Source: Taxillus chinensis (Eukaryota; Streptophyta; Magnoliopsida; Santalales; Loranthaceae). Taken from it: a DNA stretch of 64,000 nt. Of this stretch, positions 1 to 64,000 are shown in pieces. Positions within the stretch are counted from its first letter, which is position 1; the number at the start of each line of letters is the position of its first letter. The notes below the pieces were generated by a model. It saw nothing but the letters and a program-made list of their open reading frames with translations. It did no database searches and had not been told where the DNA came from. A program made the position numbers and the translations under genes. The stretch spans positions 25,149,783-25,213,782 of the forward strand of contig CM042090.1 in the NCBI GenBank assembly GCA_023512835.1. The letters run 5' to 3'.

Positions 1-2
1 TC

Positions 3-335
3 ACAACACTCGTCCAAAGCCACCGTCTCGTCCTCCACGAGGTCTTTGCTCTCCTCTCCGCCACTGTTGCGTCCTCCCTTTCCTCTCCGTCGTCGACGCT
101 GCCCCCGCCGGACCAGGTCTTCGCTAGTGAGCCCCCGGCGGCGCCTACGCCAGGTCTCGCCACCTCGAACACCCTCCACGGCACTGTCGTGGCCTCTTCC
201 GCCACGCACTCTCCAAGCGCCATGCCGAATCGCAGAAGCTCGTCGGCGATGGTGGAGGCGGAGGAGCGTCGTGAAACCCTAGCGCCGCCGCCTTTGAACC
301 TCTTCTACATCGGGGCTGTGGAGCTTGATGGGTGA
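3..335. other. GC-rich open stretch at window edge, possible truncated coding exon
   Basis: This GC-rich block stands out against AT-rich surroundings. On the plus strand one frame is open from position 3 to a stop at 333-335 (about 110 codons). On the minus strand a frame starting with ATG near 223 is open to the window edge, preceded by the leader-like motif CTAGGGTTT. High GC makes chance open frames on both strands likely. I recognise no domain in either translation. It may be the 5' end of a gene lying left of the window on the minus strand, or a captured gene fragment. Confidence 0.25.
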
Positions 336-1379
336 GGTTGGAACGGTAAAGGAAAGCAAAAAGAAAGGTAAAGGTGGGCACCGAGTTTGGTGGGAAACGA
401 AAGAGAAAGGAAGCGGGGCTCGTAGAGAGAATATTTTACGCGAACAAAATAGATAGCGAGCCATTGCCGCTCAATAAATTTGGCGAGTGAATTTGGCATT
501 GGTTAAAACTACTGTAGAGTTGTTGAGCTTATTGCAGAGGCTGTTTTTATCATTTTAGTTATTTTTTAACTAAATTCTAAATTTAGCTAGCCTAGCGTGA
601 GTGCTCTTAGGTGGAGGGCTAGGCGGCAAGGCTAAATGAAACCGGAACGAAGCGAATCAGGGCGAGGCTATTGCGGGTGGATCTAGTGAAGTGTGAAGGA
701 ATGATTGTGCGAAGTCGGACCAGAGGAAACGATCAAGGGCAATGTTGGTGTAGAGTTCGGTCGATGAGTGAGGTGGTGGTGGCGGCGGGGACATCGATCC
801 ATTTTGGCATTGAAAAAATAATTTTAGCTGACTTAAATTTAAGTAAGCTAAATATTACTTTAGCTACCCTTGAATTACTTTAGAGACAATAAAAAATCAC
901 AGGATTAAAGTGGTAGAAGCCAAAAAAATTTTAGGATGGATGACTTCTAGGAAGATTATACCATTGGATAATAATGCGATCCTAAATCTTTATCAAGATA
1001 GCGCTAGCGTATAAGAGTGAAAGCGGCCGGATAAGTGATGGGTAAATTTTTTTTTACTTTAGCTAATAAATTTTAACATGATATTTTTAATATTATGTTT
1101 TAAATGGGCAATCTTTTGTTTTATTAATATTATATCTCACTTAAACATCAACCATCATGTTTCGAACCCTTTAATATTTCATTGAATTAAACTTTGTATC
1201 CGTTCAAAAATATTTTATATAATCCGCCAAGCCATGCTAATTGAACCGTAACTAATTTAACGACCGTAATATTTTCTTTTTCTTTATGATTACTCACTTC
1301 AAAAAAAAAAAACATATTTTGAGGGCCAGCTTTGCCCGTGCATTTTTTTAGATGACCCACCCCTTCCTTTTTGCAGTCG
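336..1379. other. Intergenic, no gene seen
   Basis: No coding frame with recognisable content. The sequence becomes AT-rich after about 500. Positions 490-620 and 800-900 have the texture of small DNA-transposon remnants (short inverted blocks of TTTAGCTAG-type words), but no clean terminal repeats or target duplications could be fixed. Confidence 0.4.
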
Positions 1380-2510
1380 CCATATGCGTCTCGTCGCACA
1401 TACGGCAATCAGTCCACGCCTTCCTCGGTAGTCCCTACACCGAACTCTAAACTCTTCCTCTCCCTCTGCACCCTAGCGACTTGGACTGTTAATGACCTCG
1501 AGCGTTGTTCTAATCACACCGTAAATCTCATATGCCTACCATCTCTCTCTCTCTCCCGTCTGTACATTTGATTGATTATTTCAATGCACAGTTCTTCATG
1601 TCTGTCGTTCCTCGTATGCGGTTTCATGGTTTCAATGCACACTTTTATTTTTTAATTTCCGAGTACGGTTTTTTTTTTAAAGACTTTGTTCGTACCCTAA
1701 TTTCACTGTGTCCAATCTTTCGGTACGATCGGGGTTTTTACACACACACACACACACATAAACTTATTCCAGAATTTATTTTACTTTATTTGTTTGGTTG
1801 ATTATCTTGGGTTTACACTGAAATTATAATAAAGTCCGACTATGGTTCCGTGACGTCTAATTTGAACTATTATTAGAAGTTGTTTGGGTGATTTTACCTT
1901 CTTTTTTGTCGATAACCAAGTCTTTACTTTAGCTTTTGGATGCAACATTTTATATATCGCTCTGTATTTGTAAAAGTAGTCTGCTAAATCTAAAAATAAT
2001 ACCTTTAATGGCAAAAAAAAAAAAACTGATATTTCTTGGCCCTGTTAACTTATACTCGTTAGACGAAAGATACCCAACTCATAAAATCGATCTTTTGCAT
2101 TTTCAGTGCTTAAAATCAATAACAAACATCCCACATTACGTATTATCGTAAGCATTTTTAAATTTTTAATTCATTTACTTTTCTCTTCTTCTTTTTTTTT
2201 CTTTTGCTTCTCTTTAGACATTATAAAATTATAATCTTATTCTTAAAATCTACCTTTTTTTTAATCATCATGTCCGAGAACCGAAATAAGTTTGCGAATG
2301 TTTTTAGTCTGTGTTGTTTTAATGAAGACACTAGGTTGTCTTTCCCACAACATAGTTTGTTTCAAACATGTTACATTTAATGTGTTTGTAGATAAAAATA
2401 ATTAAGCTTCCCGGGGGGACACTCCTCGTACCTCTATAATTTTAAGAAATCTGACTGGACTGCATTCAGTTTCATTCTCTCTTATAGGAAGCAGATTCCT
2501 ATTTCTGAAG
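1380..2510 (+). promoter_or_regulatory. Probable 5' leader and leader intron of the WNK gene
   Basis: A C/T-rich, moderately GC-rich stretch at about 1380-1560, ending in a CT microsatellite, looks like a plant 5' untranslated exon. A polypyrimidine tract with acceptor TTATAG ends at 2487, 23 bases before the WNK start codon, so a leader intron of roughly 0.9 kb is likely. The donor near 1555 is not certain. A (CA)n run lies at 1741-1758. Inferred from sequence texture; transcript data would settle it. Confidence 0.4.
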
Positions 2511-3335
2511 ATGCCATCATCAGCAGATCAGGATGCTGAGCTGTTTATCGAGGTCGATCCAACGGGAAGGTTTGGGCGCTACAGCAATCTTCTGGGCTGT
2601 GGTGCTGTGAAGAAAGTTTTCTGCGGGTTCGATCAGGAGGAAGGTAGAGAGGTGGCCTGGAACCAAGTCCAGTTGAGGAACTTCAGCATGGACCAGTCAA
2701 TGATAGATCACCTCAGGTCAGAAGTTTCCTTACTGCGTTTGTTGAAGAACGACAGCATCATTAGCCTGTTCAGTGTTTGGAATGATGGTCGGCACAGCAC
2801 TTTGAATTTTATCACTGAGGTGTGCACGTCTGGAAATCTTAGGGACTATCGGAAGAAGCATCCCCATGTTTCGACCAAAGCATTGAAGAAGTGGTCCATG
2901 CAAATACTGCAGGGTTTGGACTACCTCCATACCCATGAGCCTTGTGTCATTCATAGAGATCTTAATTGTGGCAATATCTTCATCAATGGCAACACTGGCA
3001 AGGTATGTCATCAGCCCATGCTTATCTATTAAGTTATTAATATGGTTATTCCCTTCCCTTGATAAGCTCCCCAGAAATTCTTTTGTGTTTGCCCTATTTT
3101 AATTCGCCGTTACTGCTAAACTTAGTACCGCCTATTGATGACGCATGATAGGTTTTCTCTAAGCTTCATAATATATGTGCACGGAGTTAATTGAAACCCT
3201 TTTCCCTTGCCATCTCATTTCTAGCAATTGATCATAATATGGTTTTTGGGTTCTGCGGACAAACAAAAAAAAACCATTTAAGGTGTAGCATCTATTGATG
3301 AGATTAGAAGACATGATAGATTTTCTCCGAGCTTC

Positions 3336-3398
<63 letters not shown>

Positions 3399-3960
3399 AT
3401 AGTGTTAACTGACCCTCTTTTTCCCCTTTTAATGAACTATTTGATGAAGTGGCATTTATCAAGGTGTAGAATCCTTGACAAATAACAAATTCTTTATTAA
3501 TCACAAATTGTTAACTTCGATCAGAACTCACTGAGTATCGAATGATTTCTGAGTTCTGATTTTGAATGATTTCGATTTACTTGTTTAGGTGAAAATTGGT
3601 GATCTAGGCTTGGCAGCAATTGTGGGAAAGAACCATGCTGCGCATTCAATACTTGGGACACCAGAGTACATGGCACCAGAGCTGTACGAGGAGGATTACA
3701 CAGAGGTGGTTGACATATACTCTTTCGGAATGTGCTTGCTTGAGATGGTGACAATGGAGATTCCGTATGGTGAATGTGACAACATTTCCAAGATATACAA
3801 GAAGGTGACAACTGGAGTGATGCCTCAAGCTCTGAACAAGGTGGAAGATCCAGAATTTAAAGCATTCATCCAGAGGTGCATTGGGATGCCGAGGGCAAGA
3901 CCCTCAGCTGCTGATCTTCTGAAGGACAGTTTTTTTTTCCTGAACCGGAATATGATGTGA
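2511..3960 (+). CDS. WNK11: WNK-family serine/threonine kinase, short WNK11-like
   Basis: Two coding exons, 2511-3002 and 3589-3960 (donor AAG|GTATGT, acceptor TTTAG|GTG, phase 0), encode 287 residues. The family (With No lysine K) lacks the usual ATP-binding lysine in the VAxK strand and uses a glycine-loop lysine instead. Here the strand reads VAWNQV (48-53, Asn in place of Lys) and the glycine loop reads GCGAVKKVF (29-37). The catalytic loop HRDLNCGN is at 148-155, the metal motif is DLG (169-171) and the APE motif is at 193-195. The chain ends soon after the kinase domain, as in plant WNK11 (about 300 residues), and lacks the long C-terminal tail of other WNKs. Plant WNKs are soluble regulators linked to ion transport, clock and stress signalling; the exact role here is inferred from the family. 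The intron carries a long AT microsatellite. Confidence 0.93.
3339..3396. repeat. (AT)29 microsatellite in WNK intron
   Basis: Uninterrupted AT dinucleotide run of 58 bases inside the single coding intron of the WNK gene. Likely polymorphic. Confidence 0.97.
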
Positions 3961-5494
3961 TCTTTGCTGGTTGATGATGGGTTTTCATTCCAAGCATTGC
4001 ATCTTAGTGTTCAATGCTGTTTAGCATCTCAACGTTTGAGCTTCTACTATGTAGATAAGTAGTCTGTTCGATTAGCTAAGCTAAATTGCCTAATTTCTTC
4101 TGTTGATGTACTTCAATACGGAAGAAAATTTAACTCTAGTGCTATAATTGCGCTTTCAGTAACAGCTATTCTTTATTAAAAAAAACTGTACAATCTGAGA
4201 TCAGACCAAAAACAATCCTGGAATCATTGCTGCTTGAGAGCAGCCATTACCATTACACAAGCCATAGGTGAAGTGGAGAAATACCTTCTGTGCAACAGGA
4301 GTTGTTTGCTTTTTATAAAAATCTACCTAGTTTTGGGTCCTCAATCAATATGAATGTAATCGATAAGGTCCAAAAATTCTTTTGTTGTGCTTATTTCAGA
4401 AATCTCTAGTCAAAACACGAAAGAATGGTCTTGAGAAATGGGATCTACATGTTTCACAGACAGGGTGTATCTTTGTACCCAGAGACACTGCCGAGGAAAT
4501 GTACAGAAAATGAAAATGATTCACAGCATTAACTGTAGGATTTTCACTTTTATCTCGCTTATCTTCCTTCGAAAAAGCTTCATAGTTTTGCTTTAGAGAA
4601 TACAGAACAAGACCTCAAGGGGTTTGGAGGGATCATTGTTTGTTGTTCTTTCCGCTGCCGTCCTCTCTTTTCCCTCTTCTGCTGGCATGGTACCATTCCG
4701 AGTGTTAGAACTAGGCCTGTGCATTTAAGCTAACCAGGCAAACACTGACCTGGAAAAATTCCAGGTTTTGGATTTCAGGCAAAATTTTCTTGCAAAATCT
4801 GAATCCAAAATTCAGGTTCTAGTTCTAGATGCGGGTTTGGGGTCTAATGGCTAGGATTTGGGTGCCTAATTTCAGATGAGCTCATCTTAAGTTTTCTCTT
4901 CTCTCTTTCTTTTTTTCCCAAAAAAAAAAATCAATATAAATTTAATTGTGTAAATATATTATTATTATTATTAGCACATACCTATTATATATCTACTTGG
5001 TTGAATAAAAAAAACTTAGGTTCACAAAATTTGGTATGAGTTGATATAAGTTGGGGCATCAAATTATTGTTATTTGTTACCCACAACTGAATGCTAAAAA
5101 TATGTATAATCATTGCTATATTTAAGATTTGATAAAAATGATAACTTTTTTTATAATTTTAAAGTTTTCTTGTTTATAATTTTATATTGAATTAGTCATC
5201 GGAATTATCGAAAAAATAATATAATATAAAAAAAGAAAAGAGAGCAACAAGAGAGAAAGGAAAAAAAGAGAGATAAAATAAAATGTTAAAATAAGAATTT
5301 AATGAACGTAAATGATTCCTCAAATTTGATGAATCTCACAAATTTATGATCACTCATAATTACAAATTTTGAACTTTCATGAGTTCAATGTAATTATTTT
5401 TTTATATTTATTAAATTTTATATTTAAATATAACAAAGTTTAATTCAATGTCAATGCTCTAAGCATGACTTTTTCATTTAAATGAAATGTGAAG

Positions 5495-5606
5495 GAATCC
5501 TATAAGAGAAAATTAGGCTTATAAATAAGCCAACACACTCAATAGCTTATTTGATATTTGCTCGAACTTGACCGTTAAAGAATCCTATAAGAGAAAATTA
5601 GGCTTA
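5495..5606. repeat. 27-bp direct repeat, two copies 85 bp apart
   Basis: The same 27-base word, beginning AATCCTATAAGAG, occurs at 5495-5521 and 5580-5606 without a mismatch that I can see. It may be a local duplication or a remnant of element ends. Confidence 0.7.
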
Positions 5607-5881
5607 TTACTGTTTAAATCCAAACTAATTGTCATATAAGCTTGACTCTCGGTTATTGTACCAACTTAACTTGGCTTGTCTTATTTACAAATCTATTCGA
5701 CATATGCATTTAAGTAATGACGTACTTGACAGCTCGCTCAACTAAGCTTGACTAAAGTTTGAGCTCGATAATGTACAAACTCGGCTCGTTACTTTATAAG
5801 CTCGACTTGGCTCAACTCAATTAATGTACTAGCTTGACTTGAATTTGACTAAATTTGCTATGCTCATTTACTAGACTAAGA

Positions 5882-5933
5882 ATATATATATATATATATA
5901 TATATATCTGTGTGTGTGTGTGTGTGTGTGTGT
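5882..5933. repeat. (AT)n(TG)n compound microsatellite
   Basis: An AT run at 5882-5907 is followed directly by a TG run at 5909-5933. Confidence 0.95.
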
Positions 5934-6060
5934 CTTTTTTTTTTGCATAAGTTTCACGAGTCAGCATTTTATTGGTCTAATGATTTATTTAGGCCCCATC
6001 AATTACTGAACAGATTTTATCAGTAATTTAATCAGAACTAATAAATGTACTAGCATGTTA

Positions 6061-6735
6061 GAGCAACTCTAACAATAATGTATATTGAAGAATTTTTTAG
6101 AGCAACTACACATGTGAAGATTTTTTTTATTTGTGAAGATAATTTTTTTTTAAAAAATCTAACAAAACTCTTCATTCTAACTTTATTTTTATTAAAATAA
6201 TATATATTTTTTCATTTCTCTTCTCGCGGCTGCTCTTTTTACTCGTTGGAAAATTAATTTTCCCAATCTCAAAAAGCAGAGGGGTATCAAATAAGGATTT
6301 GATTTCCTTCTTCAAACCCGCCTCAAACTTCTCCGGATTCGCATTATCTGTATCGTCAACAAAATAAATTCGAGAATATCACCAAACGAGAAAAATCGAA
6401 GAGAGACCTTGTTCCATATGCTATTGAAAACTTTGACACCTTCTTGAACCTTCTTTAGCACCCGATCTATCTCTCGCTGCAACTTTTTGCTAGCTCCCAT
6501 AGGAAAATTGAACTAGAACTGACCAAATGTGGTGGCCACTGCCTTGGGGTCGCTGGAAAAAATGTTGGGTGGAAGAACAGAGAAGGTGAGGACTAAGGAG
6601 GAGAGAGAAATACAATAATAATATCTGAATAAAATAATAGTTATGTAGCATATTTAAGATATGTTACATAGGTGAGTATTATTTTAAGGTTTAACTCTTT
6701 ATTTATAAATAATAAAAAATCTATTAGAGTTGGTC
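6061..6735. mobile_element. Non-autonomous PIF/Harbinger-type transposon with a captured gene fragment
   Basis: The left end reads GAGCAACTCTAACA (6061) and the reverse complement of the right end reads GACCAACTCTAATA (ending 6735), giving 14-base terminal inverted repeats with two mismatches. Both ends are flanked by TTA (6058-6060 and 6736-6738). A 3-bp TTA duplication is the signature of the PIF/Harbinger superfamily. The 675-bp element encodes no transposase, so it needed one from elsewhere. Its interior carries a 5' fragment of a NOT3-like gene on the minus strand. Superfamily is assigned from duplication length and sequence, not from a transposase. Confidence 0.7.
6299..6500 (-). pseudogene. 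Captured 5' fragment of CCR4-NOT subunit NOT3
   Basis: Reading minus from ATG at 6500, the first 29 codons start MGASKKLQREIDRVLKK and run to SIWNK, matching the conserved N-terminus of NOT3/CNOT3, a scaffold of the CCR4-NOT deadenylase. After a donor-like AAG|GTCTCT (6408/6407) an intron-like stretch of about 50 bases follows. Codons DTDNANPEKFEAGLKKEIK (to about 6299) then match the start of the next NOT3 exon. Homology stops abruptly there. The CT-rich bases at about 6505-6600 look like the captured 5' untranslated leader. The acceptor before the second block has no AG, and the rest of the gene is missing, so this is a non-functional fragment inside the transposon, not a gene. Confidence 0.8.
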
Positions 6736-7054
6736 TTAAAGATCTACGCGAAAATAGTGCACATATAGCATAAACCATCTAAACATTAACTACAAATCAA
6801 ATTCAAAGCCATGGCCCATGAGCATGTTGTCATGCCCCGAACATCGTGGTGGCGGCAAGCGTCTCCCAAGTAACGCAGGTGTGCGCTACTTGCGGAGTGG
6901 CAAGGCAGAAAGCGTAACTGGTGCGCACAAGATAGGTTCCATTGCAGTTCATGCGGGAGATTGATGGAGCCCCTTTGAAGTTCAGACGTACCAACACGGT
7001 TCAATGCAGGGAGTACGCTGCTAGTCTTGGACCTAACGATAAATAGGGGACTTG

Positions 7055-7456
7055 TGTCACGACCAAAGGATTCAGTACGTTTCCAGTAGCACGATTCAGG
7101 AATGCATTCGTGCTACTTAAAGGAAAGGGGTTGGTTGAAGCATAAATGGTGCGCAGCGGAAGGTTCCAGGCAGTTCGTGGAGGAGAACGGATGGAACCTT
7201 TTCGGAGTTCAGACGTGCCGACCCGGTTGAATGCGGGGAGCACGCCGCTAGTCGAGGACTTGACGTTGAAGAAGGGATTTGGTCATCCTTACAAAAACTG
7301 GTCGGGAACTGGAGCCGTTCTCTTGATGAGCCCAGTGGCAGGGCGAAACCAGTTTACGTGCACTCCAACCCTCAAAGGCCAAACTTAGCGGACCGTGGAT
7401 AGAGAAGCTAAGTGTCACAATGGGTTGAGAGACGCAGGAAACCTGACCCCGTGACA
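7055..7456 (+). repeat. 5' LTR of inner retrozyme
   Basis: 402-bp LTR bounded by TGTCAC and GTGACA, followed two bases later by the primer binding site. Contains the hammerhead motif at 7295-7355. Confidence 0.88.
7295..7355 (+). ncRNA. Type III hammerhead ribozyme motif, C3 mutated (inner 5' LTR)
   Basis: Stem III is AAACTGGT (7295-7302) with ACCAGTTT (7348-7355), 8 perfect pairs. The cleavage triplet GTC ends at 7303. Stem I is GGGAAC with GTTCTC around a 7-base loop. The core reads TTGATGA instead of CTGATGA. Stem II is GCCC/GGGC with loop AGTGGCA, followed by GAAAC. Everything fits a type III hammerhead except C3 changed to T, a position known to be essential for cleavage, so this copy is probably inactive. 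Confidence 0.85.
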
Positions 7457-7458
7457 AG

Positions 7459-7470
7459 TGGTATCAGAGC
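7459..7470 (+). other. Primer binding site (initiator tRNA-Met), inner retrozyme
   Basis: TGGTATCAGAGC, the standard plant LTR-retrotransposon primer site complementary to the 3' end of initiator tRNA-Met, two bases after the 5' LTR. Confidence 0.92.
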
Positions 7471-7851
7471 CGAACCGGCCCGTATCCTGAAGACTCACCG
7501 AGCACTTTCGCGAGTAGCGTGATCCCAAGGTGGGAGCTCACAGAGGTGAGTCGACCGGTAGTGTCTTGCACGCCTCGCGTCCATAGAGTTGGAGTATCGT
7601 AGAGTGTGACACAGAGTTGGGCAAGGGAGTACGAAAGAGCGTGTCGGAGCGATCTTGGAAGCCTCCTATCCGTTGGACATTGGGCGAGCAGGAGAGTATC
7701 TTGGTAAAGGTGTTGCAGCCAGCGGGGAAGCGATGTTCAACCAATTGACATTGGATGAGTGGGAGGGCGTCGAGGTAAAGATGTCATCGCATGCTGGGAA
7801 GCGTTGTCAACAAATGCAACGAGGACGTTGCAAGGATTGGGTGGAGGAGAA

Positions 7852-8254
7852 TGTCACGACTCGAGGATTCGGGACGTTTTTCAGTGGCACAATTCAGGAA
7901 TGCATTCGTGCTACTTAAAGGAAAAGGGTTGGTTGAAGCGTAGATGGTGCGCAGCGGAAGGTTCCAGGCAATTCGTGGAGGAGAATGGATGGAACCCCTT
8001 CGGATTTCAGACGTGCTAACCCGGTTGAATGCATGGAGCACGCCGCTAGTCGAGGACTTGACGTTGAAGAAGGGATTTGGCCATCCTTACACAAACTGGT
8101 CGGGAACTAGAGCCGTTCTCTTGATGAGCCCAGTGGCAGGGCGAAACCAGTCTACATGCGCTCCAATCCTCAAAGGCTAAACTTAGTGGACCGTGGATAG
8201 AGAAGCTAAGTGGCGCAATGGGTTGAGAGGCGCAGGAAACCTGACCTCGTGACA
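7852..8254 (+). repeat. 3' LTR of inner retrozyme
   Basis: 403-bp LTR preceded by a polypurine tract and followed by the CTTG target duplication. Contains the hammerhead motif at 8093-8153. Confidence 0.88.
8093..8153 (+). ncRNA. Type III hammerhead ribozyme motif, C3 mutated (inner 3' LTR)
   Basis: Same architecture as the 5' LTR copy: AAACTGGT, GTC cleavage site ending at 8101, TTGATGA, GCCC/GGGC stem II, CGAAAC, then ACCAGTCT. Stem III has one mismatch. The shared TTGATGA core shows the C3 change was present in the template that gave rise to both LTRs. Confidence 0.83.
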
Positions 8255-8271
8255 CTTGGCCATTCCTATAC

Positions 8272-8331
8272 AAACTAGTTGGAAACTGGAGCCGTTCTTT
8301 TAATGAGCCCAAGGTAGCGCGAAACCAATTT
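8272..8331 (+). ncRNA. Decayed hammerhead motif (outer 5' LTR, distal part)
   Basis: Recognisable by position and by AAACTAGT, GCCC and CGAAACCAATTT. The cleavage triplet is GTT and the core reads TTAATGA. Predicted inactive remnant. Confidence 0.7.
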
Positions 8332-8419
8332 ACGTGTGCCCCTATCGGTATGACTTACTTGGAGTATCCACCAAGGTGACCGAGTGTCGCATGAGTGAAA
8401 ACCTAACCCCGTGACAAAG

Positions 8420-8431
8420 TGATATCAGAGC
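8420..8431 (+). other. Primer binding site, outer retrozyme (one mismatch)
   Basis: TGATATCAGAGC, one change from the perfect tRNA-Met primer site, three bases after the end of the outer 5' LTR. Confidence 0.85.
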
Positions 8432-8719
8432 AATTGCGGCTCATTTCCAAGAAAGCTCATCGAAGCACTTTCGCGAGAGATGTGTGGTCCCTGATCCCAC
8501 GTTGGGAGGGAGCCCCTAACAGATGAGGGTCGACTAGGTGAAGGTCTTGCATAGCGCACACTTCGTGTTTACTAAGTTGTTGGCCGCTGAGCCAAGGTGG
8601 AGTACCCGAGGATAGGATAGAGTGGCGCTGCAGGAGTCGAAAGTAGTGCGTCGAATGATCTTGATTCCTCCGAACCCGTTAGACACAACGAGGACGTTAC
8701 AAAATCAAGTAAGAGAGGA

Positions 8720-9106
8720 TGTCATGCCCCGAATAAGGTGGTGGTAGCGGGCGCCTCCCAAGTGACACAGGTGCGCACTACTTTGTGAAGGGGCAAGGCA
8801 AAAAGCGTAATTGGTACGGACAAGATAGGCTCCACGACAATTCGTGCAGGAGATCGATGGAGCCCCTTTAGAGTTCAGACGTACCAACTCGGTTCAATCC
8901 GAGGAGTACGTCGCTAGTCTCGAATATGACGATGAAGAGGGGATTTGGTCATCCATACACAAATTGGTCAGGAATTGAAGTCGTTCTCCTGATGAGCCCA
9001 AAGCATGACGAAACTAATTTACGTATGTACTGATCGGTATGACTTACTCGAACCATTCACCAGGGCGACCGAGTACCACACGGGTGAAAACTCTAACTCC
9101 ATAACA
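8720..9106 (+). repeat. 3' LTR of outer retrozyme
   Basis: 387-bp uninterrupted LTR that serves as the template for recognising the split 5' LTR. It is followed by the ATGT duplication and contains the hammerhead motif at 8961-9020. Confidence 0.85.
8961..9020 (+). ncRNA. Hammerhead ribozyme motif with intact CTGATGA core (outer 3' LTR)
   Basis: Stem III is AAATTGGT/ACTAATTT (8 pairs, one G-U). The GTC cleavage site ends at 8969. Stem I is AGGAAT/GTTCTC (weaker). The core CTGATGA and CGAAAC are both intact. Stem II, GCCC against TGAC, is poorly paired. The catalytic bases are preserved but stem II damage makes activity doubtful. Confidence 0.8.
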
Positions 9107-10470
9107 ATGTGCCTAACAACTCAGAGCATGCAACCAAAATTCAACCATATCACTGGCCTCCTAGGTAATAATAGTTTATATGAAGTATTCTAATTAAAAC
9201 GAGACGGGGATGGCTTTCCTTTCAAAGTATATATTAATATTATTTTAAAATTTTAAATAGAGGCGTAAACTGAACGTTTAAAATCCCACGTAATCAAATT
9301 GCTTTGAATAAACCAAGTACAGTTTCGTATGGGATTAAAATGACTTGCTAATAATAATTCAATGACACCTGAATGTTTCCCATCAATATAAATAAATGTT
9401 ATTCCTCTATTATGTTATCATTATAAGCACACAAAACAAGCACGAGCCATCCCTCCTCTCCTCGCCCAGAGATTGAAAATGTTGAACTCACTCTCCCACC
9501 ACACCCCATACTCCAGAGAGTTCGAGCTTCGAACCATTCTATCGACCCGACGGCAGGGGATCTTGCATGATGACGTGGCATAATTGAGAGCCGTTGGATA
9601 GGGCTGATATGGGGTGACGTCAAAATTACGTCTCCCGCCCTAAAGAGATGAGAAATTGTCAACAATGAAGCAATTAGACTTACCCAACCAAAATAAAATA
9701 AAAATAAAAATGGGGCAATTAGGGCGGTGCACACAAGTCATTTTTTAAAGCTGGCATAATTGATATTGCTTGTTGTCTAAAAGATTTGATTTGATTTGAA
9801 CCCCCAACGTGGGTAGATATGTATGGATTGGCTTTTTCCACCTTACCTTAATTTATTTTATTTTATTTTTTTGGGACAACGACCCTAAAAATGGATTCTT
9901 CGGTGCCCCATGTTTAATTAATTATCTCACTCCACACACCCTAAATGAAAATTGTTGTAATGGGGTCCCATTTTTCCTCGCTCCCCGTGTACGCATGCAA
10001 TATTTTTCCTGATGCAATCATGATGTAATAAGTATATCTATCAAACCTTGACGTGTATTTACCAAAATTGTATTATTCAATAATTATTATTTTTAGAAAA
10101 AAAACTTAAAAAAAAAAACAATGCATTGATCTTTTTTTAAAAAAAGAAATTTTTATCATGATTCTTTTGTTTTTTGTTTTTTTGTGATTTGACGCGTGTG
10201 AAATTGTCCCCTATTAGGCTATCGTGTATGCATACATGTAGATGGCAGCCCCCATAGGCATGCTGCATGCATAGCTAATGATTTATTAATGGAATATACA
10301 ACATTACGACGACTTCTTCTCGTTTCGGAGATCCGTTTTTTATATTTGTTGAAGTCAAATTTCAAAACTTGTTAATCACGATGCAACGAAAATATTGATC
10401 GGTTTCCTCGCCTTATTTATTTATTTATTTATTATGGGAGTAAAAAATGAAATAAGGAATTTGATGAGCC
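9107..10470. other. Intergenic, no gene seen
   Basis: AT-rich apart from 9400-9660, which is more GC-rich and contains two ACGT-core words (GATGACGTGGCA near 9567 and GGTGACGTCAAA near 9612) of the bZIP-site type. A cluster of CATGCATG-like words lies at 10210-10275. No coding frame is recognisable. Confidence 0.45.
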
Positions 10471-11252
10471 TAGGGGTGGGCAACGGATATCCGCCTCTGC
10501 TACCTTGTCCGCTGTCTGCTGCCGGGGCGGGTTACCCCGCCTAGGCAAGAGCGGAATACGGTTTTTAAACTTGACACCCCACCCCAGGCGGAGACGAGGA
10601 GCGGTAATAGGTAGCGGGATATCCAGCTCCGCCTCCACCCTGCTTAATTTTAATAATATTTATTTATAATTTTATAATATTATAAATATTATTATTTAAC
10701 TACTATTTATAATTTTTGGTAGCTTTAAATGATATTTATTATTATAAAATTAAATTATTTTTGATAATTTTAGGTTAAAAATGATGTCGAAATTTGATTT
10801 AAGTCAAAATTATTGATATGAACAAATCTAATAAAAAGTGATAACATGACGCGAGCAAATGAAACCTCATTCGTAGACACATTAAAGAACGATATAACCT
10901 GTCCCGTCTATATATGGAACGAGATATAATTTTAAAATTTAATCTACTACTTAAGCGATGGTGGAAAGCGGTAATAGGTTGATTCTGCCCCCGATAGTAC
11001 CCGAATTACTTATATCAATTATTTCATGGAGCCTCTAAAAGGTAGGATTGTCTTAAGAGAAATATCAATAAAAGCCGATAACGAGGAGTGGGCAGATGAA
11101 GCCTCCCCCGCTAACCCCGCCATAGGACATGGTATCCCGCCCCGCCTACACATGGGGCGGGGTACGGTTTTAAAAATTTTTTACCTGCCTAGGCGGGGGC
11201 GGGGTATGATAATAGGTAGATCCTGCCCCTGCTATGGCGGATAGCACCCCTA
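10471..11252. mobile_element. Non-autonomous hAT-like element
   Basis: The left end starts TAGGGGTGGGCAACGG and the right end finishes GCTATCCGCC/CACCCCTA in inverted orientation (TAGGGGTG against CACCCCTA). The flanking 8-mers GATGAGCC (10463-10470) and GATGAAAC (11253-11260) agree at 6 of 8 positions, as expected of an aged 8-bp hAT duplication. Both terminal 200-bp zones are GC-rich with repeated CCCCGCCTAGGC-type subterminal words, while the middle is AT-rich. No transposase is encoded. Confidence 0.65.
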
Positions 11253-13344
11253 GATGAAACATTGAAATATCATTTATTGTTGATGCTCGTCAATTAAACT
11301 AACTGAACTTGAGATACGTGGGATGGTCATTTGGGAAAATGGTCTAGCTAAAAAAATCAGATTTTTAAAACACTTGAAATTTAAAGCCTAGTTAAACCCC
11401 CAAAAGAATAAAAAAACAATAATTTGATTTTTAAACAATGAACTAAATTACAATTAATGGGTTATGCTTTGACATTTTGGCATAATGCATTGTGTTATAT
11501 TAATTAATTGGTTTTAATTTCATTCCAGTGTGAATAATAAGGATACCCTAGTATTAAAATAATAATTGAACATTGGATTTGGGCTTATATAATTCTTACA
11601 AAACCAAGCCACCAGTTAAATCAAACCAAACCAGCTGTAAAATAATAATTGAACCTTGGATTTGGGTCCTGTTATGTTTTTTTTCAAATTATTTTTAAAA
11701 GTACATTACTTATAAATACTTTTAAATTTATTAGATTCACTATTTTCAAAAATAATACTATTAAATCAAACGAACCCCAAATTACAAGTTTAACTGCTAC
11801 GTCAACTATTCAACCAATTATATAATTAATAATTATATGTATCAATAGAAATGATATTTTAAGCTAACACATTAAAAATATATTTTTCATACAATATTAT
11901 TTATTTTTTAATATGTATTTCTAACATAAATTCTTAATAAATTCAAAATTTTAATAACATAAATTCATAATAAAAGAAAATTTGGATAGGGTTGGGAAGG
12001 ATATTTAATTGAACTGTTAATATTAGGTATTAATTTTAAATTAAAATTGTAATGTAAAAGGAATTAAATGTCATTTTACCAATTTATAAAATTGTCTAGT
12101 TATATAAAATCCTACTTGGCCGTCCTAGTCACAAAAAACAAGCCAGTTTGGCTGAATTTCTTTTTTTTTTTTCAGAAACTATCCAATTAGAAATTTAAAC
12201 CAATTAAGTACTTGAGTAATCAATTCACCAGTCCATTTGATCGGGCCAGATGGGTTCTAATAACTATGTAAATTGGATTGGTAATTAATTAATAGGTTTT
12301 GTTTACTACTTAAACTTGTTTTCTATATGATTTTTAAAACTTATATTAAAATGAGCAATTCAAATTATTTATGGTAGTAAATGAACGGAAACAAATTAAA
12401 GTAAGGTATTCGAATGTTTTTATCATTATTCATTAACGAATCAAATTCAACACAGACTTTAAACTATGTTGTTCACGAACTGTTCACATAAACAATTATA
12501 AAATTCTAAAAATATATCAAAAAATATTTATTGTTTAATTGGTATGTTACGTTATAATTGTTTAATATATTTAAACAATTACTATTTTACAATAATATTA
12601 TAATAATAGTAATAGTAATAATAATAAATAAAATATATGTTTTATTTAATAATAATTTAAAAGATTATATTTATTAAATTTTATGTAATGTAAAATATTT
12701 ATATTTAGAAAAAGAAACTTTTATTTAAAGCGTTTGTTAATGACATATAATTTTCATGTAAACACTTGTTCACGAAAATTCATCACAAAAATCATAATTA
12801 TGTTGGTAAAATTATGTGTAAATAATATTATTCCTTAACGAATGAATACAAATAATTTTTTTACCAATAAAAACATTAGATTGTTCATGAAATTTCAATT
12901 CATTTACCATAAAACTCAAGTTGACTTATTTTGAAATCAAGCCAAATTGTTAATTTAGTTCAAGTTTAAATTTTAATTATTTTAAACCAATGTTTGAGTT
13001 TAGAAATTTGCAAACAAACTTAAATCGGAGCTCATGAGACAAGTGGACCAAATTATATGGCCTAAGTTGGAGATATTCGACTTAATAATTTCATAATTTA
13101 AAATAAATTGAAATCTTCTTTATGGTACAGCTAGTTGCTCGTATCATGTTGACTTTGAGAGCATATATAATGCCTCCCCAAAATGTGGGTCGATCGATTC
13201 TACTTTATAACTAATTTGACTTTACTGATAATAATATTTACTTATTTTATCCAACCGTATAATTATAAAAATAAAGAATAGGTCTATTTTTAAATATAAA
13301 TATTACTAAATTTGCAAGGGTTTGATATTGACTTTTATATTATG
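11253..13344. other. AT-rich intergenic, no gene seen
   Basis: Very AT-rich, with short TAA/ATA runs (for example 12590-12660). No open frame with recognisable content and no clear element ends. Confidence 0.5.
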
Positions 13345-14000
13345 AAAATAGGGGTATTACCGGTCCTAGCTTAGCGAAATTTACTTATTACCGTATCCTC
13401 CTCCCATTTAGGCGGATAGTAAAATTTTAAAACTATATCACACTCATGTGTTGGCGAGACAAGGTATCCCGTCCTATGACGGGGTTAGCAGGGAGAGGTT
13501 TTATCTGCCCACTTTCCTCTATCGACTTCTATTGATCTCTCAGAAAACAAATCTATCATTTAGAGATTCCATGAATCAGCTGATAGAAGTGATTCTAATC
13601 CTATCGGAAGCAAAATTAACCTATTATTGCCTCTCACTGCAACTAGGCGAGATGTCAAATTTTAAAATTATATCTGGTCCAATGTGTAGGCGAGACAGAA
13701 TATCTTGTTCTATTACGAGTCTGTGAAGAGGCTTCATCTGTCTGCATCCCGCTATCACTCTTTATTGTATCTGTTCATATGAATAATTTTGACTCAAATC
13801 AAATTTTTACATCATTATTAACTCAAACAATTATTAAAAATAATTTAATTTTATAATAATAAATACAATTCAAAGATATCAAAAATCATAATTACAAAAT
13901 AATTAGATAATAATATTTAAAATATTATAAAATTATAAATAAAAATAATTAAAATTAGGTCGGACGAAACAGGATACCCCGCTCATCGAAGTGTGGGGTG
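13345..14000. repeat. Decayed relative of the 10.5-kb hAT-like element
   Basis: Words such as CCCATTTAGGCGGATAG near 13410, GACAAGGTATCCCG near 13460 and GATACCCCGCTCATCG near 13972 match the GC-rich subterminal words of the 10471-11252 element. Several rearranged or partial copies seem to be present; ends are not definable. Confidence 0.45.
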
Positions 14001-16105
14001 CGAAGAGGTGAGACATCGAGTCAGGAAAGGCTCCAGTGAGTCAGTTTCAAGTGAGGGAGATGACGCAGAAGCTTTTGAGGGAGCCTAGCCAAGGAGGAAA
14101 AGGGCCAAGAACGATATCAGGCAAGAGGATCATTGTTGATTCAGCTAGTAAGATTGGGGTGGCATCGATAAAACTCTTTATTGATTTTCATGGATAGATT
14201 TGTATTTTAAAAAATATTTATAGTATTATTTACCAATGAATCATTCTCACATTACATTGCATTCTCATATTAATTTTATTCTCTTATACCAAAAAAAATG
14301 CTATTAATATCGTACCTCATCCCGCCACAAGATAATAAATGATCGGATGGGGTTAAAAAATTCACTAATCATAAACAAAAACATAATATATATCATTAAA
14401 AAATTTAAGAAAAAAAATAGTCCGGCAAGTAAAACCGTAACTATCCCTTTATTTTTACGGGTTAAATAAAATCCAACTGGCAAATCAGGTACTCAAGATG
14501 GGCGAGCGTGTGTTTATATGTATAAATATGTAGAGAACATGAAGATAGATTCGTATTATGAATTTTTTTAATTTGAGTCATTATATTAATATTTAAATAT
14601 GTAGATTAGACTTTAAAAATTATTATTATAAAATCAAAGTTGATTATAATATTTAAAGTCTAAATTGAAGTTTTTACATAAAAATTTAAACTTGACGTCC
14701 CGTTTTTATTATGAGTTGAATATATCCGAGTTCAATAAATTTTGAACGAGTTATGAGCAAACTTTTGCTCGTATTAAAATATGTGAAGATAATAAATTCA
14801 ATAAGAACCGCTCCTTGAAATAAGTGAATGATCGGTACACAGGTGTGACATAATTGTATGTATTGACGGTCATTAAAGACGGTCAAACAGTGCTTTGGGA
14901 ATACATAGATTCATTCTTAATCCATGACTCAAATGCAAACATTAATAACAAAAAAAGTTATTTATTTTAAGAAACAAACTTACAGATTTACACAGCCCAA
15001 AGAAGCCGTGCCGTCTGGGTAGCGTTGGTGTATCCCACAGGCATAGCGCGCGATGACCACCACCACCACTATTATTATTATATAAATATGTGTGTATGAT
15101 AACAGTAATAATGAATTAATTAAAAATTTTAATATATTTATTCGCGTAAAACAATAGTAATTAGAATTTGTATTCAAAATATATATTTTGATTATAATTT
15201 TTTTTAAATTTTAAACTTTAAAGCACTCGCAAGCATCCCATCAATGTTCCATATAGTATTACTAGTGAACTCTTTAAATTTTGGTTAAATTAATCAGCCA
15301 ATTTTTAAGTTTAGCCTGTTATTTTTTCATTGAAAAACAGCTTCAACAAATTAATGCTTTGCAGAAGGGGATACACATCCCATGCAATACCTCATTGTAT
15401 TTGCATAGTGTAATTCCTCAAATCTTGATTGTTAAATTTTTTAACAGTCCATATTAGAGTTTCTAGGGACAGCTCCAGAAAATTTATTTTAGAGTGTTTA
15501 ATATTTATTATAAATCTTAAACATAACATCACCAACAAAACTATCTGTTATCATAGTTTCGGATCCAAAGAAAAATGAGTTAAGTCAACACAAATTCGCT
15601 TAGAAAAACCATAAAAGAATCTCTTAGTTTTCTCATCATAAATTTATCCATTGTAAAGTTGAAATATATACCCCAATATATCAAATACTAACCAGTAGCT
15701 ATTAGGTAAATATTTATGTATTTTAAAATTTTCTAAATCAAAAATTTAACAAATAACAATTCAAATTTCAATTTCAATTGAATATCAAATTACCATAATT
15801 CAAAATCAAATTTAGGACAAAATTTTAAAAAGTAAGAGAGCCAAAGAAGCTAATAGCAAATTACAAAATTTATGGAGCTGAGCTGTCGAGGAGCAGAGTT
15901 GCACGTCTGTGCTGGAGGAGGCAACAACCGGTCAATGTGTGGGAGATCAGACGGTGTGTGGTGTGCCATTTTATAACTTAGTTAAATTAAATAGTTAAAT
16001 ATGTTAGATTTAAAATATTTACATAAAAAATTCTTAGAGCATTTTTTAAAATATCCTCACTTTTTTAAAAACATATAAAGAGTTTTTCGAGTTTTTCCTT
16101 AGTTT
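14001..16105. other. AT-rich intergenic, no gene seen
   Basis: Low-complexity AT-rich DNA. 15057-15080 has a short CAC/ATT trinucleotide stretch. A small GC-richer patch at 15875-15960 has no recognisable coding content. Confidence 0.5.
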
Positions 16106-16109
16106 TCAT

Positions 16110-16435
16110 AAGCTGGAGCATAGGTAGGCCAAAGGGCAAACCAGAAGCGTCAAGAGCAAGCTCCCTTCACCTGGCACTTACAGCCAAGACTATGTGCCCA
16201 CGGAGGTGCAAGCACCGGCATAGCGGAGTACTGACAGGTGCAAAGAGCACCCATACTCCGGGGAATTCTCCCGGTAAAAAGTCTAGTTGTGGGGGTGAAA
16301 GGCCCCATGCCTTATTAGGGCGCCGAGATTAGGCCCCGCCGGAATCCGCAAGGGATAGAGCTGGCATCCATCAACACTACCGAGGCTCCAGAGGCGTGTC
16401 CCTTGTGAGGACAAGCCCTACATGGATAAGTGTCA
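16110..16435. other. GC-rich, hairpin-forming block of unknown origin
   Basis: About 325 bases of near-balanced GC in otherwise strongly AT-rich DNA. It contains consecutive hairpins: GGTGC-AA-GCACC (16205-16216); a nested one with outer stem GGAGTA/TACTCC (16225-16230, 16254-16259) and inner stem GGTGC/GCACC (16237-16241, 16247-16251); and CCGGG/CCCGG just after. No long open frame. CATTTTATAACTT occurs on both sides (near 15968 and 16452). Candidates are an inserted mitochondrial intron piece (NUMT) or an uncharacterised non-coding element; I cannot decide from sequence alone. Confidence 0.4.
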
Positions 16436-16439
16436 AATT

Positions 16440-19282
16440 ATCATGATTCGAGAGTCATTTTATAACTTTAACTATAATATTATTCTTTATTTTAATTTTA
16501 TTTTTATTAAAAATATATATTTATTTTATTTAACCTTTTTACTCACATTATTAATAAATGCGAGGAAATAAAAATTATAATATAAAAATAATTTTTTATT
16601 ATATTTTCAAGTGTAGAAAGAAAAATAAAAAAAATTGAATAATATTTTAAGATTTAACTATCAATTTATAAAGTTTACATAGACTCTTAAATGCTTTTAT
16701 ATGTTATTAATATGTAACATAAAATATAAACTTTTATATAGCATATAATACTATATGTCATTAATATTTTTATAATTATTATCGTCATCATTATTATGAT
16801 TATTATATTCACCCCCTTTTCATTTTCCGTTCCCATTTTCTTCCTTCCCAAGAACACCGCACGAGCACTAAATCAGATCTATGAATCAAAGATACCGCAC
16901 GATGACGCGGACATACCTAACATGATATACGGAAATTTTATTTTTAAACAATTTTTAAAACAATAGGAAAATCTATAATTATGTATATAAATTATGTATT
17001 TTTTTTTTTGAAATATTCATATAAGTCCAAAAAATAAAACTATTTACTACATCAATATAAAATTTGTTTGTTAAATAAAATATATTATTTATTAAAATCT
17101 TGTTTCTATTTACGAAATTAACTTATAACAATATTTAAAATAAATTAGCCTTGTTCATTTTACAAAAATTAAAAAAATTTGTTTATAAACTAATTTTCAT
17201 CGATTATTTTTCTTTTCACCCGGTACTAAAAATATAAAAAAAAACAAAACTTCATATTTTCTTTTCTTTTGTTGCGCTAGACATGCTCCGTGTATATTTA
17301 TTTCTTATACTTTATTTATTTTCTTAAAACTTTTTATAGATTATTTTTCATTTGAATTTCTATTCTTTTAGTAATATTTTTAATTTTTTTATTTACTATT
17401 TTTTCGTCAAAAAATTATGTATACAAATATATATATTAAAAATAATAAGAAAATTATTTTGAGATGAATAATAAATTCTTAAATATAATGATTTACTATT
17501 TACTCTCTATCTTCATACCTCATTTTAAAAATCTTATTTTTTTTAGTAAATCTATTTTTTTTCTTAAATTATAAGGAAAAAATATTATGTTAAACCTAAT
17601 GTAACCCTTTGTAAATACTTAAAAATAAATTGTATTTATTATATTTGTTTATTAAGGAGTTTTCACTCAGCTCACGTATCATACCGTAAGACATATTTGA
17701 CACACCAAGAGCTAATCATCACCTATCCAATGTCTCGACAAATTTTATTTTCTTTTATTTAGAAAAAAAATAAAATATCATAAAATCATTCACACAAAAG
17801 TTATATATTTAACTTTTTTATACAGTTTATACAATATTTTCTAACGTATTAAAAATACTATTCATATTTTATAATTATTAAATTACATATTAAAAATTTT
17901 ATCATCTCTCACCTTCACATTTCCTACATCTTTTATTTTTATTTCATATTAAATTATAAAAAATGAAAAGTAGTATAACTTATTATTTTAATGATATAGA
18001 GAATGATTTAATAAATTTATTGTGATGTATATTTATATAAAAAAAATATAAAGTAATTTAAATCTATAAAATTAAAAGAAAATATTTGAAAATCTAGTAT
18101 GACTGTCCCTTCAAATATAATGCCCACTAGAGGAAAATTTTCATGGGTAATAGCATTCACACCAACTCTTCCAAAATATATTTTCCGTAAAATTTAGAAA
18201 AACTTTAAAATTTTTGATAAAAAATAGCATACATCAAGTCTTTCAAATTTTAAAATTTAGAGAGTAAAAATAAAAACTAGAAAAAAAATCTCCATATTTA
18301 AAGGATCATTATTCATCCTTTAAATATTTTTTATTATATTTATTGATATATGTGTACTTTTAATTGGTCATAATAAATAAAAAACTAGTAAATATAAAAT
18401 AAAATTTTATAATTTAAAAGAATAAAAAAATAAATAATAAAATATAAATAATAATAAAAATATAAAATAATATACTATTAAATCACTACAATAAAAATAA
18501 AAATTTTAGAGCTTGCGTGAATATTCTAACAAGTCACCGAGATAAGCCCAGGGTATAGAGTGGATTCACTTCTCCATCTTCAACTCGATTTGAATTGCCA
18601 AAGCAAATATGATGAAAAATAAAATATTTATAAATTTTAAAATGATTTGAATGGATTTAATGTGATTTATTCATTGAGCAAATTGTTAACTTGACTAATT
18701 AATTATTTGGGTTGAAAATCACATTCATCATCATTAATAATCTTCATATCAACTTTCACCGCTGATTGTGATGCTGATGCTGATGCTGTATTAAAATTTG
18801 ATGAAAAATCCACAACACCAACCCCCTAAAAAAATCAATTATGCAGTCAAAGACTCTTTAAAAAGCTCCCATCACTTTTTGTTCTCCAAAAATCGAACAA
18901 GAATAGGAAGAGGTTTTCATCCCCAAAGCTCGAAAAACCATATTTCCAGCCTAAATATTTGGACTGAGGGCCGCACTCTATTGATTTTGACTTTTTGACT
19001 CTTTGACGAATGAGCCTACACGTGCATGTGAAAAGAAGAAGGCAAAAAACACCATCATCGAACTTAACTACCTATTCTCTCTCTCTCTCTCTATCTCTCC
19101 CCTCTGAATTCTAGAATTCAGCTCTGTATATAAAATACATAATCCACAGGTTTCTAGCATTTGATGGGGTTGGAATGTAAAGATAAATATACTGCGTATA
19201 ATCCATTTATGTAATATATATACAAAATCTTTGTGATTGCTCTGAAGTGTCTTTCTCCAATCTGTTGATGAGAGAACCATCC
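16440..19282. other. AT-rich intergenic and NPH3 upstream region
   Basis: Extremely AT-rich with no gene until about 18750. The 19070-19280 stretch, with a CT-rich run at 19078-19094, is the likely promoter/5' leader of the NPH3 gene. No TATA box could be fixed with confidence. Confidence 0.5.
17780..18110. repeat. AT-rich dispersed repeat, copy 1
   Basis: This stretch shares an ordered series of words with 63300-63660 (for example AATATTTTCTAACGTATTAAAAATACT against AATATTTCTTAATATATTAAAAAATACT types, then the ATATTAAATTATAAAAAAT and TATTTTAATGATAT words). The two appear to be diverged members of one non-coding family, possibly MITE-like. Each shared word is split here for brevity. Confidence 0.5.
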
Positions 19283-19444
19283 ATGGAGGTGGCAAGCACC
19301 AAAGACTCTCCCATCCGCTCAAGTCCCTTCTCTTCTCCAAACGTCGCCTCCTTGCTCAAGATTAAGATCATCTCCTGGTAAGAATGAGATCATGACAAAG
19401 GTTCTTGTCTTTGTTTTGTTTCGCTTGAATTGGTCACTTTGGCA

Positions 19445-19486
<42 letters not shown>

Positions 19487-21824
19487 AATGAAGCTATGAA
19501 TTTGCATGATTTCTTTGTTAATTTGATCTGTTGATGACTTGCCATCAGGAGCCAGGAGACGGGTCTGCCGGTGTCTGTCAAGGTTCGTGTTGCCGATAAG
19601 ACCTTCAACCTCCACAAGGTAGGCGAGTTACATGTTCAATTGCCATTTCCAATATGACCCGGTTGGCCATTTTCAATTACAACTGTCCTGACGCGGTTTC
19701 AATCTGATGATTGCAGTGCCCGTTGTCTACTAAAAGTGGATACTTCAGGAAAAGACTAGACGAGTCCGAGGAAATAGAGCTCCCGCCGGCATTCCCTGGG
19801 GGGGCGGACACGTTTGAGATGATTGTCCTCTTCATCTATGGCTCCTCCGCTCTGATTGACGCTTTCAACGTTTCAGCCCTCCGGTGTGCAGCTGATTTCC
19901 TGGAGATGACCGAGGAGTACAGCGCCAGCAACCTCTGCGACCGCTTTGATCTCTTCTTGAACCACGTGGTCCTCCAAAGCTGGGATGACACACTTATAGT
20001 CCTCCATAAGTGTCAAACACTGCTTCCCCTGGCTGAGGAGCTACTAATTGTCAGCCGCTGCATTGAGACCCTGGCCTTCATGGCCTGCATGGAGATTCTA
20101 GACCCAGAAAGGCGGCGAGACCGGCCGGTGGTGTCGCTGGAGGCCTTGGCCAGTCAGGGTTGGAGGTGTGATGCAGTGAAGGAGATCGTGAGCCAGGACT
20201 TGTGGATCCGGGATCTCATTGCTCTTCCCTGTGAGTTCTTCAAAAGAGTGATGACTTCTTTGAGAAGGCAAGGGATGAGGGAGAAATATGTGAGCCCCAT
20301 CATTGTTTTCTACGCAAATAAATGGGTGCTCTCAGAGAAGACCCGCCAGTTCTGGGAGTGCTCCGGCGGTGAAGTTGGCAATGATGGCACCAATGAGAGA
20401 GTTCTATCAACAATCCTGAAAGGTGTTCTTGACTTGCTGCCCATGGGGGAGAAGACCAGTAGGGTGATTCCTGTTGGGTTTTACTTTGGGTTGCTTGCGA
20501 AAGCCATCGAAGTCGACTTGGGGAGCGAAAGTTTATCGAAGCTGCAAGATCAGGTGGCATCTCTGTTGCACACGGCTCAGGTGGAAGATTTTCTCCTTCC
20601 AAGGAAGGGAGGAGAGAAGCCCATATATTCAAGCATGGAAGTAGCCACCATGGAGAACATATTTTCAACTCATGTGTCCTTTTATATGGAGATCAACCGC
20701 ACTCCTTCTAGGAGCAATATAGTTGTTGCAGAATTGTGGGATGCTTACCTTGCTCATGTCGCGCCTGATCCGGACATGGGATCAAAACAGTTCATGGATC
20801 TCATTGAAACAGTTCCTCCATCTTGCCGACAGAGGCATGACCACCTCTATACAGCAATTGACACCTTCCTGCAGGTAAGCATTGTATGGTTACCATATGC
20901 AACTTTAGTTAAAGATAATGATATAGCTTACCCATCAATTGTAGAGCATCATCCGAAGAAAACCAATCTAGTTAAAGCCAGTAGAGGACAATGACTTCAA
21001 AACCCATGAACCACAAAGGCGCAATGGCCGATTTAGGACAAATTAAGCATACTTCTAAAAATCCCTAGTCCATTATACAAATTAAATATGCACAACAAGC
21101 TCACTGTTTCCTGAAAGTTTAGACCTCTACTCTTCAGGCACACCCAGGTATATCCCAGGAAGAGAAGGGATCAATCTGCAAGTACCTCAGCTGCCAGAAA
21201 CTGTCACAAAAAACATGCATGGATGCAGTTCAGAATGAGTTGATGCCGCTGCGCTTGATCGTCCAGGCCCTCTTTGTACAACAAATGAACACACACCAAG
21301 CCTTCAAAGAATGTTCCGAATCATTCCGGTATGGACATTGTGGAGAATTTTCTGGAAGTCTCCCAAGCTCGAGATACCCAAACTCAAGGAGCCAGAAGCT
21401 AGGAGACATTTCTTGTGTGGATGAGGAATCAGACGGCAGAACCTTAAGCTTTTTGCTGCAGAAAGATCTTCCAGTGCAGAAACCCGAGTTATCCAAGAAA
21501 GACTTTGAGTCAGCGAGCTTTAGAATTCAAAGTCTTGAACAAGAGCTCATTGCCTTAAAGAAGACCCTCCAATGGCAAAGCAATACTTCAAAGGGACCGG
21601 AACCAGCTTCAACTAAATCCAAGAGCTTAAAGAACCCAAGGAGTTTGGAGGGCAAAGCTCTGAGCGGGAAGGGGAACCCACTTGGACAAATGAGTGCCTG
21701 TATTGGATCAATCAATGTTACTACACAGAGAAAATGCGCCAGTGGAATACTGAAGGTCTTTCAGAAGATTTCCCTGTTTGCAAAAGGAAAACCAAAGAAA
21801 AAACCTGGTTTCTCTGATCTATGA
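19283..21824 (+). CDS. NPH3/RPT2-like BTB-domain protein (At5g48130-like)
   Basis: Four exons, 19283-19377, 19549-19618, 19717-20874 and 21138-21824, encode 669 residues with consistent phases and GT-AG introns. The N-terminus holds a BTB/POZ domain (about 40-140; VSVKVRVADKTFNLHK, YFRKRLDESEEIELP). An NPH3 domain follows (about 216-500; DLWIRDLIALPCEFFKRV, then PPSCRQRHDHLYTAIDTFLQ at the end of exon 3 and GISQEEKGSICKYLSCQKLS in exon 4). The C-terminal part around LEQELIALKKTL is a short coiled coil, and the end is Lys-rich. NPH3 family proteins are plasma-membrane-associated adaptors for CUL3 E3 ligases or for phototropin and auxin-transport signalling; the specific substrate is unknown. 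The best match from memory is the Arabidopsis At5g48130 type. The start is chosen because exon 1 supplies the conserved SSPFSSPN-xx-SLLKIKI leader of that subgroup. Confidence 0.92.
19445..19486. repeat. (TG)n(TA)n microsatellite in NPH3 intron 1
   Basis: TG run followed directly by a TA run inside the first, 171-bp intron. Confidence 0.95.
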
Positions 21825-24800
21825 ATATTTATCTATACAGCATTAGGAACAAAATCATGTATGAACTGATGTGAATGGATACTTGAAACTATTACTGCGA
21901 TTCCAAACATGTATAACCTTTTATAAAATCCTAAGTCCAGTAGAAAAATTTTTTAAAGTAACGTCTGGTAAATCGTTTGATTTTTTTCCAGCTATATTTT
22001 GCAGCTGGAGAAGTTTGTGGGCCCAAAAGTAAATAAATCCTGAACTGAGAGCCTGAGACGAACGGTCCAAGTTTGGAACCAATATAACAATCGGTCCTTA
22101 TCTTTTGTCAATTTTTTACTATCTTTATAATTTCGTATTAATGGTGAACTAGTTAAAAACTTTAATAAATTTATTTATATGATATTAATTTGTATTTGAA
22201 ATTTATGTTTTTATTATTAAATTTATTAAAATTTTAAACTTTAATTAAATTTAATAATCGGTATCTCAAAATTTAAAATTATAATAAAATTTGTAATAAA
22301 AATATTTAGTCTACCATTAATGCTCAATTTGAATTTAAAATGCAAGTTCTACGAAGCCCAGTTTCATTAATCCAAATCTAATAATCATATTATTAATCCA
22401 AGGGTTTTAGCTAACATAGAAAAGCTAAAGACACCTACTTTGTCTCTTAAAGTCCAACACTCCAAAACACCCTACAACCTTCTTTTCCCTCTTCTTCTTC
22501 TATGACGGCCCAAGGTCTTTTGGAAAAAGTTTGTATTCCTATGTGACTCTAAAAAGTACCCAAAATAATTAAATTTATAATTTTCTTTGGAAGTTTTCAA
22601 AAACCAATTAATTTAAGATTTCTTGACTAATAAGCCGCTCCATAAATCACTCAAAATTACCTAATAATTCCTTATTAATTATAATTTTTCCATTATCACA
22701 AATCATTTCTCCAATTTATCAATTTATTATCACAAATCATTACTCAAAAGGTTATATTAAATGACAAAATCATCTTTTGGGCTTCAAATTCCAACAACAT
22801 GAGTAAAAGACACAATACCAACATTCAATACCATTTAACCACAAATCAAAATACTTGTATCCATAGTCACACCAACATTCTAATACTACAAATACCATTT
22901 AACCACTATCTTAGGAAATAACTAAAAGATGAATCTTTACATTTTTCTACCTTAAAACACCATTAAATCACACTCACATCCAGTAATCCCAAGTTTAAAT
23001 TTAACTAAGACCAACCCCTAGAGTATACCAAACAGGAGTAAAGCAATTTATCCAACATGAGTAACCCAACCTAATGGTTTCTAATCTCGTTCATGCAATA
23101 TAACAACAATTTCAAATTATCAAACATACAAATTCTACAAACCCAAGACTTGGTTAATCTAAGTCTAACAACCATGTTATTAATTACAGGTTTAGTTATT
23201 AATTTCAGCTATAGATTCAGGACCAGCCCAAAAGGAAGGCCCAATAGGGAGCCGCCTAGGGCAACCGGCCCAGTGATTCAATTAAGGAGCACTTATTTTG
23301 TTGCATTAGGCACCAATGGCCAGCCTGCCGCTTCACCCGCCGCATGAACGCATCCAGCCATCCACGACACGGAACGAAATCACGATCCGCAGTTCGCACC
23401 AGCTGATCCCAATCCCAACCTCCAACATCGTACTCACTCCCACCGGCACCGGCACCGGCCTGCCCTGCCCTGAACTCACCTTTCACCGTATGACGCGACG
23501 AGGCCCAGCCGACAATGACCCATCGATTCACGTGAGTCTACTGTCGATCTGGCAAACGGCGACGACAATCCGTTGATCCAGCGGGCAACGACAGCCGACA
23601 ACGATCCGGTCCTCCACGGCTCCACTCCTCTTACCCTCCGGTCCTGTCCGACAAACGGCATTTCAGAGTCCTCTTTTCCTTCATGCGGCTTCACACAGTC
23701 ACGGACTGTCGGGATTGAGGGACTCACGGCTTCTGTGCTCTGGCTTCACTCAACAGTGGGTTTTTTAAAAAAAGTTAATAGCAAGTTGACAAAGCTTTGG
23801 TAATGGGATCAACATAATTTTTACATTTGGAAATTGAATTGAATGGCTTCTGTGCCATGGGATCACGGCTTCTGATTTGATAACTGGATTAATATAATTT
23901 TTAAATTTGAGAAATCAAATCCAATTATGATATTTAAAATTAGAGTATTGGTTTGAATAATTTTAATTTATGTTAACATTATGTATAGATTAATGGATTT
24001 TTTATTTTGATCAACTAGTCCGGGTCATTTTGATGTGTTAGTATAAGCTTTAAAAGCTCTTGAATTTGATGTTGGTAACATAAGAGAACAAGGCAATAAT
24101 AATGACTTTAATTAGTAATTTTGTAAGGACAAAAGCAATAAAATTAAAATTTATGTAATTATTGCTAGTTTAGTGCCAATGATTTCTTAAATAATTACAT
24201 AAAATAATAAATAATATTTGTATGTTTATGTTTAATTATATATTTTATTATATGTATAATTTTTAAAAAAAAATAATAGATAAATTATTTATATTTTAAT
24301 AATTAATATAGATGGTGATACTTGTCTACTAAAATTAATTAAGTATTTTATATTATTAATTTTTATCTATATTTATAATGATAAAAGAGCTTAGTTAATT
24401 ATCATCACTAAATACCATTTTGACAAATATTTATATAATGTTATTTGTAACATTTTAATGAGTTAATTATCATCACCAAACTAAAACATTCAAACATGTT
24501 GATCAATGAAACAACTAGATCATATTTAGCTATTAAGAACATGGTACGAAACAATGCGACGTACCCTTCCACCATAATTATTGATGATGACAATACGATG
24601 GCAAAAGCCATTAGTGAGGTACTCTCAAGTACAGCATACAATTTTGAGCCCCTCATCAAAATGTATAATCCAAACTGGATGAGAGCAGAAAGCTATACAC
24701 GGGACAATCAAATAATCAAATAATTGGGCCAACTTAAGGATGAAACAAAAGAAAACATCGGTCCAGCTGGAAACAACTTCCATTCTATACGCGGTGAGAA

Positions 24801-24875
24801 ATACCAGATGGAATGGTGAACCATACACATTAGAGCAACAAAGATACATCAGGTTATGAGAAAGCCCGTGGGATT
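21825..24875. other. Intergenic between convergent NPH3 and TK1, repeat-derived
   Basis: After the NPH3 3' UTR the sequence is AT-rich. 23230-23770 is a GC-richer block with overlapping open frames on both strands but no recognisable protein, probably transposon-derived. 24480-24870 is likely in part the 3' UTR of TK1 on the minus strand. Confidence 0.45.
22345..23180. repeat. Diverged direct repeat, about 55 bp, 780 bp apart
   Basis: The stretch around 22345-22398 and the stretch around 23127-23180 match in order: CAAGTTCTACGAAGCCCAG against CAAATTCTACAAACCCAAG, then TAATCCAAATCTAATAATC against TAATCTAAGTCTAACAACC. They may be ends of a decayed element; words near 22762 (AATGACAAAATCATCTTTT) recur at 54297. 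Confidence 0.5.
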
Positions 24876-26921
24876 TTAAATAACAGAAGCAGCTTCCACG
24901 GCATGCAGCTCAGCCTGAGGTTTGCAAGACTCTAGTGTAGTCCTGGCCTTTTCCAGGATTACTTGCCCATTCACATAATGTTTGCGGCAGACAGGCATGT
25001 ATACATCAGAGCCAGCAATGAGCTCTGTCTTGGTCTCCCCCGTCTTTCTCAAAGTGAAGAAAGCCCGTTTACCGCATAGCTCACATCGAGCAGTCAACTT
25101 TGATATAGTATCGGCAATTGGGATTATGTCAAGAACAGAACCAAAACTCCTTCTGCATATTTGCAATTACAAATTGAACTTACCGCTAGAGCGGATGGCA
25201 TGATGATTAAGAAAAACATGAAGAAACTTCGGCCCAAAAGTAGAAAGTGGATTCTTAATCGTACAAACAGATACAAAAATTGAAACGCAAGGAAACAAAA
25301 TGTGATGTACCTCTGGTAATCACCATCTAGGCCCGCGACAATCACAATTTTCCCATCATTATCAGCAACATTGGAGCAGAAATCATAAAGGTCTTCAAAG
25401 AATTGAGCTTCGTCAATTCCAATCACATCCAGCTGTCATTAAGAACCAGTGACGATGAAAAGATAAAACACATTCAGACACCCAATAGTGAAGAACATGA
25501 TACATTAGGATCTACATGTGGCAACCCAAATAAACCAACACAGTTGGAACTCTCCTGTAGGTAGAGTTGTGGAAGCAAGATTCTCACGTTACAATTGATA
25601 TGGTATTATACCATTAAATCCTTGAAAAAATACACCCAATCAGTTGTTTATAGATTTTGTTCTATAGTAAATAGTTAGCAATGTAGCTCTTACATCCTTG
25701 GTCATCCATTGTGGTATTCTTAATCATAGCATTCCCTTCTTTTAGGTCACAATGGGTTTCTTTTGTAATTCCTTCAAAATTTTGCTTGTGGTAATTAATC
25801 AGAAGTCGAAACTCCTGCCGGAAGCTTAGTACAGTATCTAAAAATAGGCAGCTACCTATTACCATACTAGAATATTTTAGCATGTATCAGGCAAGTTCAT
25901 ATCATACATTTATTACCACAACAAGAATATTATCCTTCCACAACATCAAGAATTTGGTGATGCATCACCAAATGATTGCTTTAATTTTCAATTGCACGTA
26001 ATTGATTTATTCTTATTTCTTTATTTACTTGCTTTCCAAGAACACGGATATAATTAGTATAGGATCAAATACAACGTTCTAGCATATACCAGGCAGAACC
26101 CATATAAAAGATCAAAACATAGCATCAAGTCTTTGGGTGTGCAACTATATATATAACTTTCATCAGAATGACCTGGCATAAAATGGGAGAAACCAATATT
26201 AAAGATTTAATAGCACAATAATAATTGGAAGAAAAAAAAACATCAGCACAAAAGGTCAAGTCTTCGGATTAAAGTTGACAGATCAAGCAATCTCAACAAC
26301 CTGTTTTTTATTTTATGTTATTGCGCACATGATTTATAGACACTCGCATGTATTTGGGTAACTACAAGCTTCTCATTCACATCACCTTATCATACACATC
26401 AGACCCAATTTTTTGTCTAAACGATGACAAATCCGGCAAAGCCCAACACGGATATTTCGCCCCATCATGTGTCACGACTGAATTTGTTGCGTATCTCGTA
26501 TCCTTGCTTGATTTGATCATCGCCACATTCCTGCACATGATATTTGGTCATTCCCAACGAATCGTTCGCTTGGGATTCTCAATCATAAATGGTCTCGTTT
26601 GTCATCAATCATTCGAGAAAAAAAAATGAACAGCCAATCAACGTAATTACATGTAATCGAAACTCCAAGAACTTAAATTTCTCCAGTGCTAATACAAACC
26701 CAACAGCTATGTGGATTAAGGAAACAGAAAAGGTGGGGAGCTAGGCTACAAAACCTGCCATCGTTGATTTCAGATCTGATTCTGCGGAGCAGGGCGGTGG
26801 TCTTGCCGGCAAACATGGGACCCACTATTACATGCACCTCGCCGGAACCAAAGCGAGACAAGCCCGTGGGTCCACCATTGTTGGAGCACTGGACGAGGGA
26901 AGATTTGAAGGAGGAAGACAT
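24876..26921 (-). CDS. TK1: Thymidine kinase, TK1 type
   Basis: Four exons on the minus strand, 26921-26755, 26530-26386, 25432-25311 and 25152-24876, give 236 residues with matching phases. TK1 phosphorylates thymidine to dTMP in the pyrimidine salvage pathway. Visible features: P-loop GPMFAGKT (34-41); [17 protein letters not shown] in exon 2, the usual post-P-loop segment; the DEAQFF acid motif and AGLDGDYQ in exon 3; and the zinc-binding pairs CELC and VCRKH in exon 4, with the substrate-covering lasso between them. Length equals typical plant TK1 (about 238). A longer in-frame start at 27059 is possible on paper, but a TATA box lies inside that extension, so the ATG at 26921 is preferred. 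Exon 2 has no long open frame of its own and is easy to miss. Confidence 0.95.
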
Positions 26922-26995
26922 GGGTGGAAGGTAGTTATAGAGAGAAAGCTTGTGTGTTGCAGGGGCGGGTTGAGAGATAGACAGGGGAGAGGAGA

Positions 26996-27004
26996 CATAT
27001 ATAG
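26996..27004 (-). promoter_or_regulatory. TATA box of TK1
   Basis: On the minus strand CCTATATATG lies about 75-80 bases upstream of the preferred start codon at 26921, placing transcription start near 26968 and leaving a short leader. This supports the downstream start. Confidence 0.6.
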
Positions 27005-27059
27005 GCGGGGTGAAGTTTAAGTTTTTGGTTTGGAGGGAAAAGTTGGGATCCGTAGGCAT

Positions 27060-29424
27060 TGAATTTGGAGGGAAACAATAAAATTTTAAAAATGGTAAAA
27101 TTTTGAAAATTAAAATATTTTGAATTTTATAATAAAAATTAAAATATTTTGAATTTTATAATAAAAATCAAAATATGATCAGACAAAGTTAACCTTCCTC
27201 GTTAATGGGCTTGTTCCATGTTCCATGTGGCACAAATTAATAAACAATGTATAATATGGCTTTTAAATCTTATAAAAAATTATAATTTAGTTATTGAATA
27301 TTTTAAAATATATAAGATCTTAAATTATTTATTTTGACTAATTTAGCTATCAAATTTTTCCTATAATATAACATTTAAGTCTATAGCTATTCATCTATAA
27401 ATTTTTAATCTGTTATTTTTAGCATTATTAATATGCTCTATGAGACCAAGCAACTGGAGAAAGAAATAAAAAAAACAGAAGCAATATTTGGTTCGGTGAA
27501 TTAAATGGCCAGCTTCAAAAGACATTTACACTTGGATACCCACCCAATTATCTATATTTTCTTACGTAAATTTAAAACAATATTTATTTATGGAAACTCA
27601 TTACAATTTCCCTATCTGTCTAATGTGAGATTCAGTTCAAAACTTGACAAATTAATCTCCTAGGCTAGCTTTTAACACTTTTAAATAATATAAAACCCAC
27701 AAATGTATAAAACTAATCTTTAATTTTTTTGCATGTAAATAAATCATTTGGAAAAAAAGATCTTATTGTTATTTTTTTAAGTGAAGGTAAATTATTGAAG
27801 CTCTAGTATTTGATACAGTTATCAAAATAACAATTAAAAAAATAAACAATTCCGTTATAGTTATTACGATAATAGCTATCGGCCATTGTATATAAATAGT
27901 CATTAGAACAATGTCGGGGTATAATATATGGATGAGTTGGGTTATTAAAGTTTATAATGAATGATATTATAATATTTGGAGCAAAGTGGTGATACGGAAT
28001 AACATCAAGATTGTGAGTGAATACAAAACATGAAATGACCACTGTGAGACAAAGATGTGTAAACCGTACAAGCTGAAATTATGAAGTTACTACTTACTGT
28101 ATATGAACTAATGGTTTATACTCATTATCTACAAATATTAGTTGTTGTAAATTTTGAAGAATAAAAACAAATTTATATAGGATGAGGTACATTTTTAGAT
28201 TTTCTCGAGTGATGCAAAATATTTTCCTAGCGCCCTAATTATCACAAAAGAGAAAAATAAAAAATTAAAGGTCATAGCTTAAAGTGTTAAAAGTGTTTTT
28301 TTCGCCCTATTTCTCTTCATCTTTTATCCGCCTTTGCCATGCTTGTGATCATTAAAACTTGTTGCTTGATGATTGTTATTATAAGCATAGAGGCAAGTCT
28401 CTTATTTGCTCATGTTATAATGCAATTCCGTAGTTATAATATTTTATTTTTTAATTATGATTTCGAAAATAGTTATTATAACAAAAAATTTAGATATATG
28501 ACGCGTGAAATTATTATTATTTTAAAAAATAAAATATTTCATCCTATTATACTAAACCAAACAAACAAGATAACGAACATTAAAAATTTGTTAGACTTTC
28601 CGTTTCAATTGCATTCTTTTATTGCCTTCCAAAGACTGGAATTAGTATTCCATTCAATTCTATCAGAGTTCCTTTCTATTGAAATTATTTTCTGCCAATA
28701 ATTCTATTTTCTTTCATATGATTTTCATTCGAACCTGAATGCTTTGTCAATTATGTATTAATTATAGATCCAGCTAAACACCATTTTCATCACCTACTGT
28801 ATGTATTAAAAATATAATAATATACAAAAGCAAAAAAAAATACGAGTGTTACTCATGTAAAATTATCATATTTAATATTATAAAATCAACAACTACAAAC
28901 ATTTCCAATTAAAATAAAATCTATATTTAGAAAAATCAACGTTAATTCAGTGTAAGCTATAAAAATTTAATAAATTTACCTAATTGTCTAAGTTTTATTC
29001 GTATATTTGTATTAATATTAGAAATTATATAACGTAGAATATATGACAAGAAGAGAGCCTTTTCTTTAAGCATAATTAATTTTATAATAATAATAATTAT
29101 TATAATTATTATATATTATTTTAATAAATTGAATGTATAATCTAACGTGAAATTATGAAATCAATGCTACTACTCTTAATAAGCCGAATTTATGAGTCAA
29201 CCCCAAACCACAAGAGCCATGTGTCACTGTACCCGGTCGTTATTTAAGACCATGCAGCGAAAAACATAAACATACGAATAAATTTACAGCAGAAATTTTC
29301 ATTTAAGAATCATACATTGATTGCATGAAAAACAAAAGAAATTAAGAAAGGAAACCAAAAAAAAAAATCAAAGCGAAAGAAAATAAAAGCAAGCAAGCCT
29401 AAAATAGAAAACAAAAAACTTTAT
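27060..29424. other. AT-rich intergenic, no gene seen
   Basis: Upstream of TK1 and downstream of MTR3. Contains a two-copy 29-bp tandem repeat at about 27105-27178 (word AAAATATTTTGAATTTTATA). The open frames at 27803-28042 and 28339-28701 are low-complexity AT-rich and not convincing. Confidence 0.5.
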
Positions 29425-32400
29425 CTACCCAGATGCAGAAGCAGCTTCTTTCAAGCATGATCTCTTGATCCTCGCCATCTTTGAGCAAGCATCGAGGCAC
29501 AGCTCCATTGCCTGCCCACCAAAGAAAAACCTCATGATTTTCATTATCCAACTGCATTCATAGTTTTTCAATCGCCCTACTTTTATAGTCATGGGTAGAG
29601 GAAATATATGGAATACAGATTATAGAATGAGGAAAGGGCAGGAGCTAAAACTAGGCACAAGAGGTAAAACCATCTGGGGGTCACAGGAGGAAAAACTACG
29701 AAACAAAACACAAATCCCAGCACGAAAAAAGCACCCCCATACAAAAACCATTTTGGAACTGCAAGCAACCTGTGGAAGATGATGTCCACTGTCTGTACAA
29801 GTGCTCAGTGCTCTCATGCCAAAAACATTTGAGCTTCCATCCTCTAGCCCGACCTGCAGGGTCTAATTCTTCTCTGCGATAGCCAAAACCTTTTTAGGGG
29901 TATCAGCTTAGTATGAATTTCAGTTTTGTTCTGCGTATACTCGGAATTATCCTCTTTCGACCCATACAACAACAATGATGATGCGAGTGTAGAAGTGTAC
30001 CTCCTGGATCTTAGGGGCTGACCACTCTCCCGTGATAGCCAGCTGTGTGACTTCATTACGAGAAGGCATACAACTAATCATCAGGCTTCCATCCTGGTAG
30101 CTTTCCTCCTCCGCGATAGGATCGATAACAAGCTTCTTACCCAGACAAGCCTGTCCGCCAAAACAAATAAAGAAAAGGCATGCAATTAAGCATATTTAAT
30201 TCGCTTCGAGCTTTGCATAAAAAAATATAGACACCCATATGAAAGAATGTGTAAATCTGCATACCACAGAGGCTGAGGCAACTAAATCATGCATCATAAT
30301 CCCTGCATCAGCCAGGGCTAGACTAGCGCATGATATCACAACAGGAAGGTCGCCTAGAATTTCAGAATAAAATGGTCGTCACCTTTTTATAACCAAATAC
30401 AATATGTTCTTTTGTAAAAATAAAATAAAATCAGGTATCCAGCTTATGGATACAATCATAAAAATAAATTAAATATAAGACAATTAAAAAAAGAAATGAA
30501 ACCAAAACATGGCAATGTAAATCTAAGGGAATGTTATTATATTATTCATAATCCAGATTCTAAATTAAACATAATTTGCCATTGTGACCAAAAGTAAGTT
30601 TCTGATAGGATAATACTTCTAAAGGACAAAATAACATTAGAGAAGCATCATTGAAGATTCTTTGGAAGACAGCCATAACTAATTGCAAAAAAAGCAAAAC
30701 GAAAAGAAGAAAGAAAGAACAAGGGTTACGAGTAAATCTCACAGCCTGCTACAATGTCTTCAAAATGGCACACCAAGCACTTTAAAAATAATTATTTAGT
30801 AGTACAGAGAAAAGGAAAAATCATAACATAATAATAAATAATTGAAAACAGGGAAAATACCAAGGTCCAGGTGAAAATTAAATGGGCTTCCAAAATTGAG
30901 CAGAGTCTATCAGTACTTCTAAGATAAGCACATAGCTATAACAAGATTTGAAAGTCATCACAAGTCAAGATGTGCAAACTTACTACCACCAGATTCCAGA
31001 ACAAGTGCAAAAACATCCACAGTTGCCTTGGGAAAAGTTTCAAGTATTATCGCCCCCTTCAAAGCTTTATGAAGCATTGAGGTATATTCTTTGTGATCTG
31101 ATCCCTGATATTAGATGACAAAAGTACTATGAGCATTAGCTAGGTATGGAAGAATGCAAAATCCATATAGTCAAAAAAATCATATACCTGCCCTCGGACT
31201 GGGGTGGCAAAAGTTGTATAGCTGACATTACAATTCAGACGGCCTACGTCCATGTACATCATCGCTTTCTTGCTTTCTCTAGGCCCAAAGCTAATAAATA
31301 ATGACAACTTTATTGACATAGAAATTGCAGATACGGTGCTCATATAAATGCAAGTGTACAGACTTAAAAAAGCATTTACCAAAGTCCAAGGCAGCGAAAT
31401 AAAACAGAACTAATATTAAATATATCACAAAATGTGAGGAAAAAAAACAGAAAACAGAAACCAAAATACAGGGTATTAGGAATCCCATAATATGAACCAG
31501 CACCCCATTTTTTGGGTAGATTAGAAGTAAATTGCAGACATGTTTGAGATTGTGTCCCAAGCTATCATTTTGATCCAATCTTTAAAACAAATTAGGACTG
31601 GCATGCTCAAATTTCAGGTCAAAATTTTCTTAGTGGTTTAGTTTTTTTCTCTTCACTTTGCCTAATCTTCATTTGAAAGCTTCCTTGATATCAACTTAAT
31701 CAACACCACTTGCTATAATTGACTAGAAATTTTTACAAAGAAAGCCATCAGATGACTCAGGGTAAACATATAATTTGCTCCAAACGCAAAAACAAAATAT
31801 TGAAGCTTTGTAATTCTCTGATAATGGATGTCCGACCACTAATGATCAATAAATAGTTAACCTGACCACAATAATATGCAATAAAATAAGGTTTGAAAAT
31901 GTTCTCACAGCAAAAAAGACAGATTATTCTCTTCACAGACACAAATTTTATGGCTACAATATATTCAAAACTTGGAATACTAAAAGAAAAATACAATATT
32001 TCACATACAACTAAGATTAATGCATTTCGTCGCATAAAAATATAATGAAAAGTCAGGGAAAAAACCATACACAAAAATTCAACTAAATGCATAGCCATTT
32101 CCAAAACATCATTCCTTAATAGTTCAACTCTATGGAATAAAATTTGGAGGGGAAAAGGACCTTTCATAAGGTCAATGAATACTCACACGGACACGATGAC
32201 TTTTGTATTTCCCAACTCTGCATAAGAAGATCCTGATGCAGCATTCACGGCACCAGTCCTCAAAACTAGAAGTCAACAACAAATTAGTTTCTGTTCCCAA
32301 GTAAATGGTATTGAAAACCCCATAAAACTTTTGCAATCCAGAAGGAAATAGTGATAAGGAGAGAAAAGAGATTTATATAAAAGACAAACCAAACCAAACA

Positions 32401-34100
32401 AAAAATCCATATGCATCATTATATTTATTTGATGCTGAAATTGAAAATATAAAAAAAATTGGGTATTGAAATGAGTACTGAGGGCATAGATTCTCATAAA
32501 AGTGAATTTGTTATCGGATATATAAACCCAAACGCTCAGAGATACCCATGCACAATAGTGACAATACACACAAAGGCTCAAATAGGATTTGCAGAAAACA
32601 CAAATTAGTAAGCATAGTTCATGTAAAATCCGTAATCAGGATGTCAGGAGTACAACGGCTCCACATAGAGAATAATGCTACGATAATTTTAAACTTGAGA
32701 CATATAAAATAACATAAAATATAATAAAGCTACTACTAACCAAAAAACGCACCAAAAAAATCCTTCAAATTACTTTTTTTTATAAGTAAGAGAATTAATT
32801 TATTCACGAGAATCAAAACGCACGCAAGAAGTACACGAAAGGCAAGAATACAAAAACGAAAACAACAACCCAATCAAAAAGAGCAACCATCCACAACATC
32901 CCAAAGGGAAGAATAATATATCCTGCCTGAAGCATACAACCAATCACCCAAAGAACGGAAAAAAAAATATAAGAGAGCTCAGCAGCGGGCCGCTCCGTAT
33001 CTTCAAAAACTCACGCGTTCCGCTCCTCCCAAATACTCCAAAGAACGTAATGAGGGATGGCCTGCCACACCGCTCAGCCACCCGACAAATAACGTGCGAA
33101 GGGACGAAGGCATCACCCACGAGATGCCGAAAAGACCCAAAATCATATCCCATAAACTCCTGGCATAAGGGCAATGAAGGAAAAGATGATCTACATGTTC
33201 CGGCCAAGATTTGCACATGTAACACCGACTAACAAGAACAAAGCCCTGACGCCGCAAATGATCCACAGTCAAAATCTTTCCCAAGACAGCAGTCCAAGCA
33301 AAGAAAGCCACCCCAGAGGGCACACGCGCCTTCCAAACACTCCTCCAAGGAAAACTCTCAATGCGAGAAGGTGAAAGCACGGAATAAACGCGCCTTTCAA
33401 ATTCCTAGACCTATGCATAAACACAACCGAATGGCAAAGAAAATTAAAGTGTTGGAAAAAAAATCAAATACCCACATCAAATTACAACTAAATTAATTCT
33501 TAATGTACAGTGAAGGAAATTCCCAAAGAGAAAATAATGTCAAGTTAGAGCAAATTTCCAGGAAAAAGACAAATTTAAAAGAAACAAAAAAATCCTAACC
33601 TAATTACACAAACTCTAATGAAAGCTACCTCGTGTTATGCCCAACACAATCGAATGTTACACATATAGATGCAGGGTAATGCTAACTTAAAAATGTGAGC
33701 AACTATATTTTAAAATGAGTAAAATTAATATGAACCATCATATTTCATTTAATATGAACTATCTTTCTTCCATTTAAGTATTTTAAAAACTAATTAATTA
33801 TAATTATTTTGAACCATTAAATTAAATTTAAATGAAATCTCACTATATTTTACTTGCTAACCTTTTCTTACCCTATAGAGGGAGAGAGGGAGAAAAGCTC
33901 AAAGACACGCTAACCAACTGTCTCGAGAAGATCACATGAAAACACTAACGAAAAAAAATGAGAGAAGGGAACTGACAGGCAGGTCTGCACTGCTGAAAGC
34001 CGCGGCCATCGGATCGGACCCAATCGAGGTCTCTAAAAATAGGCCGCTTGGTTTTCTCGGCCTGAGACGGAGTGTACGTCGTCGGCGCAGAACCAGCCAT
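29425..34100 (-). CDS. MTR3: Exosome core subunit MTR3-like (RNase PH fold)
   Basis: Seven exons on the minus strand, 34100-33977, 32265-32187, 31290-31188, 31104-30984, 30353-30265, 30150-30001 and 29511-29425, join in phase to 250 residues. The product matches the MTR3/EXOSC6 branch of RNase PH proteins, which form the hexameric ring of the RNA exosome (nuclear and cytoplasmic 3'-5' RNA decay and processing). Diagnostic stretches: DWVRSDGRGFQQCRPA in exon 1; TGAVNAASGSSYAELGNTKV in exon 2; FGPRESKKAMMYMDVGRLNC in exon 3; LESGGSDLPVVISCASLALA across exons 4-5; DGSLMISCMPSRNEVTQLAI in exon 6. In plants and animals this subunit is structural rather than catalytic. Intron 1 (1.7 kb) is enlarged by a LINE insertion. 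An overlapping upstream ATG (34150) precedes the main start. Confidence 0.93.
32772..33395 (-). mobile_element. 5'-truncated LINE retrotransposon tail in MTR3 intron 1
   Basis: Minus-strand frame 33380-33003 encodes the zinc-binding region after a LINE reverse transcriptase (zf-RVT): VWKARVPSGVAFFAWTAVLG, then CYMCKSWPEHVDHLFLHCPYA with its Cys-x2-Cys...His...Cys pattern. Below 33000 follows the element's 3' end, with a T run on the plus strand (32774-32781, the poly-A tail). TTCAAATT occurs on both flanks (32764-32771 and 33396-33403), a probable 8-bp target duplication. Same orientation as the host gene. Confidence 0.85.
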
Positions 34101-34150
34101 GCTCCGATGTTTGATGCTCCTCCTTCTCTTCTTCTCGCAGAACCAGCCAT
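33932..34150 (-). promoter_or_regulatory. Overlapping upstream ORF of MTR3
   Basis: A 15-base word containing ATGGCTGGTTCTGCG is present twice on the minus strand, at 34150-34136 and 34100-34086, exactly 50 bases apart. The upstream ATG opens a 72-codon frame that overlaps the main coding start out of frame. If transcripts include it, it would dampen MTR3 translation; if transcription starts between the two, it is silent. Confidence 0.5.
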
Positions 34151-36607
34151 TTTCCTTAGGAAATGTTTTTTCTAAGGAAACAAACAGAGCCCAGGGAGGA
34201 GGAGGATACAAGGACCCCAGAAAGCGATGAAGGTGTACAATACGCACCAGACAGTGAGACAGAAATGTCGAAGACGATGCAGCGTCTGGCGTCAGCGGTC
34301 TGCCTGGCTGGCGTTGGAGCGGCGCGGCGCGGGAGCGGGAAAGGCCGAAGTGCCCTTGTCGAATTGTCGAAGAAGACGATGCAGCGTGGATGCGTGTGGT
34401 GGACCGTGGACCGGTGGGCTATGTGTGCAGAAGTGAATAATGGGCCGACCGAAAGAGTGCCCCAAAGGCCACCGTTTATTGGGCCTTCTCTCGGGGCAGG
34501 CCCTGCCTCTCCAATGCATGTCACCTCACCTGCTTGAGATCCGAAGTTAGTTGCAATTGCAAGGACCAGAATAGGGGGAATCTGATCTGAGCACGCACTC
34601 GGCACTTAGCAGGAGTCAGCTTTATAGACAAACCTTAAATCTTAAATATTTGGCACGTGATGATGTTAACTGTCCATTATCGTCACATTCACCAACCAGA
34701 GGCAGCCTGGCATCCATTCAATTCCTACCCACAGCCACAGGGGCCACATCTATCCCCAAACGCTAAGGCCATTCATTCCATAAATTAACAAAAACAAAAA
34801 CAATTTTGGGGAGAGAGCAAAAAGGGAACCGAAGCTTGTAACTTCCTCCTCTTACAAAAACAAAAACAAATACAAATACTGCTCTTTAACGGTATATATA
34901 TGATTAAGTTTGAATTTTACTTCAATACTATATAATTACGGTTTGTTAGACTTTTATTATTGTATAAATTTGGTTTGAATTATTTATAAACCTATTCAAT
35001 ATTTTTTTTTTAAATAAATGATATATTCGATAGCTAGTTTGATATTCATTCAGCTAAACTTGAATTCGACACGGTATAAATTCAGCTCAACTTAATTTAA
35101 TTATTGTACGAGTTTGCTTTGCTAACTTATTTACATGTTTATAACATGAGAATGAGTTGAATTATATGCGTGTTCAGCTATAATTCTTCTTATTCTCTTC
35201 TTGTTTATTCGTGTTAATAATAATTTAGATATAAATGTCTAAATTGTAAAGGGTTGGTCATGTATGAATTTCATGTATCCCTTTTGACTGTTGATATACT
35301 TGACCCTTATTCCTTGTAAAATAAAATTATTCTTTAAGGAATGACATGCGTCACATGCATTTTTAAAGAATTTCTTGTTGGATGACATATAATTCAAATG
35401 TTCTTAATTAATATTTTGTTTTAAGTTTTTAATAAATTATATAAATAACTCAATAATAAAGACCATGTTTGATACATCAAATCGAGCATACTGTTTTTGA
35501 AAATGATGGAACCGATGTATGTCTACATTAATTTAATAACAATATAAATTTTAAAGCGATTTTAAAAATATTAGGTCCATAACTGTTATTTATTTTTTAA
35601 AATTATTTTCTATTTTTAAGTTCAAACTCAATTCTGTTAAAAGAACATTTTTTCTTACTTTTGTTGTATTTAATTACTTTAGTCCATTAAATATTTGTTC
35701 CCCAACATGTTTAGATATACTTTTTAAAAACACACATGCTTTTTAAAAAATATTTTTTATTCTAATAAATATAAGTTATTTCCAAATTACAATTTACAAT
35801 TTAATACGAACTCCAATAGAATTCAAAAATCAAAATAAATAAAATAAAGCCTGTATCAAACATATCCAAAATTATATCCCCTTGCTCAATTTTAATTAGT
35901 AGCAATATAGTGTAATATAACATATCACCCGGCTAACATATTTTGAAGCCTAGTTCATACATGTCTGCTTCGTTTTCTTTAATGTATTTAAATGGTGATA
36001 TTAATTAACAATTTTTATGTGACGTTAATCGGCTTTTGTCTTTTATTAAGTAGTTGATGTTGTGAATCTTAGGTTCAACCTTCTTGAATGTTATTAGTTT
36101 AAGTAGCATCCATAATCATAAAAAAAAATTCCAATTATTCTGATAGTCAAAATGTGTAAACATAAAGTAAAAAAGTGTTTTTATGAGTTGTTACCAACAC
36201 AAAAATATAGTTATCTTATTTAACACTCTTGCAATGTGCATGAGTTTTTTTTAAAGCTTGATTGCTTTTGAAAACATAAAGATTTTCCTTCATAAAATAC
36301 ACACACATGAATGGTTATGTTACATAGAGAATGTAATATAAAAATATTATCAATAAAACTTTAATATTGACTGTTGAATGTCACAACCAGTGGTTTTAAA
36401 TTAAAATTTCATTTAATAGTAGTTATAACGATAACTACAATTTAATGGTGCGCCACCATTAATCACAATCATGGAATTATAATTAAATAAAAGTTTAATC
36501 GGGTTCTTTGGTTGCACTACAATATATAATTATTCATATTACAATTTTAGCAATAATAATTTGGCTTCGTGTTATCATTTACGGAAAACTATATACACAC
36601 TCAGTTG

Positions 36608-36770
36608 CAAAAAATTATCATAATTTGAAAATGCATACTAATATCAAATTTGAAGTGTTAACCTAACATTCACAATCGCGTATCAACTTACAAAAATTAT
36701 CATAATCTAAAAATACATACTGAGATCAAATTCGAAGTGTCGACCCAGCATTGACAATCATTTATTGACA
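36608..36770. repeat. Tandem duplication, about 83-bp unit, two copies
   Basis: Copies start at 36608 and 36691, with shared words AAAATTATCATAAT, GCATACTAATATCAAATTTG/ACATACTGAGATCAAATTCG and AACATTCACAATC/AGCATTGACAATC. Confidence 0.75.
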
Positions 36771-38750
36771 TTAACTTTGATGTTGACATTTTATGGACCG
36801 TAACTTATTTGGTCCACAACTATCTCAATTCTTCATATAATCAAATATAAATTGTGTTGATAACTATCTCAATTCTTCACGAATTCATTTAAAAGTGCAA
36901 ATGCATCGTATGAACCTATATAAAGTGTGGGAGCTTTTCAAAATATAACTTATGTGTTGATCGTTATTGCTTATTGACCTACAAGTTTACATAAAAAGAG
37001 ATAATACAAGTAAGGACAAACAAAAATGTAAACGTGAATATATATCTAGGACAAAATGAAATTAGACAACTGCCACTCTTTGTACACCATATATATACAA
37101 ATGATATACAAAGATTAAAAAAAAAGTTGTATTTTGGATGAGTTGGATCACTTACCAACACTTACCTATCATTTTTTGTGCTGAGTTGGTTAGCTTTGAT
37201 GATTTCATTATTTAATAAGGATTGGACAAATGGAATGACGTTAATTGTCATACTACAAATGTCAAATGATTATTGTTTTCAAAATTAGCGAAAACCTAAT
37301 ATATCGCATAGGCTAAAAAGTGGTTACCACATCCTAAAATTGCATAAAACTAAAATTGAGTAAATTACTTGTCATGCATGAACTATTCAAAACATTATAT
37401 ATATAATTATATATCAAACGTAATCAAATATATTCTAAATGAATATAAAATAATAAGAACCAAGCCATGCTTGGTAAATCATGAATATACTATTAATCCA
37501 GCTTCCACATATCCATGTACAAACGCAAGTAAGCTAAATCACTAGTCACTATAATAGTAATATATGTTGAATAAACCAAGGCATTATAATAACTGAAAGA
37601 ATCACATCAAATAGCGAACAAAGCTGTTTATCCTACAATATAAATTAGTCAGTCCTGTCAATACCTCAAAAAGAGGTAAACAACATAAGGTAAACATATA
37701 TGCTCAATGAGTAACCTACACATCTACACCAAGTAAATAGTAGTGCAATGTATATATGCTCAATGGGATCTGCTCAAAATGCTATTTATGTTTTGACTGT
37801 TTTTGCTTATTAACCCACGAGTATATGTAAAAAAAAGATAATATATATCGTGAATAAAATAGGGTCTAACACCTCCGATTAGTAACTTTGTAACAAAAAA
37901 GAGAGTTTAACCATATGTGCATGTACTTGAAAATATTTTATTAATAGGAAAGGTCGAACTCAAGCAATGACCCTATTTATTAATAAATATCATCAACCTA
38001 TATATTTATATTAAAAATATAGGCTATAAAGAAAAGAGCACGTACGAACGCACGAACGCACGCACATACACATGCTTGCATGATTTCATACATTAGTTAA
38101 CATCTAATGTTATTTTGTATAATTTTTAATGTTTTTTGTATTTGTTAATAGCTAGGCCATTTTTAAATTTAAAGTTACTATAAACTATTTTTTACTTTTT
38201 ACTTTTTGTTAAGTATATTTATGTTGTATTTTTATTAAAATGTTTATAAATGTTTTTATTATTTTTTTAATAATATATTGTTAATATTCTTTATCAATCG
38301 GCCATTTTATTATTTGTTAAGTTAATTTTGCTTGAATACTGTATTTTGAGAAATCAAAAGTTATGCAAAAACTTTTACAAAATCATTAGACACTATAAAT
38401 ATTTACTAATTAAATTAATAAGCATGGCTTCTTTATTTTTATTTTATATTGAACATCATTATGTTCTAATTATAGGCGAAACAATCTCTAATTTATAATT
38501 CATACAACAAACTGAATATATATATACATATATATATAATATCTTATAGTTTATTTCATATATTTTTAGTTTAGTTAAAATAAATAAACTAGACAATTAA
38601 TATGTGTTATTATATTTAAGGTAATGTTATGAAATCATATGTCTAAAGTGAATAAATTAATACTATTTTTTAATATTAAAGTTTTTTTCTAAATTTCAAA
38701 AGTTGTTATGAGCAAAACTCATATTCTTATATAGTCAAAAAAGTCTATAT

Positions 38751-38899
38751 ACATATGTGGTATTTAGATGTGTATCAGTATAATATTTAAGTTTGTGTGT
38801 ATACATATATGGTATTTGGATGTGTATCACTATAATACTCAAGTTTGTGTGTACACATGTGTGGTATATATTTTGATCTGTATAATACTTAAGTTTTGA
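38751..38899. repeat. 52-bp tandem repeat, nearly three copies
   Basis: Units start at 38751, 38803 and 38855 with ACATATGTGGTATTTAG, ACATATATGGTATTTGG and ACATGTGTGGTATATAT, each followed by the shared TGTATCA/CTGTATAATA and AAGTTTGTGTG words. The third is the most diverged. Confidence 0.8.
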
Positions 38900-40324
38900 A
38901 GTTATTTTTGACCTCTGACATCTATACTCTTTGATAGAAAATTAAATCATGTTGTACTGGGTTGGATATCTTTATACTCTTTTCCCAAAATGATTTCTCA
39001 AATTCATATATGTTTTTGTGAAGTATATATATATATATATATACGAGTTTAAGAATAGAGCAATACTATATACAATCGGAGTTGGGTAATCTTTGAATAA
39101 CCATGGCAATGTAGCAACCTACAAATTCATCGGAGAGGAAAAAAAAGAAAGAAAAAATTTATTGCCGTCTAATAAGTCATGGTTTTACAACGATATCGCG
39201 AGCGGATTGCACAAATATTTATTCTTTAAAATACGATTCTCACTGAGATAAAAATGGCAAGTAAAGATTTTTTTTAAAAAAAATCTTTTCGATTAATATA
39301 ATTAACTTATATTGGTAATCATATAAAAAGTGTATACTAACAATTTATCTTTTTTTAAAATGCATGAAAAATAAATAATTTATATTTTAAAAATTAATAG
39401 CGCACATCGAGATTATTTTATGATATGAATATTATATTACTTTAATATCTGTATTTATATCTATCAAAAATTAACTTTTAAAAAAATAATATACAATCAA
39501 CTCACGGTTGTTATTTGTTTATTCGCTCCTTCTCCCAATAATTTATTATATTATCATTGGTTACACAATTCCAATAGTAACATTACCTTAATTTTTGTTT
39601 GTACCAGGTAATCCGAACCTAATTGGGGTATCAGCTACGGTTAAATTTACTATCAGTCCCCTTAATAACTTTTAAACCAACAACAAAATTGAAGAAAATA
39701 TATAATTTGTTAAAATAATCAAAAGCATAACGTCACTTTTTACAAGGGGAATTTGTTTTTGATTTGTCCTCATGAGAAAACATTAGGCTGTATGAAGTTT
39801 CAGCTAAGATGATTGTTCATAGTTTTATGGTATACACGTGTTTGAATTGCATTAATACAATTACTAATGAATAATGAATGAGTTATCAACCTATAATTGA
39901 GCACCAACTTTATCATACAATAAACTCCAAAACTATTTAATGTCTGTTCGAATATGTAAAATATAACATTATAGACAAATTTATTTGTTTTCCTTTCATT
40001 AATACTCGTCGGCATTTTTTTTTTGTTTTCCTTCTTATATTTTTGCTTTTAATTAAAATGGAAGCGAGAGATAGAGAAAAATAAAAAATAAAAATAAAAA
40101 GAAAAAAAGAAAGACAGATTCCATTTTCACTGACTACATGTTTTTCATACCAGACGTCTCAAAGTCTTTTTTTTTTCCCTCTCCTCTCCCAACCTCCTCT
40201 CTTGAGCCATTCCCATTATGTTCGGTGCACAAGTTTTGATATTGAAATCAATATTACAAATTTGAAGCAACAAAGCAAGAGACAAGGGAAGGAATCACCG
40301 AATCAGGAGGGCCGTTGGAGGAGG

Positions 40325-40378
40325 ATGAACACGCCCTCGGTTCTTACTTCGCCTCCTCTCATCAGACCCAGATCGTAG
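40325..40378 (+). promoter_or_regulatory. Upstream ORF in the hnRNP-like gene leader
   Basis: ATG at 40325 opens a 17-codon frame (MNTPSVLTSPPLIRPRS) ending TAG at 40378. It lies in the probable first untranslated exon, which ends near 40444 (GG|GTAGGT); the leader intron ends at acceptor TATAG, 41003. It could affect translation of the main frame; not shown. Confidence 0.45.
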
Positions 40379-41007
40379 CTGTCTTTCCTTTCATTGTTAT
40401 TCAAAATTTTGTCCAGATTTCAAATCTGGGTTTTCTTCAATCGGGTAGGTTGTTTGAATTAATCTAGAGCTGGGTTCTCGATGTCGATCCACTCGGGTTG
40501 TGTTTAAAATCTTAATCGAAGTTTAATGCTCGATTCTGTTGATGCGGCTTTCAGGCTATTTGTTTGTGGGTAGATTGATTGACTGATTCGCGTCACGATC
40601 CGATGCGCTTGCGTTGAATCGAAGAACATTTGATTTGTATCCGATATACACTCTGTGGGTTCTTTTTGTTTTTTGTTCTCTCTGCAGTTTTATCAAGCAA
40701 GGTACAGTTCTTGTTGTTTGGTCGGGTTTGTCATTGGCATTTCGTTCTGATTGACTGTTTTATTTTTCTGTTTTCTCCAAGATTCTACCTTGGATCCGAA
40801 AATGTCTATTCTCGTTCAACTGTGAACTGTCTGTTATGTTTGATTATGAAGTTGAAATTTTGAACTTTCAAAGTTGAACTCTCTTAACCTGGATTAAGGG
40901 ACTCTTGTATCACGATTAATTTATGACTGACGATTGGTCTGGTTTGTGGTTGGTTCTTATGTTTTAAGATTTGAATTGACAAAGCATTTCTTCACCTGTA
41001 TAGGAAA

Positions 41008-44000
41008 ATGCAATCTGATCTGGGAAAATTATTTATTGGGGGAATATCTTGGGATACAAGCGAAGAACGTGTCAAGGAGCATTTTAGCACCTATGGGGAG
41101 GTGGTGGAAGCAGTAATTATGAAGGATAGAACAACGGGTCGAGCTCGCGGGTTTGGTTTTGTTGTCTTTGCTGACCCAGCTGTTGCTGATAGAGTCACCA
41201 AGTTAAAGCACGACATTGATGGTAGGATGGTAAGTTTTTTGTCACTAATACCTATTCCTGATTTGCACGAAGTGTTATTTTGATATTTGTCATCTGGTCT
41301 GATTCTGAATTCAGCCTCTCATAGGAAAGCAATGATTCTATTTTTCCTGATTTTTGTTAGTTATTCAATTTCTTTACTTGGATCCAATCCTTCATTCACT
41401 TTATATGATTGCACTAGTTTGTGATTTACCCTTCAGGTTTTGTTCTCACCATCTTGTTTCCAAATTGTAGGTTGAGGCAAAGAAGGCTGTTCCTAGGGAT
41501 GACCAGAACATTTTGAGCAGAAGCAGTAGTAGCGTTCATGGTTCTCCTAGTCAAGGTCGCACAAGAAAGATATTCGTTGGAGGCTTAGCATCCACAGTCA
41601 CTGAAAATGACTTTAAGACTTATTTTGAGCAGTTTGGAACTATTACAGACGTTGTGGTCATGTATGATCACAATACCCAGCGTCCCAGAGGTTTTGGGTT
41701 CATCACATATGATTCAGAGGAAGCAGTGGATAGAGTGTTGGTTAAAACTTTTCATGAACTGAATGGTAAGATGGTTGAGGTCAAACGTGCTGTCCCCAAA
41801 GAGTTGTCTCCTAGTCCCAGTAGGGGTCCAATAGGTGGTTATAACTATGGTCTAGGCAGGGTCAATAGCTTCCTCCATGGACATACTTCAGGATACACTC
41901 CCAGTGGAATTGGAGGATTTGGTGTTAGGTTGGATAATAGGTTCAGTCCAATTGCCAGTAATCGAAGTGGCTTTCCTCCATATGGGTCCAACTATGGGAT
42001 GGGCATAAATTTTGAGCCTGGACTGAATCCAAGTTTTGGTGGAAGTGCAAACTTTAATAGTAATTATGGGAGGGGACTGAACCCTTATTTCATTGGTGGC
42101 AACACTAACAGGTTTGGCAATCCTGTTGGTTATGAAGGGGGCAATGGAGGAAGCTCTTCCCTTTTTAGCTCTGCAAATCGTAATTTGTGGGGAAATGGAG
42201 GGATTAATTACAGTTTGAACTCTGCAAGTTCTGCTGCTTACATGGGATCTGGAAGTGGCAGCCTCAGTGGAGGAACATTTGGCACCAGTGGAGTTAATTG
42301 GGATGCTTCGCCAATCTCAGCTCAAGGCACTGGAAATACTTCTGGCCATAGTGGTAATCTCAGCTATGGAGGCAGTGACAGCAACTATGGCTTGGAGGTG
42401 GGCGGCTATGGAAGAAACACCAGAAACAGCATGGCCCAAACACCATCATATGGTAGTGGTGGTTATGACAGGGATTTCGGAGACTTTTATGGTAGTGGTT
42501 CGGTTTATGGAGGCACCACTTGGCGCACGGAAAATGCAGAACGAGATGGGCCTGGTTCATTTGGTTTTGGACTGGGCAATGTAGCTCCAGATTTGTCGCC
42601 TAAAAATCCACCTGGTTATATTGGTAGTCATACTGCTACAAAGAGACAGCCAGGTAGAGGTAAGAATTATGTTAGTATTTCCATTTAATTGTAACTTGAA
42701 CCTGGTTCTAATTCCTAAAAACCAGAAAACTGATTTTGAGACAATAAAATGTGTGTTCACGAGTCAATAGAATGTTTATTAATGGCTGAAAATTTTCAAC
42801 ACGATGGTAGAAAAATAATTGGTATCCTTCTCTTCACTTTCTGACATTTATTTCTTTGAAATATCAAAATGAGCTGTTGTATTTCAGAGGCCCCATACCG
42901 ATTCCATACAAATCATATACCAATATATGGTTGAAGAGGGATGTCAAGTTGCATTCATGCTTTTGTTATGTTTTTGTTTTTTTGTTTTTTTGCAAAATTG
43001 ATAACCATTTAATCTATTTTGGCAGTTACAATATAAGATTACGATTGTAACTCGCACCATTTCTACTTCTTCCACGGTGATTAGAAGGTAGGAGGATCCT
43101 GGCAAGAATCATATTGTATAAACTATAAAATGGGGTAGAGGCTTGTTTGTGCGCTGTTGGCTCATGCAAATATATAATATGATAGAGTTTTTAGGAGCTT
43201 GCAGGTCATGAACCATGCACTGTCGTCCTTCTGACATTGGATGTAAGTGGGTCATGCTGCTCTTTGTTTTTAAAGACGTCAAAAATAAAACAGTATGCAT
43301 GTATGGTAGATGGCATGAGCTTGGCACTTCCAAAATTATTGTATTTATCATAAAACATGTTATGAAAATGTCATTTTAAGTTACACTAGTTGTCTGTTTC
43401 CCAAAAGCCTTTTGTGTGTGCACGCTTTGTTGCATCCTCATCATTTCTTTGGGGAACATTTGGTGTATGTATATGTACATTCTTTAGTTATAAATAGTGT
43501 ATTAATTTTCTGGCATTTTATGGGATCAATAGTTGTTAAAGCGTCATCAAATTTATTGCATCTCCTTGGTGATTTGACTTCTTTCTATTCGTTAGTACGT
43601 AGGATTGTAATTCTTCAAAAGTTTGGATATGTTGAAGTAGATAATTAATTGTGTTCAAAAATAGTTTTCAATAACGAATAGGAACAGAATAGTTATCTGA
43701 CCTGAAACACCCTTCTAAAAAATATGTGCATATTACACACTGCGAATCACCAGCATATTCAAAATAAAAAAAATTAACCCTGTCACTCACAGAAACTGAT
43801 AAAATAAAAGAAAGCTAGATGTTGAGTTTAGATGCTAGGCCACTATTATTGGACTTTGTTATTTTGAGTTTTATTTGTCCATCGATTAGTTGATGCATTG
43901 CACTCTCACCACTTTTGAATTGGAGTGAAAATGGAACCCTGCTAACAGATTGGAAAAGGAATCAAGGTCAGCCTAGAAAATGACTGGACATTTTAATATT

Positions 44001-44434
44001 TACTTGCATATAATTACTGAACATGGCATCATGCTAATGGCTGGATGAGAGGTTTATTCATCTTATGCAAAATTAATGATACTATGAAATTTTGTTTCCT
44101 GATTTAAAAATTAAGAAAAAAAAGTTTGTGTTCATTTTCCTAGTTAAGTGAGTATTCCCACTTCACTTTCTTTGATATTACAGTATAAAATATACTTTCC
44201 CGTAGGTTACTTCTTATAGTATTCATTTTTTTTTTTTGCAGATAATTTGGCCTTCAGTTGAGATCGTGTTAGATAACTTGCTCTTGAGCTTATGCTAGTA
44301 GCAATACAAGCCAAAGTACGTGATCTTATTATCAGTTTTTTTAAATAATTATATTATCATATGAAATGTTATCATTAATTATTCATCTAATTCATTGTGG
44401 TTACTTTGTGTTTGTTGCAGGAATTGCTGCCTAG
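41008..44434 (+). CDS. Glycine-rich two-RRM RNA-binding protein (hnRNP A/B- or Musashi-like)
   Basis: Exons 41008-41229, 41471-42659 and 44421-44434 encode 474 residues. RRM1 (about 6-80) has RNP2 KLFIGGISW and RNP1 RGFGFVVF. RRM2 (about 108-185) has KIFVGGLAS and RGFGFITY. The C-terminal 280 residues are rich in Gly, Ser, Asn and Tyr (GGYNYG, GGNTNRFGN, SYGSGGYD), a low-complexity tail typical of plant hnRNP1-like proteins in mRNA processing and granules. The small last exon adds GIAA followed by TAG, matching the conserved RGIAA ending of this family and supporting the 1.76-kb intron. Without that splice, the frame reads on to a stop at 42688. A leader intron precedes the start. Gene symbol left blank because the family has many paralogues. 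Confidence 0.92.
44242..44315 (+). other. Candidate alternative exon of the hnRNP-like gene
   Basis: A long T-rich tract and TTTGCAG end at 44241, and AAA|GTACGTG follows at 44315/44316, framing 74 bases with good splice signals. Included after the 42659 donor, it would end the protein with RDNLAFS and a stop at 44261 instead of RGIAA. Confidence 0.45.
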
Positions 44435-45714
44435 GATTATCATTACTGGATACAAAGACGTTATGTAGGTGAAGAACATCTTGTGAAGCATTTGAACCTT
44501 GAATGTTCACATTCCCTCGTCAATATATGTTTCAGTTTAAAACTCAGAACAAAAAAAAAAAAAAAACAAGTGAGCTAGAACTGACCCGTGTGCCTGGTTT
44601 TTGAAGTTAAAATTAGAGATAGAGGTTAAAAGAGATTTTGCGTTGAGGTGTGAATTTTGAATCACATCTTAGGTTTTTTTTTTTTTTTTTGATATTTGAG
44701 TGAGATGTAAAATCTGATTGCGGGATATAGTCAGAAGTGTATCATGCTTCTCCATGAGTGGGGCAGCACACATAAAAAGATAAGACTTTTGATTTTCATT
44801 TTCTGTTGTAGTGTCTTGCAGGTTTATTTTTTCTTGTTTGGATTTTGTTTTCCTTAGTTGTATCTAAAATTCTTGACGATTTATTAGTGTGAAATGTTCC
44901 GGTGATACCCATGTAGGGTTTCTTTGAATAAATTATCAAATAGGCTATTTTTTTTCTGTTGGAATGCAAAATATCACTTTTTTTTTTTGAATGCAATGGG
45001 AGTTTAAATATTTCTTCCATTGTGTGAGTTCGCCGCTAAAGGTTACAACCTCGGTCTAAATTTAGATTTCTAAGGTTTATTATGCATGGTGATTAGCTGC
45101 TTATGTTATTATGGTGCTGATAGAAGTTAGTAAAATAAAAAAAAGATCCACGCTAAGTTAAAAGAGGACTGTATTTTGGAAGCCTTTTTTTGTGATGAAG
45201 ATTGCTTGAAGGGAAATATTTTGTCTAATATGTCATTTTGTCCCCTTTCTATCTTCTTGTTAGTGTGAGTTGAAAGGATTGTGGTTTAAAATTGCCTTTC
45301 TTATCAAGTATGTCAAATGATCAACTTATCCCATCTTTTGCGAACCGTGTTTTTTGAAGACCCACTCCTCATGCAATGCACATGCTGTGTGACCCTTGAA
45401 TTTTAGGAATCGTAAGTATTATTATTAACATATATATTAGGTAATGCAATCAATACTACCAAGTTCGCGTTGATGAAGAAAGGTGGTACTTTCACCGGAT
45501 AATTTGTAACTAAGATGTCGCCCCATTTTAGTGGGTCTTAATTTTTTGGGATGTAATAGACCTATCGTTTTTCCTTTGATGGTCTTGTAGTGAACTAAAA
45601 AAATAAAATAAAAATCAGCTGTCTCACGTTTTAAATTCTAACTGTCATGGGTGTTGTGTTATCACGTCTTAAACTATGTGTATTTATAATTATATATGGA
45701 GTGAATATTTCATC
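44435..45714. other. hnRNP-like gene 3' UTR and short intergenic region
   Basis: The 3' UTR probably runs to about 44550 or further; an A-run at 44549-44565 and a T-run at 44679-44691 are present. No other gene until the tRNA. Confidence 0.5.
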
Positions 45715-45795
45715 GTCAAGATGGCCGAGTTGGTCTAAGGCGCCAGTTTCAGGTACTGGTCCGAAAGGGCATGGGTTCGAATCCCATTCTTGACA
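45715..45795 (+). tRNA. tRNA-Leu (anticodon CAG)
   Basis: 81 bases fold as a class II tRNA. The acceptor stem GTCAAGA pairs with TCTTGAC. D-arm region TGGCCGAGTTGGTCTAAGGC matches the internal A box. The anticodon stem CCAGT/ACTGG encloses loop TTCAGGT, giving anticodon CAG (leucine, codon CUG). The long variable arm TCCGAAAGGGC is typical of Leu. The T arm and B box GGGTTCGAATCCC are intact. No intron. A T-run follows as terminator. Confidence 0.96.
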
Positions 45796-45799
45796 ACAC

Positions 45800-45806
45800 T
45801 TTTTTT
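45800..45806 (+). terminator. RNA polymerase III terminator of tRNA-Leu
   Basis: Seven T residues starting five bases after the tRNA end. Confidence 0.85.
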
Positions 45807-46032
45807 CTTTTTAACTAAATAATGTGAATTATTATTCACATTTAATGGCATTGGCACCTCCTTCTGCAATGCTTTTTTAGAAGCTACCGCTATTGCAATG
45901 CATACAAAAAAGAAAGAAAGCAATGGTTTGGTTTTCATGTCATCTCTCAAATCTCAATACTCGAGAAAACCAAAAAAAAAAAAAAAAAAAAAAAACAACA
46001 ACAACAAGGGTTGTGGTGGGTTGAATCAAAGT

Positions 46033-47259
46033 TCAACCATGGCTAGCTCGGCTGCCTTTCTCAGACCCGCCTCCAATCAGGCCTTCTCTCCTCATCTTAT
46101 CCTCCTTAGCCTTCCTACAAAAGATGACCCAACTATTCACCTCCAGGGCTATGCACGCCCCAACCAACGTGGACAGGCACAGGCAATACCCCAGCTTCGC
46201 GTACGACCTGCTCGCACCCATCACCTCGAAACCTTGAAAGCAGTTCACCACCCCCAGCACCACACACCCGTACCCAACAAAGTGGTGATACGACTTCCAA
46301 TACTTCCTAAACTTGGTGGTGGTTTTGGGCCTGAAGAGCAGCGCCAGCGTCTGCAGGCTCCCCAGGCAGAAGACCGCGAACCCCAGCTTCCGGTGCAGCC
46401 CGTACGCCCTCCCCGGCGACAGCTCCCCCAGCCGGACCCCCAGCCCGAACCCAGCCGCACCCAGAGCGAACCCCGACAGCTGCGCCGCCGCGTGCGCGTA
46501 GAACCACGCCGGCCCCAGAGCCTGCACGTGCCGGAGGTACCTCGCCATGACCGCCCCCACCGGCAGCACCACCCCCCACGAGACGGCGTTTATCACCCCG
46601 TGGGCGATTCTCAGCGCACCCACGTCGCCCGTCCCCGCCGCCGCCGCCGTGCCCGATAGGACGTCGACGGTGGCGGCGGAGGATAGGTCGGTGGGGGTGG
46701 CGGGGTGGATGGTTGGGGAGTAGCCCTGCACGTAGAGGCCGCGGTTCCACACGCAGTGGATTCTGGTCTTGTTCGGGGACAGCCTTAGGGTGGCGAAGAT
46801 TTCGATCTCGGCGCCGCTGCGGATAGTGGCCATCCGGCCGCCGTAGAGGGCGACGGAGGAGGAGAGGAGGTGGAGGTCCAGCGGCCGGGAGAGGAGAGGG
46901 CTTTGCTGGAGCTTCACCGTGGGGTCCAGTATGTAGGGGAGGAGGACTACTTGGCCGGTGTTGGGGTCCGGGAAGGCGATTAAAGCACGTGTTCCGGTCA
47001 TTTCAGCCGAGCTGGGGTTGATTCCCCACCCAACCCAGCCCGAGGGTGAAATGAAGGTGCCAAAGAAGGCAAGGTCAAGCGTGGCGTTGTGGGGGTGGAA
47101 GGTCCATGCTAGGGAGGCTTGTTGGGTGGGTAAAGTCATGCACTTTTGGAATGTTCGGGTGGCGGAGATGGTGACGCAGCGGGCCGAAACCGCCCCATTT
47201 GGCAGCTGGGAGGACACGCAGAGGAGGAGGGGGATGAGGAGAGAGATGGGAGGAAACAT
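46033..47259 (-). CDS. DOMON and cytochrome b561 domain protein, intronless
   Basis: Single exon of 408 residues. A signal peptide (1 to about 26, hydrophobic LLIPLLLCVSS) is followed by an extracellular DOMON domain (about 45-185; WVGWGINPSS and YGGRM). A linker then leads to a cytochrome b561 core with five predicted membrane helices. Candidate heme-ligand histidines sit in RIAHGV (220), FYAHAA (256), GLHRKLG (289) and YHHFVGY (325). The family moves electrons across the plasma membrane from cytosolic ascorbate to apoplastic acceptors. The tail is basic and short (KAKEDKMRREG). The coding sequence is very GC-rich, which produces several long shadow frames on both strands. A related three-exon gene lies 10 kb away on the other strand. 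Confidence 0.95.
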   Translation of the reverse strand: MFPPISLLIPLLLCVSSQLPNGAVSARCVTISATRTFQKCMTLPTQQASLAWTFHPHNATLDLAFFGTFISPSGWVGWGINPSSAEMTGTRALIAFPDPNTGQVVLLPYILDPTVKLQQSPLLSRPLDLHLLSSSVALYGGRMATIRSGAEIEIFATLRLSPNKTRIHCVWNRGLYVQGYSPTIHPATPTDLSSAATVDVLSGTAAAAGTGDVGALRIAHGVINAVSWGVVLPVGAVMARYLRHVQALGPAWFYAHAAAQLSGFALGAAGFGLGVRLGELSPGRAYGLHRKLGFAVFCLGSLQTLALLFRPKTTTKFRKYWKSYHHFVGYGCVVLGVVNCFQGFEVMGASRSYAKLGYCLCLSTLVGACIALEVNSWVIFCRKAKEDKMRREGLIGGGSEKGSRASHG

Positions 47260-49171
47260 GTGTGGTTGGTTGGTGGACGGTGGTGGAATACTGAAGTCAG
47301 GGACTGAGGGTGAGAGGTGGGTTTTGGTAAGTTCTTGTGTGTTTTGTTGATAAATGAGAATATTGTAGCTAGTGGGACATAAAAGTCATTGAGTAGTCTG
47401 GAAAATTAGTGATGAAATTAATTATGGGGGATGGTTGTGGGGGCATGCTTTGCTTTGAAGGCAAGGCAGCAAGCAGCGCCCGAGTTCGTTGAGGTCTGTG
47501 TCATCGTCGTTGTTGTTGTGGGATAGGAACCTGACGCCATAGTGATGACTTGATTTGATTTTGTGGATGTATGCTACTCTAGCTGGCGGGAACGCATTGG
47601 AACATCTGTTGGGTTGGTACTCAGTAGAGCTGCATGCGCAGTGCTTGGCTTTGAAGCAAAGTGAGAAATTGAGTTTGTGATCTGTGATCGGAGCAAATAA
47701 TTGAGTCCTACATCTAATTATTCGTCCATATTTCAGATTCTATCCAATTCCATGTATTCATATTTCATGGTGAGATAAATGTTGGCAACAGTTAAGATTG
47801 AGGTCATCAATTCCTCATTGCTCACCATTTAAAAAAAAAAACAATTAAACGATTGCATACATCAATCCCTTTAGTTAAGCCTACCACGGTAGAGAATATG
47901 AGGTCCGTTTTTGTTTTTGTTTTTGTTTTTATTACAGGCTGCTAAAGCATCTTTGTTTGTCTGTCTGCTCAGGTGCTGGTAGTCCTTTTCATAGGACTGT
48001 TGTGTCATTGTGCTGTCGGACCTTTTATTAATAATAACATTTCCTAACTAGGTAGATATCCAACTAAAGTTAGCCTCTTTGGTGTTAGAAACTAACTATG
48101 CAGACAGAGTTTAACTTTTCCGTGGACAGTAATGGAATCCAATTACAATTTTACACGCAGATAAAAAACAAATTCGTCCGTAGGTGCGATGTAGGAGATC
48201 TTTCCCCTTCCTTTCTCTCATCCGTCTCTGTCCCGCGATCAACTCGTCTGGATAGAAAACGCAAACCCACTAATCCACATAGTAGAGCTCAGCTACCGGG
48301 TCATCGCCCTCGACCCGGATTCCCATACCCTAACATCACCCGAACCGATCTCTCGGAAAACCACTGTAAGCCAGAATTCCTAGATACCAGCATGGATCCC
48401 AAGCTGTTTCCGACTAGGCGCCTAGACGTCAATCCATCGCTCTTCTACAACTGTTTATCCTCAGCTATTAATAGCCTGTTGACGCACAAGTTTTAATCTT
48501 ATTATCCTAGTAATTTGATCGGATTCCACGATGATTGGACAGGTCCGATTAATAGTTTAATTAAAATTAATAAATTACTGCCATGTTAATTGTGCGAGAC
48601 ACCTATACAAAACCAATTTTGTACGCAGCATGACATATAAAATAACCTTGTCAGTTATTAAGACAAGTAGGAAAGGTGTCGTATAAGCTAAAACTCTCAC
48701 CGAAGACACCATATGTTTCACATGAATCTAAATTATTTCATGCTGATAAATAATACTTGAGTATATAACAAGTGGTGTAAACTCCTGCAACAATACACTA
48801 GAGCCACGACAAAGAGGTGGAAACCATTCATACTCAAAGAATAATGCCAAGGAAAGGCATAGTACCGAGCTTTTGTGGAGTATTATATATATGAAGTAAA
48901 AAGACAAATCATGTAAGAGTCCTATCGAAGGTACTACGAAGCTAAGTGAGGTAGCATGTCATACATCAACTTTTTTGTATAACACTTGTAGTGGGAGAGT
49001 TTATACAATATTAATTTTGATGTCTCTTAATGTTGGAGTATATATGTTAATATGTGCCATTGTCGATACCATATTAATTTATATGCCCTCTCATTGAGAT
49101 ATATAGAATTAGTGTCATTGTGTACTTTGTATCAATTTGCATATCTTTTGGTGGTGGAGATGAAATAGTGA
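47260..49171. other. Intergenic with a weak open frame
   Basis: The first few hundred bases are the upstream region of the minus-strand DOMON-b561 gene. 48098-48496 (plus) is open for 132 codons and includes a C/T-rich leader-like part and an ATG at 48393 (MDPKLFPTRRLDVNPSLFY). I recognise no family; it could be a captured or decayed first exon. The rest is AT-rich. Confidence 0.35.
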
Positions 49172-49820
<649 letters not shown>

Positions 49821-50940
49821 TTAAAGGAAAAAAGTATACGTGAAGCAAAGATTTATAGGATAATTTCAACATATATAAAGTTTCCTTTCTATCAATAAAA
49901 GGTTTAATTACAAAAGAACATAGAAGGAGTATAGTGTTATAAATTAGATAGATAAATTTATATTTTAAATTAATATTATTATAAAAATATTAAATAGTTT
50001 ATTTCAGATATTTATTTATTTACTTTTATTGTAATAAAATAATAATATGCTATACATAATATAAATACAAATAAACTTATATAAAATTAAATTTAAATTA
50101 GAACAAACGTGTTATGAGTATTAGTGGGTGTTTGGTTAAATGATATTATTTTTAAAAATAAAATTACTTTTAAAAATAATAGTATAATAAATTTAAAATT
50201 GTTTATAATTAATACAAATTTATCATTTTAGAAAAATTATTTTATTTTTTAAATAAATATAAAAAATCAAACGTAAGAACGGAACGGTGCGGCATAGCGC
50301 CAAAATGCCCGTGCGGCTCTTCGAAAAGACACAAATCAAAACTCGAAATATTAAATAAATAATTTAAATATTCTAATGTTTTTGAAAATTATAACGTAGG
50401 AGACTTCCCGTCAGTCGCGCGGGGGTGTACCGTGTGAGCGTGGTTTGTTGGGTCGTACTCGTACGGTACGGAGAACAGAATGCGGTGGTGGTTGGAAATT
50501 GAAAATTATAAACGTAGGGACTAGGGAGGAGCCTTGTCGACTAAACTGCCCGTCTACCAGCGATGGTCGGACAGTCAGCCATACGTCATGCACACGCCCC
50601 TGGGCCCTGGGCCCTGGGACGGGACGGACAATATTAAAGTAGCCAAGCCAGAATCGGTATTCGGGTTGTCACAGAACCAAAATCAAGGGAGAGGTTCGGT
50701 TGGGCTGCTGACGAGCTCGGTCCGATGCAGCAAATTAAATGGTCCATTCTCGCTTCTTTTCTTCCTATTTCCATTTGTAATTTTGTCTCCTGTCTATTTG
50801 GAGTTTTGTGTTGTCATTGGTCGGTCGGCTACCATGGTCCATGGTTTCTAGATCCAATAATATCAGTCTCCTTGGCTTATTATGCTTTTTTTTTTTAAAA
50901 TAAATAAATAAATTTTTACAGGGAAGAAAAAAAGGGGGGG

Positions 50941-50973
<33 letters not shown>

Positions 50974-51878
50974 AATATATATAAAAAGACTTTATTGGGA
51001 ATAAAAATATTATAATAAGGTTTAATATCAATGTGTTACAATACTGTTACTAACATCCCAACAATACCAAATTGATTTTAACAAATTGCATTTCGTAAAT
51101 ATTATACGAAGTCACCAAGCGTGCAATTAGTAAGATCACTTTTATCCTATATATGAGGGTATTATATATGTCATTATTTTTCGGTTTATCGTACATATTA
51201 TAATACCATTGATTTTGCATTTCGTAAATATTATAAAGTCCCAGGCAATTAGTAAGTCACTTTTATCATGATATTATATATGTCTTTTTTTTTTACTATC
51301 TGAATGGAAATATATTAGTTTTAAAATAAGTGGATGAGGTTTCAGGAGGATTGAGAATGCTACATGATAGTGCAATCGTTCCTTTTACTTGTAGGTTGGG
51401 GTTGAAAATAACCGGTGGAAGAGAAGAAAAACTCACCCAAGGAAGACTTTAGGCTGCCATGCCATTACAACAAAAATTGGATTAAAAAATTATAAAAAGA
51501 AAATGAGTTATAAATGTCTATTTTTTTTTATTTCAAACGAGGATCAAATAGAAAATATATAGTCAAATTTGATTAATTTGTACTTTATAGTTTAAAATTT
51601 TAATAAAATTTATAGTTAAAATATATATTTTAAGTATAATTTGTGATTAATATTATTTTAGGTAAATAAATTTATTGAAATTTATAGCTAGTATACTAGT
51701 AGTGCTCATATCATTATATTCCAACTTAATTTTGTATACATGTTTGTATATCAAATATATATTATATGCTATATATATATATATATTCATGTTTTAAAAA
51801 GAAATATATACACATATATATTATATTTAGAACGAATATATTGATTATTTATTTTTTATAATGACTATATACACTTCT

Positions 51879-51909
<31 letters not shown>

Positions 51910-51939
51910 TCCTTTTTTTCACTTTTGGTTTGGTTCATT
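49821..51939. other. Intergenic, mixed
   Basis: AT-rich on both sides of a GC-richer patch at 50280-50720 that contains a CCCTGGG-type short repeat (50597-50620) but no recognisable gene. A/G homopolymers at 50934-50968 resemble the artefact block on a small scale. Compound AT/TG runs lie at 51771-51786 and 51878-51909. Confidence 0.45.
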
Positions 51940-52450
51940 TTTCTTTTTAAGTTTTTCTTTTAAGGTTTTGACATAGCTATTTAGGTCCACTAAATTATTT
52001 TGCTAGCAATATGTTTTTTGTCCTGATGTTTAACCTCATTTTATTTAAACATGTGAATTTGGTCTTCTAGGTCATTAACCTGTCTGTCGAGCTTTCTAAC
52101 CTTTTCCTCTTTCTTAATAAACGTTTTAGCATGTTATATTTTTTCAAAGTTTTCACGAGCTACTTGTTTATTAAGCTTTTATTTCTTATTTACATTTAGT
52201 TTTTACCATGTGATAGAGGTTGGGCCTTTCCTTTGGTTTATCATCAAAACATTCGTTAACCTCTTCTATGTCGCTATGGTATTCAGTGGCTACCATAGCT
52301 TTCTTATTCTTGCTTTTATCCTTGGAGTATGTAAACTTCTTCTTCTTGTCTTTATCATCTTTGTCTACATCTCTTATTCTCATTGCTTTAGGACATTATG
52401 ATGAATAATGACTACTTTTTTCTATATGTGTAGTAATAAGAGTTCTCCTT
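51940..52450 (-). pseudogene. Decayed retrotransposon gag fragment
   Basis: On the minus strand the frame 52383-52186 reads RIRDVDKDDKDKKKKF and then a Lys-rich stretch with NKKAMVATEYHSDIEEVNEC. Just upstream, codons HYSS-stop-CPKAM resemble the second half of a CCHC zinc knuckle interrupted by a stop. The part after it (about 52140-51990) reads like a Lys/Glu-rich coiled region (KVRKLDRQVNDLEDQ) with stops. This order fits the region after the zinc knuckle in the gag of plant LTR retrotransposons. Non-functional. Confidence 0.55.
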
Positions 52451-52479
52451 CTTTTTCCTCTAGGATGAAGATCTTCAAT

Positions 52480-55330
52480 ACCTTTTTTGCTTATTGCCTG
52501 TGATGCTCTGAAATTTCTATACCGTGGAATTGGGTTGTGACTGCTCATGCCCACACCCAAAAAGTCAAGGGGTTGGTGTAGAACACCTGAATGGGATTAT
52601 AACACGGGTACTATCCCAAGTCTATTTGTATATATTGTACACAACAGGGGTATACAATCATTTGCCCATTTAATAAGCCAAACTTAACTCTAGGTATTAC
52701 ATCATCTCAAGTTCCAAACTGAATTTACAAAGTAATAAAAGAAAAAGGTATGTCCATCACGCAGAGCTTCACCTCAACTTGTTACTTAACTCCAACTAGC
52801 ACCTGAAATAGATTAACTCATAGGAAGGATGAGCAAACTATAGCTCAGTAGGGATTGAGTTTCCCAGGTCCATCATAAAACTCCTGTAACACTACATGTC
52901 AAGTGTATGATTGTGCTTGTGTAATGATAAATGCAATAAAACAATCATAATCATCAAACATTTACCACATGCCCGCACTGGAAGGTAGAGGACATCTTGC
53001 CACAATGACAACACTGTCATATTCTATCTAGGGGAATATTGCATGTTCACTTAAGCAACATTTTCTACTTAAGTTTGACATCATGACTCTGAGTCCACAG
53101 ATCACGTCCCTACACTTGGAAATGGGTATAGACTTATCCCACCATCGTGAGTGCTACACCATTCCATACAAGGGCTCAACAGTCCTACTAACTAATACAC
53201 ACGGGAACAATAATCCTACTAGCCATAACCCAAGGTGCGGTAATCTTATTTGACAATACAAAGGCTCAGAAGTCTATCTGACTGAACCACAATAATCAAT
53301 ACAATTCACCACTAAATTATAAATTTACATGATTGTCTCGGGTAACATCTTTAAGTGAAAAGAGGGTTCACATCACAGTTCACAATGTCAGGGCTCATCA
53401 TTAACACATAAGCAGTACAGTTAACCATATAAAACACACTTAGAGTCCCTTTTTTGGTCACTGGGGTCACCTATTCATTTTTACAATCAATCTCAAACTT
53501 ACAAAGTCAACAAAATTCTCAAGCTAGATATTCCTAGTTAGCCCCTCGAGCTGTAAACCCTAAAACCTGCAGCATTGACTTAACCCAATATGCCTGCCAC
53601 GGGCCCTCTTGCGGCTTGTGGCCCAACTCGCAATACAAGCCTGCGGCTCAACCCGTGACCCGTTCCTAGAAAAATAATATAATAAAACGATGCTAGTTAG
53701 AATTGAACCCAAGACTTCCTTTCAATCACAACAATGGCCTAACCACTAAGCTAGATGACTATTATTTTCATGTAATCAAAATATATACTTAACATTTTGG
53801 TCATCTAAGTTACACCAACATACATATATAATCTTACATATATATTTATCAATGCACATACATGCCAACACCATTTATTTTATGGAATCTAGGTTTAAAA
53901 TTATGCTAGAAACACGATTTCTCACCTTAAAAGCGCTTAAAACCACAATCTTAATCACCCATATCCAACAGGTCGACTTTACATTGCATTCTGATGCCTC
54001 CACCACTCTCTAACTCTCTGTTAATTGACAAAAACATGAAAAGAAGACTTTAGGGCGCTTTTTATAATCGGGCTCAAATACAGTTGCACTCAAGCACTGC
54101 TTAAGAAGGTTTACTTATCCCACAAGCAACACATCCTCCTTAGAGTTTCACATCAATTAGGACACTATTAACTTATCATTTGAGAAACCACTTTTAATCT
54201 AACAAAATAACAAAAGAGTCCATTTAAAATCAAATCCCATTTTTTTTATTTTCACAGTAAAATATTTTAATTAAATGAACCCAAAACAACATCTCAAATG
54301 ACAAAATTATCCTTTGGGGCCTTAAAATCCAAATCAGGCCCAAATAAAATCAAAATTCTCATTTAATGTGTACATTACTGTTAGACCTCATTTTGACCAA
54401 GTCAAATTACGACCATACTCAGTAGAAACTACTCTGGAAGACCTCAAAATGCCCCAAGGTTAGAACTAAATGATAAAGGCTGAAAATCTAAAGAGTAACA
54501 CACTGCGTATTCAATTCTAAGAAGAAATAAAAAAGTTATGGTTATTTTGAAGTTGATTGTGTACGAATGTGGGTTATATAGCTAACGCGTAATGCCTTGT
54601 TTTGCCAATAACTCCTTCAATACTTGTTAGAATTGAACAAAGTCAATTTCGTTGGTTAGCTAACATTGTTATCTATCATTTACAACTGATTTAAGGTTAT
54701 TCTGATCTATATAAAATTAGTTATAATTTTTTGAAGTTAGTAATCAAGTTTGGATGGGATAGCCAGTACACAAGCCTTGGTTTTACTAATAACTTTCTCA
54801 ATTCTTACCGGAATCGATCAAGGTTAACTGCGTTGGTTAGATAATGTCTTTATATATCATTTACAACTAATTTTAGGCCATTCCGATCTGCATGCAATTA
54901 GTTATAATTATCGAAACTAACGGGCAAAATGTTCACTTTGCCATGTACTACTGTATGGTTTTTCCCAACTTTGTCCCAAATGTATGATTCTTTTTGAGTG
55001 ATTCCAATTTTAGAATATAGAAAACCGAATTTAGAGAAAAAAAGACCAATTTGACTATAATCCGAGCTCTGTGGAGAAAGTTATGAATTTTTGAAGTTGT
55101 ACCAGAAATCTGCCTTATTTTTCATAATTTTACTTTTTCATATGCATGTTTGTCCCACATTGACAGTTTTGTTTCTCCTTGGTCCAGTATATATACAAAG
55201 TCACTTTCCTTACACAACAAATGAGTACAAAGGAGGTTCAAGGAAATCCAAGTTGAGTCACTAGCTGGCGGTCAAGCCTAGTTTTATAATTTTTAAACGA
55301 TATTCAGGCATTAACTTCTTTCTTGGGTAC
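52480..55330. other. Decayed LTR-retrotransposon-like non-coding DNA
   Basis: Long, non-coding, balanced composition. Words such as AACTATAGCTCAGTAGG (52836-52852) and TCCCAGGTCCATCATAAAAC (52862) have the look of plant LTR sequence. A TATA-like GTATATATACAAAG lies near 55187. The word AATGACAAAATTATCCTTT (54297) recurs at 22762. Ends and target duplications were not found. Assignment is by texture and internal matches only. Confidence 0.4.
53699..53753 (-). repeat. tRNA-like box A and box B (SINE or tRNA relic)
   Basis: On the minus strand TAGCTTAGTGGTTAGG (box A-like, 53753-53738) is followed about 30 bases later by GGGTTCAATTCT (box B-like, 53710-53699). This is the internal Pol III promoter arrangement of a tRNA or tRNA-derived SINE, but no complete cloverleaf is seen. 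Confidence 0.5.
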
Positions 55331-55814
55331 CAGGAAAATGGAATTTCAATATGCAAAAATGTTTGAAAAATAAAATGTTTTCATATTTATGTTTTAAAGT
55401 ATCATTTTTGAAAATAATTTTAAAATATTTTAAAACATTTTAAAACAAGCCTTATATTTTCTTTTGAAAGCTAAAAAATTATTTCAAAACAAACATATAA
55501 CCATATAATTTAATTAAAGGTTTTGAATGTACAAGTAAAATAATGCAAATTTATCAATTATATATAGTGTCTTAAATTCATATAAAACACACAAATTATC
55601 AAAATATAACAAATTATAATTGATTATATACAATATGATAACAAAAATCTCCTATAATCTTTAATCGATGGTATATTATCTCACATTAAAATTATTTTGA
55701 AAGAAATTACCGGGACCATTATGGGAGTAAGCCGTTTTTATTGATTAATCTGTATTCGGACTGGTATAAATAGACAAGATTAGTGAACGACAGTCTAATG
55801 ATTAAATTTTGTAG

Positions 55815-55970
55815 AGTAATGCTACTTGCGTTACATATTTTAAGAACTGCATTAATCATTTGTATTTTTATCAAAATGATATAGTTTTGATTAAAATTTT
55901 ATTAATTAAAATGATATCATTTTGATAAAAATACAAAAAAATTGCAATGTAATCTTAAAAACTGCAAATA
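55815..55970. mobile_element. Hairpin-type MITE remnant
   Basis: An inverted repeat with a stretch of over 20 matching bases: TTGTATTTTTATCAAAATGA (from 55860) and its complement at 55911-55937, separated by about 28 bases. Outer arms with TAAGAACTGCA- and TTAAAAACTGCA-type words are weaker. AT-rich, non-coding. Confidence 0.6.
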
Positions 55971-56413
55971 AATTTATTCAATATGTTATATGAATAGGAA
56001 ATTTTAATTAACCACGAGGGGAGTTTGTTTTTTGAAAAATAGTTAAATATTATTAGAAGAAAAGAATAAAGGCGCGAGGAACCCTGGGTACAAGGCGGTG
56101 GTATTGTTCATATCAAATTTCACACTCATAAATCGAGTACATTTAGGGGAAGAAAAGTGTTTGTTTTTCCTTTAAAAGAAAAATTAAAATGTTTTAATTT
56201 TTTTTGAGAAAAAAAAGAGTCAAGGGGGCTAAAAGTAAAACTTGCTAAAAAGACGACTTTTCAGTCCGAAATAAATAAATGAAGGAAAAGAAAGGTAGTA
56301 GCTGAGGTAAGGTAGGACTTCTCTTCTCTGAACCCATCCAAACAAAAATAAATAGAAAGAAAGAAATAGGGAGGGTGGACTCGGACTTGTATTGCGTGTT
56401 GTAACCACACGCA

Positions 56414-56438
56414 TCTCTCTCTCTCTCTCTCTCTCTCT
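56414..56438. repeat. (TC)n microsatellite upstream of second DOMON-b561 gene
   Basis: Uninterrupted TC/CT run about 420 bases upstream of the start codon; CT runs in this position often lie in plant promoters or leaders. Confidence 0.9.
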
Positions 56439-56854
56439 GTTTGGGTATGTTCCTACTGGTTTCCAATAGGCGGTGCGGCCCGATATATTTATATATATAT
56501 AGACTGCACACAGCACATGTCCAACCCCAAGCACAACCTACGCCCAACCGAGCAACACGGTTTCTTCAATTCCCCTCCGAAACCAATTTGTCTTTCTCAT
56601 TACAAACCTCCATCCCTGCGCGCCTGCCTCTCCCTCTGTTTCTCAGGTTCAGGTCCCCAATTCTTTCTGGGTGCGTCAGCGTCAGGAAAGACCGTAGAAA
56701 CCAGGATAGGATAGATTGATTCCTCATGAATCTGTGAGGAAAATAAAAATCAAAAATCAAAAACCGAAATCTGGGCGGTTTCATCGCTGAAAATCGAGGC
56801 ATACCCTGGTGACAAAAGCCCAGATTTCTGTTAGAAATTTCCCATCATCGCCGT

Positions 56855-58377
56855 ATGGAGAGTTCTCTCGTGAAAGCCTTGGCCTTCTCCTCGGCTGTGT
56901 TTTTCCTGTTGTCGGCCTCGGCCTCTGCTCAGGCGCAGCAGGGATGCGGGGTGCAGACATTCTCCAACGGCCTTGCGTACGAGCTGTGTACGGGCCTCCC
57001 CGTCCTCGGGTGCTCCATACACTGGAACCGCAACCCCAACGCCACCGTGAGCGTCGCGTACACGTGTTCGGGGATCAGCGCGTCGGCCCGGGGGTGGATG
57101 GCGTGGGGGCCAAACCTCAGCGGCGGCAGGATGGTCGGGACCCAGGCGCTGGTCGGGTACGTGGACGCCAACGGGCAGGCGAAGGCGCACACGACGGATA
57201 TCACGGAGTACAGGACGTCCCTGGCGGAGACCAATCTGACCTTTCCGGTGACGGGCATCAAGGCGGAGCTTAGCAGCAGCGGGCTGGTGGTGTTCGCCAC
57301 GCTCCAGCTGCCGAGCAACTTTTCGGGGATGACCCAGGTGTGGCAGATGGGGCCAATGAATGGAGACACTCTGGGAGCGCACTCCTTCTCTGGAGATAAT
57401 GTGCGGTCTGTGGCGTCGTGGGATATTACCACTGGAACAACTTCCACTACTGTCGGAGTTCCCAGGCTTCATCGTAAAAATGTAAGATTTTTTTTATTTT
57501 ATTTTAAAAATTGTTGTTTTGTTGTATTTATACCCCTGTTTGATTCAAGCAATTCATCAATATTGCTCCTTTTCATCTACCTGAGAACTTGGGAAAAATT
57601 CATTGGGATTAAATGGTGGAATTGAATTTTCAGGTTCATGGAGTGTTGAACGCAGTAAGCTGGGGCATTCTATTGCCTATAGGTGCCATGACAGCCAGGT
57701 ACTTGAAGGTGTCCAGGGCTGCTGACCCGGCATGGTTCTACCTCCATGTCACCTGCCAGACCGCGGCCTACGCTATTGGTGTTGCCGGGTGGGGCACTGG
57801 CCTCAAGCTCGGCAGCGACTCTGCTGGTATCAAATACAGCGCCCACAGAAACATCGGCACCGTTCTCTTTTGCCTTGGAACACTTCAGGTCCTTCGCTAC
57901 TTTCCCCCTTCAATATTTGATATCGCAGTAGTAACTTTGTGATAATATAAAACACACGCACGCGAGCGATTTCAGTATATCTAAATCAGACAAACACATG
58001 CAGATGGCCTTCTATATGAGCCACGACTCCCCACAAACTTCAATGACTAACTAATCATATGATGCGTGTCGTGTGATATGCAGGTGTTTGCTTTGCTTCT
58101 GAGGCCTAAGAAAGATCACAAATTAAGATTGTACTGGAACATTTACCATCACTCCACGGGGTACGCTGTCATAATCCTAAGCATTATTAACATCTACAAG
58201 GGCTTCGACATCCTCGACCCGGAGAAGAAGTGGAAGAGAGCCTATACCGGCATCATCATAGCCCTCGGTGGATTGGCAGCCTTGCTGGAGGCATTCACAT
58301 GGGTTGTGGTGCTGAGGAGAAACAAAAATGACTCCGAGAAGACCCACCACAGCAATAATGGAGTGAATGCATTGTAG
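56855..58377 (+). CDS. DOMON and cytochrome b561 domain protein, three exons
   Basis: Exons 56855-57481, 57634-57888 and 58084-58377 encode 391 residues in phase. A signal peptide (1 to about 27, [13 protein letters not shown]) precedes an AIR12-like DOMON domain ([20 protein letters not shown]), then a five-helix cytochrome b561 core in exons 2-3. Candidate heme histidines are in VHGVLN (211), FYLHVT (247), SAHRNIG (280) and YHHSTGY (316). Role as for the family: trans-plasma-membrane electron transfer, ascorbate-linked. It carries the auxin-responsive-like [15 protein letters not shown] opening. A TATA-type run lies at 56483-56499. It differs from the neighbour at 46 kb in intron number and in the linker after the DOMON domain, so they are likely different subfamilies rather than a fresh duplication. 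Confidence 0.95.
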
Positions 58378-59171
58378 AAACATTATTAGAGAGGAAATTT
58401 GCTTTTCTTGTTCATGCTTCGTCCGTGAAGCGTTTTGGGATTTGAGTTTTAACCCCTTTGTTGTTATGAGGGGTATTCCTGGCTTGCTTGCTCGGCCTTC
58501 GTTTCTTTTTCACCTATCCTAGACTAGTCTTCTTTCTTTGCATGTGTATTGCTAGCTGTAGTACTTTTGTTAAATGATTATTTATTTATTTATGTTTAAA
58601 TAAATACATTACTTACTTTCTTTTAAATTTGATGTTTCTCGATTTTTCAAATATAATGCATTTTTCTAGTTATCATACCAGGACCATGCGAGGTCAAAAG
58701 GCCCAAGTGGCCACCAAGAATTGAATAGTATTTGAAGTTATTTGATCAACCATCATTCATTCCTAACCAGGAAGAAGCAAAACAGGACAGCAACAAAACA
58801 AAAAGGTAACAGTGAGAGAGAAGTTATGGGGGAGGCAAAACCAGAGCCCTGATTATTTTCTACACACAGTTTGGTCTTGTTAAAATCTATCTGTAAGAGC
58901 AAAATTCAGTCTCACTACTCACTAGAAGTGCGTAATGAGTATGAAACCAAAAACACTATCATTATCACCAATACGAACTTATATTTACAATGAAACCCAA
59001 AAAAAAAAAAAACACGGAACGAGATGTTACAGATCTTCAATAGATTTAAAATAAAAAAAAAGAAAACAAACAAACAAACACCGGGACAATTAAGTAACAA
59101 AGTGTTCTCAAGAAGGAGCTATGCAATTTTGACTCCCAAAAGAGAGTGATCTACAAATTTCAGCCGTGTAA
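58378..59171. other. Convergent 3' region between DOMON-b561 and MO25 genes
   Basis: 3' UTR of the plus-strand gene (to about 58600), then AT-rich sequence and the 3' UTR of the minus-strand MO25 gene. No other gene seen. Confidence 0.5.
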
Positions 59172-62100
59172 TCAACATGAAATCTCATCTACATCTGCGC
59201 ATGAATAGTCTTTGAGTTCGATGGTCGCAATCTCTTTGATGATGTCAGATTTGTCCGACTGGAATTGTTCATCCTCTGAAATGAAGCTTAATACTCTCAG
59301 TTTCACATCAAGATGCAGAAGACAGACAAAGATGTGCTCACTTTCCGAACATATGTACCTTTTTCGAAGGTAAAGTCACCAAGGAATCGGAGGAGTTTGT
59401 TTCTGTTTGTCACAAGGATGCCGACAATCTCTGGGGGCTTATTTTGATTGGCAACAAATAGCTGGCCATGGTTGATGACAGAGATAAAGATTAGGCAAGT
59501 GGCTTGAATCAAAGAGGCACGCAGGCCGCCTTCTTTACCTATGATTTGTGAAGGGAATATCAACATTTCTAACCTTGAACACTTGAAATGCTTCGAGTTG
59601 GATTCCTTTGTTCGAATCCTGAAAACAAGTCAACAAAAGAAGTAGATAAATCATCATATGCGTGCGCAGAGTCAGTCAGTCACCTAGCAGTGCACACAAC
59701 CAAACACATAGTGAGGGGATACCCTGAGAAGATTCATCAGGATCCTCAAGTTATCCAATGAGCTCACATAACGAACCATCACAGCAGAGTTTGAGCGATC
59801 GAGTAACATATCCCCCAAGAGCTGAAAACACATGGGAAAGCATGTCAGCTATAGAGTTGTTTTCACAGTCCCTTTTAATTTTTAATTCCAAATAAACTTG
59901 TTAGTCGTCACCAAAGAAGTGTTCTTTACATTGCACTAACAACTCAAAGAATTTGCATTCAGTGGAGCATATCAAATCAACAGAGAAAACAAAGGTGGGC
60001 TGATTATCGAAACATGGCTAGCTAGTGTTTTAGTAAAGGGACAAGGAAAATAGTATGATCATATTCGCAACCATATACTCGGTAGAATTTGTTTCCAATA
60101 ACAGAATCAAGAGCAGCGCAGCAGCAGCATCATACCTTGACAGCATGCCGTCTGGTAATGTAATTGGGAGATTCCAGTAACTTAGAATTATACTCTGGGA
60201 AAAACTGGAACGAAGGAACAGAGTATAAAACTCCAAAATAGAGGTGAAATTAACACAAAGATAGCAAAAGCTTTGACTTTTAAACATCTGTTGTAATGCG
60301 AAGTTGTGACATACGCAGACATTCATAATGTCAATCCTGTAGACAGGTTTTCACAGTATAATCCACATAGAAGTGATGCGTACCCAGTCATAATTTGAAG
60401 AAAGAAATTCAGAGACAGTAGATTTATGCCTAGTCAAAAGCTCCTGTACAGAATGTAGCAATAGAGTCAGCATCTGTGCCTTCAAGTGCACTCATAGCCT
60501 TCCGTAGTTATACTTTTTCAATAATACATTGGTTCACATATGACAAATAGGAAATTATAGTTATGAAATCTGCAGGCATGATGCAGGGCATGAAATCATA
60601 ACTAAATAGTTGCGTCTGAAGGTAGCACACAACCATAATCCAATTAATCTTCTATACATAACATACCAGGAAATGGAACATAGAAGGGACAAGTAACAAA
60701 TATAGAGCACAGTGAACAGTTTAAAAGAATGTACTTCCAATCATATGCATACTTAACTTTGAAAGTTGCAGCAGCATCTGAAGCTATGTCAAAATTTGGA
60801 ATTTGTATATAATCAAAAAACTTCTTCATGTGCTCTGATTCCAAGACATACCTGTTTAATCAATCAAAACATCAAAATTTTTTCGCAAAAGTTAAAAAAT
60901 AGACTGGCAATCTCTGCTCGTTGATTTTCATACTCTTTTGCAACAGATAGGCTTATTCTTCATTTGAAATTTCTTAAATAAATATTTTTTAAGCGAAAAA
61001 TAAAAAGAAACACACAAGACAGCTAAACCTGCTTCAAGGTTGCTAACCTGGCAATGATCTGGTGACGTATGCACTCCCTCGACATGGCACCATAAGATAA
61101 AGCAATGTCAATATCTTCATAACTAACAAGACCAGACTGTTTGTTAGCTGCTATAATAAGACCATCTCATAACCAAACAAATCATACATGGATTTGTTTT
61201 TAGCCACAACAAAAAAATTGATAGGGTCGATACACAGAATCTGATCACTACTGAACCAACAACAATATAATGAGTACTTTAAACGGCAACCACTGTAAGA
61301 GGCAGCTGCACAATATAGCACAACTTAAAAAAATGATCCACTAATCGCTTACCCAGGTATTAGAATGTCCAAAATATCAAGATTATTTTCCAAGTAATCA
61401 GAAGCAATCAACCGTGAATTAACCCGTCGCCTTTGCAAATTGGCAACTACATGAGTGGCATCTTGACGGGCCTGCATCATATGAATCCCACAAAACCATA
61501 CTCAAAATATTTAAAACATATTATGCTGAAGGATGTGTCGCATCAACATCTACAGTCATAAGTTCAAATCAAAACATTTGTGCCCACCCCCAAGTCCAAT
61601 TTGGGAAGGACTATGATTAAAATCCGAAAGAGATCCTCCTTAAAGAACTCTTGCGTCAACTGGACACAAGCCTCTAAAACTGGTTCCGCTTCACCACTGC
61701 CATAAAGAACTGACCTCATCTCAAAAATGAGTTTTCCAAGTTCAGACATCTGCAGATGAGTTTCGCAATCAGGACATTACTGTTTGTAGTTGGGGATTTA
61801 GTGAATGATAAAATAAAAGCAGCCTATGAATTGAAAAACAAATAAAATAAGTTGATCCAGACGTGAACAATGTTAAGGCAAGCATAAGAATAATACGAGT
61901 GATTGTAGGAGGAGCTCAAATGAGGAGAGAAAGTAGAAATATGCAGTGACGGTAATGTATCACGCTGCAAGAAAATTAAGTCAAACAAGCACTGAAACAC
62001 ATTGTCTTAAAAATACCGGTGATATGATGTTAGAAGCAAGAAAGCACACAATAGGGTCATAGAAATTTTCATCAACATTAATTGTTAGTGTTTGGTAGAA

Positions 62101-62934
62101 TCTTTGGATTTCAAGAAGGAAACAAGGAATTCATTCACACGTACAGGGGAATAGGACCCGACCCTTTTGAACATTATCAAAGACAAATCTTATATCACCT
62201 AGAGTCTCTTGAATGTAATCCAACCCATCAATGTGTTTGGATTTGGGTAGAATTGATCCACAAAATCTACCAATTGAAAGTAGGGTGCCAACAAGTTAAT
62301 TACAAATCAAGGATCCCACGAGTCACAACCCTCACAAAATGTTCTTAACATCGCTCTAATAAAGGTACACATAGTCCTGGTAAAATATCTCTCTTAAGAG
62401 CCTCCTTCAAAAATCACAATACACGAACGCCAACAAGCATTTTAATTATTTAGTGTCTTGGGCAAACTTAAAGTTAAGGTTTTTATTCTTCTTCTTCTTC
62501 TGTCATGCTAAACTGCATTGCATTTGTAATTTTATTTAGGATGTCAATTTAAAAAACGAGAAAATAGCTGCAGCCTCTTCCACTAATGGCTCATTATAGC
62601 GATCACATTACATATTTAAACAGAAAATTAACTCAATAATAGGACACAAACAATCCACTAAACTTGGCCTCCTACACCACCAATTAGGCATCACACTATC
62701 AAAACAAGCACTAAACCACCAATTATAGGCGTCACACTATCAAAACAAGCACCGTTTAAGAACAAAATATACTACTGCACCATCAACAACGGAGGCAAAA
62801 ACATGGAAGGAAACCTTCTCGAGGCGTTTGGCTTCTCGAGTCTCGGTGTTTCGATCGGCGTAGATTAGGAGCTCACGCGTCTGTCGCACGAGTTCGGCCG
62901 GCGTCCTCGGCTTGGACTTGAAGAGCCCCTTCAT
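59172..62934 (-). CDS. MO25/CAB39-like scaffold protein
   Basis: Eleven exons on the minus strand: 62934-62815, 61749-61588, 61471-61353, 61122-61048, 60851-60758, 60443-60384, 60204-60136, 59821-59723, 59618-59574, 59461-59359 and 59275-59172. Together they give 349 residues in phase. MO25 is an alpha-helical (armadillo-like) scaffold that binds and activates STE20/germinal-centre kinases; in plants it works with the SIK1/MOB1-type growth module. Hallmarks: [20 protein letters not shown] at the N-terminus, [92 protein letters not shown]. Exon 4 must use acceptor GTTAG (ending 61123); the nearer-consensus CAAACAG 14 bases upstream would break the frame. An in-frame extension upstream to 63204 is less likely because the family starts at MKGLF. 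Confidence 0.94.
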
Positions 62935-62942
62935 CTCCTCGA

Positions 62943-62966
62943 GGACCAGGACCAGGACCAGGACCA
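62943..62966 (-). repeat. Four-copy hexamer repeat just upstream of MO25 start
   Basis: GGACCA repeated four times on the plus strand (TGGTCC on the coding strand), ending 8 bases before the ATG at 62934. It lies in the 5' leader. Confidence 0.9.
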
Positions 62967-63204
62967 CCAGGTTGCTGTTAGGGATCGACAACGTCAAATG
63001 AAGATAGCGGACGAGGGAGAAGACATACGTACGTAGTAGGTGGTTTTTTTTCTTTTCCCCTCCTGGTACCGTGCAACGGTTTTGGCCACAAATCGCTATC
63101 GCGGCCGCAATCTCGCCCGCCAGGAGCGGGGGGTTCGTTATATAAAAAGCCTTCTGCTGCTGTCCCACTCGCGGAACGGGGATTGTAAGCGCGTGGGGTT
63201 CCAC

Positions 63205-64000
63205 TTTCGTTGAATCTTTGTCAAATTTAAGGTTGCCGCAGATTTGGTAATTTTATTATTGTATTTTTTTAAAACTTTAAGAAAAATTAAAAAGTTATAA
63301 AATATACATATTCTATATTTATTTTTTTCAATAGGTTTATAAAAAATAAATATTTTATATTTTTTTACATAATATTTCTTAATATATTAAAAAATACTAT
63401 TTACTTTTGATAATTATTAAATTATATAAAAAAATTTTCTTGCCTTTCTCTTTGATGCTTTTCATAATATTTAATTTTATTTTATATTAAATTATAAAAA
63501 ATTATTATTAAATAAAATAAGTGGTATAAATATTATTTTAATGATATTTATAGTAATTTAGAGAATATATTATGGTGTATATTTATATAGAAAAATAAAA
63601 AATAATTTAAAATTATAAATTTATAAAAAATAATTATATATCTAATGTTAGTGCTTTTATTTGTTTACGTTGCAAGAGTTTTTATCATATTAACTTTACT
63701 TGATAGTACATGATAAGAATGTATATAAATTTTGCTCATATAAATATAATGACCATATTTTTTTGTGTTGTCCCTGAATAAAACCTCCAAATTTGATCCC
63801 ATTGTACGCATATGATATCAAATGGTTATCTTTTTGCAAGCTTTGGCATTATTTTGGGAAATGAGAAGTGGTTTTCGTACGTACTATCTATTTTTTTTGA
63901 TTAATTTAAAAAAAATGAGCTTAGCTGAAAGTTCAACGGGATAAAGGTCATGATTAATTTTAACGAAAAATTAACTGAAGGCACTCGATTAAATACAAAC
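63205..64000. other. AT-rich intergenic to window end
   Basis: Upstream of MO25. No coding frame. 63300-63660 belongs to the dispersed AT-rich repeat family. Confidence 0.5.
63300..63660. repeat. AT-rich dispersed repeat, copy 2
   Basis: Ordered similarity to 17780-18110: the same succession of TTAAATTATA, CTTTCTCTTTG/CTCACCTTCAC, ATATTAAATTATAAAAAAT and TGGTGTATATTTATATA/TGATGTATATTTATATA words. Confidence 0.5.

Follow-up and report, generated by a model that had tools for sequence, protein, structure and literature searches.

A nested pair of probable retrozymes with altered hammerhead ribozymes in the genome of Taxillus chinensis

The retrozymes of plants, described by Cervera, Urbina and de la Pena in 2016 (PMC4918200), have long terminal repeats (LTRs) of about 300–400 bp that carry a type III hammerhead ribozyme, together with 4-bp target site duplications (TSDs), a tRNA-Met primer-binding site (PBS) and a polypurine tract (PPT). 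Their non-coding interior is 300–600 bp long and the unit delimited by the hammerheads 600–1000 nt (PMC4918200). Mutated hammerheads are known from citrus retrozymes, many of them in sweet orange (PMC4918200), and four of nine Nicotiana benthamiana retrozymes have substitutions possibly affecting the ribozyme (PMC9695139). The N. benthamiana elements fall into Groups 1 and 2, whose similarity is concentrated in the part of the LTR that bears the ribozyme, and as many as 32 mismatches separate the LTRs of a single element (PMC9695139). TRIM and SMART elements are likewise small LTR elements that lack genes and possess a PBS and PPT (PMC4717578, PMC4918200), and PMC4918200 does not describe them with hammerheads.

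We analyzed a 64-kb stretch of Taxillus chinensis DNA, referred to here as the window, in which a region at 6828–9106 matches this published retrozyme layout twice over. The inner of the two elements has LTRs of 402 and 403 bp, just above the published range, and the outer has LTRs of 385 and 387 bp; the hammerhead-delimited units, 798 nt and 689 nt respectively, lie within the 600–1000 nt reported for the non-coding unit (PMC4918200). The locus differs from those descriptions in that its hammerheads score under the curated cut-off, in that one element is nested in another, and in that the structure of the predicted RNA does not clearly exceed that of shuffled sequence; it shares the gene-less layout with PBS and PPT of TRIM and SMART elements and differs from them, as described in PMC4918200, in having hammerheads. 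The analysis confirms a real feature of a known kind, more an old fossil than a new system, and the region very probably holds two plant retrozymes of related lineages, the inner of which was inserted later into the 5' LTR of the outer.

Structure of the nested elements

The inner element runs from 7055 to 8254, and its LTRs align end to end with 369 of 402 positions identical (91.8%) and one gap column. The outer LTRs are 78% identical, and the 5' copy is in two pieces, the left matching the 3' LTR at 184 of 227 positions and the right at 117 of 158, with one gap column in each alignment (Table 1). Separate alignment of each half with the 3' LTR places 7054 on 8947, and 8256 on 8945, hence 8259 on 8948, so that the two halves abut; the point of insertion follows base 227 of the outer 5' LTR and lies upstream of the outer hammerhead. 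All four bases of each TSD are the same in both of its copies. The original prediction, which was staked beforehand on an end-to-end alignment of both LTR pairs, is upheld on this point and in its anatomy at large: the boundaries (6828–9106), the sizes of LTRs and interiors, the LTR starts, the ATGT (outer) and CTTG (inner) duplications, and an inner element within the outer 5' LTR, whose halves rejoin exactly.

Table 1. Features of the two nested elements, in order of position in the window.
Feature	Position	Strand	Basis
Outer TSD ATGT, left copy	6824–6827	.	Identical to 9107–9110
Outer 5' LTR, left half; ends CTTG, the inner target site	6828–7054	+	Alignment with 8720–8947
Inner TSD CTTG, left copy	7051–7054	.	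Identical to 8255–8258
Inner 5' LTR, TGTCACGAC...CGTGACA	7055–7456	+	Alignment with 7852–8254
Type III hammerhead, inner 5' LTR; core UUGAUGA (C3 to U); predicted cleavage after 7303	7295–7355	+	RF00008, 31.0 bits; fold
Inner interior, 395 bp, without coding signal	7457–7851	+	ORF listing
Inner PBS TGGTATCAGAGC	7459–7470	+	12/12 to plant Cassandra PBS (PMC7215508)
Inner purine tract before 3' LTR, 13 nt, one T; extent approximate	7839–7851	+	
Inner 3' LTR	7852–8254	+	Alignment with 7055–7456
Type III hammerhead, inner 3' LTR; core UUGAUGA; predicted cleavage after 8101	8093–8153	+	RF00008, 28.9 bits; fold
Inner TSD CTTG, right copy	8255–8258	.	Identical to 7051–7054
Outer 5' LTR, right half	8259–8416	+	Alignment with 8948–9106
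Hammerhead relic, outer 5' LTR; core UUAAUGA	8272–8331	+	Homology by alignment
Outer interior, 303 bp	8417–8719	+	LTR boundaries
Outer PBS TGATATCAGAGC	8420–8431	+	11/12 to plant Cassandra PBS (PMC7215508)
Outer purine tract before 3' LTR, 13 nt, one T; extent approximate	8707–8719	+	
Outer 3' LTR, TGTCATGCCCCG...CATAACA	8720–9106	+	Alignment with both 5' halves
Type III hammerhead, outer 3' LTR; core CUGAUGA intact, stem II weakened	8961–9020	+	RF00008, 24.3 bits
Outer TSD ATGT, right copy	9107–9110	.	Identical to 6824–6827

A primer site follows the 5' LTR closely in each element, as AG-TGGTATCAGAGC in the inner and AAG-TGATATCAGAGC in the outer, and the 12-mer TGGTATCAGAGC is one that we take to be the complement of tRNA-Met. 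The same 12-mer is the PBS reported for plant Cassandra elements (PMC7215508), to which the inner site is identical and the outer matches at 11 of 12 positions; with 12 purines among the 13 bases of each tract before the 3' LTR, the tRNA-Met primer site and purine tract that had been proposed are present in both elements.

Neither interior shows a coding signal, and the longest open reading frame (ORF) overlapping the elements on either strand has 88 aa. ORFs of 80 aa and 78 aa do pass through the equivalent place of the two inner LTRs (7146–7388 and 7944–8180), and in NbRZ1 an ORF for a 19-kDa RZprot is reported across the ribozyme (PMC12029980). Differences counted by position modulo 3 number 17, 10 and 19 between the inner 5' and outer 3' LTRs, 16, 13 and 18 between the inner 3' and outer 3' LTRs, and 12, 9 and 12 within the inner pair; judged by eye, no codon position stands out. 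The outer copies have stops in the matching frame, and the 80-aa ORF, used as a query for homologues, gave two candidates, none at E 0.001. We regard a protein-coding reading of the inner LTRs as unlikely.

Within the inner interior, a unit of about 70 bp is duplicated in tandem and has diverged (7676–7745 and 7747–7815; 71% identity, E 0.002).

Hammerheads in the four LTRs

The core rule of the hammerhead is CUGAUGA, in which C3 pairs with G8 in standard numbering. The original prediction placed hammerheads in the LTRs and looked to a type III covariance model for matches above threshold. The second expectation fails: the gathering score of Rfam RF00008 (hammerhead type III) is 48.5 bits, the best match here has 31.0 bits, and at the curated cut-off there are no hammerheads in the 64-kb window. 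The first stands in part, since hammerheads are recognizable in three of the four LTRs, the inner pair folding as such, and the outer 5' LTR holds a relic that gives no RF00008 match at E values up to 10. The matches of 31.0, 28.9 and 24.3 bits at a homologous place in the LTRs, taken with the inner folds, rescue the identification and indicate that the ribozymes are altered.

The outer 3' hammerhead was detected in a search of 2331 bases (E 0.034). The inner ones are absent from the output of that search despite their higher scores and were seen in shorter stretches under laxer filters, with E-values of 1.7e-5 for 91 bases (5' LTR) and 1.9e-4 for 268 bases (3' LTR), which flatter the matches because these short stretches were chosen by eye for suspected hammerheads. 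The 91-base search also returned two chance matches, toga_FSE and mir-1825 (one lower-scoring overlap of the same clan is omitted).

In the inner 5' LTR the minimum-energy fold is a complete hammerhead (−19.6 kcal/mol) with all three stems fully paired, of 8 (stem III), 6 (stem I) and 4 (stem II) pairs; that of the inner 3' copy is also a hammerhead (−18.5 kcal/mol), in which stem III has 6 pairs. In the outer 3' copy only two of the four stem II pairs remain and an A·C stands at the base of stem I, and the minimum-energy fold is not a hammerhead; nor is the fold of the outer 5' relic, in which the hammerhead core is lost. Natural hammerheads with a very weak stem II exist (PMC3088659), so that the outer 3' hammerhead is not certainly dead.

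A structural descriptor (stem I of at least 4 pairs, stem II of at least 3, stem III of at least 4, and at most one core mismatch) matches both strands of the 64-kb window only at 7323 and 8121, both in the inner element; on the + strand, 2000 dinucleotide-shuffled versions of the 2279-nt element yield no match. It misses both outer hammerheads, with zero core mismatches it finds nothing in the window, and the bare core (NTGATGA, 6–30 nt, GAAA) occurs at nine places in the window, three of them in these elements; the description of the LTRs as hammerhead-carrying is therefore clear for the inner element and partial for the outer. Covariation in the four-copy alignment amounts to one compensatory pair, with 371 of 500 shuffles equally high, and is uninformative either way.

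Two lineages and the inner core change

The inner LTRs differ at 33 of 402 positions and the outer at 84 of 385 (Fisher p 7e-8; K2P distances of 0.088 and 0.27), which makes the inner element the younger, as the nesting demands and in keeping with the prediction that one lineage is younger than the other. Dated with plant substitution rates (per site and year) of 7e-9 and 1.3e-8, the inner element would be roughly 3.4–6.3 and the outer 10.5–19.5 million years old. The proposal that the two families are related but distinct is likewise borne out. The LTR middle is common to both (inner bases 84–305 against the outer 3' LTR, 174 of 220 identical, with 0 of 500 shuffles as good), as are 17 of the 18 last LTR bases and the start of the interior including the primer site. 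Further inside, the interiors match faintly over about 56 columns. Both LTRs start TGTCA, but their first 83 bases align no better than expected by chance, 390 of 500 shuffles doing as well.

Compared by description only, Groups 1 and 2 of N. benthamiana (PMC9695139) likewise provide two groups in one genome; the present pair differs in that its interiors, outside the primer-site region, keep the faint match of about 56 nt and in that one group lies within an LTR of the other. The best reading is of two related retrozyme lineages, both old, with the inner a later arrival. The locus offers a clear example of a retrozyme of one lineage inserted into one of another, and so places two lineages of one plant genome in order. 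A keyword search of the open part of PubMed Central found no nested retrozymes, and we make no claim that they are unpublished.

Short LTRs with a PBS and PPT and no genes are also the layout of ordinary TRIM and SMART elements, in which LTRs are usually shorter, and such elements could contain a hammerhead-like stretch by chance; the lack of any hammerhead above the curated cut-off and the commonness of the bare core, with six of its nine places in the window outside the elements, would both agree with this. Against it, the whole type III architecture is found in both inner LTRs and in 0 of 2000 shuffles, homologous stretches occupy the equivalent place in the outer LTRs, one of them with an intact core, and the LTR lengths of 385–403 bp are near the 300–400 bp published for retrozymes (PMC4918200). 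The inner LTRs are not the ribozyme-free ones of a TRIM or SMART element, hammerhead folds being present in both inner copies, and we regard a chance resemblance as very improbable. The four hammerhead places in series on one strand could alternatively represent a tandem retrozyme produced by rolling-circle copying or unequal recombination, and both tandem hammerhead copies and tandem retrozymes have been published (PMC4918200, PMC9695139). The inner unit, however, has its own CTTG duplication and breaks the outer LTR at a single point with the halves abutting, and the units belong to different families whose LTR starts past TGTCA match only at chance level (390/500 shuffles), so that a tandem origin is scarcely credible.

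Both copies of the inner ribozyme have U for C3, with G8 unchanged. The chance of a given C changing independently in both inner LTRs is about 0.0037 (a rough value from the observed transitions), and at some 0.4% such a double change is improbable enough that U3 was probably already present when the element inserted; a U is found here in the outer 5' copy too, along with other changes, so that core site 3 may be one that changes readily. Perhaps, then, a poor ribozyme was already in place when the inner element was copied. More tentatively, and on balance somewhat against the odds, its lineage could have been copied and integrated with the U3·G8 wobble already in the master copy, in which case either the wobble core still cuts or retrozymes move without self-cleavage. 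A wobble core that cuts in the plant would be a natural core variant, one that the literature consulted does not mention, and movement without working self-cleavage would run contrary to what the circular-template model leads one to expect. The narrower proposal, that the wobble core of the inner family still cuts well enough and that its variant ribozyme was functional at the time of transposition, we consider unlikely. It would fit the presence of U3 in both inner LTRs, probably from the time of insertion, the full pairing of all three stems in the inner 5' copy, and the existence of natural core variants, some of them active, including U3 paired with A8 in several hammerheads (PMC3088659). 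This compensation is absent here, however, G8 being unchanged; in a Penelope-like element either C3G or G8C alone is enough to abolish cleavage, and catalytic mutants of that element were without effect on insertion (PMC11167929); the U in the outer 5' copy again suggests a site that may be change-prone; and the inner LTRs are already 8% different. Given the substitutions in published ribozymes of N. benthamiana and sweet orange retrozymes, an altered ribozyme in a retrozyme is no new kind of observation; for C3U itself, a keyword search of the open part of PubMed Central found no report in hammerhead ribozymes. Common to both inner LTRs, the C3U change leads to a testable question: does retrozyme transposition need hammerhead cleavage?

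Proposed cycle and surrounding sequence

In the history that we propose, the outer retrozyme would have inserted first, at ATGT, and a member of the related lineage would then have inserted at CTTG in the outer 5' LTR. By the published cycle (PMC4918200), each element would once have been transcribed from its LTR and the RNA cut at the two hammerheads to yield a monomer of 798 nt (inner) or 689 nt (outer), which would have been closed into a circle, copied into DNA from the tRNA-Met primer by the enzymes of a Ty3-gypsy partner, and integrated with a 4-bp duplication. The footprints of these events are present in the DNA as LTR pairs, TSDs, primer site, purine tract, hammerhead homology and the order of insertion; transcription, the circular RNA and the Ty3-gypsy helper are steps supposed by analogy. 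Both copies are presumably now inert or nearly so, and circular RNA from them is doubtful. The outer unit from hammerhead to hammerhead (8281–8969) is uninterrupted, since the inner insertion lies upstream of the outer hammerhead. In NbRZ1 transcription starts at LTR base 116 (PMC12029980), and with a similar start in the outer element the insertion would lie between its promoter and its ribozyme.

The predicted circles are 66% (inner) and 64% (outer) paired, with z-scores of −0.91 and −1.50 against 60 shuffles each; their stability exceeds that of the shuffles by no more than 0.9 and 1.5 standard deviations, which lends no support to an unusual RNA structure. Self-pairing above 70% is given in a passage mainly about metazoan RNAs (PMC4918200). 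A scan for bacterial-type promoters and terminators found no more than in shuffles. No further copies of the elements were found in the 64-kb window at E 0.01, and there were no matches to an exact 36-base pattern in genome_contigs or to a gapped pattern in viral_contigs, both of them ill suited to finding relatives of a plant element.

The window looks like plant nuclear DNA: among 10 of its 25 ORFs (at least 120 aa) scanned against Pfam, five match, including NPH3 and DUF568 with cytochrome b561. Two DUF568 ORFs, at 46033–47259 (−) and 56855–57625 (+), lie on opposite strands about 10 kb apart and are perhaps duplicated genes. Diverged inverted repeats at 10645–10940 and 13657–13957, with three matches of 65–77 nt that are 76–88% complementary and 2.7–3.2 kb apart, are perhaps the ends of a DNA transposon. 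Two A+T-rich pieces whose order is conserved between 17892–18063 and 63430–63613, 73% and 77% alike, are perhaps two copies of one small repeat. At 49185–49820 a 279-base run that is 99% G is followed by 49 bases mostly of A and later by 110 G and 38 bases mostly of G, with A-rich sequence between; G runs of this length are unusual and may stem from faulty sequencing or assembly. The sole tRNA gene in the window by both ARAGORN and Rfam is a tRNA-Leu (CAG) at 45715–45795.
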